Both the position numbers and the translations under genes were made by a program. This document shows, piece after piece, positions 1 through 64,000 of a stretch of 64,000 nucleotides of DNA. The DNA is from Megasphaera paucivorans (GTDB lineage: Bacteria > Bacillota > Negativicutes > Veillonellales > Megasphaeraceae). The number at the start of each line of letters is the position of its first letter. Within the stretch, counting starts at the first letter, position 1. A model generated the notes under the pieces. It made no database searches, was not told the DNA's origin, and worked only from the letters and a program-made list of their open reading frames with translations. The stretch is from the NCBI RefSeq assembly GCF_900103535.1, contig NZ_FNHQ01000012.1:1-64000 (forward strand). Reading direction: 5' to 3'.

Positions 1-218
1 TAGCCATTCCGACGGTTGGAGGTTTCCTTCTTGCTATGATCATTGGAGCTATACCCGAGATGGTTATCTATCTCGCCCTGCAGCATAGCTTCGAAGATAG
101 GACCGAACACGTCCTTCAGCGCTATCTGCATGTCTTCCTGCGTCTTCGGCTGGTATTGTTCCATGATGAGCTTGGCGATTGCCTGGCCTTTCTCACTCGG
201 GTTTCTACGTTTCTTCAT
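1..218 (-). CDS. IS256-family transposase, N-terminal part (cut by window edge)
   Basis: The minus strand from 218 to the window edge encodes about 72 residues beginning MKKRRNPSEKGQAIAKLIME and running through a QYQPKTQEDM segment, an LKDVFGPIFEAMLQGE segment and NHLGYSSND to NRRNG. This is the characteristic N-terminus of mutator/IS256-type DDE transposases, which move the element by cut/copy-and-paste. The catalytic DDE domain would lie outside the window, so integrity cannot be judged. The ATG at 218 follows an in-frame stop nine codons upstream; an AAAGGA stands rather far upstream. The forward frame at 36-284 is its shadow. Recognition of the family is strong; activity is unknown. Confidence 0.85.
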   Translation of the reverse strand, partial: MKKRRNPSEKGQAIAKLIMEQYQPKTQEDMQIALKDVFGPIFEAMLQGEIDNHLGYSSNDHSKKETSNRRNG

Positions 219-340
219 CAGTGCTGTACTCAATTCCTTTCAACCTGCTTTCTGATAGTGTACCGCACCTCGACAAAAAAATGAAGTGCGTAAGTTAGTA
301 AATTGGTTACCGGTAACTTACACACTTCATTTTACACTCC
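1..340 (-). mobile_element. IS256-family insertion sequence, one end only
   Basis: The transposase start at 218 is followed outward by about 120 bases ending in GGGAGTGTAAAATGAAGTGT (minus strand, ends near 340), which has the look of an IS256-type terminal repeat. Just inside lies an imperfect inverted repeat, 280-296 against 315-331, so the end can fold into a hairpin, as IS ends often do to block read-through transcription. The native terminator of the neighbouring gene starts at 342. The other end and target duplication are off the window. Confidence 0.65.
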
Positions 341-341
341 C

Positions 342-386
342 AAACAAATAAAGATATGCCTTGTACTGGCATATCTTTATTTGTTT
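342..386 (-). terminator. Intrinsic terminator of the SHOCT protein gene
   Basis: Perfect 19-bp inverted repeat, 342-360 with 368-386, 7-base loop, rich in A on one side and T on the other. It begins four bases beyond the stop codon of the gene at 391-693. Confidence 0.85.
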
Positions 387-390
387 TAAA

Positions 391-693
391 CTATTTTTTT
401 TGTTTATGCAGCAGTTCGTACAGTTTCTTTTCAAACTCTACATCAGAAATAACACTCAGCTTATGCATATCTCTGATTTCTTTGAGCTGATCCAATAATT
501 CTTCGCTGACAGCTGGTTTATCTTCCTGCATTTCCGGAGATTTTACCATATTAGGATGAAGCAGATAAAAAGTTCGTTTTTCATATTCATCATCAGAAAT
601 AATATTTAACTTATGCATATCTCTCAATTCTTTTAATTGAGAAGCAATTAATTCCATTTGTTCTTTTTTTTCATCACTCGACAAATTATTCAT
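391..693 (-). CDS. Small protein with two SHOCT-like repeats
   Basis: A 100-residue soluble protein made almost entirely of two copies of one unit: residues about 18-45 (QLKELRDMHKLNIISDDEYE) and about 69-96 (QLKEIRDMHKLSVISDVEFE). Each has the pattern 'leucine-rich helix, long-range turn, I-S/T-D-x-E-[FY]-E' of SHOCT (short C-terminal) domains, which usually sit at the end of larger proteins and are thought to mediate oligomerisation. A protein that is nothing but two SHOCT units is unusual. The ATG at 693 has a GGAGG about 8 bases upstream. It stands alone with its own terminator. No function can be assigned. Confidence 0.75.
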   Translation of the reverse strand: MNNLSSDEKKEQMELIASQLKELRDMHKLNIISDDEYEKRTFYLLHPNMVKSPEMQEDKPAVSEELLDQLKEIRDMHKLSVISDVEFEKKLYELLHKQKK

Positions 694-966
694 ATTAGAT
701 GCCTCCTATCAATATACCATACTCACGTCTGTAAATTTAATTCTCTCAAACTTTCGATGTACTAATAAATTAAAGACAAACATCCTACTCAATTCAATAT
801 ATCGTTATATAATTTTATTATATCAACTGGACTCTAATTGTCAAACAGTACGAACTGAAAACTTTTACCAATAAATAATCTTTGTAAAAAAGTAAAACAT
901 ATACGGACTGCAAATACGCTTAGTTTCAAACAAAAGACGGAATAGCCATTTCTCGGATAAAATGAA

Positions 967-1587
967 TCAATATTTTCGAAAAAGACCAACGACTTTACCC
1001 AAAATAGAACAATTTCTGGTAATAATCGGTTCATAATTATCATTTTCCGGCTGCAACCGGATATGATCATCTTCTTTATAGTATCGCTTCACCGTAGCCT
1101 CATCATCGATTAAAGCCACTACGATTTCACCATTATTTGCCGTGTCCTGACGGCGTATTACCAGATAATCTCCTTCATATATACCTGCTTGTATCATACT
1201 GTCACCTTTTACAGTTAACATAAAGCAATCATCTTCACCAATAAATTCAGCAGAAAAGGGATATACATCTTCTACATATTCCTCCGCCAAGGCTGGCGAA
1301 CCAGCATGGACTTGTCCCACTAAGGGGAGGGGAACAATTTTTTTTGAACGCCACGATCCTTCATCCAGTAATTCAATCGTACGGTTTTTGGTCGGATCGC
1401 GTCGGATAAAACCTAACGTTTCCAACCGATGTAAGTAACCATGAACTGTAGAAGTAGAACTCAAGCCCACTTCTTTGCAAATTTCACGAACTGATGGGGG
1501 ATATCCATATTTATGAACAGACTCACGTATATATTCTAAGATCTGGCGTTGACGGGTGGTTAAGTTTTTTTCACTAGTCATCATCAT
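967..1587 (-). CDS. lexA: LexA, SOS-response repressor
   Basis: LexA represses DNA-damage genes and is inactivated by RecA-stimulated self-cleavage. The 206-residue protein has an N-terminal winged helix (TTRQRQILEYI, then PSVREICKEVGLSSTSTVHG, residues 10-50), the Ala95-Gly96 cleavage bond in VHAG, catalytic Ser130 in GDSM and Lys167 in ATVKRYY. Length is typical. The first of three tandem ATG codons (1587) has AGGAG 9 bases upstream. It is divergent from a yneA-like gene, the Bacillus arrangement, and a LexA box overlaps the -35 of its own promoter, implying autoregulation. Confidence 0.97.
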   Translation of the reverse strand: MMMTSEKNLTTRQRQILEYIRESVHKYGYPPSVREICKEVGLSSTSTVHGYLHRLETLGFIRRDPTKNRTIELLDEGSWRSKKIVPLPLVGQVHAGSPALAEEYVEDVYPFSAEFIGEDDCFMLTVKGDSMIQAGIYEGDYLVIRRQDTANNGEIVVALIDDEATVKRYYKEDDHIRLQPENDNYEPIITRNCSILGKVVGLFRKY

Positions 1588-1615
1588 TACGCATCACTCC
1601 TTATTCTTTTATCTC

Positions 1616-1655
1616 ATTATATATGATATAAAGGAATAAATCAAACATTTGTTCA
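1616..1655 (-). promoter_or_regulatory. lexA promoter with LexA box
   Basis: On the minus strand TTGATT (1639-1644) and TATAAT (1616-1621) are 17 bases apart. The palindromic box CAAACATTTGTTCA (1642-1655; GAAC-N4-GTTT on the minus strand) overlaps the -35 element, the expected position for LexA self-repression. Confidence 0.75.
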
Positions 1656-1663
1656 TATTATGC

Positions 1664-1718
1664 TTGACAAGAACATTTGTTTGGCGATATAATAAGTACA
1701 TAGTCAAACATTTGTTCT
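1664..1718 (+). promoter_or_regulatory. SOS promoter of the yneA-like gene, two LexA boxes
   Basis: TTGACA (1664-1669) and TATAAT (1688-1693) with an 18-base spacer. One box, GAACATTTGTTT (1671-1682), fills the spacer and a second, AAACATTTGTTC (1706-1717), lies at the start-site region. With the lexA box there are three near-identical GAAC-N4-GTTC-type sites in the intergenic region. Confidence 0.8.
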
Positions 1719-1735
1719 AAACAGGAGTGATCCAC

Positions 1736-2062
1736 ATGAAGAAAACAAATAAACAACCTTTGGCAAATTTAAAATATTTTTTTATTCTGGCTGCCTTGGT
1801 CGTATCCATTACTCAATTAGGCTGGATATTTCATGATAATTCACAATATGTTCCTGTCCGAGTACATACAGGAGATACTGTATGGAATATGGCATCAGCT
1901 GCTGCTGACAGCAGAACCGATATACGTGACGTCGTAGACGGCATTTTAAAAGTAAATCATTTATCTAATAATGATGATATTTATCCCGGGCAGATATTAC
2001 AAATACCGGTGCATGACAGCAGCATTGAAAAAGTAAAATCTCATTTTGATGTACAACTTTGA
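1736..2062 (+). CDS. yneA: YneA-like SOS-induced cell division inhibitor (membrane anchor plus LysM)
   Basis: YneA-type proteins delay septation while DNA is repaired. This 108-residue protein has a short basic N-terminus, one membrane helix (about residues 15-34, FFILAALVVSITQLGWIF) and a C-terminal LysM domain (VRVHTGDTVWNMA to DIYPGQILQIP) that should bind peptidoglycan outside the membrane. Start chosen at ATG 1736, 8 bases after AGGAG; the frame extends upstream to a GTG at 1727 inside the ribosome binding site. Position beside lexA, the domain plan and the two LexA boxes in its promoter support the call; sequence alone would only say 'LysM membrane protein'. Confidence 0.8.
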   Translation: MKKTNKQPLANLKYFFILAALVVSITQLGWIFHDNSQYVPVRVHTGDTVWNMASAAADSRTDIRDVVDGILKVNHLSNNDDIYPGQILQIPVHDSSIEKVKSHFDVQL

Positions 2063-2116
2063 TAGGGAATATATACCACCATATTTATAAGACAACTTCA
2101 TATAATACACACATAC

Positions 2117-2175
2117 AGCATACAAAAGAAATGCACCTTAAAATTTAATTTTGAGGTGCATTTCTTTTGTATGCT
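2117..2175. terminator. Bidirectional terminator between yneA-like gene and integrase
   Basis: Perfect 22-bp inverted repeat (2117-2138 with 2154-2175), extended by a G-U and four A-T pairs. It separates two convergent genes and has T-rich sequence on both sides. Confidence 0.85.
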
Positions 2176-2179
2176 ATGT

Positions 2180-3169
2180 TTATTTTTTATCACCCGTAAT
2201 TTTAAATATAGGATTATCGATAAGTTTATCTGCTTCATCTATATACCGTCTAACGATCGTTTGTGATTTATGACGTGTCTGTCTCATGATTTGTCGTTCT
2301 TCTACATGATGTTGTGCCGCTGATGTTGCAAAGCCGTGTCGTAAACTGTGCGCTCCATAATCCTTCGGATCCATGCCAACAAGTCCCACATATCGTTTTA
2401 CAAGGAGCGCAATCGATTTGTCCGATATGCGATTTTTGCGAATTCCATGACCTCTTGTAAATCCGCGGAAGACAGGTCCTGTTGTAATACCACTGCGTGC
2501 TATCCAATCTTTTAATGCCTGTACAGCACAGATTTCTTTATCCTCAACATAGGGAATTGCAATCATTTGTCCTTGATCCATTTGATCCGTTTTAGACTTA
2601 CGAAGCGTAATAAGCAACCCTAATCGAGTAAATCGTAAGTCTTCCATGTCAAGTCCTGCTATTTCCGAACGCCGCATAGCTCCGTAAAAACCAATAAGCA
2701 GGATTGATTTATCTCTGGCTTGCTGCAATTCATCGCCTTCAATGCAATGCAGCATTTCTCGTATATCATCGAATAATATAGGCAGTTTTCCACGCTGCAT
2801 CGTCCCTTTCATTCGTTTTATTCCTTTTAAGGCATTTTTTACGATAGGGAGGCGGCAGGGATTATCTTTTATTCCGGCAGCGTCAAAATTTTCTGTTAAC
2901 GCACTGATTCTGCGAGCTACCGTATTCGCTTTAGCATTATCAGCCAAATCGTTAATATAATTTATAATAGTTTCCGGTTCGGCAGGAAATGCTTGTACAT
3001 GATGGTGGGCACACCAATCATAAAAATCATTCCAATCTGACTCATACGCATTAATTGTATTTTCGGCCCGGGAAATATATATACTTTGCCGGCTCTTGTC
3101 TGTTAATTTTGTATTGGCCGCTATGATGTCGGAATTATGTAAATAAAAATATTTGGGTGGATGATCCAA
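2180..3169 (-). CDS. Tyrosine recombinase / site-specific integrase
   Basis: A phage-integrase-family recombinase that would cut and rejoin DNA through a 3'-phosphotyrosine. In the longest frame (338 residues from 3196) the catalytic set is complete: Arg175 in GAMRRSEIAGL, Lys in LRKSKTD (about 200-202), His283-x-x-Arg286 in AHSLRHGFAT, His309 in TRHKS and Tyr318 in RRYIDEA. An N-terminal SAM-like core-binding domain occupies about residues 35-125. The TTG at 3169 is the better start (AAGGAG 8 bases upstream), giving 329 residues. A XRE regulator lies directly upstream, an accessory-element pairing. No phage structural genes or att repeats are visible nearby. Confidence 0.92.
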   Translation of the reverse strand: MDHPPKYFYLHNSDIIAANTKLTDKSRQSIYISRAENTINAYESDWNDFYDWCAHHHVQAFPAEPETIINYINDLADNAKANTVARRISALTENFDAAGIKDNPCRLPIVKNALKGIKRMKGTMQRGKLPILFDDIREMLHCIEGDELQQARDKSILLIGFYGAMRRSEIAGLDMEDLRFTRLGLLITLRKSKTDQMDQGQMIAIPYVEDKEICAVQALKDWIARSGITTGPVFRGFTRGHGIRKNRISDKSIALLVKRYVGLVGMDPKDYGAHSLRHGFATSAAQHHVEERQIMRQTRHKSQTIVRRYIDEADKLIDNPIFKITGDKK

Positions 3170-3220
3170 AACAATCACTCCTTTTTCAGTGCACACGCCA
3201 TTATCCGAGACGGCAGCATT

Positions 3221-3688
3221 TTAAAGACTTTCCTTACATTTTTTTGCATTGATGTTATCCTGATCAGCTGAATTATTTATTGAAATTTGACAATGGGTAT
3301 ATGTATGATTTGTTAATTCAGGAAAAATATTATACGCAAGATGTTCAAGAACTGTCCATTCCTTTTCATCTAACCGAGAAAGAGCCAGTGCAAGTTTCCT
3401 TGGAAAGGTATCACGAGTATCATACGCAAGCTTTGCAGCCCAAGAAAGTATTTCTGCTTCGCAATGTTGTGTTCTATACATGTAACCGATCCCATCACAT
3501 AACCACGATGTATTGATATTAAATTTTTGACATATATCTTCAATCAATCTATTACTAGGCATATTGCGTCCTTTAATAAGTTGAGTTACGTATGATTGAT
3601 CAATATTGAGAATACGGGCAAATTCAACTTTTTTTAAACCACGCATCTTAATAATATGAAAAATTCTATCACCCATTGTTTCTTTCAA
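3221..3688 (-). CDS. XRE-family phage-repressor-like regulator
   Basis: About 155 residues with an N-terminal helix-turn-helix (IIKMRGLKKVEFARILNIDQ, then SYVTQLIKGRNMPS) followed by CQKFNINTSWLCDGIG, the 'N-x-x-W-L-x-x-G' segment seen after the HTH in phage CI-like repressors. The rest has no recognisable peptidase motif and is of unknown role. A TTG at 3688 has AAGGTGA 5 bases upstream; the alternatives are ATG at 3676 and an open frame to 3739. It lies 24 bases upstream of the integrase on the same strand and probably controls it. AT-rich codon use matches the accessory segment. Confidence 0.75.
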   Translation of the reverse strand: MKETMGDRIFHIIKMRGLKKVEFARILNIDQSYVTQLIKGRNMPSNRLIEDICQKFNINTSWLCDGIGYMYRTQHCEAEILSWAAKLAYDTRDTFPRKLALALSRLDEKEWTVLEHLAYNIFPELTNHTYTHCQISINNSADQDNINAKKCKESL

Positions 3689-3917
3689 CGAAATCACCTT
3701 CTTTACACACAGAGTATCAAATAAAATGGGGTAAGTCAATATAATAATATAAAAATAAGGATTTAATCATATAAGCAGGGAACTTGAATAGGCTCGAATT
3801 TAAAAAAATGACATAATACGTTATACTTTTATAAACCTTTTTATTTCATATCTTTTATCTTGGAAAAACATTAATTAATTATAGTAATGAAATACAATCA
3901 AATACTGCATTTTATAA

Positions 3918-3977
3918 TTGACAAATCACAGGTCAATCCTTATAATACAATTGAATATGTTCAATTGTATTATAAGG
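3918..3977 (+). promoter_or_regulatory. tetR-type promoter with 17-bp-arm operator
   Basis: TTGACA (3918-3923) and TATAAT (3941-3946), spacer 17. A perfect inverted repeat, 3938-3954 with 3961-3977 (6-base centre), covers the -10 and the start-site region; its core is TTGAATATGTTCAA (3951-3964). This is a classic autoregulatory operator position for a TetR protein. Confidence 0.85.
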
Positions 3978-3991
3978 AGGTACTTTTTAGT

Positions 3992-4660
3992 ATGAAAAAT
4001 ATATCTATTGAACATACGCAGGAAGTACGCAGACGGATACTAGATACTGCAAAAAATTTATTATTGCAGTATGGTTATAATAAAACAACCATTCGCATGA
4101 TTGTTGAACATTCGGGCATACTGACGGGAAGTATCTACTATTTGTTTAAGAATAAAGAAGATATCTTTCAATCATTATATTTATCGATTATTAAGAACTG
4201 TGTTTCTCATATTAATTATTATTGTAAAAATGAATCACCCGCTTTTAAATATGCCGCATTTTTCTTTATTTCTCTGAAAAAAATGGAGGATGACGAAATT
4301 ATTCGAGATGCATATTTTGCAGGATATAACTCAAAATTGATTTTTGAAAATATGGTAGAACAGCTCACATTGCTGGCGCACCACTTATTTGACGGTACCA
4401 TGTATGAAATGAAAGATACTGAGTATTATCAAAAATCTTTATTTATTAAAGGTGCTATGCGGGCTTGTGTTGCTGAATTGTACTTTAAAAGAAATATATC
4501 ACCAGCAGCCAGTCGTTTGGCATTGATATCAATGGCTTTATCATTAATTGGAGTCGATGCAATACAAATTGAAAATATAAATAAAAGAATTATAGCTCAA
4601 GAATCCTTATGGGAAAAAATCGCCCAGCAACTGGTAGAAGAGCCCATTCAAAAAATTTGA
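3992..4660 (+). CDS. TetR/AcrR-family transcriptional regulator
   Basis: 222 residues. The N-terminal DNA-binding domain (RRRILDTAKNLLLQYGYNKTTIRMIVEHSG, then GSIYYLFKNKEDIF; residues about 13-60) is typical TetR; the C-terminal ligand domain is helical and not recognisable. Start at ATG 3992 is fixed by AAGGAGGT at 3974-3981; the frame reaches back to 3887 but that part lies over the promoter. A perfect operator overlaps its own -10, and the same core palindrome recurs at 4731-4744 before the CoA-transferase gene, so it probably represses both itself and the next two genes. The ligand may be an acyl-CoA or related compound (inference). Confidence 0.9.
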   Translation: MKNISIEHTQEVRRRILDTAKNLLLQYGYNKTTIRMIVEHSGILTGSIYYLFKNKEDIFQSLYLSIIKNCVSHINYYCKNESPAFKYAAFFFISLKKMEDDEIIRDAYFAGYNSKLIFENMVEQLTLLAHHLFDGTMYEMKDTEYYQKSLFIKGAMRACVAELYFKRNISPAASRLALISMALSLIGVDAIQIENINKRIIAQESLWEKIAQQLVEEPIQKI

Positions 4661-4730
4661 TTTCCCTTAACGATATACATGTAAAAAAAATCAACTGTCA
4701 TGATAAGTGGATTTATTTTTTAGCATATAG

Positions 4731-4744
4731 TTGAACATGTTCAA
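4731..4744 (+). promoter_or_regulatory. Second copy of the TetR operator core
   Basis: TTGAACATGTTCAA, a perfect palindrome differing at one base from the centre of the operator at 3951-3964. It lies 129 bases before the CoA-transferase start. No unambiguous -35/-10 pair is visible around it. A weaker dyad, TTCAGT (4809-4814) with ACTGAA (4823-4828), lies downstream. Confidence 0.6.
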
Positions 4745-4872
4745 TAAAAGAGTGCGAAATGAAATTTTATACTTTTTAAATGAGAAAAAAGTCTGAAATA
4801 TGGAATAGTTCAGTAAACTATCACTGAATTTAAGTTAATTAAAGGTTATATGAACTAGATTAGAGGAAAAAA

Positions 4873-6375
4873 ATGACATATAAAAAATCAAAAGTTAGTA
4901 AAAATTTTAATCCATTAGAACATCTTGAGAAATTAATAAACCCAATAGGACTTTCTATAAACGATACTGGTGGAAAAATAAATATTATAGGTGAATATCC
5001 ATTGTTTCCCAGTACGGTTCGACTTGCTGCTGCTTTTTCTCTTTCGGCAATGGCAGCCGCCGTCGGAGTAGCCGCTATTTGGCGAGAGCGTACTGGTACA
5101 GGACAAGATTTATCTATTGATATTCGCCAAGCGGCACATGGTATAAATCCTGATTTAACATTTCATCCTACAATTAACGATAACCCCTATCCAAACTGGA
5201 TGGGACAAACTCATCCATTTGGTGTATTTCCATATAAAACAAAAGATGGACGGTGGATATATACCTCAGCAGTTTATCCACACCAACAGTCAAAATGGTT
5301 AAATTTCTTTAATTGTGGACCCGACCATAAAAAAATAGCAGCCAGTATCGCAAAATGGAATGCTCAAGAACTCGAAGATACGGCTAACAATCAAGGTCTT
5401 ACCGCTTGTATAGCACGTACACCAGAAGAATGGCTTAATCATCCGCAAGGACAATATTTATCTAATGAGCCAGTAATTGCTATCCAAAAAATTGGTGATA
5501 GTATACCTGAAGATTTTAAAACTTCGGAAAGACCGCTTGGCAATATACATGTACTGCAAGCGACTCATGCAGTAGCGGGACCAGTTGTAGGCCGAACTTT
5601 AGCAGAACAGGGAGCGCAGGTACTTCAATTTAACCATTTTAACGATTTTGAACATAATTGGGTTTATGATGATGCAAATGTAGGGCATCGTACTACACAC
5701 TTAAACCTAAAAAATTCAGAAGACAATGCTAAGGCTAAAACATTGATTCAAAATGCAGATATATTTGTAGATAGTTATCGAAGCCGCAAGATTGCTGAAT
5801 TTGGGTTTTCTCCTAAAGAGCTTGCAAAAATCAGACCCGGTATTATTGTGGTAAGCGTTCGTTGCTACGGCTATGGTGGCCCGTGGGCAGAAAGAGGCGG
5901 TTTTGATATGCTTGGAACTGCTGCATCAGGGTTGGCAATGTTAGAGGGAGAAAATGGGATGCCTGCAATGCCTCCAACAGGTTTGATAAATGATTATGTT
6001 ACAGGGTATATGGGAGCAGCAGGTGCGACTGCCGCACTTCTCAAACGCGCAAAAGAAGGTGGAAGTTATCATGTAACGGTTAGCCTAGCTAGAAATGCTA
6101 TGTGGTACCAAAGTTTGGGATTAATTCCAAAAAAAGATATTGAATTTGCTATCAATCCCTTTCAGAAAATTTATGAATTATCTCCACTTGAATTAATCAA
6201 AATTGCTTCAAGTTTAGGAAAACGGCTATCTATACCTGATGCCATAATCCGGGATACGCCTTTGGGAGAAGTAAGAAGACTTGCACCAGCAGTAACCTAT
6301 TCAGCAACACCTGCTTATTGGAATGATCCAATTCTTAGTCCAATGGGTTCAGCTAAACCGGAATGGATATTGTAA
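4873..6375 (+). CDS. CaiB/BaiF (family III) CoA-transferase, long two-lobed form
   Basis: A 500-residue family III CoA-transferase; such enzymes move CoA between a thioester and a carboxylic acid. The halves are in unusual order: residues about 45-220 resemble the C-terminal part of Frc/CaiB (AAIWRERTGTGQDLSIDIRQ, PFGVFPYKTKDGRW, RTPEEWLNHPQGQYL), and about 222-425 carry the N-terminal Rossmann part (RPLGNIHVLQATHAVAGP, GRTLAEQGAQV, IRPGIIVVSVRCYGYGGPWA) with an aspartate in LINDYVTGYMG at the place of the catalytic Asp. I recall such long forms mainly from Pseudomonadota. Substrate unknown. An AGAGG precedes the ATG. Regulated with the TetR upstream. Confidence 0.85.
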   Translation: MTYKKSKVSKNFNPLEHLEKLINPIGLSINDTGGKINIIGEYPLFPSTVRLAAAFSLSAMAAAVGVAAIWRERTGTGQDLSIDIRQAAHGINPDLTFHPTINDNPYPNWMGQTHPFGVFPYKTKDGRWIYTSAVYPHQQSKWLNFFNCGPDHKKIAASIAKWNAQELEDTANNQGLTACIARTPEEWLNHPQGQYLSNEPVIAIQKIGDSIPEDFKTSERPLGNIHVLQATHAVAGPVVGRTLAEQGAQVLQFNHFNDFEHNWVYDDANVGHRTTHLNLKNSEDNAKAKTLIQNADIFVDSYRSRKIAEFGFSPKELAKIRPGIIVVSVRCYGYGGPWAERGGFDMLGTAASGLAMLEGENGMPAMPPTGLINDYVTGYMGAAGATAALLKRAKEGGSYHVTVSLARNAMWYQSLGLIPKKDIEFAINPFQKIYELSPLELIKIASSLGKRLSIPDAIIRDTPLGEVRRLAPAVTYSATPAYWNDPILSPMGSAKPEWIL

Positions 6376-6555
6376 AGCACTTAAAGTATTATCGACACCC
6401 GCACCAGTAATGTTTTTTAAGTGGTATAAAAAAAAACTGCAATAAAAATTAGGAGAAATGTTTATTTCAAACTTTTTTGATTAGCTTTTTCATTATAAAT
6501 TCACGATGTGATAGTAATGAAAATATTAGTTTATGATATTATACAAAGGAGATAT

Positions 6556-7524
6556 ATGAAAAGCAGTTCAAAAATATCGGCAATAGCCGCATATTTACCA
6601 AAAAAAATATGTACAAACAATGATTTTAAAAAAATTGATATTGATGATGAATGGGTTATACGTCGTACGGGGATACGAGAACGCCGTATTGCAGGAGAAA
6701 ATGAATTTTCCAGTACGATGGCAATTAATGCTGTTAAAAATTTAAAAAAAACGTATCATACAAACATTGACGATGTAGATATGATTATAGTTACAACGTT
6801 TACTCCAGATTATTTAACGCCGTCAGTAGCAGCTTTGGTTCAAGGATATTTTGATATTTCTCATGCAGGAACGATGGATTTGAATGCTGCTTGCACTGGT
6901 TTTACGTACGGGCTTTGTGTAGCGGATGCGTTGATTACCACAGGTCAAAATAAAAAAATATTATTAATTGCAACAGAAAGCTTGTCTAAGATATTAGATT
7001 ATGCAGATCGAAATACTTGTATATTATTGGGAGATGCTGCTGTTGCAATGCTGTTGGAAGAATCTCAAGGGGAAGGATTATGTATAGCTTCTGATTTTTT
7101 TAGTGATGGAAAAAAAGCGGGACTGGCTACTTGCAGTAATTTATCACAACAATATAATGAAATGGTTCTGAAAAACAAACAGTTTGAACAAGACGGCCGA
7201 AAACTTTATGAATATGTTTTAAAAAACGTACCAATAGGAATTCAAGCATTATTAAAGCGTGCAAACTTGAAAAAAGATGATATTGACTGGTTCGTTCCCC
7301 ATAGTGCAAATTACAGAATGATTGAAGCTTTATGTAAACGATTACATATTATGTTGCAGAAAACCTTAATTAGCAATGAATTCTATGGTAATACCTCATC
7401 GGTTTCCATTCCATTGGCATTATGGATGGCAAGTGAAAAAAAACAATTAAAAAAAGGGGATTTTTTATTGCTTTATGGATTTGGGGGCGGGTTAACACAT
7501 GGCGGAGTCATTATAAAATGGTAA
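6556..7524 (+). CDS. FabH-like 3-oxoacyl-ACP synthase III (KAS III family)
   Basis: 322 residues with the complete KAS III triad: Cys113 in LNAACTGFTYG, His249 in VPHSANYRMI and Asn279 in FYGNTSSVSIP, plus the family's WVIRRTGIRERR near residue 33. It would condense an acyl-CoA starter with malonyl-ACP or another nucleophile. No acyl carrier protein or other fab gene is near, and it follows a CoA-transferase and a TetR gene, so it is more likely an accessory or secondary-metabolism enzyme than the housekeeping FabH (inference). AAAGGAG lies 4 bases before ATG 6556; the frame extends to 6508 without a better site. AT-rich like its neighbours. Confidence 0.88.
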   Translation: MKSSSKISAIAAYLPKKICTNNDFKKIDIDDEWVIRRTGIRERRIAGENEFSSTMAINAVKNLKKTYHTNIDDVDMIIVTTFTPDYLTPSVAALVQGYFDISHAGTMDLNAACTGFTYGLCVADALITTGQNKKILLIATESLSKILDYADRNTCILLGDAAVAMLLEESQGEGLCIASDFFSDGKKAGLATCSNLSQQYNEMVLKNKQFEQDGRKLYEYVLKNVPIGIQALLKRANLKKDDIDWFVPHSANYRMIEALCKRLHIMLQKTLISNEFYGNTSSVSIPLALWMASEKKQLKKGDFLLLYGFGGGLTHGGVIIKW

Positions 7525-7627
7525 GCTTATGAGGCAGTTATTTTGAGATGTATCGATATCGGAATAAGTAATAACATGGTGTTATCTTTATTTCTATTTC
7601 AATGTTTATAAAAAATATGCTATACGT

Positions 7628-7657
7628 AAAACTTCCCGCTAAGAAGCGGGAAGTTTT
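7628..7657 (+). terminator. Terminator after the KAS III gene
   Basis: Perfect 13-bp stem, 7628-7640 with 7645-7657, loop AAGA, ending in TTTT on the plus strand. Confidence 0.85.
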
Positions 7658-7725
7658 AGTGTGATGTAAATATTTTATTATAAACATTGACAGTTTTATT
7701 TTTTGAGCAATAGATTATGGCCTTT

Positions 7726-7766
7726 ACAATTACTTCCGATAATTTAACGTTATCGGAAGTAATTGT
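7726..7766 (-). terminator. Hairpin downstream of mtaD
   Basis: Perfect 17-bp inverted repeat, 7726-7742 with 7750-7766, 7-base loop, about 40 bases beyond the mtaD stop codon. It lacks a strong T-run, so termination is likely but not certain. Confidence 0.6.
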
Positions 7767-7807
7767 ATCTTGCTTTGTCTTTGAATTCAACTAATAAAAA
7801 TATCTTA

Positions 7808-9088
7808 TCATAATGAACTAAACAGCTTATCTTTAGTACGTTCTGCTTCAAAACGAATCTTATCAATATCTAACGAAGTAAATTCTTTATTGCGCAGTAA
7901 AACTTTTCCATCTACAAGAACGGTATCTACATCCAAACTATTGGCTGAATATGCCAGCAGTGACATCGTGTCATTTTTAGGATACCAATGCAAACCTTCA
8001 CGATCAATTAGTGTAATATCTGCTTTATAGCCTTCTTGCAGTTTTCCAACATCGGTATAGCCAAGAGCCTTAGCACCGCCTTCTGTTAATAAATTAACAG
8101 CTGTTTCTGCAGGAATAACCAAAGGATCCAGTGTATTCGCTTTATGGATCAATGCAGCCAATCGCATTTCTTCTACTATATCCAGATTATTATTACTGGA
8201 AGCGCCATCCGTACCTAATCCTACGGTAATGCCTTTTTGCAGCATAGCATGAATCGGTGCGATTCCACTCGCTAATTTTAAATTACTTCCCGGGTTATGA
8301 GCGACACGGACATGTTTTCTGGCCATTATCTCTAAATCTGCATCGTCCACCCATACACAATGTGCTGCCAAACATCCGCAATCAAAAATACCCAAATCAT
8401 CCATCAATAAAATCGGTGATTTTCCGTACTGTTTCTTTATATTTTCAACTTCACCTTTGGTTTCGCACAAATGAATATGTATTTCTGCATGTAATTCATG
8501 TGCTAACGCTACTACTTTACGCAGATAATCAGGAGCACAGGTATAAGGCGCATGTGGTCCCAGCATAACAGTAATACGTCCGTCCGCTTTACCATTCCAA
8601 TTTTGGTAAAACGTTTTACTTTCTTCTAGAGCCTGCATCCCACTGGGAGTACATCCCGTCATTCCGCGACATAAAGCAGCTCGAATACCTGTTTCAGACA
8701 CTGCTTTAGCTACATCATTCATAAAAAAATACATATCAGCAAAGCTTGTTGTTCCACAGCGAATCATTTCAGCAATGCCTAACATAGTCTGTGCATACAC
8801 GATATCGCTGTCCAGTTTATCTTCTGCCGGCCAAATTTTTTTTTCCAGCCAGTCCATTAACTGCATATCATCGGCATAACTGCGAAATACAGTCATGGCA
8901 ATATGATTGTGTGTATTAACAAACCCCGGAGTTGCCAGCATCCCCTTCCCTTCTATTATTGTATCATATTCCTCAGTATGTATAACGTCAGGAAATCCGC
9001 TGATTCGGGTATCTTCAATAGCGATATTTTGATGTTCTGATATGACATGATCCTTATAGATACCTACATTCTTTAGCAATGTTTTCAT
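7808..9088 (-). CDS. mtaD: 5-methylthioadenosine/S-adenosylhomocysteine deaminase
   Basis: A 426-residue amidohydrolase-superfamily deaminase that converts MTA and SAH to their inosyl analogues. Metal and catalytic residues are all present: His60-x-His62 in NTHNHIAM, His206 in HIHLCET, His243 in AAHCVW and Asp294 in LGTDGASSNN. The sequence AHNPGSNLKLASGIAP after the fourth ligand is typical of the MtaD/SsnA branch. It is the last gene of a minus-strand cluster with ahcY, mtnA and MTA phosphorylase, which supports the MTA/SAH assignment over chlorohydrolase-type relatives. The gap to ahcY is 18 bases. Cytosolic. Confidence 0.9.
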   Translation of the reverse strand: MKTLLKNVGIYKDHVISEHQNIAIEDTRISGFPDVIHTEEYDTIIEGKGMLATPGFVNTHNHIAMTVFRSYADDMQLMDWLEKKIWPAEDKLDSDIVYAQTMLGIAEMIRCGTTSFADMYFFMNDVAKAVSETGIRAALCRGMTGCTPSGMQALEESKTFYQNWNGKADGRITVMLGPHAPYTCAPDYLRKVVALAHELHAEIHIHLCETKGEVENIKKQYGKSPILLMDDLGIFDCGCLAAHCVWVDDADLEIMARKHVRVAHNPGSNLKLASGIAPIHAMLQKGITVGLGTDGASSNNNLDIVEEMRLAALIHKANTLDPLVIPAETAVNLLTEGGAKALGYTDVGKLQEGYKADITLIDREGLHWYPKNDTMSLLAYSANSLDVDTVLVDGKVLLRNKEFTSLDIDKIRFEAERTKDKLFSSL

Positions 9089-9106
9089 AGATATGTAACC
9101 GTCTCC

Positions 9107-10351
9107 TTAATCCAGATTAAGATATGCACGTTGTTTATCAGTAAGGCTATCTATCTGATAACCCATGGATGCTAATTTTATATTGGCAATCTCCGTATCA
9201 ATGGTATGCGGCAGCACATATACATGGTTTTCTAATTTCTGATAGTGTTCCAGCAAATATTTTGCTGCCATAGCTTGTACAGCAAAAGATAAATCCATAA
9301 TTTCAGCCGGATGACCATCCCCTGCTGCCAAATTAACCAACCTGCCTTCCGCAATCAAATTAATAATATGTCCGTTCGGCAGCGTATATCCTTCAATATT
9401 GTGTCGAGCTTCAAAATGACCGACAGTCATCTGTTCCAACTCTTTTTTATTGATTTCTACATCAAAATGACCGGCATTAGCCATAACCGCTCCATCTTTC
9501 ATATTCTTCATATGTTCACCACGGATAACATTTTCACATCCAGTCAAGGTTACAAAAATGTCGCCTATTTTTGCAGCTTCTTCCATCGTCATCACTTCAA
9601 AGCCATCGAATACGGCTTCAATGGCTTTAATAGGATCCACCTCGGTTACAATAACATGTGCTCCCAAGCCTTTGGCCCGCATAGCACACCCGCGTCCACA
9701 CCAACCATATCCTGCAACAACCACGCGTTTTCCGACAACCGTAAGATTGGTCGTCCGCATAATCCCGTCCCAAGTAGATTGCCCGGTACCATATCTGTTA
9801 TCAAAAAGATATTTACAATAGGAATCGTTGGCTGCAATCATAGGAAATTGTAACGCGCCCCCTTTATCCAAGCCGCGCAGTCTATTTACTCCGGTTGTGG
9901 TTTCTTCGGTACCTCCTATTATATTTTCCCGTGCATCCGCCCGTGTCGTATGTAATAAATGGACAAGATCTCCCCCATCATCAATAATAATATCAGGATG
10001 ATGATCCAATGCTTTATTTAGAAATGTGAAATATTCATCATTTGTTGCATTATACCATGAATATACAGTCAATCCATCATCTACCAATGCGGCTGCTACA
10101 TCATCCTGCGTCGACAACGGATTGCTGCCGGTAACAACAACATGCGCACCAGCGCGATGCAATACTTTGGCCAGGTATGCTGTTTTAGCTTCTAAATGAA
10201 CACTTATTGCAATGGTTTTTCCTTTAAAGGTTTGTTTTTCCTTTAACATGCTGCCGATTGCATTTAATGTGGGCATATAATGATCTACCCAGCTAATCTT
10301 TTCGTGCCCCTTAGAAGCAAGTGAAAAATCACGAATCATTGATTCCATCAT
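9107..10351 (-). CDS. ahcY: Adenosylhomocysteinase
   Basis: Hydrolyses S-adenosylhomocysteine to adenosine and homocysteine, relieving inhibition of methyltransferases. 414 residues, with the NAD-binding GYGWCGRG at about 214-221, the substrate motif NGGG-region equivalent DDGGDLVHLLH near 124, NDSYCKYLFDNRYGTGQS near 175-192 and NLAAGDGHPAEIMD near the C-terminus. Length and the C-terminal DKQRAYL ending resemble the short Thermotoga-like form rather than the longer one ending in YRY. The ATG overlaps the mtnA stop codon (TAATG), so the two are translationally coupled. Confidence 0.95.
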   Translation of the reverse strand: MMESMIRDFSLASKGHEKISWVDHYMPTLNAIGSMLKEKQTFKGKTIAISVHLEAKTAYLAKVLHRAGAHVVVTGSNPLSTQDDVAAALVDDGLTVYSWYNATNDEYFTFLNKALDHHPDIIIDDGGDLVHLLHTTRADARENIIGGTEETTTGVNRLRGLDKGGALQFPMIAANDSYCKYLFDNRYGTGQSTWDGIMRTTNLTVVGKRVVVAGYGWCGRGCAMRAKGLGAHVIVTEVDPIKAIEAVFDGFEVMTMEEAAKIGDIFVTLTGCENVIRGEHMKNMKDGAVMANAGHFDVEINKKELEQMTVGHFEARHNIEGYTLPNGHIINLIAEGRLVNLAAGDGHPAEIMDLSFAVQAMAAKYLLEHYQKLENHVYVLPHTIDTEIANIKLASMGYQIDSLTDKQRAYLNLD

Positions 10352-11421
10352 TACAAGACCTCTTTCTGTTTAAAAAATTTGGATATAGTATATGAATCGG
10401 GGTTTTGAAGTACACCCAGCTCTGTAAATATAGCTTTAATATTTTCATGAGGTGTAACATCAAACGCAGGATTAAAAACCGATGCATTTTTCAAAGAAAT
10501 TGCTACCTCTCCAATACATCGGACTTCATCAGGATTTCTTTCTTCAATAGGAATTTCGGTTCCTGTCTTCAAGGTTAAATCAAAAGTAGACACAGGAGCA
10601 GCTACATAAAAAGGAATATGATGCGCTCTTGCCAATAAAGAAACGCCATATGTTCCTATCTTGTTAGCTGTATCTCCATTTCCCGTAATGCGATCCGCTC
10701 CAACAATGACAGCATCAACACCTTTTGTTTTCATAACCCAGGCAGCCATGTTGTCTGTAATAAGGGTCACGGGAATACCATCACTCATTAATTCTGTTGC
10801 GGTAAGTCGAGCTCCCTGCAGTAATGGGCGGGTTTCATCTGCATATACCATGCGAATTCGATTTTTTTTATGTAATGCCCGAATCACGCCTAATGCAGTT
10901 CCTACGCCTGCTGTTGCTAATGCACCGGCATTACAATGAGTTAAAATAGTAAGTGGTTTATTCGTATATTTTAATAATTCGTCTGCCCCGTAGGTGGATA
11001 GTGCTGTATTAATAGATACATCTTCATGCTGCATGGCTATGGCTTGTTTTTCAAGAACCTTAGTTATTTCCCAAGCAGTTGCTGCGGTCATATGATTAAC
11101 AGTTGTCATCACTTGTGACAGTGCCCAATGTAAATTAACAGCTGTCGGTCTTGCTGCATCCATTTTTTTGCTGATACGCTGCAAATCCGCAATATAATCA
11201 GACGTCGTGATGGTATGATTATTTTTCAATAATTCATATGCAGCCAACACCATGCCATAAGCAGCGGCTACGCCAATTGCCGGAGCTCCTCGTACAGCAA
11301 GAATACGGATGGCATCCCGTACTTCGTTCCACCGAGTACAGGTAATATACATCATTTTAACCGGCAGTTTTGTCTGATCCAGAAGGATCAAGCTGCCATC
11401 CTTCCAACGCATTGTATCCAT
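10351..11421 (-). CDS. mtnA: S-methyl-5-thioribose-1-phosphate isomerase
   Basis: Isomerises 5-methylthioribose-1-phosphate, made by MTA phosphorylase, to the ribulose-1-phosphate. An eIF2B-related protein with GAPAIGVAAAYG, the catalytic-cysteine motif LTHCNAGALATAG and the catalytic-aspartate motif GADRITGNGDTANKIGTYG. Start at ATG 11421, two bases after the MTAP stop, with GGAGG 15 bases upstream; the longer frame to 11472 would overlap MTAP. No mtnB, mtnC, mtnD or mtnK is seen in the cluster, so the next step must be elsewhere. Confidence 0.93.
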   Translation of the reverse strand: MDTMRWKDGSLILLDQTKLPVKMMYITCTRWNEVRDAIRILAVRGAPAIGVAAAYGMVLAAYELLKNNHTITTSDYIADLQRISKKMDAARPTAVNLHWALSQVMTTVNHMTAATAWEITKVLEKQAIAMQHEDVSINTALSTYGADELLKYTNKPLTILTHCNAGALATAGVGTALGVIRALHKKNRIRMVYADETRPLLQGARLTATELMSDGIPVTLITDNMAAWVMKTKGVDAVIVGADRITGNGDTANKIGTYGVSLLARAHHIPFYVAAPVSTFDLTLKTGTEIPIEERNPDEVRCIGEVAISLKNASVFNPAFDVTPHENIKAIFTELGVLQNPDSYTISKFFKQKEVL

Positions 11422-11423
11422 AA

Positions 11424-12218
11424 TTATATTGTAAATCCTCCATAGTCTTTTAATGTATGGCGGCATTCGCAAGTTTCATCATCTATATATATTTCAATTG
11501 ATTTTAAAATCAATTGTTTCAATCGTTCCGAATTTTTTGCCATACATTCCACTACTTCGGAATGCGTCAACGGAGTCGGTGAAATCCCGGCGGCAAAATT
11601 GGTAATCATAGAAATGGTAGAATAACACATTTCAGCTTCTCGTGCTAAACATACTTCCGGAACATTTGTCATGCCGACAAGATCTCCACCTAATTTTTCA
11701 AACATTTTAATTTCAGCCGGCGTTTCAAAACGCGGGCCTTCTGTACATACATAGGTTCCTTGGGGGTGTACGGTATACCCAAGTTCCGTCCCGGCTTCAA
11801 CGATAGTCTGCCGTAAATGCGGACAATACGGACTTGTCATATCTACGTGGACAACACCATTCTTACCGCCATCAAAAAAAGTAGCATGGCGCATTTTTGT
11901 AAAGTCAAGAAACTGATCCTGAAGTACAAAATCATCCGGTTTATATGCTGGATTCAGTGATCCTACTGCTGTCGTAGCGATAATCGTTGTTACTCCAAGT
12001 TGTTTTAATCCAAGAATATTGGCTCGGTAATTAATAAGATGCGGAGGAATTTGATGATTTTTCCCGTGCCGCGGTAAAAAAACAATATCTTTCCCTTTAT
12101 AAGTACCCTTCATATATTTAATTGTGCCGTAGAAATTATCCATGGTACCTTCTTTAACCTGATTCAGCATAGCAGCATCACATACACCGGTACCGCCAAT
12201 AATAGCAATACGTCCCAT
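11424..12218 (-). CDS. mtnP: S-methyl-5'-thioadenosine phosphorylase
   Basis: Phosphorolyses MTA to adenine and 5-methylthioribose-1-phosphate. About 264 residues of the PNP/MTAP class II family: MGRIAIIGGTG at the N-terminus, FLPRHGKNHQIPPHLINYRANI (phosphate and ribose contacts), TAVGSLNP, TEGPRFETPAE and GMTNVPEVCLAREAEMCY (purine-site and trimer-contact region). Start at ATG 12218 with GGGGAG 9 bases upstream; the frame extends to 12242 into hslO. It feeds mtnA directly downstream. Confidence 0.93.
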   Translation of the reverse strand: MGRIAIIGGTGVCDAAMLNQVKEGTMDNFYGTIKYMKGTYKGKDIVFLPRHGKNHQIPPHLINYRANILGLKQLGVTTIIATTAVGSLNPAYKPDDFVLQDQFLDFTKMRHATFFDGGKNGVVHVDMTSPYCPHLRQTIVEAGTELGYTVHPQGTYVCTEGPRFETPAEIKMFEKLGGDLVGMTNVPEVCLAREAEMCYSTISMITNFAAGISPTPLTHSEVVECMAKNSERLKQLILKSIEIYIDDETCECRHTLKDYGGFTI

Positions 12219-12235
12219 AACAGTCATCTCCCCTT

Positions 12236-13105
12236 TTAGCAATTATATAAATGTTGCAATTCTTTTTGACTGATCACATATTTTTTTCCACAATAATGGC
12301 ATGTCATCTCAACTTGCGGATCCTTCAATAATTCTTGCTTATCGGCATCACTTAAAGATAAAAGAACGCTTTCAATCCGCTGCTGTGAACAAGTACATTG
12401 CCAATGCAGATTTTGTCTGTAAAGTTCCTTGTAATGCAACCCTTCCAAAATACACTCGATCAATCCTTCTCCATCTATATGGTTTGATAAATATGTGGTA
12501 ATAGCGCCTATATTTGATATATTTGCTTCAACCTGTGCCAGTTTTTCATCATCAGCGCCTGGCAGTGCCTGAACTAGAAAACCTCCTGAGGCAGCAATAG
12601 AATAATCTCTGTCTACCAATACTCCCAAGCTGATTGTTGAAGGAATTTGTTCGGAAGTATATAAATAGTAAGCTAAATCCTCAGCGATTTCTCCTGTAAC
12701 GAGATTTGATTGACTGGTATACGTCGTTTTTTCAGGTGTGAAACGAGTTACCGTAACTTGTCCTTGTCCCACAGCCTTCCCTACATCGAGCTTGCCATTT
12801 TCTTTTAAAGGAATATCAATAATTGGATTATCAACATAACCACGAACTTTATTAGTATCAAAGGCATCTGCATAAATAGCACCCAGAGGTCCATCCCCCT
12901 TAATACGGATAGAAACACCTTCATGATTCTTATAATCTCCCGCCAAGAGCAAGGCACCTGTCATCGTTCTTCCTAACGCCGCAGCAGCTACGGGAGATAG
13001 TTTATGACACTTGCGCACAGCTTCAGTAATATTTTTTGTTAACGCAACAGAAACACGAATACGTTCTTCTGATGTGTAATGTATAATTTTATCCGTATAC
13101 AACAT
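12236..13105 (-). CDS. hslO: Hsp33 redox-regulated chaperone
   Basis: A cytosolic holdase switched on by oxidation of its zinc-binding cysteines. About 289 residues; the C-terminal zinc centre is intact (WQCTCSQQ and MTCHYCGKK), and the N-terminal domain has RIKGDGPLGAIYADA and GVSIRI. Start at ATG 13105 (AAGGGA 9 bases upstream) rather than 13135. It is the first gene of the MTA/SAH cluster, with the MTAP start 18 bases from its end, so it is probably co-transcribed. Confidence 0.93.
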   Translation of the reverse strand: MLYTDKIIHYTSEERIRVSVALTKNITEAVRKCHKLSPVAAAALGRTMTGALLLAGDYKNHEGVSIRIKGDGPLGAIYADAFDTNKVRGYVDNPIIDIPLKENGKLDVGKAVGQGQVTVTRFTPEKTTYTSQSNLVTGEIAEDLAYYLYTSEQIPSTISLGVLVDRDYSIAASGGFLVQALPGADDEKLAQVEANISNIGAITTYLSNHIDGEGLIECILEGLHYKELYRQNLHWQCTCSQQRIESVLLSLSDADKQELLKDPQVEMTCHYCGKKYVISQKELQHLYNC

Positions 13106-13248
13106 AATAAATCGTCCCTTCTTCAGTATTGACACTACATATTATACATCAAAACGGATGCAATTTACATATGCTGGCAGGAAAAGCGTACTAATTTGGT
13201 GAATATATATATGAATGATTAAAATAAACTATTTGGGATGTGATATGC

Positions 13249-13656
13249 ATGGCAAAAAAGAAGAAGAAAACAAAAGATATCACGATAATACCTCCAGCCG
13301 ATTCGGAAAATTATGAAGAAAATGACCCTGAAACGCCTTATTTAGCATCAGATATGTATAAGCGGATTGTCACCTTAATTAATCATTTTGAATCAGATCT
13401 TCCTGATACTATGCAGGCCGGAGGTCGGTTAGTATCTTCAGGAAATATCACGTTCAGCATACAAGATGTTGGCTACTGGGATCCTAATATGATTGTATTT
13501 TATGGAGAACTTTCAGATAATTCTAAAGTTGAACTGGTACAGCACCTATCACAACTGAATCTGCTGCTGGTTGCCGTGCCTCGAAATGATGATATTTCTG
13601 CTCCGCGGCGTATTATCGGTTTCAACACAAAAGATACTTCTGATATGGAATCATAG
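13249..13656 (+). CDS. Conserved small protein, probably DUF6173
   Basis: 135 residues: a lysine-rich start (AKKKKKTKD), an acidic linker and a domain from about residue 35 (MYKRIVTLINHFESDL, AGGRLVSSGNITFSIQDVGYWDPNMIVFYGEL, VELVQHLSQLNLLLVAVPR, PRRIIGFN). From memory this matches the DUF6173 family of Bacillota, function unknown. It is divergent from hslO and followed by its own terminator. The ATG at 13249 is preceded by GGGATGTGAT; a GTG at 13240 is an alternative. Confidence 0.6.
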   Translation: MAKKKKKTKDITIIPPADSENYEENDPETPYLASDMYKRIVTLINHFESDLPDTMQAGGRLVSSGNITFSIQDVGYWDPNMIVFYGELSDNSKVELVQHLSQLNLLLVAVPRNDDISAPRRIIGFNTKDTSDMES

Positions 13657-13690
13657 GAAGAAGAAGAAAAAGAATAGAGATAATAAAAGC

Positions 13691-13727
13691 AAAAAATGAA
13701 CCCGATGTATCATCGAGTTCATTTTTT
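13691..13727. terminator. Bidirectional terminator between convergent genes
   Basis: An inverted repeat with A-run on the left and T-run on the right (AAAAAATGAAC-CGATG with CATCG-GTTCATTTTTT, one mismatch, TAT loop). Serves both the small conserved gene and the lactate permease gene. Confidence 0.8.
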
Positions 13728-13749
13728 ATACTATCTTTTTATAGACTAA

Positions 13750-15276
13750 TTAAAGCAACGCTTGACCAAAGAAACACCATGCGCCTGCAATAACCAGATA
13801 CAGAATAAAATATCCAAAAATTCCTTTCATAATAACACTTTCTTTACCTTGAACAACCGTACCAACGGCACCGATAGACAAGGCAATACTTTGAGGAGAA
13901 AGCATCTTGCCGATACCTGCACCGGCAGAGTTTGCAGCAGCAAGCCAAGCAGGGCTAGACCCTGGAATACCTGCAGCAGCCGCCGTTTGCAAAGGTCCAA
14001 AAAGAACATTCGTGTTTGTCGCAGAACCAGTGATAAAGGCACCAAGAGCACCTACAACAGGAGCAAATGCCGGATATCCTGTGCCTGTAGCATATACAAG
14101 AGCTTTGGCAATGTCAGCCGTCATACCGCTGTATGTCATAAGCTTTGCAGTTACAACAACAGCAATGATTGTAATATATGTAAAACGGAGACCTTTCAGC
14201 GTTGATCCGAATACGTTAAACAATTCACTCCAGGATGCACCTTGCACTTTGCCGCCAATAAATGCAGCCAAGAAAATCATGATACCAGGAGTTGCAATCC
14301 AAACAAACGTATACGGCTTGGCTCCTGCTCCGATATAAATAGGAACAGCTGTTTGAATAGCTGCCAGCGGAGTATTGATAAACGGAACCAACTTAGAGGT
14401 AATAAGTAAAAATACAAAAATCAAAATAAACGGCATAGCAGCCTTAACGCCTGTATTAAAATCAACGGGTTCGACTTTCGTATCCATTGCATATTCAGGA
14501 TTGTCATTTTTAAATATTTTTGCACAAATAACAATGGCACCCATGATTATAATAGACGGAGCAATAACAGCTAATTCAGGACCAATGGCAATACAAATCA
14601 AATATTCCGGAATAAGAAGTGCCAGTCCAGAAATTAAAGTGACCCCAAAAACACCTTTCAAAGCTTTAGGACCGCCGGCAATAACCATAACTACCAGGAA
14701 CGGACAAGTAATATCTAAAATAGCATTCATCATTGCCGTATAAATCCCTAACTGGGATAAATCCAATCCAGTAAGAGACGCCATCGTAGTCGTAGGAATC
14801 GCGATAGATCCGAATGGTGTAGGCACTGTATTGGCAATAAGGCAGGCTAATATGGATTTAATCGGATCAAATCCCAAAGCAAACATCATGCTGGCAGGAA
14901 TAGCCACAGCGGTACCAAATCCAGCCATCCCTTCCATAAATGCACCGAAGCCCCAAGCAAGCAGCAAGGCAATAATACGGCGGTCATTACTTACACTAGT
15001 AAGCATTTGTTTGATAATATCCATAGCCTTCGTATATAATACCAAATTATACGTAAAAATAGCCGCTGTAATAACTAATAGGATAGGCCAAATTGCCAGT
15101 GCTACACCTTCCAATGCAGCAGATCCCATCACAATAGTACCTTGTCCATACGCTGCAATAGCAATAATAAACGAAATAATTACAGCAATCGTACAAGCCT
15201 TCCACGCAGGAACTTTCAAAATTGCCAGGCCTACAACCAGCCATAAAATCGGCAATAATGCTAAAATAACCATCAT
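13750..15276 (-). CDS. lctP: Lactate permease (LctP family)
   Basis: A proton-linked lactate importer of the inner membrane. About 508 residues and a dozen or more hydrophobic helices; family signatures include LAWGFGAFMEGMAGFGTAVAIPA, NTVPTPFGSIAIPTTT, TGSATNTNVLFGPLQ and SAGAGIGKMLSPQSIA. The ATG at 15276 (AAGGGTG upstream) starts directly with a membrane helix; the frame runs on to 15438 but that part is hydrophilic leader. Lactate would be oxidised by FAD enzymes such as the GlcD-type gene at 37.4 kb (inference). A 200-base structured leader suggests post-transcriptional control. Confidence 0.93.
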   Translation of the reverse strand: MMVILALLPILWLVVGLAILKVPAWKACTIAVIISFIIAIAAYGQGTIVMGSAALEGVALAIWPILLVITAAIFTYNLVLYTKAMDIIKQMLTSVSNDRRIIALLLAWGFGAFMEGMAGFGTAVAIPASMMFALGFDPIKSILACLIANTVPTPFGSIAIPTTTMASLTGLDLSQLGIYTAMMNAILDITCPFLVVMVIAGGPKALKGVFGVTLISGLALLIPEYLICIAIGPELAVIAPSIIIMGAIVICAKIFKNDNPEYAMDTKVEPVDFNTGVKAAMPFILIFVFLLITSKLVPFINTPLAAIQTAVPIYIGAGAKPYTFVWIATPGIMIFLAAFIGGKVQGASWSELFNVFGSTLKGLRFTYITIIAVVVTAKLMTYSGMTADIAKALVYATGTGYPAFAPVVGALGAFITGSATNTNVLFGPLQTAAAAGIPGSSPAWLAAANSAGAGIGKMLSPQSIALSIGAVGTVVQGKESVIMKGIFGYFILYLVIAGAWCFFGQALL

Positions 15277-15479
15277 CCTTAAACACACCCTTTCATACGA
15301 ACTTAAAACAAAAACTCCACCTTTTAGTTGTTTCATTTCGGTCATATAGGGTAAAGCGTGTATTTCTCTTATCATTTCCGAATACTTATTTTTGTTATAA
15401 AAACACTCTACACTATATGTTACCTCTAAATCTATCACCTGCCTTATAAAATAAATTATTATACTACATAATACACAAC

Positions 15480-15531
15480 CGGCATAGCGTTACATTGCGC
15501 CGCCCGATGTAAAGGGATGTAAGCTATACCG
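15480..15531 (-). promoter_or_regulatory. Long dyad in the lctP leader
   Basis: CGGCATAGCGTTACAT (15480-15495) can pair with ATGTAAGCTATACCG (15517-15531) with one bulge and one wobble. Between them a second ATGTAA (15507-15512) competes for the same TTACAT. No T-run follows, so it reads as an operator or RNA switch rather than a plain terminator. The remaining intergenic DNA up to the IS3 remnant (15540-15880) is AT-rich and shows nothing I recognise. Confidence 0.4.
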
Positions 15532-15918
15532 TGTTTATTATCATACGTATTACAGAAACTAATAATTTAATTTCATTATAGGCAAAACGTCATTAGTAAT
15601 CAAGAGCGTTTTTGTTTTTCTTAATAACTTTTACTTATTTTATTTATAAATAGACTATTACGAGAGAGTGACAAACAGATATCTCATTTTGCATATTAAC
15701 CGTTGTTTAGTGTACAGTTACGCTCCTTTCCGGGATTATGAAATAATGAAACATTCTATACAATGATTCATTCTATACAATTATTGCAACAGTAATTAGA
15801 AATGATTCTAATTTCGCAACTTTAAATTTTATTTATTAATTTATGTATGATAAAAAAAAAGAAACTGAAAAATGTACTGACTGTACTGCCCATCCATAAG
15901 TTAGACCTGTCATCTAAC

Positions 15919-16390
15919 TTATGGGAGTATCTTTACGGCAAAATATAGTACTGAATTTAAGCAAAAAGTAGTTCCAGCATATCTACAAGGGGAACATACA
16001 TTATCATGGCCTTGCAAAAAAAATACAACATTGTCAGCCACACAACGAGCCTGCGTTGGACTGCTGCCTAAAAATTTATCAGCAACAATATTGCTCGTTC
16101 TCGTCAAAAGAAAACTTATTCTCTTCAATTTAAGTTCCATTCCGTAGACTTGTATCAAAGTTCCGAGATTTCCTATCAAGAATTCGCATTGGCTCTCGGC
16201 ATAAATAATCCGTCTCTTTGGGCACAATGGGTTCTGAGGTATTGTTACTATCAACGTAGAGGGTCTCACAAATCGCAACGGAAAGACAGTCATCCTAAAG
16301 AGCGGAGGAGATTGTGTTTTGCGCAAGAAGCGAGAAACACAGGCAAGGATCGTCAACCATCTCTGAGGATCATTCAAACTAAAAGATAAT
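15919..16390 (+). pseudogene. IS3-family orfA remnant
   Basis: Pieces of an IS150-type OrfA can be read in three changing frames: KYSTEFKQKVVPAYLQGEHT near 15943, then (shifted) KKYNIVSHTTSLRWTAA and a stop, then RQKKTYSLQFKFHSVDLYQS with SYQEFALALGINNPSLWAQW to about 16230, then another shift near VEGL. These match the two helix-turn-helix units of OrfA proteins. At least two frameshifts and an internal stop make it non-functional; the 79-codon open frame at 16150-16389 is only one fragment. Confidence 0.8.
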
Positions 16391-16405
16391 CGAATATTTC
16401 AAAGT

Positions 16406-16510
16406 ATGTCTCGAAAAGAAATTTGCTTAGACAATACTCCTCACAGAATCACGGCAAAACTGGGTTGTCTGAGTCCGATTACTTACCGGTTATATCATGC
16501 CGCAAAATAA
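16406..16510 (+). pseudogene. IS3-family orfB (transposase) C-terminal remnant
   Basis: The frame from 16406 to the stop at 16508-16510 ends in HRITAKLGCLSPITYRLYHA, the usual C-terminal 'I-x-x-L-x-G-L-S-P-x-x-Y-R' ending of IS3-type integrase-core transposases. The DDE core is absent, so an internal deletion has fused this tail to the orfA remains. Confidence 0.75.
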
Positions 16511-16511
16511 A

Positions 16512-16545
16512 AAACGAAGCAGCAAGTAAACATGCTGCTTCGTTT
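16512..16545. terminator. Hairpin between orfB remnant and IS end
   Basis: Perfect 13-bp stem, 16512-16524 with 16533-16545 (AAACGAAGCAGCA / TGCTGCTTCGTTT), A-run on the left and T-rich right arm. It lies inside the IS remnant but may now end transcription of the rib operon from the minus strand as well. Confidence 0.6.
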
Positions 16546-16601
16546 CGGTCTAACTTTATGGGGCACTACGAAGTTCCCGGTCTCTTTTTATCTATTATAC
16601 A

Positions 16602-17075
16602 TTATTTTTCTAATTCTTTTATAAGATTGACCATTTCAATAGCGCTGACCGCAACATCAAAACCTTTATTTCCAGCTTTAGTACCCGCGCGTTCGACAGC
16701 TTGTTCAATATTTTCGGTCGTAATGACGCCAAACATAACCGGAACTCCTGTCTTTAATGAAACTTGAGCAATTCCCTTGGCTGCTTCTCCACAAACCAAA
16801 TCATAATGAGTGGTAGCTCCACGAATAACAGCACCCAGACAAATAACTGCATCAAATTTTTCTGATTCCGCCATTTTCTGTGCAATCAGTGGAATTTCAA
16901 ACGCGCCGGGCACCCATGCAGTTGTAATATTTTCTTTATCTACGCCATGTCGAGATAGTGCATCATATGCACCGCCTAAAAGCTTGCTTGTTATAAATTC
17001 GTTGAAACGAGCTGCAACAATACCGAATTTTAAGCCAGAACCTAATAAATTACCTTCTTTTAACATTTCCATCAT
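16602..17075 (-). CDS. ribH: 6,7-dimethyl-8-ribityllumazine synthase
   Basis: Condenses the ribityl-pyrimidine with dihydroxybutanone phosphate, the penultimate riboflavin step. 157 residues, typical length, with [19 protein letters not shown] (substrate site), [32 protein letters not shown] (catalytic His in the second HYD) and [24 protein letters not shown]. Start at ATG 17075, 6 bases after AGGAG. It follows ribE directly with no ribBA gene between them. Confidence 0.95.
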
Positions 17076-17098
17076 AGCACTCTCCTCTAATAAATAAA

Positions 17099-17743
17099 TC
17101 AAAAACCATTTTCCAATAAATGCTGCAGTGTTAATTTTTTTGTACTTGAAGATGTATAATCTGCAGTAAAGTTATAAACGTATTTGCCAATCATGTCAGT
17201 CTCGAGGTTAACAACAGTCCCCACGCGTTTCGTAAGCAATATTGTGTTTTCCATTGTATGAGGAATGACAGAAACGGTAAAGTAGTCTGAATAAACAGAA
17301 GCCACGGTTAAACTAATACCGTCTATTGCAATAGAACCCTTCTCAACAATAAAAGGTACCATATCTACTGGAATCGCAACAGCAATAATACGAGCAATCC
17401 CATCAGCTGTAATACGGTTAATATGTCCTATCCCATCAATATGGCCGCTCACAATATGCCCGCCTAACCGGCTGCCTACTTGGAGTGCACGCTCTAAATT
17501 TACTTTTGAACCGCTCTTGCTGTCCCGCAAAGACGAACGCATCATAGTTTCATGCATAACATCTGCCGTAAATCCGCTGTTAGTCAGCATAGTAACCGTT
17601 AAACAAACTCCATTGACTGCTATGCTGTCCCCTATTTGCGTCCCTTCAAGAACTTTTTTTGCCTGGATGGTCAAACGAATAGAATCAGCCCTGCGATCTA
17701 AAGAGCCAATCGTTCCAATTTCTTCAATGATGCCAGTGAACAT
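17099..17743 (-). CDS. ribE: Riboflavin synthase, alpha subunit
   Basis: Dismutates two lumazine molecules to riboflavin. About 214 residues in two similar lumazine-binding halves, each with an '[10 protein letters not shown]'/'VNLE'-type pattern: [15 protein letters not shown] at the N-terminus, [36 protein letters not shown], then [15 protein letters not shown] and [13 protein letters not shown]. The ATG at 17743 follows AAGGGCGCC and overlaps ribD by 20 bases. Confidence 0.95.
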
Positions 17744-18869
17744 AGGCGCCCTTCCTTTCTGCATTATAGGCCTCAATCAGTATATTATTTTCTCTTACCT
17801 GTACCGATTCAAAAACCAGAGACATGCATTGATCAAGAGAAGCAACCCCAACACCGGCTACCGCTGGCAGAGACTGCATCCCACCTAACACCTTATTTCC
17901 AATAAATGCATAAATTTTATCAATCAGACGAGCGTCAAAAAAACTTCCTTGTACAGCAGCGCCTCCTTCAATCAGAATACTATGTATTCCGTGTTCTCCC
18001 AAACTTTCCATCGCTGCCGATAAATCAACTTGTTTCTCTTTATTCATAGGAACTTCAAGTACAGTAACTCCCGCGTTCTCTAAAGAAATACGTTTTGCCG
18101 GCAAGCAAGCTGCTGTCGTTACAACAATAGTTGAGGTCGTCTGGTCAGTAACAACACGAGCCTGCAAGGGGATACGTCCCTGGGAATCAAGAATAATTCG
18201 TGCAGGTTGATGCGGCCGTTCCTGCGCCTCCCGATCAATACGGCATGTCAACATAGGATTATCGGCTAGAATCGTCCCAATACCTACTAAAATGCCGTCG
18301 TACACAGAACGGAGATAATGTCCGTAGCTGCGTGCCCAATGGTTTGTAATCCATTGAGAATTTCCCGTACGTGTAGCAATTTTTCCATCCAAGCTTTCGG
18401 CTAATTTAGCGGCAATAAATGGTTTTTCCACAAGCATCCATTTAATAAATGCTTCGTTAATCTTAGCTGCTTCTTTAGACAAAAGACCAACTTCCACTTG
18501 TATTCCCGCAGTACGCAAAATAGCGGCTCCCTTGCCGGCTACCAGTGGATTCGGATCCAACATGGCAATGACAACTTTGGCTACGCCTTTTTCTACTAAT
18601 GTTTTAGCACACGGCGGAGTGCGTCCATAGTGCGCACATGGTTCAAGTGTAACATATACGGTACTTCCCTTGGCTTCTTCTCCTGCTTCTTTCAAAGCCC
18701 ATACTTCGGCATGAGGAGTCCCTGCTTTATGATGATATCCCGTGCCGATTATATGCCCGTTTTTAACGATAACACAACCAACGGCCGGGTTGGGTGATGT
18801 ATATCCGGCTGCCAATTTTGCCAGGGAAAGGGCTTTTTGCATATACTCTATGGGTTCCAATCGATTCAT
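17724..18869 (-). CDS. ribD: Bifunctional riboflavin-specific deaminase/reductase
   Basis: Performs the deamination and side-chain reduction of early riboflavin synthesis. 381 residues: an N-terminal cytidine-deaminase-like domain (PHAEVWAL, then TLEPCAHYGRTPPCA: His/Glu and two zinc cysteines) and a C-terminal reductase (KPFIAAKLAESLDGKIATRTGNSQW, SILIEGGAAVQGSFF). Start at ATG 18869 sits very close to AAAGGA; a TTG three codons later has better spacing. First gene after the FMN riboswitch. Confidence 0.95.
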   Translation of the reverse strand: MNRLEPIEYMQKALSLAKLAAGYTSPNPAVGCVIVKNGHIIGTGYHHKAGTPHAEVWALKEAGEEAKGSTVYVTLEPCAHYGRTPPCAKTLVEKGVAKVVIAMLDPNPLVAGKGAAILRTAGIQVEVGLLSKEAAKINEAFIKWMLVEKPFIAAKLAESLDGKIATRTGNSQWITNHWARSYGHYLRSVYDGILVGIGTILADNPMLTCRIDREAQERPHQPARIILDSQGRIPLQARVVTDQTTSTIVVTTAACLPAKRISLENAGVTVLEVPMNKEKQVDLSAAMESLGEHGIHSILIEGGAAVQGSFFDARLIDKIYAFIGNKVLGGMQSLPAVAGVGVASLDQCMSLVFESVQVRENNILIEAYNAERKGAYVHWHH

Positions 18870-18890
18870 TCCTTTCCATTTATAAATAGT

Positions 18891-18924
18891 AAAAGACTAT
18901 CGGTAAAAACACCAATAGCCTTTT
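18891..18924 (-). terminator. Riboswitch-linked terminator before ribD
   Basis: A 14-bp stem, 18891-18904 with 18911-18924 (two G-U pairs), between the FMN aptamer and ribD. Probably the expression platform: formed when FMN is bound. Confidence 0.7.
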
Positions 18925-18949
18925 CAGCGCAACAAAAAAAGATATCTGC

Positions 18950-19076
18950 TGTCTTTTCCCATCCAGACTATACTGTCGGTATCGAAATTGCATCGATTCA
19001 ACCTCATGACGAGGTTAGCGGACTTTTACCGCCGGTCAGGAATTGAAAGTAACACTTTCGCACCTTGCCTCAAAGA
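18950..19076 (-). ncRNA. FMN riboswitch (RFN element)
   Basis: On the minus strand the conserved RFN segments appear in order: GAGGCAAGGTGCG near 19070, CCTGACCGGCGGTAAAAGTC near 19030, CGCTAACC, a CCTCGTCATGAGG variable hairpin, GATACCGACAGTATAGTCTG near 18970 and GATGGGAAAAGA near 18957. It controls the ribDEH operon by sensing FMN. A promoter TTGCAT-N17-TACCAT can be placed upstream around 19110-19140. Confidence 0.95.
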
Positions 19077-19166
19077 CTATATCTATATTCTCTTGTAATT
19101 CCTTTATTATGGTATCATAAAAAGAAACCAAATGCAATATTTATACATAAATCAGTCATATACTCT

Positions 19167-19811
19167 TCACCGCAGTGCAGCTATTGCTGTTTTTCTGTCG
19201 TCCGCGCCAAAAACTGCACTGCCGGCTACTAGAAACACGGCGCCCGCTCCAACTGCCAATTTTGCCGTTTCCGAATTTATTCCGCCATCCACTTCAACAA
19301 CGGCATGTGTATTTTCTGCACTCGCCAGCATATGACAGGCCTCTTTTATCTTATCGGTTGTATAAGAAATAAATTTCTGTCCGCCAAAACCCGGATTTAC
19401 ACTCATGATTAATACCATATCGAGAAATGATGCTATGTTTTTCAAAGAAGATACGGGGGTAGCTGGATTCAGAGCCACTCCGCATTTCATTCCCGCTTCT
19501 TTAATTTGATGCAGTACGCGGTCTAAATGTATGCATGCTTCCTGATGTACAGTAACATAAGAAACACCTGCTTTTGCCAAACCTTCAATATAGTTTTCCG
19601 GATGTTCTACCATTAAATGGGCATCAAAAGGTAAATCTGAACACTTGCGCAATTTTTCAATAACAGGGATTCCAAACGTTAAATTAGGGACAAAATGCCC
19701 ATCCATCAAATCTAAATGCAGAAAATCTGCCCCACTTTGTTCTATATCCTTTATTTCCTCAGATAGTTTTGAAAAATCTGCGGACAAAAGGGAAGGACCA
19801 ATCTTAATCAT
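19167..19811 (-). CDS. rpe: Ribulose-phosphate 3-epimerase
   Basis: Interconverts ribulose-5-P and xylulose-5-P in the pentose phosphate pathway. 214 residues of TIM-barrel fold with KIGPSLLSADFSKL, FLHLDLMDGHFVPNLTFG, FDAHLMVEHPE, VLIMSVNPGFGGQKFI and VVEVDGGINSETAKLA: the metal-binding His/Asp residues are present. Start at ATG 19811 (GGAAG 11 bases upstream). Last gene of the priA-to-rpe run, six bases from rsgA, as in Bacillus. No clear terminator lies between it and the riboswitch promoter. Confidence 0.95.
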   Translation of the reverse strand: MIKIGPSLLSADFSKLSEEIKDIEQSGADFLHLDLMDGHFVPNLTFGIPVIEKLRKCSDLPFDAHLMVEHPENYIEGLAKAGVSYVTVHQEACIHLDRVLHQIKEAGMKCGVALNPATPVSSLKNIASFLDMVLIMSVNPGFGGQKFISYTTDKIKEACHMLASAENTHAVVEVDGGINSETAKLAVGAGAVFLVAGSAVFGADDRKTAIAALR

Positions 19812-19816
19812 ACGTA

Positions 19817-20680
19817 TTATCGCTTCCTTTCCAATATCGTTGTCAGAACTTTGCAATAGGTTTCATATCGTTCCTTTTTTATCTTTCCTTCAGCAACAGC
19901 ACGTGTAACCGAACAATCCGGCTCGGTGCGGTGCAGACAAGAGGAGAATCGGCAATTACCGAAATAAGGAATCATATCCGGAAAGAGACAAAATAATTCC
20001 TTAGGGTCTAAATGCTCAAATTCCAATGAGCTAAAACCAGGTGTATCCACTACATAGGTTTTATAATCAAGCTTCATTATTTCTGAATGTCTTGTCGTAT
20101 GTCTGCCGCGTTGTATTTTACTGCTCACACATCCGATAGTCAAGTCGTTTCGTCCCAAAATACGAGATAAAAGGCTGGATTTTCCCACTCCAGAGGGACC
20201 GGCAAATGCCGTCATCTTATGTGGTAAAAGTGATAATAGTTCATCCATTCCTTCACCCGTTTGAGCAGATACGATCAATGTTTTATACCCACAGGATTCG
20301 TAAAAATCTCGATATGCTACTGCTATGGTTCTATCTAAATCGCACTTATTCAAGCATAAATGCGGGTGAATTCCTGCATACTCACAGGTCATCAGCATTT
20401 TATCCACTAAAAAGCGGTTAGGTGCCGGTGATTGTGCTGCCATGATAACAACCATTTGATCAATGTTTGCAAGTCCCGGACGACGAATTTCGTTGCGTCG
20501 CGGCAGTAATTGCTCGATAACACCGGTATGATTATCCAGTACTGTTATTTCTACTTCATCACCAACAAGTATTTTTTGTTTCAATTTACCACGGCGCCGG
20601 CATTCTACTAAAGATTCCGGCAAGTCTAAATCGATATAATAATAGCCGTTGTAATTTTTGATTACCTTTCCTTTGATCAT
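19817..20680 (-). CDS. rsgA: RsgA, ribosome small-subunit-dependent GTPase
   Basis: A circularly permuted GTPase that checks late 30S assembly. 287 residues: N-terminal OB fold, then G4 (LCLNKCDLD) before G1 (GPSGVGKSSLL) and G3 (DTPGFSS), the diagnostic permuted order, and a C-terminal zinc site (GNCRFSSCLHRTEPDC). AGGAGG precedes the ATG. It sits between prkC and rpe, seven bases from prkC, as in the Bacillus cpgA neighbourhood; it may be a substrate of PrkC there (known in Bacillus). Confidence 0.95.
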   Translation of the reverse strand: MIKGKVIKNYNGYYYIDLDLPESLVECRRRGKLKQKILVGDEVEITVLDNHTGVIEQLLPRRNEIRRPGLANIDQMVVIMAAQSPAPNRFLVDKMLMTCEYAGIHPHLCLNKCDLDRTIAVAYRDFYESCGYKTLIVSAQTGEGMDELLSLLPHKMTAFAGPSGVGKSSLLSRILGRNDLTIGCVSSKIQRGRHTTRHSEIMKLDYKTYVVDTPGFSSLEFEHLDPKELFCLFPDMIPYFGNCRFSSCLHRTEPDCSVTRAVAEGKIKKERYETYCKVLTTILERKR

Positions 20681-20687
20681 AATCCTC

Positions 20688-22601
20688 CTAAATATATTTG
20701 TCCTGAACCAAAGAATTGTTTATATAAACACGTACTCGTGTTTTACCGGTACCACTGATATTTTTAGTGATACTGTCGCCACCTGATTGATTACGATCAT
20801 AAACAACATGTGATCCATTATCATCGCTTACGATAATTTGTACATGCTGGCTGGAGGCTCCAGCAGGCACACTGATATTAACGGTCCCTGTATGAGTCGT
20901 TCCGGGAGCCTCTTGATTATTATTCTTATCATCTGCCGTAGTTTTGTTATATTCTACGTTCAAATTGATTACATTGGGATTACTGCCATCTGCCGACTGC
21001 ATCGTAACTTGTGCTTGATTGGTATCTTTGCTATTGTCGATATTAGCAATTGTACCAGCAGAATACCCGGCGCTTTCCAATGCTTTTACGGCAGCATCCA
21101 ACGGCATGCCAATAACATTGGGTGCCGATGACTGCTGATCTTTTGTCTCAGAATTTTCACATACAACAACATCGATAGATGTATCCTTAGGTACTTTTTT
21201 AGGCGAAGAGGGACTCTGGCTCATAATTGTTCCTTCTTTATATTTGCTGCTGCTTGAGTGAACAACATGTCCAATGGATAATCCTATGTCTTTTAATTTC
21301 AACTTTGCCTCATCCAAAGTTAATCCCCGTAAATCAGGAATAAGCACCTCCGAACCATCATGTCCCTTACTGACTGTAAGATAAATAGTCCGTTTGGCTT
21401 TTACAACGCTCCCTCCAGTCGGGGTTTGTGTGATGACCTGTCCAATAGGAACATCAGAATTATCCATTTCTTTAATAGAGACATTTAAATTTTTCTTTGT
21501 CAATATTTGTTTAGCGATTTCCACCTGTTTTCCAGTTACATCAGGAACGGTTATTTCCTCCGTACTCCAAAAATTGCCAAAAGAAAAAAATGCCCATAGA
21601 AAAGCGACGACAAAAACCCCAAGCATGGCCATAATAATAGACTTTTTGGAATGATTGCTAATGTTATCCATGATGCGGGTAAAAACGTTAGCTTTATTTG
21701 GTTCTTTTATTTTTACAGGTTGAATTTTCTGTGTATTGAAATTGTTTTTAATAATCGGCAAAGCACCTTTATTAGGATTGACAAATCCCTGAGCCAATCG
21801 CATTTCCGCCATCATTTCACTTACAGATTGAAAACGGTCGTCTGGGTTTTTAGCCATTGCCTTTAAAATACACCGCTCCACCAATTGCGGAATACGGCGA
21901 TTATATTTACTGGGAAGCGGTATTTCATCTTGTACATGTTGAAGGGCAACAGTAATGGCTGTATCCCCATGAAAAGGTACGACACCTGTCATCATTTCAT
22001 ACATGACGACGCCTAAGGAATAGATATCTGTACGCTCATCAATTTTTCCGCCGCTGGCCTGTTCCGGTGAAAAGTAATGAACTGAGCCAAGAATAGAGCC
22101 ATCTTTGGCATTCGCGGTTGTAGAATTAACAGCTCTGGCAATTCCAAAATCAGCAACTTTAATATGGCCTGATTCAGTAACTAATATATTATGCGGTTTT
22201 ATATCACAATGAATAATGCCATTACTATGTGCATGTTCTAAAGCCTCACCAATATCAAACGTGATTTGTATGGCGTTATTGATAGGAAGATGTCCGTGTT
22301 TTTCAATAAATTCCTTCAGAGTCTCTCCGCGAATATATTCCATCACTATGTAATGAACATTTTCATCATATCCGACATCATATATATTTACTATATTAGG
22401 ATGCGATAATTTGGCAGCTGCCTGTGCCTCCTGACGAAAACGAACCAGAAAATCATGATCATTCCCAAGTTTTTCATGAAGGATTTTGACCGCGACTATC
22501 CGATCCAATAAAATATCTTGTGCTTTGTAAACACATGCCATACCGCCAGAACCGACTTTTTCCAATATTTTATATCGATTATCTAATATATGACCAATCA
22601 T
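20688..22601 (-). CDS. prkC: PASTA-domain serine/threonine protein kinase
   Basis: A membrane kinase that senses muropeptides. 637 residues: kinase domain 1-270 (GSGGMACVYKA loop, Lys39, HCDIKPHNIL at 131-140, DFG at 151-153, GSVHYFSPEQA), juxtamembrane segment, one membrane helix at about 321-341, then three extracellular PASTA domains at about 351-413, 420-483 and 493-552, and a further C-terminal beta-type domain ending at 637. The catalytic loop has HCD rather than HRD, so activation-loop control may differ. It lies next to its phosphatase prpC. GGAG precedes ATG 22601. Confidence 0.95.
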   Translation of the reverse strand: MIGHILDNRYKILEKVGSGGMACVYKAQDILLDRIVAVKILHEKLGNDHDFLVRFRQEAQAAAKLSHPNIVNIYDVGYDENVHYIVMEYIRGETLKEFIEKHGHLPINNAIQITFDIGEALEHAHSNGIIHCDIKPHNILVTESGHIKVADFGIARAVNSTTANAKDGSILGSVHYFSPEQASGGKIDERTDIYSLGVVMYEMMTGVVPFHGDTAITVALQHVQDEIPLPSKYNRRIPQLVERCILKAMAKNPDDRFQSVSEMMAEMRLAQGFVNPNKGALPIIKNNFNTQKIQPVKIKEPNKANVFTRIMDNISNHSKKSIIMAMLGVFVVAFLWAFFSFGNFWSTEEITVPDVTGKQVEIAKQILTKKNLNVSIKEMDNSDVPIGQVITQTPTGGSVVKAKRTIYLTVSKGHDGSEVLIPDLRGLTLDEAKLKLKDIGLSIGHVVHSSSSKYKEGTIMSQSPSSPKKVPKDTSIDVVVCENSETKDQQSSAPNVIGMPLDAAVKALESAGYSAGTIANIDNSKDTNQAQVTMQSADGSNPNVINLNVEYNKTTADDKNNNQEAPGTTHTGTVNISVPAGASSQHVQIIVSDDNGSHVVYDRNQSGGDSITKNISGTGKTRVRVYINNSLVQDKYI

Positions 22602-22638
22602 TTGGATTCTCCACCATGTATATGTTCTGAAAATTATA

Positions 22639-23346
22639 TCAAATAGTAACCAAAATAGCTGTTACATTATCATTCGCGCCATTTACATAAACGCGTTCAA
22701 ACAAATCATTTATAATATCTCGTTCTTTGCGGGAATACTCTTGCAATGCTTTTTGTAAGTCATCTTTACTAACAAACGAATTTAATCCATCCGTGCATAG
22801 TAATATACGATCCCCAGGGAAAATATCAAAAGAACCCGTGTCAACTTTAAGATTACGATCTACTCCAACGGCCCGGGTCAAAATATTCTTTTTGGGATGA
22901 TGTTCTGCTTCTTCTTTAGTTATTTTTCCTTCATCCAATAACACTTCTACAATTGAATGATCAACAGTGATTTGAGTCAGTTGATTGTTCCGCAAAACGT
23001 AAATACGGCTATCTCCTACGTGAGCCCAGTTCGCTTTATGGTCTGCAATAGTAAGCAAAGATACAGTTGTTCCCATTCCTTTTAAAGAAGGTTCTATCAT
23101 CGCCTTGCTTAATATACAGGAATTTGCATATTGAACAGCTTTTTCCAACTGAACTGGTGAGACATGCGTATAATTCTGAAAATAGTAAGCAATAGCTTCT
23201 ACAGCCGTGCTGCTGGCAATTTCTCCACCGACATATCCACCCATACCATCGGCAACGACAAAAACATCCTGCTCTTGGCTGATATAAAACGAATCTTCAT
23301 TTACTTTTCGCACCAATCCAATTTTGGATTCACCGTATATGCCCAA
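22639..23346 (-). CDS. prpC: PP2C-type serine/threonine phosphatase
   Basis: Reverses PrkC phosphorylation. 235 residues of the PPM family with metal-ligand motifs VNEDSFYI, VVADGMGGYVGGE, GTTVSLL, AHVGDSRIYVL, LLCTDGLNSFV and NGANDNVTAILV. The only plausible start is TTG at 23346, about 9 bases after AAAGGA; no ATG occurs before the family's conserved start. It lies between rlmN (63 bases away) and prkC, the standard Bacillota order. Confidence 0.95.
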   Translation of the reverse strand: MGIYGESKIGLVRKVNEDSFYISQEQDVFVVADGMGGYVGGEIASSTAVEAIAYYFQNYTHVSPVQLEKAVQYANSCILSKAMIEPSLKGMGTTVSLLTIADHKANWAHVGDSRIYVLRNNQLTQITVDHSIVEVLLDEGKITKEEAEHHPKKNILTRAVGVDRNLKVDTGSFDIFPGDRILLCTDGLNSFVSKDDLQKALQEYSRKERDIINDLFERVYVNGANDNVTAILVTI

Positions 23347-23409
23347 ATCCCCACGTCCTTTCGCGGCACTGCTTTACATACACAATTCAATCATATTCAT
23401 CTGCATATG

Positions 23410-24438
23410 TCAAATATTTTCACGCTTTATGCGCAATTGACCACAGGCGGCTTGTATTTGACTTCCCATCTCTTTCCGTAGTGTAACATTTAATCCCTGC
23501 TTTTGTAAATAAGAAAAGAAACGATTTATCTCCATCTGGCTCGGTTTGCGTAATCCGACATCATAATTATCGTTGATGGGAATGATATTGATAAGAATAT
23601 TTTTTCCTTTCATGATACGTGTGAGCATTTCAGCACACGCAATACTACAGTTTACATTTTTCACAAGAATGTATTCATACGTAACTTTACGTCCCGTTTT
23701 CACAAAATAATTATCGGCAGCCATTATTACTTCTTCCAGCGGATAGGTGTTGGCAATGGGCATCAGTTCTTTCCGTATGTCTGTTGTAGGTGCATGCAGT
23801 GAAACTGCCAATGTAATCGGGATTCCTTCTTCGGCTAAATCATACATGCGAGGAACAATACCCGCAGTTGACAGGGTAATGTTTCGATATCCCATATAAA
23901 ATGTTTCTTTTTCATGAATCATGTGCAAAAACCGAAGAACATTTTCATAATTCAATAAAGGTTCCCCTGTTCCCATGAGAACCAATGAATGGAGCTCCGG
24001 AGTTACCTGCTTTTTAAATGCTAAAAGTTGAACTATCATTTCTCCGGCAGTTAAATTTCGTATAAATCCATTTTTAGCAGATGCACAAAATACACACTTT
24101 ACAGAACAACCCACTTGTGTGGAAACACAGATGGAATTTCCGTAATCATGCTTCATCATTACAGATTCTACCGTATTGCCATCGGCCATACGCAGCAATA
24201 ATTTTACAGTTCTTCCATCACTGGATTCCAATCTATCCATTACTTCAGGAAAATATATAGGAGCTTTCTCCTGAAGTAATTCCCTGTCTTTTTTTGGCAG
24301 GAGAATCATATCGTCCCAATCCGTAATTCCTTGTTTATAAATATATTGAAATATTTGTGAAGCCCTGAATTTCTTAATATTATACGTTTCTAAAAATTCT
24401 TCCAACTGAAGCTTTGTCATATCAAAAACATTGACCAT
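23410..24438 (-). CDS. rlmN: RlmN, dual-specificity 23S rRNA/tRNA A-C2 methyltransferase
   Basis: A radical-SAM enzyme methylating A2503 of 23S rRNA and A37 of some tRNAs. 342 residues with the CSVKCVFCASA cluster motif near residue 115, GTGEPLLNYENV, NITLSTAGIVPRM, LAVSLHAPTTDIR and the C-terminal resolving cysteine in QAACGQLRIK. GAGGAG precedes the ATG, two bases after the rsmB stop. Confidence 0.96.
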   Translation of the reverse strand: MVNVFDMTKLQLEEFLETYNIKKFRASQIFQYIYKQGITDWDDMILLPKKDRELLQEKAPIYFPEVMDRLESSDGRTVKLLLRMADGNTVESVMMKHDYGNSICVSTQVGCSVKCVFCASAKNGFIRNLTAGEMIVQLLAFKKQVTPELHSLVLMGTGEPLLNYENVLRFLHMIHEKETFYMGYRNITLSTAGIVPRMYDLAEEGIPITLAVSLHAPTTDIRKELMPIANTYPLEEVIMAADNYFVKTGRKVTYEYILVKNVNCSIACAEMLTRIMKGKNILINIIPINDNYDVGLRKPSQMEINRFFSYLQKQGLNVTLRKEMGSQIQAACGQLRIKRENI

Positions 24439-24440
24439 AT

Positions 24441-25769
24441 TTATTCTCCTCTTCGTAATCGTGCAATAAAAAATCCATCCAAATTATCAATTTGCGGCAG
24501 TAATTGTATATATGATCCTTCTTTGTAAATACTGCAATAATCAGAAGCCTTTTCCGGCTTAAATTCAGGATGCCGTTTTAAAAAAGCTTCTACAACATGA
24601 ACATTTTCATCATCATTCATCGTACAGGTGCTGTAAACAAGAATACCTCCCGGTTTTACACACTTTGAAGCACTTTCTAACATAGTTAGCTGCAGTTCGG
24701 GCAGTCTTTTTAAATCCATCGGTTTTTTACGCCACCGCAAATCCAGCTTCCGCTTCAAAACACCTAATCCAGAACAAGGAGCATCTACTAATACGCGATC
24801 TGCACGATCAGCATATATTTCACCAATTGTTGCGGCATCTTGGAGTAACACACGAACATTGGAAAGGCCCAGATGTTGGGCATTCTTTTCTATAAGCTGC
24901 AATTTATGATCATAAATATCGCATCCATATACAATGGACGTATCTCCTGCCAGTGAAGCAATATGCGTGGTCTTACCGCCGGGAGCAGCGCAAACATCAA
25001 ATATTACCTCGTTAGGCTTAGGATCTAGGACATGGGCCACCAACATAGATGATTCATCTTGAATAAAAGCCAGCCCTTGCTGTAATTCGGGAATATCGTG
25101 TATAGAAGGAATCGTGTTTAAATAAATGCCCTCCGGTGCATATGGTGCAATCTCAGCATCCATATCCCGCTGCTGCAGATTATGCAATAATTCGTCTCGG
25201 GAGATTTTCGTAGTATTTGCCCGAATACAAAGACGAGGAATCGTTTCAAAATAACGGCATAATGCAACTGTTTCCTCTGTACCATAATCAGCAATCCATT
25301 TTTTTATCAGCCATTGCTGCTGATGATATGTCAAAGAAAGATGTAAAATCGTATTTTCCTCCAATGTCGGAATATTAAACTCCATACGGCGGCGAATACC
25401 ATTTCGCAAAATTCCGTTAACGAATTTTGCCATTCCTTTATTGCCAAAGCGAGTTGCCAATTTTACAGACTCATTACAAGCTGCCGATTCAGGAACTTTT
25501 GTAAGACAAAAAATTTGATATAATCCCATCCGCAAAATGACCAGGCAAATAGGATCTAATTTTATTATTTTACGTGTGCTTACTGCCGTAATAATCCAAT
25601 CCAAATAATTCAAATGACGTAGTGTACCATAGACAAGTTCTGTGTAAAATCGGCGATCCCGATCAACTAATTTATATTTCTGCAACGTTTGTGATACAAT
25701 AATATTACTATATCCTTTGTCCTGACAAACAGTAAATAAACTTTGGCAGGCTAATTCGCGTACATTCAT
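24441..25769 (-). CDS. rsmB: RsmB, 16S rRNA m5C967 methyltransferase
   Basis: 442 residues: N-terminal NusB-like RNA-binding domain (about 1-140) followed by a SAM-dependent methyltransferase with VFDVCAAPGGKTTHIA, VLVDAPCSGLGVLKR (PC motif) and ILVYSTCTMNDDENV (catalytic TC motif). The ATG overlaps the stop of the DUF116 gene (ATGA). Part of the conserved def-fmt-rsmB-rlmN run. Confidence 0.95.
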   Translation of the reverse strand: MNVRELACQSLFTVCQDKGYSNIIVSQTLQKYKLVDRDRRFYTELVYGTLRHLNYLDWIITAVSTRKIIKLDPICLVILRMGLYQIFCLTKVPESAACNESVKLATRFGNKGMAKFVNGILRNGIRRRMEFNIPTLEENTILHLSLTYHQQQWLIKKWIADYGTEETVALCRYFETIPRLCIRANTTKISRDELLHNLQQRDMDAEIAPYAPEGIYLNTIPSIHDIPELQQGLAFIQDESSMLVAHVLDPKPNEVIFDVCAAPGGKTTHIASLAGDTSIVYGCDIYDHKLQLIEKNAQHLGLSNVRVLLQDAATIGEIYADRADRVLVDAPCSGLGVLKRKLDLRWRKKPMDLKRLPELQLTMLESASKCVKPGGILVYSTCTMNDDENVHVVEAFLKRHPEFKPEKASDYCSIYKEGSYIQLLPQIDNLDGFFIARLRRGE

Positions 25770-26518
25770 GATTTTCTCCCTGTAATGATATCTAATAATT
25801 TATCTAACTTTTCTACGTCGACAGTTGTATTGAAGCAAGGACCATAGGGACGTTCATTTAATAAGCCTAATACAGGCAATGGTGAGACGTCCTGCATGCC
25901 GCTGATCAAATCTCGTTCACAGGCAATGGCAACAATTGCCTGCGGGCGATATTCACGTACTATTTGCCGAGCAAGAGTCCCTCCTGTAGCTACAGAAAAA
26001 TGCATATTTCTTTTTTCTGCCAATTCTCGAATTTTTCCAATGGAACACTTGCCGCACATATGACAGTTATTGATATTTCTTGTTATTTTATGCGGACATT
26101 GATCCCACTGCAGGCAGTGAGGTGCTAATATAAGTACATGATGAGGCGGTATGGAAAAATGGCAGCGAAGGACTAAATGATTAAGAAATGAAATATACGC
26201 TTCGTTTACATTTTTTTTATTCGACGCAAGCAATTTAGCTAATGGATAAACGATACGCAAATATAGATTAAACACATGATTTAATCTTTTGCCTTGCAAA
26301 AAATGGGTATATGCCGCTATCCAAAGCAATCCATACAAAACAATGCAGCAAGTTGCCGCAAAGAACAATATAATTCCTATAACAGGCTGCAATATAGGGA
26401 TGTATATATATAATCCTGGTTCAAGAACTTTCCAGCATAAAAACAGGACAGCTGCGATGCATGCCGTAGCTGTCCCGGCCGTATATAAAAATATAGCGTA
26501 AGATCGATATGAATTCAC
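25766..26518 (-). CDS. DUF116 membrane protein
   Basis: About 250 residues of the DUF116 family, function unknown. Two or three membrane helices occupy the first 80 residues; the soluble part contains LILAPHCLQWDQCPHKI, NNCHMCGKCSIGKIRELAEK (four or more cysteines, a possible metal or Fe-S site), FSVATGGTLARQIV, AIVAIACERDLISG and NERPYGPCFNTTVD. GTG 26518 with AGAGGT 8 bases upstream is preferred; the frame to 26560 would overlap fmt. Inserted between fmt and rsmB, which are adjacent in Bacillus. Confidence 0.85.
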   Translation of the reverse strand: MNSYRSYAIFLYTAGTATACIAAVLFLCWKVLEPGLYIYIPILQPVIGIILFFAATCCIVLYGLLWIAAYTHFLQGKRLNHVFNLYLRIVYPLAKLLASNKKNVNEAYISFLNHLVLRCHFSIPPHHVLILAPHCLQWDQCPHKITRNINNCHMCGKCSIGKIRELAEKRNMHFSVATGGTLARQIVREYRPQAIVAIACERDLISGMQDVSPLPVLGLLNERPYGPCFNTTVDVEKLDKLLDIITGRKS

Positions 26519-26523
26519 AAATT

Positions 26524-27462
26524 TTACCTCTGCAATACTTGTCCTGGAATCAATACACACCCTTGTAAAAATTGGGCCGCTGCTAACCGTTTACGGCTTT
26601 CTGGCTGTACTTCATATATCTGTAATGCGTTACTTCCTGTTTGTACAGTGAAATATTGCTTTGTTACTTCAAGGATGGTTCCTGGTATCCCGTCTCCTCC
26701 AGATACAACATCAGCCTTCCATATCTTCAAGCGCTTTCCTTGATACATGCAATACGCTCCGGGCTGCGGATCGAATGCACGAATCAGGCATTCAATATGT
26801 GCTGCTTCATCCGCCCAATTTATTTCTGCCATTTCCTTGGTAATTTTGTCAGCATACGTCGCCTCTGCATGACATTGTGCTACGGCATGCGCTTCATAAT
26901 TTTTCAAATCATGTAAAACTTCAACTAATGCTTGTGACCCAATTTTAGATAATTTTTCAAATAATGTTCCTGTTGTTTCTTTTACATCCAAGGAAATTTC
27001 GCATTTTTTCAATATTTTTCCCGTATCCATGCCTTCATCGAGCATCATAATCGTAATGCCGCTGGTTTGAGCACCCTCGTATATAGCTCGTTGGATAGGA
27101 GCCGCTCCTCTATATTTAGGCAATAACGAGCCATGTATATTGAGACAGCCAAATGGTGGAATATCCAACACCTTCTTGGGAAGTATCTTACCATACGCAA
27201 TAACAATAATAACCTCCGGCCGTAAATTCCGCAATTGTGCAAGTATTGTTTCGTCATGCATCGTACTTGGCTGCAATACCGGAATTTTCAACGCTTCCGC
27301 ACATTCTTTAACTGGAGAAAAGGAAATTCGTTTTCCTCTTCCTCTCTCTTTGTCCGGCTGTGTTACAACAGCCGCGATATCATAGCCTTGATCATAAACA
27401 GCCTTTAAAGAAGGTACTGCAAATGCCGGAGTTCCCATGAAAACGATTCTCATATTTTTCAC
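26524..27462 (-). CDS. fmt: Methionyl-tRNA formyltransferase
   Basis: Formylates initiator Met-tRNA. 312 residues: MRIVFMGTPAFAVPSL, the formyl-donor site INIHGSLLP-type motif (CLNIHGSLLPKYRGAAPIQRAI) and the catalytic GITIMMLDEGMDTGKIL, with a C-terminal OB domain. GTG 27462 has GGAGG 5 bases upstream and abuts the def stop codon; the in-frame ATG at 27453 is too far from it. Confidence 0.96.
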   Translation of the reverse strand: MKNMRIVFMGTPAFAVPSLKAVYDQGYDIAAVVTQPDKERGRGKRISFSPVKECAEALKIPVLQPSTMHDETILAQLRNLRPEVIIVIAYGKILPKKVLDIPPFGCLNIHGSLLPKYRGAAPIQRAIYEGAQTSGITIMMLDEGMDTGKILKKCEISLDVKETTGTLFEKLSKIGSQALVEVLHDLKNYEAHAVAQCHAEATYADKITKEMAEINWADEAAHIECLIRAFDPQPGAYCMYQGKRLKIWKADVVSGGDGIPGTILEVTKQYFTVQTGSNALQIYEVQPESRKRLAAAQFLQGCVLIPGQVLQR

Positions 27463-27924
27463 TTATTCCTCCACTAATCGTAAATTATCTGCTTTTTCAA
27501 TAAATAAAACACCCGTTAAATGATCAATTTCATGTTGAAATATACGTGCTAGAAAACCTTCCGGATTAAAATATACGACTTTTCCCCGGCGATTCAGAGA
27601 TTTTACTTTGATTTTACTGTATCGTTCCACTTCACCATAATATCCGGGAACACTTAAACATCCTTCACTGCCAATTTCCATTTCTTTGGATGTTTCAATT
27701 ATTTCGGGATTGATAAGTTCGATCAAACCATTGCCGCCATCTAATACAATCAGCTGCTGCGGTACATTTACCTGGGGAGCAGCAAGGCCTACACCTTCGG
27801 CAGCATACATTGTTTCCGCCATGTCATCCAATAACTTTTTAGTTTGTTTCGTAATCGTTTCAACCGGCTGAGCTGTTCCTTTTAAAATAGGAGCTCCCGC
27901 CTTTACAATTTTAAGTATAGCCAT
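27463..27924 (-). CDS. def: Peptide deformylase
   Basis: Removes the N-formyl group from new proteins. 153 residues with the three metal-site motifs: GVGLAAPQV, EGCLSVPG (Cys ligand) and QHEIDHLTG (two His ligands and catalytic Glu). Compact type as in Gram-negatives. Located between priA and fmt with no gap to fmt. Confidence 0.97.
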   Translation of the reverse strand: MAILKIVKAGAPILKGTAQPVETITKQTKKLLDDMAETMYAAEGVGLAAPQVNVPQQLIVLDGGNGLIELINPEIIETSKEMEIGSEGCLSVPGYYGEVERYSKIKVKSLNRRGKVVYFNPEGFLARIFQHEIDHLTGVLFIEKADNLRLVEE

Positions 27925-27941
27925 TAAAAATTCACCTCATA

Positions 27942-30305
27942 TTAAATGCTTGGATCTACATCTATTATTATACCAGTTTTATGAAATTCTGCCTCTTCTT
28001 TTATGTATTTTTTTATTTTTACTAAATCAGCCCCTTTGATCAGGACGATAATACGGAATTTATTACGAATTTTTTTTATCGTATCAACATACGGACCGAT
28101 AATTTCAATGTTCTGATCATACCGCAATCTCCACGCGGCCAGCAAATCAAATATCCGATTCCCGGCCTTCCACATAAACGATTCGTCCTCATAGGTGACA
28201 GTAATTTTAACGATTTGATGAAATGGCGGATATAATAACTCCTGTCGATATGAAATTTCTTTTTCGTAAAAAGACTTATAATCTTGATATTTACTGCATT
28301 GTATCACATAATGTTCCGGCGCGTACGTTTGCATAACGACATGTCCGGGCACATTCCCTCTTCCCGACCGGCCGGCTGCTTGAGTTAAAAGCTGAAAGGT
28401 ACGTTCCCCCGCCCAATACACCGGCAGGTTTAACAAACTATCAGCAGATAAAATACCTACAGCACTCACTTCTGGAAAATCATGTCCTTTAGCAACCATT
28501 TGTGTACCTAAAAGGATATCATACTCATGTCGTCGAAATGCTTCAATAATTTTATCGCCGCTGTTCTTTCTGCCCGTTGTATCTTGATCAAGGCGGATAA
28601 TACGGGCTTGCGGATACCTGTCATGCAGCTGCTCTTCTACTTTTTCCGTTCCGGTGCCAAAAAACTTAATATATTTGCTGCCGCAAGAAGGACAAACAAC
28701 AGGAACCGGTATCTCCGTATCACAATAGTGACACCGCAGATTATGCTGGCTTTTATGATATACCATGGCAACATCACAGGTCTTACATTTTACAACATAT
28801 CCACATTTACGGCACATTACGAAAGTAGAAAATCCACGTCTATTCAATAAAATAATGGCCTGCTGCCTGCATGCCAGAGTTTGATCCAACAGCGTGGCCA
28901 GTGCATCGGAAATAACACTTCTATTCCCTCGGGCTAATTCTTCCCGCATATCTACAACCCTGACATCAGGAAGTGGTTTGTTTTGAACTCTCCGGCTTAA
29001 TTCCAAAAGTACATACTCCCCTTTCTGGGCTCTGTAATAAGAATCCAACGAGGGAGTGGCACTTCCCAAAATGACAGGACACCGGTAATACGAAGCTCTC
29101 TTGCGAGCAACAGCAACAGCGTGATAGCGTGGAGTCTCATCTTGTTTATAAGAACTGTCATGTGCTTCATCTACGATAACAAGGCCAAGATTGGAGACAG
29201 CGGTAAACACTGCAGATCTGGCACCAATGCAAATGTGACTTTCCTCTTTTTGCATACGAAGCCAATTGTTTTGACGTTCTCCCTTAGATAATTGGCTATG
29301 CATAACAACGATATCATTCCCAAAACGACGTATAAATCTTCGTACAATTTGTCCCGTCAGTGCTATTTCAGGTACAAGAACAATGACTTGCCTGCCGCGT
29401 GCAATGACTTGTTCGGCTAAGTCCATATATATTTCAGTTTTCCCACTGCCTGTAACGCCATGCAGGACATAGGTGCTTCCCTTTGTATCATTTTTAATTA
29501 CAGTAACCGCATGTTCCTGTTCGGGTGTAAGCTGCCACGGTTTATCGGCCGCCTCTTTTTCTGTTAAATCTACAGTCTGCTTTAATCTAATATCAATAGC
29601 AGCCAGTTTCGTCTGAACCAAATGCTGTATAATATCACGGCTATAACCCTTTTGGATCCAAAAGGAAAGGGGAGCCGGTCCGTTTTCCTTTAATTCTGCT
29701 AACAAGTGCATTTGCTTCTTACGGTTTTTTAATATGGATTGGCAGTCATCATCTACAAAATACAACCACTTTTCTGTTTTATCGGCAATTTTATTTTGTA
29801 ACTGTTTTTCTTCTTTCAAAGCATGCTTTTCAATAAGTTTTTCAATAAACGCTTGTCCAAACTGATTGCATAATATTTTTTTCTCTTCATTCTTTTTATT
29901 TTCAAGATATTCCCATATGTTTTTTCCATTCAGCTGCAAAAGCATATCTCTATTTTCCACAGTAACGTATGTATGGGCAACAATTCCCTTTTTTTCAATC
30001 ATAAATAACCGCAGCGAATCGGACATGCTGCATAAATAATAGTCACTGATCCACAAAGCAGTAGCAATCATTTCTTCTTGAAATCCGGTCTGCACTGACA
30101 AGACAGAACTAATCGGTTTTAATACATAATCATGTTGTACAGAATCGGCTGGATGAAGAGCTACGATAACTCCTTCTTCCCTGCGATGGCCAAAAGGAAC
30201 TAATACACGTGTACCCACACGGACAAAAAGCTCTTCAGGAACAATATAGGAAAATGTCTTTTGCAGCCTTTTAGCGGTTATATTGATGATTACTTCTGCA
30301 ATCAT
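27942..30305 (-). CDS. priA: PriA, primosomal DNA helicase
   Basis: Restarts stalled replication forks. 787 residues: N-terminal 3'-end-binding domain, helicase core with GVTGSGKTEIYMDL (Walker A), VIVDEAHDSSYKQDETPRYHA (DEAH), LGSATPSLDS, zinc module with paired cysteines (CRKCGYVVKCKTCD, CHYCD, CPSCGS), GTGTEKVEEQL and LGTQMVAKGHDF. Start ATG 30305 has GGAGT upstream. Separated from metK by a terminator, so it heads the priA-to-rpe run. Confidence 0.96.
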   Translation of the reverse strand: MIAEVIINITAKRLQKTFSYIVPEELFVRVGTRVLVPFGHRREEGVIVALHPADSVQHDYVLKPISSVLSVQTGFQEEMIATALWISDYYLCSMSDSLRLFMIEKKGIVAHTYVTVENRDMLLQLNGKNIWEYLENKKNEEKKILCNQFGQAFIEKLIEKHALKEEKQLQNKIADKTEKWLYFVDDDCQSILKNRKKQMHLLAELKENGPAPLSFWIQKGYSRDIIQHLVQTKLAAIDIRLKQTVDLTEKEAADKPWQLTPEQEHAVTVIKNDTKGSTYVLHGVTGSGKTEIYMDLAEQVIARGRQVIVLVPEIALTGQIVRRFIRRFGNDIVVMHSQLSKGERQNNWLRMQKEESHICIGARSAVFTAVSNLGLVIVDEAHDSSYKQDETPRYHAVAVARKRASYYRCPVILGSATPSLDSYYRAQKGEYVLLELSRRVQNKPLPDVRVVDMREELARGNRSVISDALATLLDQTLACRQQAIILLNRRGFSTFVMCRKCGYVVKCKTCDVAMVYHKSQHNLRCHYCDTEIPVPVVCPSCGSKYIKFFGTGTEKVEEQLHDRYPQARIIRLDQDTTGRKNSGDKIIEAFRRHEYDILLGTQMVAKGHDFPEVSAVGILSADSLLNLPVYWAGERTFQLLTQAAGRSGRGNVPGHVVMQTYAPEHYVIQCSKYQDYKSFYEKEISYRQELLYPPFHQIVKITVTYEDESFMWKAGNRIFDLLAAWRLRYDQNIEIIGPYVDTIKKIRNKFRIIVLIKGADLVKIKKYIKEEAEFHKTGIIIDVDPSI

Positions 30306-30330
30306 AATTATATACTCCTATCAAAGAAAA

Positions 30331-30351
30331 AGAGAGACATAAATGTCTCCC
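30331..30351 (-). terminator. Terminator of metK
   Basis: On the minus strand GGGAGACAT-TT-ATGTCTCTC followed by TTTTTCTTT. It stands between metK and priA. Confidence 0.8.
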
Positions 30352-30403
30352 TTTGATAATTTATGCGCACCTATATTATAACGCAAAATAAACAAACTTT
30401 ATA

Positions 30404-31597
30404 CTAGTGTAAACCTGCTTCTTTCCGAAGTATTTCTGCCTTATCCGTTTTTTCCCACGGAAGATCCAAGTCATTACGGCCAAAATGGCCGTATGCAGCT
30501 GTTTGTTTGTATATGGGACGCTGTAAATCGAGCATTTCAATAATACCGGCTGGACGAAGATCAAAATATTTTTTTATAAGAGTTTCGATCACATCATTTT
30601 CAACTTTGCCTGTATCAAACGTTTCCACATGAATAGATACGGGATTAGCAACACCAATAGCATACGCAAGCTGGATTTCACATTTATCAGCTAATCCGGC
30701 CGCAACAACATTTTTGGCTACATAACGAGCTGCATAGGCCGCTGAACGGTCCACTTTCGTAGGATCTTTACCCGAAAACGCACCGCCGCCATGTCGAGCC
30801 ATACCGCCATACGTATCGACAATAATCTTACGTCCTGTAAGTCCTGAATCCCCTTGCGGCCCACCGATAACAAACCGGCCCGTCGGATTAATAAACAATT
30901 TTGTTTTATCATCAAACAAACCCTCTGATAATTCCGGTTTTATAACATATTCCAATAAATCTTTTTCAATTTGTTCCCGTGTAACTTCAGGACTATGCTG
31001 TGCAGAAATTACAATCGTATCAATGCGCACAGGCCGGCCATTATCATATTCGACAGTGACTTGCGTTTTACCGTCGGGACGAAGATACGGCAGCGTACCA
31101 TCTTTGCGGACTTTGGCCAGCCGGCGGGCTAAACGATGTGCCAGAGAAATCGGCAGCGGCATATAGTCATCTGTTTCATTAGTAGCATATCCAAACATCA
31201 TCCCTTGATCGCCGGCTCCAATGGCATCAAATGCATCGCTGTCACCATCTTTTACTTCTTTTGCTTCATCGACACCCATAGCAATATCCGGTGACTGTTC
31301 ATCAAGTGAAACCAATACGCCGCAGGTATCACAATCAAAACCGTATTTAGCTCGTGTATACCCAATACTGCGAACTGTTTCTCTTACAATATGTGGAATG
31401 TCGACATAGCAAGTAGTTGAAATTTCCCCAACAACATGTACCATTCCTGTTGTTACCAAAGTTTCACAAGCAACGCGGGCATTTTTATCTTTTTCCAAAA
31501 TAGCATCAAGAATGCTATCTGAAATTTGGTCGGCCATTTTATCAGGATGACCTTCTGTGACAGATTCAGATGTAAAAAATTCGTGATTTTTTGTCAT
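30404..31597 (-). CDS. metK: S-adenosylmethionine synthetase
   Basis: Makes SAM from methionine and ATP. 397 residues with [32 protein letters not shown], the P-loop-like [15 protein letters not shown] and DLPWEKTD at the C-terminus. AGGAGG precedes the ATG. It is flanked by its own SAM riboswitch and terminator, an independent unit placed between coaBC and priA, which are neighbours in Bacillus. It supplies SAM to the many methyltransferases here and, through AhcY, MtaD and MTAP, to the recycling genes at 8-12 kb. Confidence 0.97.
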
Positions 31598-31612
31598 TAT
31601 TATTTTCCTCCT

Positions 31613-31642
31613 AAAAAAAAATCCCTCTGTAAAAGAGGGGTT
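31613..31642 (-). terminator. Riboswitch terminator before metK
   Basis: 7-bp G+C-rich stem (31622-31628 with 31634-31640) followed on the minus strand by nine T residues. Expression platform of the SAM riboswitch. Confidence 0.85.
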
Positions 31643-31648
31643 ATTTTC

Positions 31649-31749
31649 ATACCCATCTTCCAGTTTGCACTGTTGGATTTAGCACCGTCTTCATTATCTG
31701 AAAGGTTGCTGCGGCATCATCGGGCCAATCCCTCCGTCGTCTCTTGATG
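31649..31749 (-). ncRNA. SAM-I (S-box) riboswitch
   Basis: On the minus strand: ATCAAGAGACGACGGAGGGA, TTGGCCCGATGATGCC, GCAGCAACC, GACGGTGCTAAATCC and GGAAGATGGG, the ordered conserved blocks of the S-box aptamer (P1 closing, P2 kink-turn, P3 and P4). It controls metK. Confidence 0.95.
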
Positions 31750-31771
31750 GCAATATTCGTTTCAATTAATT

Positions 31772-31800
31772 ATTTTAAATGATATAAGCTAATATTGCAA
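31772..31800 (-). promoter_or_regulatory. metK promoter
   Basis: Minus strand TTGCAA (31795-31800), 17-base spacer, TAAAAT (31772-31777), about 25 bases before the riboswitch. Confidence 0.6.
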
Positions 31801-31809
31801 GCCCTTTTC

Positions 31810-33012
31810 TTAAGATTTATTGATTATTTTTGTAACTCGATCAATAATAATAGCAGCTAGGTCAAATTTATCCATTATATCAAACTTTTCGTTTGTTCCA
31901 TCAGGAAACAGCAATGTTGCAACATTTGTGTTTACCTTGAAACCGGCACCTGCCGCACTTACATCATTCGCAACAAGCATATCCAGATTTTTTTTCTTTA
32001 ATTTCTCTGTTCCATATTGAATCACATGTGTCGTTTCCGCAGCAAACCCGACAAGTATCTGATTTTTTTTACGCTGTCCCAACCCATACAATATATCCGG
32101 ATTTTTCTCCATTGATAAGATCAACGTATCTTCTGATTTTTTTATTTTATCTTTGGCCGGGGTTTGAACCCGGTAATCGGCGACAGCTGCCGCTTTTATA
32201 ACAACATCTGCATCATCATATAATGAATCTACAGCTTGTTTCATGTCTCTTGTACTGACAACATCAATGCGCTTTACCCCTAACGGTGTTTCCAAATTTG
32301 TAACTCCGCTTATTAATGTTACATCAGCGCCTGCCAATACCGCGGCTTTGGCAATAGCAAATCCCATGCGTCCGCTGGAATGGTTTCCAATAAATCGTAC
32401 CGGATCGATTGCTTCCCGCGTTCCACCAGCAGTTACAATTACTTTTTTCCCTTTTAACTGGGCAGTACAGCAAGCCTTCATTTCAATATAATCAACAATA
32501 GCACTAGGTTGAGGAAGGCGTCCTATACCGGTAACACCACAAGCTAAAAGTCCTGCATCAGGTGTCATAATAGAATAATCGTATTGTTTTAACTTTTCCA
32601 TATTGTTTTGAACAATCGGATTCAAATACATATTTGTATTCATAGCCGGCGCAATAACAACAGGCGCCTTGGTAGCCATCACCGTAGTAGTAAGCATGTC
32701 GTCAGCAATACCTCCGGCAATTTTTCCTATGCAATTAGCCGTAGCCGGTGCGATGACAAATACATCGGCCCAAGACGCCAGTGCTATATGTTCCACATGC
32801 CAATTAGTTACTTCGTTCCACATAGAAACAGTAACAGGATTACCCGTTATTTCACGTAAAGTCAACGGAGTAATAAATTTTGCCGCATTTTCGGTCATGA
32901 TACACTTGACTTCCGCACCACGTTTACATAATAAACTGGCAATTTCAGCAGCCTTAAATGCAGCAATACCACCACAAACAGCGAGAATAACCTTCTTATT
33001 ATTTAATAACAT
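31810..33012 (-). CDS. coaBC: CoaBC, phosphopantothenoylcysteine synthetase/decarboxylase
   Basis: Two steps of coenzyme A synthesis in one protein of about 400 residues. N-terminal CoaC flavoprotein: GGIAAFKAAEIASLL, catalytic-His region WHVEHIALASWAD, PAMNTNMY and LLACGVTGIGRL. C-terminal CoaB: VIVTAGGTREAIDPVRFIGN, SSGRMGFAIAKAA and AAAVADYRV. ATG 33012 (GGTGATT upstream) is preferred over the GTG at 33021. Follows rpoZ closely. Confidence 0.95.
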   Translation of the reverse strand: MLLNNKKVILAVCGGIAAFKAAEIASLLCKRGAEVKCIMTENAAKFITPLTLREITGNPVTVSMWNEVTNWHVEHIALASWADVFVIAPATANCIGKIAGGIADDMLTTTVMATKAPVVIAPAMNTNMYLNPIVQNNMEKLKQYDYSIMTPDAGLLACGVTGIGRLPQPSAIVDYIEMKACCTAQLKGKKVIVTAGGTREAIDPVRFIGNHSSGRMGFAIAKAAVLAGADVTLISGVTNLETPLGVKRIDVVSTRDMKQAVDSLYDDADVVIKAAAVADYRVQTPAKDKIKKSEDTLILSMEKNPDILYGLGQRKKNQILVGFAAETTHVIQYGTEKLKKKNLDMLVANDVSAAGAGFKVNTNVATLLFPDGTNEKFDIMDKFDLAAIIIDRVTKIINKS

Positions 33013-33027
33013 CGGAATCACCAGCTT

Positions 33028-33237
33028 TTATTTAATGCCGCTTTTCGGGGCTTCATACGTAATTTTACCTTCGTCAATTTCTTCCATGGCAATAGATACG
33101 ACCTTTTCAGATTTTGTATCTACGAGCGGTGCATCTCCTTCATTTAACTCACGAGCTCGTTTAGCTGCCAATGTCACCAATGTATATTTACTGTCCACTT
33201 TTTTCATTAGAGATTCCAAGGTCGGTTTTATTAACAT
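33028..33237 (-). CDS. rpoZ: RNA polymerase omega subunit
   Basis: 69 residues: [30 protein letters not shown] is the conserved omega helix pair that clamps the beta-prime subunit, followed by [23 protein letters not shown]. Between gmk and coaBC as usual in Bacillota. Confidence 0.95.
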
Positions 33238-33249
33238 AACATATCACTC

Positions 33250-33867
33250 CTAATCTTTAAATTGTGCATGAATGGAAGTTATCAAATGATGATTGCGGGA
33301 AACCTTGCACTGTTCCGCCACGATAATTGCCGCCGCACGTTCAACTGCCAATTCCAATTCATCATTAATAACTACATATTCATACTCCGATAACCATTCT
33401 AATTCATCTTTCACTTTTGCCAATCGCCGAGCAATAACATTTGCCGAATCGGTATGACGGCTCTTCAGACGGTTAGTCAACACATCCAGGGACGGTGGGA
33501 TAACATAAATAAACACTGCCTTAGGATATTTATTTTTTATCTGCATTGCACCTTGAATGTCAATTTCCAGCATAACATTCTTTCCCTGCTGCAACATATT
33601 AAACACGTATTCTTTCGGTGTTCCGTAATAGTGCTCATATACCTGAGCATATTCTAAAAAAGAATCGATACGGATCAATTCTTCAAAATGTAAATTGTCC
33701 GTAAAAAAATAATTAATTCCATCTACTTCACCATTACGCGGCTCTCTGGTCGTCATGGAAATAGAATAATAAATGTTCGGAAAACGTTTTCTCAACGCAT
33801 TGCAAATTGTTCCTTTTCCGGCTCCCGAAGGCCCTGAGACAACGATGAGTAATCCGGGATCGTTCAT
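33250..33867 (-). CDS. gmk: Guanylate kinase
   Basis: Phosphorylates GMP to GDP. 205 residues: VVSGPSGAGKGTICNAL (P-loop), SISMTTREPRNGEVDGINYFF (GMP-binding), YYGTPKEYV, LEIDIQGAMQIK and IPPSLDVLTNRLKSR. Start ATG 33867 has AAGGAAG 7 bases upstream; the frame extends back to 33981 but overlaps remA. Confidence 0.96.
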   Translation of the reverse strand: MNDPGLLIVVSGPSGAGKGTICNALRKRFPNIYYSISMTTREPRNGEVDGINYFFTDNLHFEELIRIDSFLEYAQVYEHYYGTPKEYVFNMLQQGKNVMLEIDIQGAMQIKNKYPKAVFIYVIPPSLDVLTNRLKSRHTDSANVIARRLAKVKDELEWLSEYEYVVINDELELAVERAAAIIVAEQCKVSRNHHLITSIHAQFKD

Positions 33868-33871
33868 GCCA

Positions 33872-34159
33872 TTACTTCCTTTCTTCATCATCATTGTATA
33901 GTGCTTCATTTTCATTCCCAACGGTAAGAATACGATGCGAAATTGTTTCCGGCTGAATAGCTGATAAAATAATTTGCCCATTATCCATCATCAGGACGGA
34001 ACGGGTTTTGCGGCCAAAGGTTGCATCTATCAGCATATTATGTTCTCTCGCTTCCTGCACCATTCGTTTTATCGGTGCCGATTCGGGACTAATAATAGCA
34101 ACTACCTTATTCGCCATAACCATATTTCCAAACCCGATATTTAAAAGATTGAAATTCAT
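33872..34159 (-). CDS. remA: RemA-like DNA-binding regulator (DUF370)
   Basis: 95 residues: [61 protein letters not shown]. In Bacillus RemA activates matrix and osmoprotection genes; its role in Negativicutes is not established, though the place upstream of gmk is conserved. The C-terminal tail after residue 80 is acidic. ATG 34159 follows GGTGAT. Confidence 0.88.
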
Positions 34160-34169
34160 ATTATCACCA

Positions 34170-35051
34170 TCATTCAATATTTTGAATTTGTTCTCTGATT
34201 TTTTCAATTTCATTTTTCAATTGCAAGACATATTCTGTAACATCCAAATCGGCGGCCTTCGAACCAATGGTATTAGTTTCTCTATTCAATTCCTGAATAA
34301 GAAAATCTAATTGCCGGCCTATATCGCCATTTTCTTCTAAAATTCTCCTTAATTGTATCACATGACTGTGAAATCGCACAACTTCTTCCGTAAAATCAAC
34401 CTTATCCGCATATGTGGCAACTTCCTGCAAAAGACGTTCTTCATCAGGAACGGCTTTTATCTCATCAAACATATTTATTATTCGCTTACGCAATCTGCTT
34501 TCATAATGTGCCGCAATATCATCTTTTCGCTCTGCAATAGCATGAACAGTATCTTCTATTTTATCAGCACGCAGCAATAAATCTTTTTTAATATTCAGCC
34601 CCTCCGCTTCACGCATCTGCACGATACGATCCAAAGAAGCTTGCAAAGCAATGGAAAAAACCGGCCAGCAGGCATCTGCATCAACGGTTGGCGGTTCTTG
34701 AACAAACCAGTCCTTGGTCAGCGAAATAATTTGAGATAACGTGGTCTTTTCATGAAACAATTCCTCATTCACTTTATCCAATGCATATTTACAGGCAGTT
34801 AAATTGGCAAAATCGATGCGAATCTGCGGTTCTTTGCATAGTAATTCTGTTACCGTGACATATACGTCTACTTTTCCACGATGCAGAACCGCTTTCAATC
34901 CATTTCGTATGCGATCCTCCAATGACAAATATGCATGCGGCATGCGTATCGATACCTCTAAAAAGCGTTGATTTACTGCTTTAATTTCTATCGTAACTTG
35001 TAGTTTCCCGTTGCTATAGGTTCCTGAACCAAATCCAGTCATACTTCGCAA
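34170..35051 (-). CDS. yicC: YicC/YloC-family endoribonuclease
   Basis: About 293 residues: RSMTGFGSG at the N-terminus, [40 protein letters not shown] and the C-terminal [25 protein letters not shown], the signature of the YicC stress-associated RNase family. The TTG at 35051 has AAGGAGG 8 bases upstream and gives the normal family N-terminus. It heads the yicC-remA-gmk-rpoZ-coaBC run and is divergent from rqcH. Confidence 0.93.
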
Positions 35052-35202
35052 GATGATGACCTCCTTATACGCCATTCTGTATGATAGTATAGCCCAAATC
35101 AGTCATCTATGTCCACTATTAAAAGGAAAATACTTTTTTACTATAGGTTTTTAATTGAAAATATACTACAATAGAGGAGATGATAAAAAAAGGAGTACCC
35201 AC

Positions 35203-36924
35203 ATGAATGTAGACGGAATTACTTTACATAGTATAACAAAAGAATTACAGCAAATTTTAACTGGCGGCCAGATTTCAAAAATATATCAACTAAATCACCG
35301 CAGCTTATATTTTCGCATTTTTAATGATACGGGAAGTCATCATTTAGTTATCACACTGGATGATGCTCCCCGGGTATACATAACAAATCATATGCCTGCA
35401 ACTCCGGACATTCCTACTGGATTATGTATGTTTCTGCGCAAGTATTATGAAAACGGACGTGTTGCAGCGATTCAACAACTTCATTTAGATCGCTTAATTG
35501 AAATTTCTGTTGATGTTCTGGATACACGGGGACAAGTAGTTACACGAAAAATACATATAGAACTCATGGGAAAATACAGCAATGTAATCTTTACTGAAAA
35601 TGGAATTATTCTGGAAGCGTTGATCAAGACAACAAAAGGAAAACAAGCCGTACGTACCATTTATCCTAAAGAACCGTACGACTTCCCACCAAATTTCATG
35701 CGTATGAACCCATTTGATTTTTCCGCACAGGAATTAGCAGATATCATGACTGTCGATACTCATATTCCTTTAGGCAAATGGATGTTGAAACGTTTTAACG
35801 GAATGAGCACCATCGTTCTTGACGAACTGTCACTTCGCGCGGGCTGCAGCTTGGAAAAAAATGTTTCAGAAATGTCTCCCGCTGATATTTTTACATGGTG
35901 CCGATCTATTGAAACATTTGGGTATGAACTTAACGATGTCAAAGGAGCCTATGTGTATGTCCGTGACAATCGGGACATTCTTTTTCCCCTGCTGTTAAAA
36001 AGTTTAGTAAAGTATCCTCACCGATATTATGAATCCATCGAAGAATATCTAAGCGAATATGAACATACTCATCGCAGTTTAAACAGTGAACAGGACGAAC
36101 TTAAAAAAAAGGTTTTAAAATTAATTGAGAAACAAAAACGAAAAATAAAACGCATTGCTTTAGAAATGAAAGAAACCGACAAAATGGATACATATAAGTT
36201 ATATGGAGATCTTCTTATGATATACGCTTATATGAAACGAGATCATGAATCATCTATTACTATAACAAATTTATTATCAGAGACCCAAGAACCCATAACC
36301 ATTTCTTTAAATCCAGCCTACTCTATGACGGACAATGCAAATCGTTACTATAAACGATACACAAAAATGCGTAACCGTGTACAAATATCGCAAAAACTTC
36401 ATGCAGAGAATAAAGAATATCTGGATTATTTATCTTCGCTGGACTATGCACTTGATAACACAACCGATAAACATGAACTAGTCGACATAAAAGCCGAAAT
36501 GCTGAAAATGGGCCTTATAAAAGCAACATCAAAGAACAAATTGCGTAAAGAATTCTCACAAAATATAGTAACCATAAAAACAGATGGTCTCGAAATCTGG
36601 ATTGGTCACAATAATCGTCAAAATGATTTCTTAACCTTCAAAAAAGCACATCCCTATGACTTATGGTTTCATGCAAAAGATACACCCGGATCACATGTTA
36701 TCTTAGCCTGCCATCGAGTAGTACCGACAGAACATCAAATTTTAGTTGCTGCCCAATTAGCCGCATATCATAGTAAAGCAAGAACTTCTTCTAAAGTTGA
36801 TGTAGATTGCACATTGTGCCGGCATGTCAAAAAACCAGCACATGCAGCCCCTGGTTTTGTTATATTTGAAAAACAAACAACGTATGTTGTAGAACCAAGA
36901 GATTGGTCCAAAACAGCAAATTAG
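35203..36924 (+). CDS. rqcH: RqcH, NFACT-family ribosome quality-control factor
   Basis: Binds stalled 50S-peptidyl-tRNA complexes and adds alanine tails (known for Bacillus RqcH). 573 residues: NFACT-N domain (1-about 210, with DR in HLDRLIEISV at the tRNA-contact site), coiled-coil region about 265-430 rich in K/E, and NFACT-R domain with GLEIWIGHNNRQNDFLTFK, PYDLWFHAKDTPGSHVIL and the C-terminal HVKKPAHAAPGFV. ATG 35203 is preceded by AAAGGAG. Also annotated as fibronectin-binding protein. Divergent from yicC, as yloA is in Bacillus. Confidence 0.93.
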   Translation: MNVDGITLHSITKELQQILTGGQISKIYQLNHRSLYFRIFNDTGSHHLVITLDDAPRVYITNHMPATPDIPTGLCMFLRKYYENGRVAAIQQLHLDRLIEISVDVLDTRGQVVTRKIHIELMGKYSNVIFTENGIILEALIKTTKGKQAVRTIYPKEPYDFPPNFMRMNPFDFSAQELADIMTVDTHIPLGKWMLKRFNGMSTIVLDELSLRAGCSLEKNVSEMSPADIFTWCRSIETFGYELNDVKGAYVYVRDNRDILFPLLLKSLVKYPHRYYESIEEYLSEYEHTHRSLNSEQDELKKKVLKLIEKQKRKIKRIALEMKETDKMDTYKLYGDLLMIYAYMKRDHESSITITNLLSETQEPITISLNPAYSMTDNANRYYKRYTKMRNRVQISQKLHAENKEYLDYLSSLDYALDNTTDKHELVDIKAEMLKMGLIKATSKNKLRKEFSQNIVTIKTDGLEIWIGHNNRQNDFLTFKKAHPYDLWFHAKDTPGSHVILACHRVVPTEHQILVAAQLAAYHSKARTSSKVDVDCTLCRHVKKPAHAAPGFVIFEKQTTYVVEPRDWSKTAN

Positions 36925-36939
36925 GTTCAACAGGTCTTT

Positions 36940-37212
36940 TTAATCTAAAATATCGTTATATTCGGGATGCTTTTTGAACCAAACCACAGCATAAGAACAA
37001 GTGATTTTTGCTTTCCAGTGATTTTGTCGAATCACATTTGCAGCAGCCTGCATCAATTTTCCTGCTGCTCCTTGTCCCCGCAGTGAATCATCTACAAAAG
37101 TATGCGTAATATTTACTATTGCCTCTCCTTCAAACGGGAAAAGGACTTCTGCCAGCAATTCTTTTTTTTCATTTTCTGCCCAGATACGATTGGATCCATA
37201 TTGTAATATCAT
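36940..37212 (-). CDS. Small GNAT-like acetyltransferase (YjdJ type)
   Basis: 90 residues, only the core of the GNAT fold: ITHTFVDDSLRGQGAAGKLMQAAANVIRQNHWK (acetyl-CoA-binding R-x-x-G-x-A motif) and ITCSYAVVWFKKHPEY. This matches the short Yjdj-type family whose substrates are unknown. AAGGAGG precedes the ATG. Convergent with rqcH, only 15 bases apart. Confidence 0.85.
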   Translation of the reverse strand: MILQYGSNRIWAENEKKELLAEVLFPFEGEAIVNITHTFVDDSLRGQGAAGKLMQAAANVIRQNHWKAKITCSYAVVWFKKHPEYNDILD

Positions 37213-37294
37213 TAAAATTCCTCCTTATATCACATATATAATGTATTATATAATTATATAAAAAAGTTACGAAAAAATCTGTCGTATTTATAAC

Positions 37295-37329
37295 AAAACA
37301 AGGCATTTCATAAAGAAATGCCTTGTTTT
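37295..37329 (-). terminator. Terminator of the FAD oxidase gene
   Basis: Perfect 15-bp stem, 37295-37309 with 37315-37329, 5-base loop, A-rich left and T-rich right arm. Lies between convergent/following genes and can act both ways. Confidence 0.8.
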
Positions 37330-37359
37330 CCGCATATAAGATACTTTCTTGACTTGATC

Positions 37360-38763
37360 TTATTTGGTTACGTCAACCACTTTTCCAGGATTCATAATGT
37401 TCTTAGGATCCAAGCCTTTCTTGACCGCTTTCATCATTTCAATTTCAACAGGATTCGTGTATTTTGCCATTAAAGCAGCACGTTTGAATCCAATGCCATG
37501 TTCGCCGGATACACGGCCTTTAAGAGAATATACAAGTTTGTATATTTCCTGCTGAATCTTCGGAAGCATATCTTCCCATTCTTCCTGTGTGCGATCATCT
37601 TTCAGAATATCAATATGTACATTGCCATCACCACAATGACCTGCACAATGCATTGCTACATTATATTTTTCGCCCAAACGAGAAATTTGGCTGACAGCAC
37701 CCGGAATTTCAGTCATCGGAACAACAATATCTTCCATGGAGAATACTAAGCTGCGGGCACGGTCGGCTTCCAAATATGCCTTACGGGATTTCCAGATAAC
37801 CGTCGGATTAGCAACCAATACGTCCAGTGCATTGCCTTCTCTAGCCAATTCATCAATTTTTTCGCATTGTTCATCAAGAAGATCTTCATTATCTCCGGCA
37901 ATCTGAACAATAATGTAGTTACCTATATCAGAATGCTGCAATTTTTCATTCAAGAATACTTCAACCTGCTTAATAGAAGCATTGTCCATAAATTCAACAC
38001 ATACAGGTGTAATACCCGCATTCATTACTTTTGGTGTCAAAGCAATAGCATCATCCAAATTATCGAATACTGCCAAGAGATCCATCGAGAATTTCGGCAA
38101 AGCAACTAATTTAAGGTATATTTTGGTAATGATTCCCAAGGTTCCTTCAGAACCAATAAACAGATGCATTAAGCTGTAACCTGTAGCATTTTTACGTACT
38201 TTCCCGCCTAATTCAACAATGTCACCTGCTGGAGTAACAACTTCCATACCAAGGACTTGATCACGGGTTACACCATATTTTACAGCGCGGTTACCACCGG
38301 CATTCGTTGCAACGTTGCCGCCGATAAAGCAAGAATCCCCACTGCAGGGATCTCCGCCGTAGAAAAGGCCGGCATCTTTAACAGTATTCTGTAAAACTGC
38401 TGTTGTTACGCCCGGTTCTGTTGTAACAATCATATTTTCTTTATCTATTTCAAGAATTTTGTTCATTCGTTCAATAGAAATGATAACGCCGCCAAAAATT
38501 GCTACCGCACCAGCAGCAAGACCTGTACCAGCTGCACGGGGAACCATAATTGTATCAGCTTCATAACAAGCCTTTACACAAGCGGCTACTTCCTGCGTAT
38601 TAGCCGGAAGAACAACACACTGTGCTGGTTTCATATAATGAGGATCCGTTACTTCATCGTGACCATAGGGTTCCAATTTTTCTTTGTCTGTAATACAATA
38701 CTTTTCACCTACAATAGATTTTAACTTTTCAATTAATTCCTGAGAAACTTCACCTTTTGCCAT
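37360..38763 (-). CDS. GlcD-type FAD-linked oxidase (probable D-lactate/glycolate dehydrogenase)
   Basis: 467 residues: FAD_binding_4 domain (VVLPANTQEVAACVKAC, PRAAGTGLAAGAVAIFGGVIISIERMNKIL, DPCSGDSCFIGGNVATNAGGNRAVKYG) and a C-terminal substrate domain with the metal/His cluster AMHCAGHCGDGNVHIDIL and SGEHGIGFKRA. Such enzymes oxidise D-lactate or glycolate and in anaerobes can pair with electron-transfer flavoprotein; no etf genes are adjacent. With the permease at 13.8 kb it suggests lactate as energy source. Monocistronic with own terminator and a conspicuous palindrome upstream. Confidence 0.88.
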   Translation of the reverse strand: MAKGEVSQELIEKLKSIVGEKYCITDKEKLEPYGHDEVTDPHYMKPAQCVVLPANTQEVAACVKACYEADTIMVPRAAGTGLAAGAVAIFGGVIISIERMNKILEIDKENMIVTTEPGVTTAVLQNTVKDAGLFYGGDPCSGDSCFIGGNVATNAGGNRAVKYGVTRDQVLGMEVVTPAGDIVELGGKVRKNATGYSLMHLFIGSEGTLGIITKIYLKLVALPKFSMDLLAVFDNLDDAIALTPKVMNAGITPVCVEFMDNASIKQVEVFLNEKLQHSDIGNYIIVQIAGDNEDLLDEQCEKIDELAREGNALDVLVANPTVIWKSRKAYLEADRARSLVFSMEDIVVPMTEIPGAVSQISRLGEKYNVAMHCAGHCGDGNVHIDILKDDRTQEEWEDMLPKIQQEIYKLVYSLKGRVSGEHGIGFKRAALMAKYTNPVEIEMMKAVKKGLDPKNIMNPGKVVDVTK

Positions 38764-38823
38764 TTAAAAAAACCTCCATTCACCTTAAATACAGAATATT
38801 TGCGCATGAATACAGTATCAATC

Positions 38824-38857
38824 CCAATACTACTGATAGTAAAATCAGTAGTATTGG
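38824..38857 (-). promoter_or_regulatory. Perfect palindrome upstream of the FAD oxidase gene
   Basis: 13-bp arms, CCAATACTACTGA (38824-38836) and TCAGTAGTATTGG (38845-38857), 8-base centre, 60 bases before the start codon. GTATCAAT occurs on both sides. Without a T-run it reads as an operator. The rest of the 515-base gap up to 39279 is AT-rich and shows nothing else. Confidence 0.5.
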
Positions 38858-39279
38858 TATCAATACGTATCAGCAAATAATTAAAACACCGATAAATACA
38901 CTGATCAGATACTCTTAACCGGCGCCAATTAAAATGAACTCACACAATATATTTATCGTTTTAAAAAAACATCACCTTTTGACAATAGAGTATTAAATGA
39001 TAATCAAGCCTTCTGTCAGACAACGTATTGCCATACTATTGCTTCATTGCTTTTCGTCGAGCTCATATCATTCATTACCTAAATTTATATCTTGAATTCA
39101 TTATAGACATTTTGCAATAAGTGTACAATAGGTTTTTTTAAAAAATAAATAAGTTTTTCTTATTCAGCATTTCAAAAAGCACCTTATTTGTAACGGTTTA
39201 TACGTCAACCATGCTGTTAATGTATTTTTAAAATAAAAAAAAATCAAAGTTTTTTTTTACAATTTTTTTCTCATTCTCA

Positions 39280-39879
39280 TTATACAAATTTTAATTTTTC
39301 ACTATGGCTTGTCCCGTGGGATAAAATCAAAGCATCTCGATATATGCTGGCTACCGCCTCCAGCGTTTCCATTCGATATAACGCCTGGTATAAATCATTT
39401 CCAACAGAAACTGCTCCATGATTCGCCATAAGGATTACATTGACATCAGCCAAAACAGCTGCACAGGATTCTGCAAGCTCCATAGAAGCAGGCTCGGCAT
39501 AAGGAACCGTTACAACATGCCCCAGATAATCCCGTCCTTCCGTTACAATATTATCCGGGAATGCCGCCCCTGCTACGGTTAACGCTGTTGAGACAATAGG
39601 ATGTGCATGTAAAACAGCGTTGACGTCTGGTCGTTTACGATATATCGCCAAATGTAAATTAGTTTCCGATGAAGGTTTTCCTTTGCCGGTTATGATATTT
39701 CCTTGTAAATCAAGTTCTAACAACATATCTCTGGTCAAACTCCCTTTAGATACTCCCGAAGGGGTAATAATAATATGACCATTCTCCTTACGATAGCTTA
39801 TATTTCCATCACAAGCCACCACCAATTTATAACAACACATTTTTTTACCGATTTCACACAGCGTATCTCTTGAATCCAT
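39280..39879 (-). CDS. Class II aldolase/adducin-family protein (FucA-like)
   Basis: 199 residues: NISYRKENGHIIITPSGVSKGSL, the catalytic Glu in GKPSSETNLHLAIY, zinc ligands in VLHAHP (His-x-His) and MANHGAVSVG. The family includes L-fuculose-phosphate aldolase, the DHAP-shunt aldolase for 5-methylthioribulose-1-P, and MtnB dehydratase; sequence alone does not decide. The presence of MTAP and MtnA elsewhere in the window makes a role on methylthioribulose-1-P worth testing. Monocistronic; AGGAGG precedes the ATG. Confidence 0.85.
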   Translation of the reverse strand: MDSRDTLCEIGKKMCCYKLVVACDGNISYRKENGHIIITPSGVSKGSLTRDMLLELDLQGNIITGKGKPSSETNLHLAIYRKRPDVNAVLHAHPIVSTALTVAGAAFPDNIVTEGRDYLGHVVTVPYAEPASMELAESCAAVLADVNVILMANHGAVSVGNDLYQALYRMETLEAVASIYRDALILSHGTSHSEKLKFV

Positions 39880-39910
39880 TACAGAATCCTCCTTTTTATT
39901 TACAAATGAA

Positions 39911-39971
39911 AATACCTTTCCTATATCAATTATAAACCCAAACCAGGTCTACTAGATATAGAAAAGGTATT
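39911..39971 (-). terminator. Probable terminator after the feo operon
   Basis: 17-base arms with one mismatch, 39911-39927 and 39955-39971 (AATACCTTTCCTATATC type), 27-base loop, just beyond the FeoB-associated gene. Confidence 0.5.
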
Positions 39972-40008
39972 CTATAATTGCAAATTATACTCTTTCTATG
40001 CAGTAAAT

Positions 40009-40209
40009 TTAATTTTTGTCACGGCAGCATGGCGGCAATGCTGTGGTTGTATCCGCATTCCCCGAGACGTGTTTAGCCTGACACGCAGAGCATGACGAAG
40101 TGCCGCAGGAGCAACCGCTTTTGCCGCGGACAATATCACGAAAATGTCTAATCATATATACTGCAGCTAAAATTACGATACTTCCAACAATCAAAGTTGA
40201 AATATCCAT
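40009..40209 (-). CDS. FeoB-associated Cys-rich membrane protein
   Basis: 66 residues: one N-terminal membrane helix (ISTLIVGSIVILAAVYMI), then GKSGCSCGTSSCSACQAKH and a final PPCCRDKN, seven cysteines in all. Matches the small FeoB-associated family found after feoB in Bacillota; it may help iron handling at the transporter, but this is unproven. AAGGAGG precedes the ATG, 31 bases after feoB. Confidence 0.85.
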   Translation of the reverse strand: MDISTLIVGSIVILAAVYMIRHFRDIVRGKSGCSCGTSSCSACQAKHVSGNADTTTALPPCCRDKN

Positions 40210-40240
40210 AAATTCCGCACCTCCTTACCGTTATCATATA

Positions 40241-42583
40241 TTATGCTCCCAATCCTGCTAATAAAGCAAGATGGTAAACAGCGAAAGCAAACACCCACGC
40301 CAGTATTACACCTAAACCGGCAGACATGGCCGGCCATTTCCAAGAGTTTGTTTCTCTTTTCATAACAGCCAGTGTTGCCAAACAAGGCATATATAGCAGA
40401 GAAAATACCATTAAAGATAATGCTACGGCCGGATTAAAATCCGGGTCCTCAGATAAGAATGTAATCAAATTATCATCATCATCGGCATCTGCACCTACAC
40501 TATAGATTGTTCCCAGTGTACTTATCATTACTTCTTTAGCAGCCGTGCAAGCAACAAGACCTACCCCTATTTTCCAGTCAAATCCCAGAGGACGAAGAAC
40601 AGGTTCAACAAAGTGTCCAATGGACGCCGCATAACTTTGTTGTAATTTTTCAGATTTTTGGGCTGTTTCTAAATCATCAGTATCTGCATCCGCTTTTTGC
40701 TGTATATCATATAGCGGAAGAGCTCTGTTATAAACAGCCGGATCCGATTCCTGCAATGCAGCGAAGGCTTCTGGATAAGCGCCTTCTTCAATCTTCTCTT
40801 TATCATCCTTTGCTTTGTCAGATGCAGTAGTCATCGCTTCATACATCGTTGCTAAGGCGGGATCCTGTTTTATGGATTCCAATCCCATGTCCTTTAAAAT
40901 AGGGGCTTGCTGTATATCAACAGACGCAGCTATTTCTTCTTTAGCGGCATCATAATCACGTGAATATTCCACGTCCATAGGATATGCAGTCAGGCACCAC
41001 ACTAAAATGGATGCTCCTAAAATAATGGTCCCCGCTTTTTTCAGATATAATACAGTACGTTCCCACATGTGGATCAGAACACCTTTTATGGTGGGAATAT
41101 GATATGGCGGCATTTCCATAACAAAAGGTTCCTGTTCTCCTTTAAATACAGTGGAGCGTAATACCGTCGCCAGTACAATGGCAACTATAATTCCCAATAT
41201 ATACATAGCAAACAACACGGTTCCTGACTGTCCCGCCGTAAAGAAAGCTGCAATGAGAAGTGTATATACTGGGAGTCGGGCCCCGCAGCTCATAAACGGA
41301 AGCGCTAAAATGGTGACCATTCTATCCTTTGGATTATCCAGTGTACGGGCAGCCATAATTCCCGGAACGTTGCACCCAAAGCCTAATATCATAGGAATAA
41401 ATGATTTTCCATGCAATCCACAAGCACGCATAATGCGGTCGATCAAAAATGCAGCTCTGGCCATATAACCAGTATCTTCCAGCAAACTGATAAACAAATA
41501 CAATAATATAATTAACGGTACAAAGCTCAAAACAGCGCCAACACCGCCGATAATACCATCCACAACCAGCGATCTTAGTTGTGCATTGGCAATCATAGGT
41601 CCAATCCATTTTCCCAAGGCATCAAACCCACTGCTCAGCCAATCTTGAGGAATAGCGCCCACCTTCATGACGACATTAAACATAAGCCACATAATGAACA
41701 TAAAAATCGGAAGCCCTAATACCCGATTTGTAAGAACATGATCAATTTTATCAGATAAGGAATCACTAGTGCCCATATTTAAAACAGCATCATTATAAGC
41801 AGCAACAGCAAATTGATGTCTATACTGGGCAAATACAAATTCTAAATCCATTTTTTCTTTTAAATTGTCACGTAAAGTTGCCGCTAATGCTAAAATATGT
41901 TCCGTATTTTGCAAAGCAGTTACACTATCTATTACTTCACTGTCATTTTCTAATAATTTTATAGCCAGCCACCGGATAGGATAATGAATAATACCTTGTT
42001 TTGTGATCGCATCCGTTAATACATGAATAGACGGTTCTAATTCATTGCTGTAGTCAACTTCCAGATTATGAAATGCATTCGCACCGGAAGCCTCAAGAAT
42101 CGTATGCAATATGTCCTTAGTGCCTAAATTTTTACTGCCTATAACAGGTACTACTGCAACACCTAAGCGCTCGCTCAATTTTTGAATATCAATTTTAATT
42201 CCCATGCGGTCAGCTATATCCATCATATTTAATACCAACACTACGGGACGTCCCAGTTCAATAAGTTGTGCTGTTAAATATAAATTTCGTTCAAGATTGG
42301 ATGCATCACACACATTAACAATCAAATCGGGCTTTTCATTAATAATAACGTTTCTCGCTACCACTTCATCCAATGAACGTGCCGTCAAACTATATGTACC
42401 TGGTAAATCAACAAATAACATCTTCCTACTATCAAAAACGCAAGTTCCTTCTTTTTTTTCTACCGTAACTCCGGGATAATTTCCAACATGTTGTTTAGCT
42501 CCGGTAATATTATTAAAAATGGTCGTCTTTCCGCAGTTGGGATTACCCGCCAAGGCAATCTTGATCATTCCTGCTTCACTCAT
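40241..42583 (-). CDS. feoB: FeoB, ferrous iron transporter
   Basis: The main Fe2+ importer of anaerobes. About 780 residues: N-terminal G domain (ALAGNPNCGKTTIFNNITG, NYPGVTVEKKEG, VDLPGTYSLT, VLNMMDIA), a GDI-like linker, and a membrane domain with Gate motifs (LPIFMFIMWLMF, GFGCNVPGIMAARTL with the cysteine of the permeation path, SCGARLPVYTLLI) and a charged insertion at about 530-640. ATG 42583 follows GGGGAG by 9 bases and lies two bases after the feoA stop. Controlled from the Fur-boxed feoA promoter. Confidence 0.96.
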   Translation of the reverse strand: MSEAGMIKIALAGNPNCGKTTIFNNITGAKQHVGNYPGVTVEKKEGTCVFDSRKMLFVDLPGTYSLTARSLDEVVARNVIINEKPDLIVNVCDASNLERNLYLTAQLIELGRPVVLVLNMMDIADRMGIKIDIQKLSERLGVAVVPVIGSKNLGTKDILHTILEASGANAFHNLEVDYSNELEPSIHVLTDAITKQGIIHYPIRWLAIKLLENDSEVIDSVTALQNTEHILALAATLRDNLKEKMDLEFVFAQYRHQFAVAAYNDAVLNMGTSDSLSDKIDHVLTNRVLGLPIFMFIMWLMFNVVMKVGAIPQDWLSSGFDALGKWIGPMIANAQLRSLVVDGIIGGVGAVLSFVPLIILLYLFISLLEDTGYMARAAFLIDRIMRACGLHGKSFIPMILGFGCNVPGIMAARTLDNPKDRMVTILALPFMSCGARLPVYTLLIAAFFTAGQSGTVLFAMYILGIIVAIVLATVLRSTVFKGEQEPFVMEMPPYHIPTIKGVLIHMWERTVLYLKKAGTIILGASILVWCLTAYPMDVEYSRDYDAAKEEIAASVDIQQAPILKDMGLESIKQDPALATMYEAMTTASDKAKDDKEKIEEGAYPEAFAALQESDPAVYNRALPLYDIQQKADADTDDLETAQKSEKLQQSYAASIGHFVEPVLRPLGFDWKIGVGLVACTAAKEVMISTLGTIYSVGADADDDDNLITFLSEDPDFNPAVALSLMVFSLLYMPCLATLAVMKRETNSWKWPAMSAGLGVILAWVFAFAVYHLALLAGLGA

Positions 42584-42585
42584 GA

Positions 42586-42831
42586 CTACTGTCTCCCCCT
42601 CTCGCAAGAAACGCCAATCATAGACGCCTCATTTAACCGTAATGACAATGCACATCCTTTGACCTTAACCTCTACAGGATCACCCAATGGAGCTTTTTTT
42701 ACCACCGTAATATGAGTTCCTTTTACAACTCCCATATCCACTAACCGATGCTGTATATTGCCATGTCCATGCAATGTTTCAACTACACCGGTTTCTCCTC
42801 TCTTCATTTCCGATAATTTCATAATTTCCAT
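42586..42831 (-). CDS. feoA: FeoA, SH3-like partner of FeoB
   Basis: 81 residues with KLSEMKRGETGVVETLHG, HRLVDMGVVKGTHITVVKKAPLGDPVEVKVKGCALSLRL, the usual FeoA fold, cytosolic. ATG 42831 has GGAGG 8 bases upstream; the frame reaches 42846. First gene of feoAB; promoter with Fur-like box directly upstream. Confidence 0.94.
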   Translation of the reverse strand: MEIMKLSEMKRGETGVVETLHGHGNIQHRLVDMGVVKGTHITVVKKAPLGDPVEVKVKGCALSLRLNEASMIGVSCERGRQ

Positions 42832-42869
42832 TATCTTCGCCTCCATTGATATTGATTTTTACTATCATA

Positions 42870-42914
42870 AGTATATACAACAACGCATTGTTTTGTCAAT
42901 GATAAACAATATCA
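42870..42914 (-). promoter_or_regulatory. feoA promoter with Fur-like box
   Basis: Minus strand TTGACA (42894-42899), 18-base spacer, TATACT (42870-42875). TGATAAACAATATCA (42900-42914), a 7-1-7 Fur-like dyad two bases off TGATAAT-N-ATTATCA, abuts the -35. Confidence 0.65.
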
Positions 42915-42960
42915 TTTAACTTTTATTTTGATATTATTTGCAGACATTTTATGCAGGCAA

Positions 42961-42992
42961 ATGACACTTCACCGCACATGGCGAAGTGTCAT
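42961..42992 (-). terminator. Hairpin after the flavodoxin gene
   Basis: ATGACACTTC (42961-42970) with GAAGTGTCAT (42983-42992) and further inner pairs, 17 bases after the flavodoxin stop. No T-run, so a weak terminator or boundary hairpin. Confidence 0.5.
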
Positions 42993-43008
42993 CATGCGCA
43001 ATACTTTT

Positions 43009-43428
43009 TTAGGCCAATGCTGCAGCCGCTTTTCCCAATGCAGTACAATCAGTTATGTCTTCCGGCGCACCGTTTACGATAACTGCGGGATCTATAAAAA
43101 CAGCCCCGGCTTCCTTCACTGCTGCAACCCAATTTTCCATCCACTCCCCAGTTCCCCAGCCATACGATCCAAAAAGGCCTACTTTTTTGCCGGATAATTT
43201 TCCTTTTAACTCATCAAAGAAAGGCTGAACTACAGTTTCTTCTAAAACTTCTGCCCCCATTGCCGGGCATCCCATTATAATAACATCATGGGCTGCAACA
43301 GAATCTGCATCCGTATTCTCAAAGCATACGCATTCAACCTCTTTGCCTTCATCCTTCACTGCTTTCTCTATGACTGACGCCATAGCTTCTGTATTTCCCG
43401 TGCCACTCCAATATACGATTTCTACCAT
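43009..43428 (-). CDS. Flavodoxin
   Basis: A small FMN electron carrier. 139 residues: VYWSGTGNTEAMASVI (FMN phosphate loop), GCPAMGAEVLEE, LFGSYGWGTGEWMENW (isoalloxazine loop with aromatic residues). Flavodoxins replace ferredoxin when iron is scarce, which fits its place between Fur-boxed promoters. AGGAGG precedes the ATG. It follows the DUF2325-DUF3793 genes and precedes feoAB on the same strand. Confidence 0.93.
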   Translation of the reverse strand: MVEIVYWSGTGNTEAMASVIEKAVKDEGKEVECVCFENTDADSVAAHDVIIMGCPAMGAEVLEETVVQPFFDELKGKLSGKKVGLFGSYGWGTGEWMENWVAAVKEAGAVFIDPAVIVNGAPEDITDCTALGKAAAALA

Positions 43429-43486
43429 TTTTATTACCTCCTAAAAAAATATATAAGTCATGATTTTTATCATTAACATATACGCG

Positions 43487-44044
43487 TTATGCAACAATTA
43501 AACTTAATAAAGAGTATCCCAAATTATATCGATGCAAATAATCCTGACGACAGCAAGAATATTGTCGAAACGTTTCCGTTGCCGCATTTACGTTGGTATA
43601 TACTTTCCATTCCCCGCAAATTTTCGCCTGATTGCCGCCAAACTGAATAAATTTTTTTACATCTGCCACCGGATATCCCAAAAAAATTCCTAATTCATGG
43701 GGGAATTCTTTTTTTTGTTTAAATCGGGCAGAAAGAATAATCAGCTGTGTTTCTAATCTGAGTCCCGGTTCATATCCAGCATCAGACAAAAAATGTTTAC
43801 TTTCTGGCTTTTTTATATATCTTTCTACTTTTTCTTTATTATAGACATATAAAAGATATCGATTTTTACAAGAACAAAGTATTTGAAAATATATCCCTTT
43901 ACTATTACATAAACTGTTATATTTGATAAGTAATGTATCATTTACAATGTTATATTCCCTCTCAGGAATACTAATCAAATTCGCAATTTTTAATCCTGCC
44001 AAGGTTGGCGCACCATGGTACACCAATAATTGCTCCAATCGCAC
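43487..44044 (-). CDS. DUF3793 family protein
   Basis: 185 residues, function unknown: VYHGAPTLAGLKIANLISI at the N-terminus, KHFLSDAGYEPG, then EFPHELGIFLGYPVADVKKFIQFGG and CGEWKVYTNVNAATETFRQYSCCR, the family's core. It has several cysteines but no clear metal motif. GTG 44044 is preceded by AAAGGAG about 10 bases upstream. In the same direction as DUF2325 upstream (41 bases) and flavodoxin downstream; from memory this trio is common beside feo genes in Clostridia and Negativicutes. Confidence 0.85.
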   Translation of the reverse strand: MRLEQLLVYHGAPTLAGLKIANLISIPEREYNIVNDTLLIKYNSLCNSKGIYFQILCSCKNRYLLYVYNKEKVERYIKKPESKHFLSDAGYEPGLRLETQLIILSARFKQKKEFPHELGIFLGYPVADVKKFIQFGGNQAKICGEWKVYTNVNAATETFRQYSCCRQDYLHRYNLGYSLLSLIVA

Positions 44045-44085
44045 AACAATTCAGCTCCTTTCGCGATTACCGGTAAAATTTTCTT

Positions 44086-44370
44086 TCAGCATTCCACATG
44101 ACCATCTAATATGGATTTTAAAGCGGCCGAACTGCTCGTATGGGAACGTACTATAACGGCATTTTTTCGCTGGGCTTCTTTTACAGCGCAGCGAACCATA
44201 CTATGGCTTACTGTACTGGTAAATAAAACCACCAAATCAGGAAATCCGATTTTTGATTTAAAATCACTCGGGACTTGGGTAAATACTTTCGCTTTACAGT
44301 CATATTCTTTGCAAAGATTTTTATATCTGCATACCATACAATCATTACCGCCAACAATGACTACACTCAT
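44086..44370 (-). CDS. DUF2325 family protein
   Basis: 94 residues: MSVVIVGGNDCMVCRYKNLC, FPDLVVLFTSTVSHSMVRCAVKEAQRKNAVIVRSHTSS, a Rossmann-like alpha/beta unit of the DUF2325 family, function unknown. AGGAGAGGTGAGG precedes the ATG. It is the first gene after a strong promoter overlapped by Fur-like boxes, so it should be induced by iron starvation together with DUF3793 and flavodoxin. Confidence 0.85.
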   Translation of the reverse strand: MSVVIVGGNDCMVCRYKNLCKEYDCKAKVFTQVPSDFKSKIGFPDLVVLFTSTVSHSMVRCAVKEAQRKNAVIVRSHTSSSAALKSILDGHVEC

Positions 44371-44411
44371 ATCCTCACCTCTCCTAAAAAATACATCACC
44401 ATTACTTTTTT

Positions 44412-44464
44412 ATTCTATCTTATTTGATAATAATTGTCAATATCAATATTGATATAAATTATCA
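44412..44464 (-). promoter_or_regulatory. Promoter with two Fur-like boxes before the DUF2325 gene
   Basis: Minus strand TTGACA (44435-44440), 17-base spacer, TAGAAT (44412-44417). TGATAATAATTGTCA (44425-44439), one base from the 7-1-7 Fur consensus, covers the -35; a second, TGATATAAATTATCA (44450-44464), lies upstream, with the palindrome TATCAATATTGATA (44441-44454) between. Confidence 0.7.
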
Positions 44465-44542
44465 CATAGAATTAATAAAGCGCAACATGTTATGCCAAGA
44501 ATAGTCAAATAAATCACATGTTTTCTAATTATTTTTTATAAA

Positions 44543-44599
44543 TTTCCTATATATATTATGATTATAATTGAAAATTATAATCATAATATATATAGGAAA
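44543..44599. repeat. 27-bp perfect AT-rich inverted repeat
   Basis: Arms 44543-44569 and 44573-44599 pair without mismatch around a GAA centre; almost all A/T. It lies between the porin terminator and the DUF2325 promoter. May be a second terminator, a protein-binding cruciform or the relic of a small mobile element. Confidence 0.75.
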
Positions 44600-44609
44600 C
44601 TATACGTTG

Positions 44610-44663
44610 TATATTGGAAAAAAGCTATGCTCAAAATAATGGGCATAGCTTTTTTCCAATATA
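44610..44663 (-). terminator. Terminator of the porin gene
   Basis: Perfect 21-bp stem, 44610-44630 with 44643-44663, 12-base loop, starting at the base after the porin stop codon and including an A6/T6 tract. Confidence 0.8.
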
Positions 44664-45716
44664 CTAAAAAGAATGTGTAATAGTCGCTTCAATTTTTGTA
44701 TTATGAGAACCGCCGGCAGTATCATCGGCATCACGCAGCGTCTTCTGATCTTTATAGACAACTTCAACACTGTCATTTTTAGTTAATTGATGTGTAATTC
44801 CGTAATAAAAACCACGATTATTATTATCAAAATCACTTTGTTGTCCCATATCTGCATAGGGTTCTACCCGGAATGCTGTAACATATACTGCTGTTTTATC
44901 ATTAAAGGCATAGTTCCAAGTCACGGCGTATGCTTTATTATCTTTATCCGCATTTGATTTAGCTAATTCTGCTGTAAACGTACTTTTTTTGAATTTATAC
45001 GCAGCATCTACAGCACCATTTGTTGTATTTTGCCCAGAATCATCAGCATATACGTACCGTCCTAATGTAGCACCTACCTGCATTCGTTTATTTACATCAT
45101 AGGTACCATGTATTGCATATAAATGATTATCGGCAGCCCCATCATTATCCTCCTGCGCAGCAACACCAGTTAAAGCAATATTCCCCATATTTCCTTCCAC
45201 TGTCAGTCCATCAACAAAATTACGGATGCCAATATTAGTATCTGAACGGCTATATAATAAAGCAGTCGCTCCAATTGTCAAATCCTGTCTCCCGAGTTTA
45301 TAAGAAAAATCTCCTTTTTTATACGTTAATCCAAACATATCTATTGCAATAACACCTTTTTTATTCACATCATAGGCATCGGTATTAAAATCACCTAAAC
45401 TTGGCTGGGTAGCATATTGAGCACCCAATCGGGCATATAGAGAAAATCCATGAGATAACTGTTTTTCAGCATTCAAGCGGAAACTGTACATTAATCCATC
45501 TATAGCAGGAGAATTCTCCATTGTATCGCGTTCATATTTTATAGAAACATCACCTGACCATGTTAATTCTTCCGGAGTCTTTTTTTCTTCCGTACCTGCT
45601 ATCCCAACATCAGTCGGCAAAACAGCAGCTGCTGCAATTGCTTCATTATCTGTTGCAAAAACAGGCGCACAAAGTATCCCTAAGCTTATAACAGTACCCA
45701 TCATAATTTTTTTCAT
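44664..45716 (-). CDS. Outer-membrane porin-like beta-barrel protein
   Basis: 350 residues with a signal peptide (MKKIMMGTVISLGILCAPVFA, cut before TDNE), an alternating polar/hydrophobic beta-strand pattern (LTWSGDVSIKYERD, FRLNAEKQLSHGFSLYARLGAQY, FSYKLGRQDLTIGATALLY, VDAAYKFKKSTFTAELAKS) and a C-terminal ITHSF, the terminal phenylalanine recognised by the BAM machinery. No SLH domain, unlike many Negativicutes porins. It shows that the organism has an outer membrane. A Fur-boxed promoter and a short ORF lie upstream, so it may import iron or other metals (inference). Confidence 0.85.
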   Translation of the reverse strand: MKKIMMGTVISLGILCAPVFATDNEAIAAAAVLPTDVGIAGTEEKKTPEELTWSGDVSIKYERDTMENSPAIDGLMYSFRLNAEKQLSHGFSLYARLGAQYATQPSLGDFNTDAYDVNKKGVIAIDMFGLTYKKGDFSYKLGRQDLTIGATALLYSRSDTNIGIRNFVDGLTVEGNMGNIALTGVAAQEDNDGAADNHLYAIHGTYDVNKRMQVGATLGRYVYADDSGQNTTNGAVDAAYKFKKSTFTAELAKSNADKDNKAYAVTWNYAFNDKTAVYVTAFRVEPYADMGQQSDFDNNNRGFYYGITHQLTKNDSVEVVYKDQKTLRDADDTAGGSHNTKIEATITHSF

Positions 45717-45794
45717 TTCATTCTCCCTTTCAGTCAGATCGTCACTACCGATAAAATTTAAAATAAGTCCGTTGCTTCAAGTTATATCATCATT

Positions 45795-45872
45795 CTATGT
45801 GGTTCCCGTTTCACCCTTTCCCCATAAGCACTCCCCCGCAGCGCGTATTACAAAGCCTTTCTTTTTTAACAT
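45795..45872 (-). CDS. 25-residue ORF under a Fur-boxed promoter
   Basis: ATG 45872 is preceded at ideal distance by AAAGGAGG; the frame reads MLKKKGFVIRAAGE... and ends ...GETGTT, stop TAG at 45795-45797. It contains one Cys and one Trp (ECLWGKG). The promoter at 45916-45944 and a perfect Fur box lie just upstream, and the porin starts 78 bases downstream. The consensus binding site is the main evidence of translation; function unknown, possibly a small regulatory protein or leader peptide. Confidence 0.5.
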   Translation of the reverse strand: MLKKKGFVIRAAGECLWGKGETGTT

Positions 45873-45891
45873 GATCCTGCCTCCTTTAATA

Positions 45892-45944
45892 ATAATGATA
45901 ATCATTATAGATAAAATTATAAATGACTTTTATCGCAAAGTCAA
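45892..45944 (-). promoter_or_regulatory. Promoter with perfect Fur box (small ORF / porin)
   Basis: Minus strand TTGACT (45939-45944), 17-base spacer, TATAAT (45916-45921). ATAATGATAATCATTAT (45892-45908) is a perfect 8-1-8 palindrome matching the classical Fur box and covers the start-site region. Confidence 0.85.
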
Positions 45945-46104
45945 TGCGTTAATTAATATTAATTATCATTTTATATATACTTTTTTTATATATTATTAAT
46001 TATTTAATCTCTTTAATATTTGTAATTTACGCTATTTTCAATATATTAATTGTGTATTTTATATTATACATGCTGCTAGTTTTTATCTTTAATATGAAAA
46101 TTAA

Positions 46105-46162
46105 TATCAATAAAAAAATACCTCTTAACTAAAAATAGTTAAGAGGTATTTTTTTATTGATA
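46105..46162 (-). terminator. Terminator of the EFR1 gene
   Basis: Perfect 26-bp stem, 46105-46130 with 46137-46162, 6-base loop, with a T7 tract on the exit side in both directions. Five bases beyond the EFR1 stop codon. Confidence 0.8.
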
Positions 46163-46166
46163 TGAT

Positions 46167-46928
46167 TTAGCGTCGATACATTTCCAACAACCCGATGTCT
46201 GGATGATGATATTGATCTTTTATCTGAACATGTTTACCATGAATCTTAATGGCAGCATGTGGACACCAATGAACACATGCCATACAATAAGAACAATCTG
46301 CGCCTATATGAACACCTGCCTCATCCAATACAATATTGTTATTAGGACAAATTTGCTCACAAATGCCGCATTCTACACAAATATTTGTATCAACAGAAAC
46401 TGCAAAATACTTTTTCGCTTTTTTATTAATAAATCCAATATTAAAAATAGATCCTTTAATCTTATAAGTAATACTGTCTGAGTTTTTTCGTTTTTGCAAA
46501 ATATCTTGAGATATATCTTGCACTCGCTTTTCCTGTTCCTCTAAATAATTAAGTTTATATTTAATATTTCTCCGCGATGCAATGGTACTGCTGCAAGGCA
46601 TTTTCAAGACATTTCCGTAAGATAACCGGCAATTTTTATGTAAAAGAATATTTTTTAAATTATAAATAGCATTCCCTTCTGAGCCGCCGCATGTTGCAAT
46701 TCCATAAATATAAGCAGATGGATTAAACCGCGTATATTCTACAAAAACACGCATCGGATCTGGCATGTCAAAGAAAAAAACCGGAAAAATAATTCCAATT
46801 CTTTCATCATAAATTTTTGTTCCATCTCCCATCAAATCTGAAATATGTATTGCTGTATCTCCGGTCAAAACAGCTGTTTTCTTTGCTACACTTAAAGAAT
46901 TTCCTGTCCCGGAAAAATAGAGAATCAT
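46167..46928 (-). CDS. EFR1-type ferrodoxin (flavodoxin-like plus 2[4Fe-4S])
   Basis: 253 residues: an N-terminal flavodoxin-like FMN domain (ILYFSGTGNSLSVAKK, IGIIFPVFFFDMPDPM, YGIATCGGSEGNAI) and a C-terminal ferredoxin domain with two 4Fe-4S motifs, CVECGICEQICPN near 188 and CSYCMACVHWCPH near 217. A soluble electron-transfer protein of anaerobes; partner unknown. GAGGTGAAGG precedes the ATG. Monocistronic; upstream 470 bases to 47399 contain only an ECF-gene terminator and no feature I recognise. Confidence 0.9.
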   Translation of the reverse strand: MILYFSGTGNSLSVAKKTAVLTGDTAIHISDLMGDGTKIYDERIGIIFPVFFFDMPDPMRVFVEYTRFNPSAYIYGIATCGGSEGNAIYNLKNILLHKNCRLSYGNVLKMPCSSTIASRRNIKYKLNYLEEQEKRVQDISQDILQKRKNSDSITYKIKGSIFNIGFINKKAKKYFAVSVDTNICVECGICEQICPNNNIVLDEAGVHIGADCSYCMACVHWCPHAAIKIHGKHVQIKDQYHHPDIGLLEMYRR

Positions 46929-47354
46929 AATGCCTTCACCTCAGTATATGATATTTTAAACACCGTATCCCGTATATGTTTTATTATATCATGTTATAGA
47001 AGAATTTATATAAGAATATTTCGTTATAATCCTGTTATCTTTTTATGCAATATCCCTTCTTGCACAAATAGCCATTCTATATAAAGGTATTTCCGCTATA
47101 AATTTTTAAAGCAAGCAATATACTCTATTTAAATTGATACAAGGATGCCGCGGTAATTACATGAAACTATCTGTTTTTTCCTTTGCAGCCATTCTAATAT
47201 TTCTCTACTGTATTTCTTCCTTGTAATAATAAAAAGGGATAAAATCAGCCGAATGTATTCCTATCTTTCAAGACAGTTTCAATTCCATTAAGTACATACA
47301 GTCATATATAAGGCAGTTTTTTCTTCAAAATATTTTATCATTAAATAAAACAAC

Positions 47355-47390
47355 AAACGGCGTCATCGAATAGATCCGACAACACCGTTT
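47355..47390 (-). terminator. Terminator of the ECF S-component gene
   Basis: 14-bp stem with three G-U pairs on the minus strand, 47355-47368 with 47377-47390, followed by GTTGTTTTATTT. Confidence 0.65.
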
Positions 47391-47399
47391 TGCATAATT

Positions 47400-48023
47400 T
47401 CATTTCTTATGAATCACTTTTTTCAAAACCAATACTACAGGAACTGTAATGACCGCCGATACAATGGCTTCCGGAATACCATTAACTGTACAAATACCAA
47501 GAATGATATTAACTACATTATCCAAGGGAATATTGCGAGCCGCTGCAAAATCTCTTGCGTAAATTGCATAAATCCCCCCCATAACTCCTATGGTATTAAT
47601 CATCGAACCGGCCAATGCTGCAATCGCCATACTTACAGATTGTTTAGCAATGATTTTACTCAAAAAATGATATATATAATAGGCACCGACACCAATTAAA
47701 ATTCGAGGCAAAATAGAAATAACAGGATTTAAAAAAGCAAAAGACAAAATCACCGGAGAGGTAATTGCCTGAAAAATACTAAAGCAGCCGAACATAAAAC
47801 CAACCATAGCACCTACTCTGGGACCGGCAACTAATGCCCCTATTATCACGGGTACATGTAAAATCGTTGCTTTCATCATCGGCAGTGGAACAAAACCATA
47901 TCCAGTAAGTCCAAGCAACATCGTAATACCGGAAAGCATACCCACAATGGTTAATTCTCTTGTCGTAAATAAAGGACGTCTTACGGGCGCCGCCGTAGAT
48001 TTAATACCTAACTCTTTTTGCAT
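47400..48023 (-). CDS. ECF transporter substrate-binding (S) component, possibly pantothenate-type
   Basis: 207 residues with about five or six membrane helices: RELTIVGMLSGITMLLGLTGYGFVPLP, KATILHVPVIIGALVAGPRVGAMVGFMFGCFSIF, NPVISILPRILIGVGAYYIYHFL, and two more. The ATILHVPVIIGAL..GP.VGA stretch is shared by ECF_trnsprt (PF12822) proteins such as PanT, but substrate cannot be told. Energising EcfA/T genes are not in the window. ATG 48023 has GGAGG 8 bases upstream; the leader to 48150 contains small hairpins and the repeated TTGAGAAC. Confidence 0.8.
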   Translation of the reverse strand: MQKELGIKSTAAPVRRPLFTTRELTIVGMLSGITMLLGLTGYGFVPLPMMKATILHVPVIIGALVAGPRVGAMVGFMFGCFSIFQAITSPVILSFAFLNPVISILPRILIGVGAYYIYHFLSKIIAKQSVSMAIAALAGSMINTIGVMGGIYAIYARDFAAARNIPLDNVVNIILGICTVNGIPEAIVSAVITVPVVLVLKKVIHKK

Positions 48024-48242
48024 ATTCAATTCCTCCGTTCTTGTTCTCAACGAGATACAAGTCGCTAATTATTAATGCATAACTTTCACAGTTATAACTT
48101 AGTCCGGTTCTCAATGATACCGACTGAATCATGTATTTAACTGTAATCATTTTTGCACTATGCGTAGTATATCACACAAAACAACGCTTGCCAATAGTAT
48201 TGAGATAAAATTTGTGAAAAAAAACACAAAGATAGTACAACA

Positions 48243-48273
48243 AAACCCCTGCCATAATATATGGCAGGGGTTT
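48243..48273 (-). terminator. Terminator of the rplU-prp-rpmA operon
   Basis: 14-bp stem AAACCCCTGCCATA / TATGGCAGGGGTTT (48243-48256 with 48260-48273), followed on the minus strand by TGTTGT and T-rich DNA. Confidence 0.85.
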
Positions 48274-48282
48274 ATATCATAC

Positions 48283-48567
48283 TTAAGCTTCAACCGGATA
48301 TACACTAACCTTACGGTTAACCTTACCGGCACGTTCAAAAGCAACTTTACCAGCTGCCGTAGCAAATAACGTATCATCTTTGCCAATACCTACGTTAGTA
48401 CCCGGATGGAAATGAGTCCCGCGCTGGCGTACAATAATGTTGCCGGCTTTTACAGTAGAACCATCATGACATTTAACGCCAAGACGCTTAGATTCACTAT
48501 CACGGCCGTTATGTGTACTGCCCTGTCCCTTTTTATGAGCGAAGAGCTGTAAATCAAATTTAAACAT
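48283..48567 (-). CDS. rpmA: 50S ribosomal protein L27 with cleavable N-terminus
   Basis: 94 residues. It begins MFKFDLQLF followed by [15 protein letters not shown]; in Bacillota such a 9-residue extension is removed by the protease Prp, exposing the tail that reaches the peptidyl-transferase centre. [29 protein letters not shown] is the conserved core. ATG 48567 follows AGGAGGTGGACACA. Encoded directly after its protease. Confidence 0.97.
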
Positions 48568-48584
48568 TGTGTCCACCTCCTGAC

Positions 48585-48893
48585 TTATCTGTTCAGTACG
48601 ACATACGAATCATATTGCCGTACAATTTGTTCTAATCCTAAAACCAAAGTCTTTAAAATAACTCGTGCCTCGTCAGTAACACAATCCACATGAACGTTCA
48701 GAAAGCCATCAGATATCTCATACTCAACTGACTCCTGCTGATATTCCATCAAACCCAGCAGTGCGGTCTGTGTAAGAGCTGATATAGCAGCACACACAAT
48801 ATCACTGCCTGCCTCACTATAGTCAGAATGGCCTGACACAGAAAATCCGTTATTTTCATGCAATTGATCATACTGCAGCGTAATTGAAATCAT
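48585..48893 (-). CDS. prp: Prp, ribosomal-processing cysteine protease
   Basis: Cleaves the L27 N-terminal extension, an essential step in Bacillota ribosome assembly. 102 residues with catalytic His22 in VSGHSDY and Cys34 in [11 protein letters not shown]. Its ATG overlaps the rplU stop (TAATG). Position between L21 and L27 is diagnostic. Confidence 0.95.
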
Positions 48894-49204
48894 TATGCTT
48901 CAATCTTTTCAATAACAACTTTTGTAAACGGCTGACGATGGCCCTGACGACGACGATAATTAGATTTTGCTCTGTATTTAAATACCAAAATTTTCTTTTC
49001 TTTGCCGTGTTCTAAAACTTTAGCCGTTACTTTCGCACCTTGAACAACAGGAGAACCAATCTTTACATCTCCATCGTTAACAACTGCCAATACTTCATCA
49101 AATGTAACTTCTGATTCGGCGGGAACAGCCAGCTTTTCGATAAAAATTTTATCGCCTTCAGCAACACGATACTGTTTACCACCAGTTTTAATAATAGCGT
49201 ACAT
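48893..49204 (-). CDS. rplU: 50S ribosomal protein L21
   Basis: 103 residues: [61 protein letters not shown], the complete L21 signature. GAGGAGGTG precedes the ATG. First gene of the operon, behind a 100-base leader. Confidence 0.97.
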
Positions 49205-49303
49205 AGTGACACCTCCTCATCAATATACTCGCTGAATACGGCGCCTTACGGACTTATCAGCCTCTTCATGCGGCTTACCACAGCCACTGTGCTATGCTAT
49301 GAC
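49205..49303 (-). ncRNA. Probable L21 leader
   Basis: About 100 transcribed bases between the rplU promoter and its ribosome binding site, with short complementary blocks (for example GCCGCATGAAGAGGC and CCGTAAGGCGCCG). Bacillota rplU mRNAs usually carry an autoregulatory L21 leader; position and length fit, but I have not matched its consensus. Confidence 0.45.
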
Positions 49304-49309
49304 TTACTT

Positions 49310-49338
49310 ATTCTACCTTAGTAATAAGGAATTGTCAA
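49310..49338 (-). promoter_or_regulatory. rplU promoter
   Basis: Minus strand TTGACA (49333-49338), 17-base spacer, TAGAAT (49310-49315). Confidence 0.75.
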
Positions 49339-49349
49339 TATAAACCGCA

Positions 49350-50492
49350 TCATTTACCAGAATTTTGAAAATAATCCGACAATCCTTGACATATGCTTTC
49401 AGCAAAATTTTGCTGTTGAGCGTCTGTGTTTAATGTTTTTTCTTCACTGGGATTAGAAATAAAGCCCAATTCCACCAATGTCGCCGGCATATTCGTGTGC
49501 AGCAGCACATAGAAATTGGCAGTTTGTACCCCACGATCCGGAAATGCCGTGGCTTTCATGTTTTCTTTATGAATATATTTTGCCAATCCTAAATCATACG
49601 GCGTTTTGTTATTATAATACGCGGTTACCCCTCCGACATCGGGAGTGGAATACGAATCGATATGAATACATACAAACACATCGGCACCCGCCGCATTTGC
49701 CACATCACAACGAGCCTGCAGTTCTTCTACTGCGCCGTCATTAGGTGCATATACATCGACATCCGTAGTACGTGTCATAATCACCTTTGCCCCGGCTTGT
49801 TCCAAAAGTTTTTTTAGACGCATAGAAATTGCCAATGTAATATCTTTTTCTTTTGAAAAAGCGCCTAAAGCTCCGGAATCACTGCCGCCATGTCCGGGAT
49901 CAATACAAATAATCTTTCCCTTTAAGCCAGAGGTTAAACTGTACGAATTATTCAAATTATATGCAGGAACTGCATATGCCGTGACGTTTTGATCATCAGC
50001 CGCACCGCTTCCTTGGTATTGCTGTTTAGATTGCCATTGTCTCCATTGCTTCACTGTGCCAGATTTATCGTTTATATCAATGACAATACGGTTCGGCCGA
50101 CCATTTTTATAGTCACTGCTTAAAGAAAAAATTTTAATATCGTTTTTGTTTAAAACCTGAGGCACACGAATATTGATATCCGTAGCATACATATGTTGTG
50201 CCAACGAAATCTGTGATATAACATTTTTATCCCCCGTATACGTGTGAGCTACTCCATCAGCAATCTGCGTATTAGGCAGCGAAATAGTAATATATTTCCC
50301 TGTATTATCCAATACAGCTTTAGGCTTTACTGTATTTGTCACTTCCAGCACTGTTCTGACGAAAGGAACTTCTGCATCATTTCGAGTAACAACCTTGACA
50401 TTCGTTATTGTACTATTTGCAGCATGTACCGGAAATAACGGGCAAATGCACATAATGGCCAAAATCGGAATTAATAATAGTTTTTTAAACAA
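49350..50492 (-). CDS. N-acetylmuramoyl-L-alanine amidase (AMIN plus Amidase_3)
   Basis: A secreted peptidoglycan hydrolase of 380 residues. Signal peptide about 1-24 (LLLIPILAIMCICPLFPVHA), an AMIN-type beta domain (about 28-140) for targeting, a Q/S-rich linker, and an AmiC-type zinc amidase: ICIDPGHGGSDSGA (zinc His), the KEKDITLAISMRL Glu, VCIHIDSY (zinc His) and TLVELGFISNPSEE (catalytic Glu). The start is TTG 50492, 9 bases after AAGGAG. Probably splits daughter cells at the septum. Confidence 0.93.
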   Translation of the reverse strand: MFKKLLLIPILAIMCICPLFPVHAANSTITNVKVVTRNDAEVPFVRTVLEVTNTVKPKAVLDNTGKYITISLPNTQIADGVAHTYTGDKNVISQISLAQHMYATDINIRVPQVLNKNDIKIFSLSSDYKNGRPNRIVIDINDKSGTVKQWRQWQSKQQYQGSGAADDQNVTAYAVPAYNLNNSYSLTSGLKGKIICIDPGHGGSDSGALGAFSKEKDITLAISMRLKKLLEQAGAKVIMTRTTDVDVYAPNDGAVEELQARCDVANAAGADVFVCIHIDSYSTPDVGGVTAYYNNKTPYDLGLAKYIHKENMKATAFPDRGVQTANFYVLLHTNMPATLVELGFISNPSEEKTLNTDAQQQNFAESICQGLSDYFQNSGK

Positions 50493-50591
50493 TGGTATCT
50501 TCTCCTTTTTGGGTTTGTTAGCTTTTATATTATACCATGTTTTTCTTCATTAATGAAACATAGAATTCCCTGTTAAGAAACTATTTCGTAT

Positions 50592-50801
50592 TTACACTTG
50601 CCTATGTAATAACTCAATTTCTTCCTGCATTTCTTTCTCTGCTTCTTTATTTCTTATAATTTCCAGCGTATATGCCATGCCTTCATCCGCCCCCTGCGGA
50701 AGACAGGCTAACGGAATACGTATTTCATGTTCTGCCGCATCATCAACGATAATGTATGCATCCTGTTCCGTAATTCTGTCTATACTGCCAATGAGTTTCA
50801 T
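50592..50801 (-). CDS. DUF3006 protein
   Basis: 69 residues: MKLIGSIDRITEQDAYIIVDDAAEHEIRIPLACLPQGADEGMAYTLEI, the short beta-rich DUF3006 domain, followed by an E/K-rich helix. Function unknown. ATG 50801 has AAGGGAG 7 bases upstream and starts one base after the ComEC-like lipoprotein gene, so the two are coupled; DUF3006 genes commonly follow such hydrolases. Confidence 0.8.
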   Translation of the reverse strand: MKLIGSIDRITEQDAYIIVDDAAEHEIRIPLACLPQGADEGMAYTLEIIRNKEAEKEMQEEIELLHRQV

Positions 50802-50802
50802 A

Positions 50803-51720
50803 TCAATGCTCCCTTTCCGCACTAAATTTGACACCGTCACTGCATATAGTAATAATGCCGTCCCGATCTATACGAAAAATTTGTACAGATTCTTTTTTTA
50901 ATATCTGTAATGTTTCTGTGTGTGGAAAATCATAACGATTGCCGGCACCGCAGGAAATAACGGCTGTCGTAGGACGAACCGCTTTGATAAAAGCGACAGA
51001 GGAGGAACTTTTGCTGCCATGATGACCTACTTTCAGCACATCAGATTTTAAATGACCTCCATAATCAGCAAGCAGACGTTTTTCAGCTTCTTTTTGCGCA
51101 TCCCCCATAAAAAGCATAGAGAAGTTTTTGTAGGTTAAACGACACACGATAGAATTATCATTCGCAACCCCATTTTTTGTCTCATTTTCTGTATTTTCCG
51201 ATGAAATAAGCGTATTCCGCGGAGATAGCACTTCAAATTGAACATCATCTCCTAATGCAACCCTATCCCCTTTACGTAAAACACTGCGTGAAATATTATA
51301 TTCCTTTATATGCTTCAAATAATTACGATACATGGCATTATTCGAACTGACTCCGTTATCATAAATTTGATGAATTTTAAAATTTTTAAACAGCGCGGAC
51401 ATGCCACCTAAATGATCACCATGCGGATGTGTAATAATAATAGAATCAATTTCCTTCACATGCCGTTCCTGCAGCTGTTTAATCAAAGATGCACGACTGT
51501 CGACATCCCCGGTATCAATCACCATATTTTTTCCGCAATATTGTATAAGTGCCGCATCTGCCTGTCCTACATGTAAAACAAAAATACAAACTTTATCACC
51601 AGCTGCATCAAACGAAGAATCTCCGAGATGCACCCGGCCGCATCCTGCAATTAATAGAACCGCCAATATAAGACACATTTCTAAGAAAAACATTAGAAAC
51701 TTCCGGTATGTAGAACTCAT
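50803..51720 (-). CDS. ComEC/Rec2-like metallo-beta-lactamase-fold lipoprotein
   Basis: 305 residues. Signal peptide with lipobox LLIAGC (lipid-attached Cys near 27), then the hydrolase domain: LHVGQADAALIQ, MVIDTGD, IITHPHGDHLGGM (metal site), NDNSIVCRLTYKNFSMLFMGDA and LKVGHHGSKSSSS. It matches the extracellular C-terminal domain of ComEC but has no channel, so it is a free-standing, membrane-attached nuclease-like or phosphoesterase-like protein rather than the DNA channel itself. ATG overlaps the nnrDE stop. Confidence 0.85.
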   Translation of the reverse strand: MSSTYRKFLMFFLEMCLILAVLLIAGCGRVHLGDSSFDAAGDKVCIFVLHVGQADAALIQYCGKNMVIDTGDVDSRASLIKQLQERHVKEIDSIIITHPHGDHLGGMSALFKNFKIHQIYDNGVSSNNAMYRNYLKHIKEYNISRSVLRKGDRVALGDDVQFEVLSPRNTLISSENTENETKNGVANDNSIVCRLTYKNFSMLFMGDAQKEAEKRLLADYGGHLKSDVLKVGHHGSKSSSSVAFIKAVRPTTAVISCGAGNRYDFPHTETLQILKKESVQIFRIDRDGIITICSDGVKFSAEREH

Positions 51721-53384
51721 TATATAGATTCCATCATCCCAAATAAATTTCTATCTTCTGAAGCCGTATCCCCGGCTATTTCTAATGCTTTTATAACACG
51801 TGGTATCGCATCCGCTACTTCGCATGGAGAATATCCATATGGCCCATATTTATTATAACAATAATCGCCGGCAGCACCATGTATAAACACACCGGAACAA
51901 GCCGCTGCACACAAATCCGGCATTCCATCATGTGCCGCAAACGCGGCAATCATACCGGTCAGAACATCGCCCATGCCGCCTGCAGCCATTCCTGCATTCC
52001 CTGTCGGATTTACATATACCGTTTGCGCATCAGATGAAACAATAACGGTCGGTGCACCTTTTAAAACAAGCGTCACGTTCCATTCGTGTACAAAATGTTT
52101 AGCGGCTTCAATAACATCTTTTTTTACCTCTGCAATAGAAACACCGCTTAACCGGCTGAATTCAGCAAGATGAGGCGTCATAATAATACGTTTCCCATAT
52201 GGTGAAATAAATTCTTTTTCCGAATGAATAAGATTTAACGCATCCGCATCAATAACAATAGGACACGTCGTGTTTCTGATAACTTCTTGTATAAATGTCT
52301 TCGTTTTCGAGTTTTTCCCCATCCCAGGACCTATAGCGATTACTGTCCATTTTTTAGCTTCTTCTAGAATCTGGAACACATCATTTTCTGAAAATTCGCT
52401 GCCACTGCCAATTCCTCTGACCATGATTTCCGGCAATTTTCCGATGCAATAAGATGCTGTTTGTTCAGGTACCCGAAGAAATATTTTTCCTGCACCTGCC
52501 CGCATGGCTCCGCGGCAAGTCATTAGAGGAGCTCCTATCATATCCCGGCTTCCGCTGACAACAGCAATCGTTCCATGCGTTCCCTTATGACTATCCGGCG
52601 CTCGGGAGCAAAGGACACGTTCGATATCAGCTGTTTCCAGAAGATATGCAGCATTCTGTTCTCGATTTCGCAACAAAGAAACAGGCATCCCAATCGGATC
52701 CCATACAATAGAACCACAGCATTTTTTCCCGGGATAAAACTGCATTCCTCTCTTTAATGCACCAAAAGTTACCGTCATGTCGGCATATATAGGTTCCCCG
52801 GTATGTTCTTCACCATTACCGCTTATTTCTCCCGTGTCAGTATTAACACCCGTGGGAATATCAACAGCAATAACTTTAATTTTCCCATTCTTTGCCGCAT
52901 CATTAATACAGCGCACAAGAAATGTCGCCGGATTATGCAATTGTCCATGAAATCCCGTTCCCACTATGGCATCGACTATGATATCCGTCTCTTTCAAACG
53001 CTGATGCAGCTGTTGGTTATCCTCATTTCCTTCTGCATAATTTTCTATCACACAAGAACCTTCCTCTGCCATGGCATATAACGTCTGCAAATGATAATTT
53101 GCTTCCGTGCTATACGACGCGTCCTTACCTAAAACATACACAAAAACGCGCGCTCCTTCAGCTAGTATATGACGGGCAATGACAAACCCATCGCCTCCGT
53201 TATTTCCTTTTCCGCAAAAAACAATAACCCTTTTGTTATGCCAGCTGATAATCAGATCTTTCGCTTTTTCCACAACAGCATGTCCGGCGTTTTCCATTAA
53301 AACCACTGGTGCAATTTTGTATTTGCCATACATTGCGGTCTGATCCATATGATGCATTTGGTCTGCTGTACATAATTTTTTCAT
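51720..53384 (-). CDS. nnr: Bifunctional NAD(P)H-hydrate epimerase/dehydratase
   Basis: Repairs damaged NAD(P)H. 554 residues: N-terminal YjeF_N epimerase (MDQTAMYGKYKIAPVVLMENAG, FCGKGNNGGDGFVIAR, DAIVGTGFHG, AVDIPTGVNTDTG; about 1-225) and C-terminal ADP-dependent dehydratase of ribokinase fold (SHKGTHGTIAVVSGSRDMIGAP, AIGPGMGK, IDADALNLI, NPTGNAGMAAGGMGDVLTG). Directly follows acpS, the usual order. Confidence 0.95.
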   Translation of the reverse strand: MKKLCTADQMHHMDQTAMYGKYKIAPVVLMENAGHAVVEKAKDLIISWHNKRVIVFCGKGNNGGDGFVIARHILAEGARVFVYVLGKDASYSTEANYHLQTLYAMAEEGSCVIENYAEGNEDNQQLHQRLKETDIIVDAIVGTGFHGQLHNPATFLVRCINDAAKNGKIKVIAVDIPTGVNTDTGEISGNGEEHTGEPIYADMTVTFGALKRGMQFYPGKKCCGSIVWDPIGMPVSLLRNREQNAAYLLETADIERVLCSRAPDSHKGTHGTIAVVSGSRDMIGAPLMTCRGAMRAGAGKIFLRVPEQTASYCIGKLPEIMVRGIGSGSEFSENDVFQILEEAKKWTVIAIGPGMGKNSKTKTFIQEVIRNTTCPIVIDADALNLIHSEKEFISPYGKRIIMTPHLAEFSRLSGVSIAEVKKDVIEAAKHFVHEWNVTLVLKGAPTVIVSSDAQTVYVNPTGNAGMAAGGMGDVLTGMIAAFAAHDGMPDLCAAACSGVFIHGAAGDYCYNKYGPYGYSPCEVADAIPRVIKALEIAGDTASEDRNLFGMMESI

Positions 53385-53405
53385 GTCAAAGCCCCCTGTG
53401 ATTTA

Positions 53406-53771
53406 TTACTCCCACACAACTTGTGCTATCGCATATTCACCATCATGGCTAATAGAAAGTGCCGGCTCATAGTTAGAATGGTCAGCCGCTGCCGCTGCAT
53501 AATAGCCATATAATTTAAAATAAGGTTTTCCTAAATCTGTATGACATATTTCAACATCCGTCCATTTCCCCTGCCGAAATCCAGTACCTAAGGCTTTAAA
53601 AAACGCTTCTTTAGCTGCAAACATAGCCGCCAAAGAAGCATACCGGGATGAACCACGGTTCTGGCAATATGCCAGTTCCTGCTGTGTAAATACTCTTTCC
53701 AGCGACGTTCCGCGGCGAGCAGCCAATTGTTCCATCCTGTTTATTTGTATAATATCCACACCTGCATACAT
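53406..53771 (-). CDS. acpS: Holo-[acyl-carrier-protein] synthase
   Basis: Transfers 4'-phosphopantetheine from CoA to ACP. 121 residues with AGVDIIQINRME (Mg ligand Asp) and AAMFAAKEAFFKALGTGF (Glu and Lys of the active site), ending SISHDGEYAIAQVV. ATG 53771 follows AGGAGGAAAACAT; the longer frame runs through a terminator hairpin and is not used. Confidence 0.95.
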   Translation of the reverse strand: MYAGVDIIQINRMEQLAARRGTSLERVFTQQELAYCQNRGSSRYASLAAMFAAKEAFFKALGTGFRQGKWTDVEICHTDLGKPYFKLYGYYAAAAADHSNYEPALSISHDGEYAIAQVVWE

Positions 53772-53787
53772 ATGTTTTCCTCCTGTA

Positions 53788-53827
53788 AAAAACCGCAATC
53801 CCAATACATATTGAGATTGCGGTTTTT
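53788..53827 (-). terminator. Hairpin between the unknown gene and acpS
   Basis: AAAAACCGCAATC (53788-53800) with GATTGCGGTTTTT (53815-53827), ending in T5 on the minus strand at the edge of the acpS ribosome binding site. It should end lysC-unknown transcripts or attenuate acpS. Confidence 0.75.
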
Positions 53828-53829
53828 GT

Positions 53830-54129
53830 TTACCATTTTTGCTTTCGGATGCACACAGCAAGTCCTTCTAATATCACTCTAAACGTATTAAAAGATATCG
53901 TCAAATCCGGATAAACAGAATTTGCCACTTTATAAGATATCGTAACGCAGCCATTCTGGTAATCATACATCAAACCATGTAAATTGGATTCAAACGTATA
54001 TTTACTAGGCGGTACATTAAACTGCGGCATCCGTTCTTTACGCAGGCCCCGCAGCATCCTGTCTATAAGCGCAGCTTTTGGTACCTCCTGTTTCAACATC
54101 TCTTCGACAAAATTATCTAATACAGACAT
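53830..54129 (-). CDS. Unknown small protein downstream of lysC
   Basis: 99 residues, MSVLDNFVEEMLKQEV..., with LRKERMPQFNVPPSKYTFESNLHG, MYDYQNGCVTISYKVANSVYPDLTISFNTFRVILEGL. Not recognised. Mixed alpha/beta character, no signal, membrane helix or metal motif. ATG 54129 (GAGG 5 bases upstream) lies 7 bases after the lysC stop and the gene ends at a terminator, so it is co-transcribed with lysC. Confidence 0.7.
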   Translation of the reverse strand: MSVLDNFVEEMLKQEVPKAALIDRMLRGLRKERMPQFNVPPSKYTFESNLHGLMYDYQNGCVTISYKVANSVYPDLTISFNTFRVILEGLAVCIRKQKW

Positions 54130-54136
54130 ATGCGCC

Positions 54137-55360
54137 TCAATGTTCATCAAAGAAGCGTGCATGGATGGCCTTTACAGCTTTTTCTACATTTTCTTCGGAA
54201 ATTAAACAGGAAATACTGATTTCTGAAGTAGAGATAATTTCAATATTAATATCATTTTCTCCCAATACACCGAACACGCCGGCAGCAATTCCGGGATGTC
54301 CAGCCATACCAGCACCTACAATAGATACTTTAGCCATTTTATCATCAATAAGGACATTGTTAGCTCCCAATTCCTTGCAAAGATGATCCAGTACTTCCTT
54401 AGCTGCAATCAAGTCCGAACGGGAAATAGTAAAAGTAATATCTGTTTCTCCTTCATTAGCAACCCGGACACTCTGTACAATCATATCCACATCAATATTT
54501 TTATCTGCAAGTTCAGAGAATACTTGATATGCATACCCCGGTTTATTGGGAATGCCTAATACTGTAACTTTTGCTACATTTTTATCATCCGCTACGCCGC
54601 GAATCATATATTGTTTGATTTCCATGGAATATGCCTCCTGAATCATTGTTCCTTGATGGTCATTAAATGTAGAGCGTACATGAATAGGAACATTAAACCG
54701 GCTGCCCATCTCTACTGCCCGTGGCTGCATAACGCCAGCTCCCAATCTCGCCATTTCCAACATTTCACCATATGTAATTTCTTGCATTTTAACAGCAGTA
54801 GGTACAACACGCGGATCCGAAGAATACACTCCATCTACATCTGTATATATTTCACATACATCAGCATTCATAGCGCCTGCAATAGCAACTGCCGTCGTAT
54901 CTGATCCACCGCGGCCCAACGTTGTAATATCGCCTATATCAGTAATTCCTTGGAATCCGGCAACAATAACGATATTGCCGTCGTTCAAAGCATTTAAAAT
55001 ACGGTCTGGCTGTATATCCAGTATACGGCCTTTATTGAATGCGCTGCTTGTAGTAATTCCAGCCTGTGCTCCCGTAAAGGATATCGCCTTATGTCCGGCT
55101 TCTTGAAAAGCCATAGCCATCAGCGCAATAGAAATCTGTTCCCCCACAGAAAGAAGCATATCCATTTCTCGTCCTATAGGTTTACTGGTGACCTCATTAG
55201 CAAGACTCACTAAATCATCGGTAGTATCCCCCATAGCCGAAACAACGATAACAATCTTATCGCCCGGCTGTTCCCCCTTCAAAACACGGTTAACGATAGC
55301 ACGCATCTTGTCAGGTGTCGCTACTGAGCTTCCGCCAAATTTTTTCACTATCAATGCCAA
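54137..55360 (-). CDS. lysC: Aspartate kinase
   Basis: First step to lysine, threonine, methionine and diaminopimelate. 407 residues: LIVKKFGGSSVATPDKM, GFQGITDIGDITTLGRGGSDTTAVAIA, EIYTDVDGVYSSDPR in the kinase domain (1-about 240), then two ACT domains (VTVLGIPNKPGYAYQVFSELADKNIDVDMI and VSIVGAGMAGHPGIAAGVFGVLGENDINIEIISTSEISISC) for feedback control by lysine. TTG 55360 has GAGGG 7 bases upstream and gives the usual N-terminus; the frame extends to 55384. Confidence 0.95.
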   Translation of the reverse strand: MALIVKKFGGSSVATPDKMRAIVNRVLKGEQPGDKIVIVVSAMGDTTDDLVSLANEVTSKPIGREMDMLLSVGEQISIALMAMAFQEAGHKAISFTGAQAGITTSSAFNKGRILDIQPDRILNALNDGNIVIVAGFQGITDIGDITTLGRGGSDTTAVAIAGAMNADVCEIYTDVDGVYSSDPRVVPTAVKMQEITYGEMLEMARLGAGVMQPRAVEMGSRFNVPIHVRSTFNDHQGTMIQEAYSMEIKQYMIRGVADDKNVAKVTVLGIPNKPGYAYQVFSELADKNIDVDMIVQSVRVANEGETDITFTISRSDLIAAKEVLDHLCKELGANNVLIDDKMAKVSIVGAGMAGHPGIAAGVFGVLGENDINIEIISTSEISISCLISEENVEKAVKAIHARFFDEH

Positions 55361-55495
55361 CTTGAATCCCTCACTTTTACACACACCTTCACGTATGCAT
55401 AATTGATATTTTAGTGCTTTTACCCACTTATTACGATAATAGCATGGTATGTACTAAATGTAAAGTAAGAAAAGCCTCTCTTTTATTAAGAAAAA

Positions 55496-55526
55496 ACAGG
55501 CTTTTTGCTTAAAGTAAAAAGCCTGT
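55496..55526 (-). terminator. Terminator of rnpB
   Basis: 11-bp stem ACAGGCTTTTT / AAAAAGCCTGT (55496-55506 with 55516-55526), followed on the minus strand by TTTTTTCTT. Confidence 0.85.
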
Positions 55527-55539
55527 ATCATTCGCAGAT

Positions 55540-55885
55540 GAGTAATCAGTAAGCCGAGTTTTGTTCTGCTTGCGCAGCAGCAATCATCTGTCTAGGCGTA
55601 ACATTACTGTTACGCTCAAGCGACACAACCCGGAAGATCAGCGGGCCGCTTCATCCCTTCCCTATTCGGTCTTGCTCCAGATGGGGTTTGCCTAGCCGGC
55701 AAGTTACCTTACCGCTGGTACGCTCTTACCGCACCGTTCCACCCTTACCACATACGTGGCGGTACACATTTCTGTGGCACTATCCCTAAAGTTGCCTTCG
55801 CCGGACGTTATCCGGCATCCTGCCCTATGGAGCTCGGACTTTCCTCCAATATTCACATACTGGCGATTGCTTTTCATACTCATCC
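55540..55885 (-). ncRNA. rnpB: RNase P RNA (bacterial type A-like)
   Basis: Catalytic RNA that matures tRNA 5' ends. On the minus strand: GGAGGAAAGTCCGAGCTCCA near 55850, GGCAACTTTAGGGATAGTGC, CACAGAAA near 55770, GGTAAGGGTGGAACGGTGCG, GTAAGAGCGTACCAGCG and the 3' CCTAGACAGATGATTGC and AAACTCGGCTTACTGATTAC blocks near 55545. About 345 bases. The open frame at 55704-55919 inside it is a shadow. Confidence 0.95.
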
Positions 55886-55890
55886 CAATT

Positions 55891-55919
55891 AGATTATCAT
55901 AAAATGCCGGTCCGGTCAA
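55891..55919 (-). promoter_or_regulatory. rnpB promoter overlapping the thiE stop codon
   Basis: Minus strand TTGACC (55914-55919), 17-base spacer, TAATCT (55891-55896). The thiE stop TGA (55916-55918) lies inside the -35. Confidence 0.75.
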
Positions 55920-56578
55920 ACAGATTTTTTACTAATTTCAATCAATTCCCGTAAATGAGTTACCGCCGATTTTATGTCTGGCTGTGAAACAATAGCACTA
56001 ATCATAGCAAAAAAGCGAAAACCTTGTTGATACAAACTGCCAATGTTTTCTGTTTCTATCCCGCCAATGGCAACAACCGGAATCGAGCATTTATGTAATG
56101 CATAAGAAACAGCCTCTGCCGTCACAACCGGATTGGCATCTTTTTTTGACTGTGTAGGAAACATAGGTCCAAAACCCACATAATCCGCACCCTCGAGAAC
56201 CGCGGTATGAATCTCTTCAACCGTATTAGTAGATACTCCGATTATCATATCCGGCCCTGCCATCTTACGCGCAATGGCAAGCGGCGCATCATCTTGTCCG
56301 ACATGAATACCATCAGCACCGCAGGCAATTGCCAGATCAACAGAATCATTCATAATAAACGTCACCCCGTGTTGGCGGCACATTTTCGCAATAGCGGTTC
56401 CTTCTGCATACTTTTGACGCCATGTCTTATTCTTCTCACGATATTGAATAGTTTTCACGCCTGCATTTATAACGGCTTCTGCCGTTTCAAGATTATTCCG
56501 GCCCAATGACAGGGACTCTCCTAAAATGGCATACAACGGTTCATTTTTCAGTTGTTCCCTCTGCTTTGTTCTGCTCAT
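55916..56578 (-). CDS. thiE: Thiamine-phosphate synthase
   Basis: Joins the pyrimidine and thiazole halves of thiamine. 220 residues of TIM-barrel fold: GVKTIQYREKNKTWRQKY, FIMNDSVDLAIACGADGIHVGQDD, IIGVSTNTVEEIHTA, ADYVGFGPMFPTQSKKDA and VVAIGGIETENIGSLYQQGF. No other thi gene and no TPP riboswitch are visible nearby, so it may depend on salvaged precursors or distant genes. ATG 56578 follows AAGGAAGAG. Confidence 0.93.
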   Translation of the reverse strand: MSRTKQREQLKNEPLYAILGESLSLGRNNLETAEAVINAGVKTIQYREKNKTWRQKYAEGTAIAKMCRQHGVTFIMNDSVDLAIACGADGIHVGQDDAPLAIARKMAGPDMIIGVSTNTVEEIHTAVLEGADYVGFGPMFPTQSKKDANPVVTAEAVSYALHKCSIPVVAIGGIETENIGSLYQQGFRFFAMISAIVSQPDIKSAVTHLRELIEISKKSV

Positions 56579-56622
56579 GATACTCTTCCTTTCTCTCTGC
56601 AAAAACAATCGTCCTTAGTGTA

Positions 56623-57741
56623 TCAGCAATGCTTAAAAATATCGCAGCTGGTACTATCTTCCTTCCAGACAACCTCCCAATTTCGTTCTATAGAAGCAGC
56701 CTGTAATCTTTGCAGTAAAACAACCATAGACGGCCTTTCTGTGCCAAAATGACCGCCATCAGCAATAACCATGCCTAATTTTACCGCTTCCTGTGCTTCA
56801 TGATACTTCACGTCGCCTGTAAGATACAAATCCGCACCGGCTTGTTTGGCCTGTTTAAGGAAAGAGGCTCCAGCTCCACCGCAAAGAGCTATTTTTTTAA
56901 TCGGCAAGCTTTCATTCCCGGCATAAGACAATATTTGGATATGAAGAATACGCTTTATTTTTCGCAATACGATACGGGTTTCTTCCGGTTCGTTCAGACT
57001 GCCAATACGGCCCAATGCATACGTTTTTCCTTTATTGACCATAGGATATATGTCAAAAGCGGGCTCTTCATAGGGATGAACCATTTTTACAGCGGATACT
57101 ACAAGACTGAGTCTCGATTCGGGAATAATGGTTTCCACACGGATTTCTGCTGTTTTCTCCAATCTGTTGATTGCTCCAATAAAAGGATGTGTCCCTGCCA
57201 AGGGTTTAAACTGTCCTTCACCTGCAACAGAAAACATGCAGTGACTGTATTTTCCTATAAATCCTGCACCGGCTTCTCCCAAAGCCTGCCGTACAATATC
57301 TTCATAGCTGCTGGGAACATATACAACAAACTTATATAACGCTTCTTGCTTTACCGGAATAAGGCCTTCCACATCCTTCAATCCAATTTGCTCCGCCAGT
57401 ATATCATTAACACCGCCCTCGGCACTATCCCAATTTGTATGTGCACTATACACCGCAATATGATGAACCAGGAGTTTTTGCAATAACCGTCCATCATATG
57501 TATCCGTGCGGATAGCTGCAAGTTTGTTAAAAATTACCGGATGATGACTAATAATAAGATCTATATTGTGATGAGCTGCATAATCTACATTTTCCATCGT
57601 TACATCAAGCGTTACCATCGCGGACTGAATCTCATCATCAGGATTTCCCAGCAGCAATCCTGAATTATCCCAAGATTCTGCAAGTTCCGGCGGGGCAAAG
57701 GATTCCATAAGGCGAATTATTTTTCGCAATTGTACAGCCAT
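56623..57741 (-). CDS. Nif3-like dinuclear-metal protein (YqfO type)
   Basis: 372 residues. N- and C-terminal NIF3 halves carry the metal ligands: ESWDNSGLLLGN, DLIISHHPVIF (His-His), VYSAHTNWDSAEGGVND and, at the C-terminus, YLTGDVKYHEAQEA and VIADGGHFGTERPSM. A PII-like insert of about 100 residues (ALYKFVVYVPSSYEDIVRQAL to HPYEEPAFDIYPM) marks the long YqfO form. Proposed GTP cyclohydrolase I type 2 activity is unproven. Overlaps trmK by 25 bases, the usual neighbour. Confidence 0.93.
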   Translation of the reverse strand: MAVQLRKIIRLMESFAPPELAESWDNSGLLLGNPDDEIQSAMVTLDVTMENVDYAAHHNIDLIISHHPVIFNKLAAIRTDTYDGRLLQKLLVHHIAVYSAHTNWDSAEGGVNDILAEQIGLKDVEGLIPVKQEALYKFVVYVPSSYEDIVRQALGEAGAGFIGKYSHCMFSVAGEGQFKPLAGTHPFIGAINRLEKTAEIRVETIIPESRLSLVVSAVKMVHPYEEPAFDIYPMVNKGKTYALGRIGSLNEPEETRIVLRKIKRILHIQILSYAGNESLPIKKIALCGGAGASFLKQAKQAGADLYLTGDVKYHEAQEAVKLGMVIADGGHFGTERPSMVVLLQRLQAASIERNWEVVWKEDSTSCDIFKHC

Positions 57742-58415
57742 TTTATTCCCTCCAATACAGCAATATGTGCTTGAACTTCTTTGATTGGTTCCGTTGCATC
57801 AAATTTACGTTTCTGAAGACCTGCACGTATCACCTCATATTTTTCAATCAACTGACAAATCAACGCCGGCAATAACGGATCTTTTTTTTCCCAATTCACC
57901 GGGCCGATTTCATATTGCCATTCCTCCAAAGGTGCTCGATGTCCCGGGACCGCATATATGACTTCGTATAAATGCTTATCCTCAAAAACAAGCCGTTCTT
58001 CCTCAATATGCCAATCCATTTCATATATATAACGCCGTACGTGAGAAATATCCCGCATCGGCTGAATAATTAAGTAAGACAATGTGCTGCATACCGCGGG
58101 TGCTTCCGACAGCAATTGGCAAATCAACAACCCTCCCATGCCGCAGAAAACAATGCCGTCTACTTCACCCGGCTGGATACACTGCAATCCATTCCCCAAC
58201 CGACAAGAAACACGGTCGAGCAACTCTAATTGGGCAATATGTTCTTTAGCCGCCGCCAGCGGTCCCGGAGCTATATCTACCGCTATAGCCTTCGGAGAAA
58301 TTCCATTGGCACAGGCAATGGCCGGAATATATCCATGATCTGTCCCTATATCGGCAATACGGGTGTTTGGTACCACTAAAGATAATGCTGATGCTAAACG
58401 CTTAGATAACCTCAT
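57717..58415 (-). CDS. trmK: tRNA (adenine22-N1)-methyltransferase
   Basis: About 232 residues of Rossmann methyltransferase: RLASALSLVVPNTRIADIGTDHGYIPA (SAM loop), GNGLQCIQPGEVDGIVFCGMGGLLI and LIIQPMRDISHVRRYIYEMDWHI, then a C-terminal helical hairpin. ATG 58415 follows AGGATGAG; a start at 58424 is possible. The rpoD-trmK-nif3 order is standard; here a tRNA gene and terminator stand between rpoD and trmK. Confidence 0.92.
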   Translation of the reverse strand: MRLSKRLASALSLVVPNTRIADIGTDHGYIPAIACANGISPKAIAVDIAPGPLAAAKEHIAQLELLDRVSCRLGNGLQCIQPGEVDGIVFCGMGGLLICQLLSEAPAVCSTLSYLIIQPMRDISHVRRYIYEMDWHIEEERLVFEDKHLYEVIYAVPGHRAPLEEWQYEIGPVNWEKKDPLLPALICQLIEKYEVIRAGLQKRKFDATEPIKEVQAHIAVLEGIKWLYNCEK

Positions 58416-58445
58416 AGAACTCATCCTGTCTAAAAGTTGGTATCA

Positions 58446-58475
58446 AAAAAGCTATTTCCAGAGGAAATAGCTTCT
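58446..58475 (-). terminator. Terminator after the CAU tRNA
   Basis: GCTATTTCC / GGAAATAGC stem with AGAG loop, followed on the minus strand by TTTTTT; between the tRNA and trmK. Confidence 0.8.
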
Positions 58476-58483
58476 TTTATTCA

Positions 58484-58558
58484 TGGTGGGCCCACCTGGG
58501 ATCGAACCAGGGACCAACCGGTTATGAGCCGGTGGCTCTACCGCTGAGCTATAGGCCC
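58484..58558 (-). tRNA. tRNA with CAU anticodon (Met or lysidine-Ile2), CCA encoded
   Basis: Cloverleaf on the minus strand: acceptor GGGCCTA with TGGGCCC (one wobble), D arm TAGCTCAGCGGTAGAGC, anticodon stem CCGG/CCGG with loop CTCATAA, T arm CCTGGTTCGATCCCAGG, discriminator A and encoded CCA. The CAU anticodon does not separate elongator methionine from isoleucine-2 tRNA modified by TilS. Confidence 0.93.
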
Positions 58559-58589
58559 GGGCCGTAAGGCCATCAAACCTTACTCGAAT

Positions 58590-58618
58590 AGTATACGCTA
58601 ATAACACCGGGCCGTCAA
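58590..58618 (-). promoter_or_regulatory. Promoter of the CAU tRNA
   Basis: Minus strand TTGACG (58613-58618), 17-base spacer, TATACT (58590-58595), immediately after the rpoD stop. Confidence 0.75.
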
Positions 58619-58630
58619 GACTTTAATTTA

Positions 58631-59935
58631 TTATAAAAAATCTTTAATCTTTTCGCGCTTGCCCCAATTACGTAGTTTACTAAGAGCTTTTCCTTCAATT
58701 TGACGAATACGTTCCCGCGTAACATTGAAATGCTGTCCGACTTCTTCTAAGGTACGCGGCCTGCCGTCCTTTAACCCAAAACGAAGATATAGCACTTTAC
58801 GTTCACGTTCCGTAAGACACGAAAATACATCTTCGATTTGTTCTTTCAATAAAATAAAGGAAGCTGCATCATCAGGAGCAACCGCCTCCTGATCTTCAAT
58901 AAAATCACCCAAATGAGAATCTTCTTCCTCCCCGATAGGCGTTTCCAATGAAACCGGCTCCTGTGCAATTTTCATGATTTCCCGCACACGTTCTACAGAA
59001 ATCCCCATTTTATCGGCAATTTCTTCTGGCAGCGGTTCCCGGCCTTTATCCTGCAGCAATTGACGGGAAATTCGGATAAGTTTGTTGATTGTTTCAACCA
59101 TATGTACCGGAATCCGAATGGTTCGTGCTTGATCGGCTATCGCCCGAGTAATTGCCTGTCTGATCCACCATGTAGCATAGGTACTGAACTTATACCCTTT
59201 ACTATAATCAAATTTATCTACAGCTTTTAATAATCCCAGATTCCCTTCCTGAATCAAATCCAGAAACAACATTCCTCGTCCTACATATCGTTTTGCAATA
59301 CTGACAACAAGCCGCAGGTTAGCATCTGTCAGTTTCTTTTTAGCAATAACACCGGCATGAATATCCTCTTGTTCCGCTTCCGGCGCATTTCCTTTTTCAA
59401 TTGCTTTTGCCAGAGAGATTTCTTCATCCGCCGACAACAGTGGTACTCTGCCGATTTCTTTTAAATACATGCGAACCGGATCATCTATATTGACACCTTC
59501 AGGAACTGACAAGTCAACTGTTGACAAATCCGTATCCGATAACTTTTCATTATCTTCTTCATCCAAATCCTCGTTTGGGTTAACCTGATCGACTTCCCCC
59601 AGTATATCAATACCCTTTTCTGCAAATGTTTCATACATTTTATCGATCTGGTCCGGCGTCAACTCATCTTCTTCCATAACATTCATGATTTCAGTATATG
59701 TCAGATTCCCTTTTTTCAGGCCTTCGGTTATTAATTGCTGTATATGAGACACCGCTAATAACTTACGTTCTTCTTCTGTTAATTGTGAGATATCTACTTT
59801 ATTTTTTTTTGATGATTTTTTTTTCGTTGATTTTTTCATAGATTTTGTATTCTTTTTCCCTATAATAGTCTCTGCTTGATCAGCAATATTTATATTTCCG
59901 TCTTTCAATTCCGCTGTTTTCTTCATTTTCACCAT
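58631..59935 (-). CDS. rpoD: Primary sigma factor, sigma-70
   Basis: 434 residues: a lysine-rich N-terminal segment, a sigma region 1.1-like part (about 45-115), then region 1.2 ([22 protein letters not shown]), region 2 ([58 protein letters not shown]), region 3 and region 4 ([15 protein letters not shown] and [29 protein letters not shown]). ATG 59935 has AAGGAG 9 bases upstream; an ATG overlapping the dnaG stop is an alternative. Confidence 0.96.
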
Positions 59936-59958
59936 GATGTACAGCTCCTTCCTCCCTT

Positions 59959-61749
59959 TCATGACCACTTCTTCATTTCTTCTTTTATTCGCTTGCATTC
60001 AGTCAATTCTTCAACAAACCGCGTATCACCACTATGGCTGAACGCAGCCGCTTTTTTACTGTGGACTTCATACCGCTTCTGCAATTCTGCTAAGCGGAAC
60101 CGTTTAACATAGTCCATTAATACGGCTTCATCCATAGGAATATCCTGCAGAACCATAATACGAGCCAATTCCTCGGACTCCTCAGGGGTCAATTTCTCTT
60201 GGATGTCCGATTTTGTGTACATCCCTTGGTGTCCATAAACATTCAATAGTATGCGATAAATATTACGGCGTCTTTCATTCATAAAAAATTCTACGTCAAC
60301 TTTAGTTTGAATGCGTTCGCAGGCGTTAGGCTGCTCCATCAAAAAACGAAGTATATTTTCTTCAGCTACAGCCATTGTCCCTTTTCCCCTGGCTGCCATA
60401 TTTTTATCTAAAATGTCCGTAGATACATGGACCTGCAATTGGCCTGCTTCAGGGTGCTGTGCAATATACTTATTGAATTCACTGCGAACAGCGCTTTCAT
60501 CAATTTGAAGTTGTCTTGCTGTTTTCGTTAAAAAGGCTTCCAATATAATGCGATTATCTACAGCTGCCAAAGCCGGTATAATCATTGCCGTTACCGCTGC
60601 TTTTCCTTCCAGCGTGCTGCTGTCATGCTGCTGCATTGCCGTCTGAAGCATGTAATCGAGTACATTCGGAGCCTCGTCAACCGCAGTCCGAAATGCATCG
60701 GGTCCTGCACTGTTAATGTACTCATCAGGGTCTTTCCCCTGCGGCAGTGAAACAACGCGGATACGCATCCCCATACCGCGGACGATTTCCATCGCACGCA
60801 GTGTTGCCTTGCGACCGGCACTATCCATATCATAGGATAAAGTAAGCTCTTTTGCCTGTCGCTGCAGGATACGGGCCTGCTCAATGGTAAAAGAAGTACC
60901 TAAAGAAGCTACGACATTAGAAATTCCTCGGTTATGGGCTGCAATAACATCCATATACCCTTCCACCAGAATAACATTTTGCTGTTCATAAATAGATTTA
61001 TGAGCAACATCCATGGCAAATAAAAGACGGCGCTTATTAAATATAGGCGTTTCCGGAGAATTCAAATACTTTGGCTTGCTCTCATCAAGAACCCGGCCGC
61101 CAAAACCGACGATTCTGCCCCGGCCATCCTTAATGGGGAAAATAACACGATTGCGGAACGCATCATAAAAGCGGCCATTTTTTTCCTTAGCTAAACCCAG
61201 CGTTACCAGCAAAGTACCTGAAATTCCCTTTTTCATAAATGCTTCAGTCAATTTATTCCAGCTATCCGGTGCATACCCCAGCTTAAAATTAAGGATAGTT
61301 GCATCGCTTAAATGCCGTTTATGAAAATAATCCAACCCTGCCTTGCCATAATGTGTCTTTAGCAAACAATTATGATAAAAATTTCCAGCCATTTCGTTCA
61401 CTTCATATAATTGCGCTATTTGCCTGTCTCGTTCAATTTCTTGCGCTGACTTTTCCATGACCGGAAGCGGAATATGCGCTCTTTCCGCTAATCGGGTCAC
61501 CGCTTCACCAAAAGTCAAATTCTCTTTCATCATTATAAATTTAAATACGTCTCCAGAAGCATGGCAACCAAAACAATAAAAAAATCCCTTATCGGAGGCT
61601 ACACTGAAAGAAGCTGTTTTTTCGTTATGGAAAGGACAGCAGGCCCAAAAGTTACGCCCTTGTCGTTTCAGCGAAACATAATCAGATATAACGCTGACAA
61701 TATCATTAGCCTGCCGAACCTGTTCAATAAATTCATTGGAAAACTTCAC
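59959..61749 (-). CDS. dnaG: DNA primase
   Basis: Makes RNA primers for replication. About 596 residues: CHC2 zinc finger ([28 protein letters not shown]), TOPRIM domain ([50 protein letters not shown]) and a C-terminal DnaB-interaction region. GTG 61749 with AGGTGA 5 bases upstream is preferred to the GTG at 61758. First gene of dnaG-rpoD. Confidence 0.96.
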
Positions 61750-61845
61750 ATCTATCACCTGATAAAGAAATATATTTACTGCCGAATATATATTATTCTT
61801 TATAACATATAAAATTCCTGCTTTCTAATTGTATTTAAATAGCAA

Positions 61846-61874
61846 TTGAAATATTACATTTTATAATATTTCAA
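61846..61874. repeat. AT-rich palindrome in the dnaG/rluD divergent region
   Basis: TTGAAATATTA (61846-61856) with TAATATTTCAA (61864-61874), 7-base centre. It could be an operator between the divergent genes. The remaining 334-base gap (61759-62092) holds AT-rich DNA and a possible TATAAT near 62060, nothing else clear. Confidence 0.4.
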
Positions 61875-62113
61875 CGAGGATATTTCCATCATATATACTT
61901 ATTCCATAAATGTTTCTAATATCCTTTTTTTATAACAATCTTTTTCTAATGACGAATCGCGGTAAAATAAAAATAATAAATCCCCCTATTATCATATCGG
62001 GACATTTATTAGCCATGAAATTATCATTCCGCATATAGATTTATTGCAAAGCATTTTGTATAATAGATACGTATAAAAGTATTGGAAAAAGTATGGGAAA
62101 GAGATGCACATCT

Positions 62114-63950
<1,837 letters not shown>

Positions 63951-64000
63951 AAAGCATTTGAATGACATTGATTTTTCTAATTATTTATGTTAAAATATTT

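Follow-up and report, generated by a model that had tools for sequence, protein, structure and literature searches.

A Candidate Upstream Open Reading Frame in the Leader of a Predicted Fur-Controlled Porin Gene in Megasphaera

Introduction

Why should an open frame of only 25 codons be preceded by a consensus promoter, a perfect Fur palindrome, and a strong ribosome-binding site, a short distance ahead of a porin gene? A sequence-only reading of this 64,000-nucleotide stretch of Megasphaera paucivorans DNA (the window) had proposed either an iron-starvation microprotein or a leader peptide that controls the porin. To address this question, we compared the locus with 17 genomes of the family, which include one genome of the same genus (a Megasphaera sp. 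MAG, G001; its locus L013 is the same as L016), and with a larger set of Negativicutes. The explanation that we favor, with a probability of about 0.52, is that the region forms the 5' leader of a porin mRNA repressed by Fur and carries a probably translated upstream open reading frame (uORF) without a conserved peptide; any action of this uORF would be in cis, through the loading of ribosomes. A leader feature is more likely than a new microprotein because the switch and the ribosome landing site are conserved and the peptide is not.

Results

The promoter, the perfect 8-1-8 Fur palindrome, the Shine-Dalgarno (SD) sequence, and the 25-codon frame 78 nt before the porin, all named in the sequence-only reading, were confirmed on the minus strand (Table 1). 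The -35 element TTGACT (45944-45939) and the -10 element TATAAT (45921-45916) are separated by a 17-nt spacer, and no other promoter-like site as strong as this lies in the interval from the upstream terminator region to the porin. The palindrome, which follows the -10 element directly, is exact over 17 bp (ATAATGAT-T-ATCATTAT, 45908-45892) and agrees with the classical Fur consensus at 17 of 19 positions. Under a first-order Markov model of the window, 0.07 Fur sites per 64 kb would be expected by chance at 16/19 and none at 17. Throughout the 2.9-Mb genome, this is the only copy of the palindrome with 0 mismatches, the next best having 2, and the same genome holds four matches to FUR-family genes over the cut-off.

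TABLE 1 Positions of the leader and porin features in the window
Feature	Positions	Strand	Remarks
Sigma-70 promoter TTGACT-N17-TATAAT	45916..45944	-	11/12 consensus matches
Fur box ATAATGATTATCATTAT, perfect 8-1-8 palindrome	45892..45908		At the expected transcription start
Shine-Dalgarno sequence AAAGGAGG	45880..45887	-	7 nt 5' of the ATG; sequence and spacing kept in L013
uORF MLKKKGFVIRAAGECLWGKGETGTT, 25 codons	45795..45872	-	Open frame; start kept, peptide not conserved in L013; no family match
Porin-proximal 5' UTR, 78 nt	45717..45794	-	144 nt shorter than that of G001
Outer-membrane porin, 350 aa, gene downstream of the uORF	44664..45716	-	Pfam Porin_4, E 3e-5

The gene upstream of the promoter encodes an EFR1-family ferredoxin and has its own terminator at 46156-46111. 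Between the uORF and the porin, the window contains neither a terminator nor a second sigma-70-like promoter, and transcription of the porin is therefore expected to start at the Fur promoter. As judged from these signals, Fur control of the porin appears well supported, with Fur predicted to bind at the box and the porin predicted to be co-transcribed with the uORF. The Porin_4 match itself is weak and falls slightly under the curated cut-off, but the protein shares about 45-58% identity with many Negativicutes porins and 87% with that of G001. Its closest relatives other than G001 (50-58%) belong outside this order of Negativicutes, and the 15 genomes of the sister genus contain no porin relative at E <= 1e-5 save one distant match (29%), which suggests either transfer of the porin into this genus or its loss in the sister genus. 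A plasmid search returned no match.

The genes downstream of the porin encode DUF2325, DUF3793, and flavodoxin proteins (Pfam) as well as FeoA and FeoB (named from sequence). Weaker Fur-like boxes (15/19) lie ahead of feoA (42895-42913) and ahead of the DUF2325-DUF3793-flavodoxin cluster (44426-44444), the latter overlapping a promoter (TTGACA-17-TAGAAT). Because such sites precede both DUF2325 and feoA, the region looks like an iron-response neighborhood, which suggests that DUF3793 and DUF2325 may be part of the iron response. The gap after the porin (44544-44600) contains a near-perfect AT-rich inverted repeat, TTTCCTATATATATTATGATTATAATT / AATTATAATCATAATATATATAGGAAA, with a further 15/19 Fur-like match.

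The uORF runs from an ATG at 45872 to a TAG stop at 45797-45795, and the ATG of the porin stands at 45716. Its length is unremarkable, since a frame of at least 25 codons has a probability of 0.17 at this composition; what is remarkable is the initiation region. Elsewhere in the window, AGGAGG followed by a start codon marks real genes, save for a few chance sites that open frames of 3, 4, and 16 codons. Judging from this initiation region, the uORF is probably translated. The peptide matched no curated profile or known chain in Pfam, NCBIfam, or PDB and was not found in 60 relatives; matches in other genomes were weak (E 0.35-0.9), several of them containing stop codons, and were taken as chance because their E-values are near 1. 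A likeness of KKGFVIRAAGE to the N terminus of PqqD-like proteins was set aside: it gave no Pfam match at E <= 10 and is absent from L013.

To see how often such a signal set occurs, the exact Fur core followed by an SD and an ATG was sought in 380 Negativicutes genomes. Nine places were found, and the reversed control pattern gave none. Seven of the nine open real genes (five feoA, one methyltransferase, and one substrate-binding protein, named from their sequences and not by profile search), and only the window and G001 open a frame of 25-30 codons. More distant porins (L040, L042, and L065) carry a 16-17/19 Fur box at 45-65 nt upstream of the ATG but lack a short ORF. Regulation of such porins by Fur thus appears to be recurrent, and the uORF would be a peculiarity of this genus. 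At another porin homolog (L063, in G141), a Fur-like box of 15/19 lies about 240 nt upstream, and the long leader after it contains an orphan TAAGGAGG Shine-Dalgarno sequence, which has no ATG at the normal distance and an ATT 8 nt on; the arrangement may parallel that of the window, with ribosomes landing in the leader of a porin under Fur control.

Among the 17 family genomes, only G001 has both the close porin and the leader. Its promoter (L013, 2612-2640) also matches the consensus at 11 of 12 positions, its Fur box, SD, and start codon are kept, and the SD-to-ATG spacing is the same 7 nt. The block from the promoter to the SD is identical at 54 of 62 positions, and the porin-proximal end of the leader at 44 of its final 49; beyond the signals, the leader sequence is poorly conserved. 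For comparison, 81 of the 130 fourfold sites in the porin are identical (dS 0.49, dN 0.064). Searches with the leader DNA in sister genomes gave weak matches only, and those inspected were SD- or Fur-like or chance matches at unrelated genes. G001 additionally has a second, diverged porin copy at the end of a contig (C22; L019, 1-108), 53% identical over the first 36 residues, which sits behind MgtC-like and MgtA-like (ATPase) genes; its upstream 150 nt contain neither a Fur palindrome nor a uORF of this type. In the genome of the window, a single porin copy was found.

The frame that follows the shared start in G001 is different. It encodes MVKKNFGIKDAGIALSMYLWGKVGKGNRIK in 30 codons, and compared with it the uORF differs by a net 9 nt in frame and has its reading frame shifted by 1 nt after LWGK, near the C terminus. 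Aligned bases of the uORF are identical at 57 of 75 positions, about the same rate as in the AT-rich spacer upstream (131/161). In a neutral simulation of the two species with the same indels, between 23 and 82% of runs, according to the substitution rate assumed, gave a peptide score at least as high as that observed (P 0.23-0.82). On the basis of these identities and the simulation, the landing site appears to be kept while the peptide drifts, although such conservation tests are weak because only two genomes carry the leader. The MxKK start and a (C/Y)LWGK stretch are kept in both species, and dN/dS is about 0.3 over the 11 best-aligned uORF codons, a biased and tiny sample; these leave room for some constraint on the peptide.

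These comparisons bear most directly on the microprotein that had been proposed. A product acting in trans during iron starvation would suit the strong, conserved initiation region, the short basic peptide, and the MxKK and LWGK motifs shared by the two species, in a setting comparable to that of the small basic Fur-regulated FbpA/B/C of Bacillus. The peptide, however, is absent from the 60 relatives, and its L013 counterpart was found nowhere else in the family. Moreover, in the one relative with the Fur box retained, the start is kept but the peptide is frameshifted near its C terminus and no more similar than neutral drift would produce, and this one comparison counts against a conserved peptide. 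We therefore consider a microprotein the least probable of all the readings weighed here. What the analysis supports in the earlier interpretation is control by Fur and a strong initiation site in front of the porin; it does not support the microprotein.

The two leaders also differ in length. From the uORF stop to the porin, G001 has 222 nt, 144 more than the window, and an intrinsic terminator lies in this additional sequence (L013, 2900-2924; 10 bp, dG -13.8 kcal/mol, z -4.8), about 120 nt past the uORF stop and about 270 nt downstream of the Fur promoter. No promoter-like site follows this terminator in G001, and no terminator of its type occurs between the uORF and the porin in the window. 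A large deletion between CAACGG repeats distinguishes the two leaders, such that the window looks like a deletion product or G001 like the product of an insertion, a direction that two sequences alone do not polarize. The extra segment was considered as a repeated insertion element and rejected, as neither genome contains other copies. A structured RNA or riboswitch was likewise dismissed: Rfam gave only sub-threshold noise, mostly AT-rich hairpins, and the leaders fold like shuffled sequences.

The second proposal of the sequence-only reading, a leader that controls the porin, is possible mainly because of the G001 terminator, which lies between the ORF and the porin with no promoter-like site after it. 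Here, translation of the uORF would decide whether transcription or translation proceeds into the porin, adding a second layer over Fur, and an alternative pairing of the 5' arm of the terminator (-11.5 kcal/mol) could compete with it. Yet 9% of shuffles yield a pairing as good, no significant antiterminator was found, and the whole leaders of both the window and G001 fold no better than shuffles. The G001 terminator also lies about 120 nt beyond the uORF stop, the window lacks it altogether, its 78-nt gap exceeds what ordinary translational coupling would allow, and the uORF contains no codon run typical of attenuation. Such an attenuator is, in our judgment, decidedly unlikely.

The same terminator would also suit a small or dual-function RNA of the RyhB or FsrA kind, in which the Fur promoter makes a short iron-starvation transcript with a mini-ORF and loss of the terminator fused the window copy to the porin. 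The pairing of a Fur promoter with a downstream intrinsic terminator in G001 speaks for this, and RyhB itself reportedly encodes a peptide of 9 residues, RyhP (PMC5331693). This origin is nevertheless very improbable given that the terminator is missing in the window, no Rfam match came near threshold, and the leader is poorly kept outside its signals.

The chief rival to the favored reading is that the Fur promoter and initiation region are relics of an eroded first gene, for example a feoA-like one, whose start was left before the porin. At the seven other Negativicutes loci, these signals introduce a full gene, which is feoA in five of them; in G001 there is room for about 70 codons before the terminator, and the deletion between the CAACGG repeats could be read in the same way. 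Against it, the read-through frames of both leaders have no Pfam match, FeoA included, which led us to reject a FeoA relic in particular; no intact gene was found at this place in the family, and the SD and start are kept better than a relic would require. Overall, we regard a relic as unlikely.

Discussion

Our preferred reading, a porin leader with a uORF that would act through ribosome loading, may work as follows. With iron plentiful, Fe-Fur would occupy the palindrome over the transcription start and block transcription. With iron scarce, a leader of roughly 193 nt and the porin would be transcribed from the single promoter, and ribosomes would load at the strong SD, translate the 25-codon frame, and terminate 78 nt short of the porin; the porin has a ribosome-binding site of its own. 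On this view, the peptide would lack a conserved function. We infer any effect in cis from the signals: a ribosome loaded near the 5' end may shield the message from 5' decay, may set how much transcription and translation reach the porin, or, as G001 suggests, may interact with termination. Against simple read-through stands the leader terminator of G001, which this explanation does not account for there.

Among known systems, the region would work most like a bacterial uORF, and uof-fur of Escherichia coli is the nearest example related to iron. There, metallo-Fur represses uof-fur and uof is a site of post-transcriptional iron control (PMC11550727; PMC7466049). In both cases, the leader of a gene related to iron contains a short ORF that has an initiation site of its own. 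However, uof is translationally coupled to fur, whereas the gap here (78 nt, and 222 nt in L013) is too long for ordinary coupling; uof has an iron-sensitive UCA codon, which the present uORF lacks, and the downstream gene here is a porin. FbpA, FbpB, and FbpC of Bacillus subtilis are small basic peptides under Fur control (PMC7430163), but FbpB has 48 residues and a reported iron-sparing role with FsrA, whereas the frame described here is not conserved in sequence. RyhB/RyhP, a Fur-controlled dual-function RNA with a tiny ORF (PMC5331693), resembles the terminated leader of G001 but not that of the window, where the RNA is predicted to read into the porin gene. These two systems are analogues of the setting and not relatives.

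Two further comparisons concern the role of the ribosome. In Bacilli, 5' Shine-Dalgarno sequences can stabilize mRNA by protecting it from RNase J (reviewed in PMC3997798), and a strong ribosome-binding site near the 5' end could similarly protect a long untranslated leader, although here an ATG stands at the ideal distance. Short ORFs translated without purifying selection are pervasive in Mycobacterium tuberculosis (PMC9094748). The uORF is like them in being probably translated into a peptide without purifying selection, but its initiation signals are conserved and much stronger than spurious ones.

A bolder scheme, which we consider quite improbable, is a two-layer iron control of the porin in diderm Firmicutes, with Fur acting at initiation and peptide-independent translation of the uORF gating a leader terminator that is intact in G001 and reduced in the lineage of the window. 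If true, porin output would also read the translation state of the cell under iron starvation.

For annotation, the consequence is twofold: gene callers would miss the uORF, and a protein annotation for it would probably be a mistake. Because the landing site appears conserved and the peptide does not, the locus offers a clean test of how a translated leader ORF can be distinguished from a microprotein. Few Fur targets in Negativicutes were found in the literature searched, and the present analysis identifies a likely iron-starvation porin in this class.
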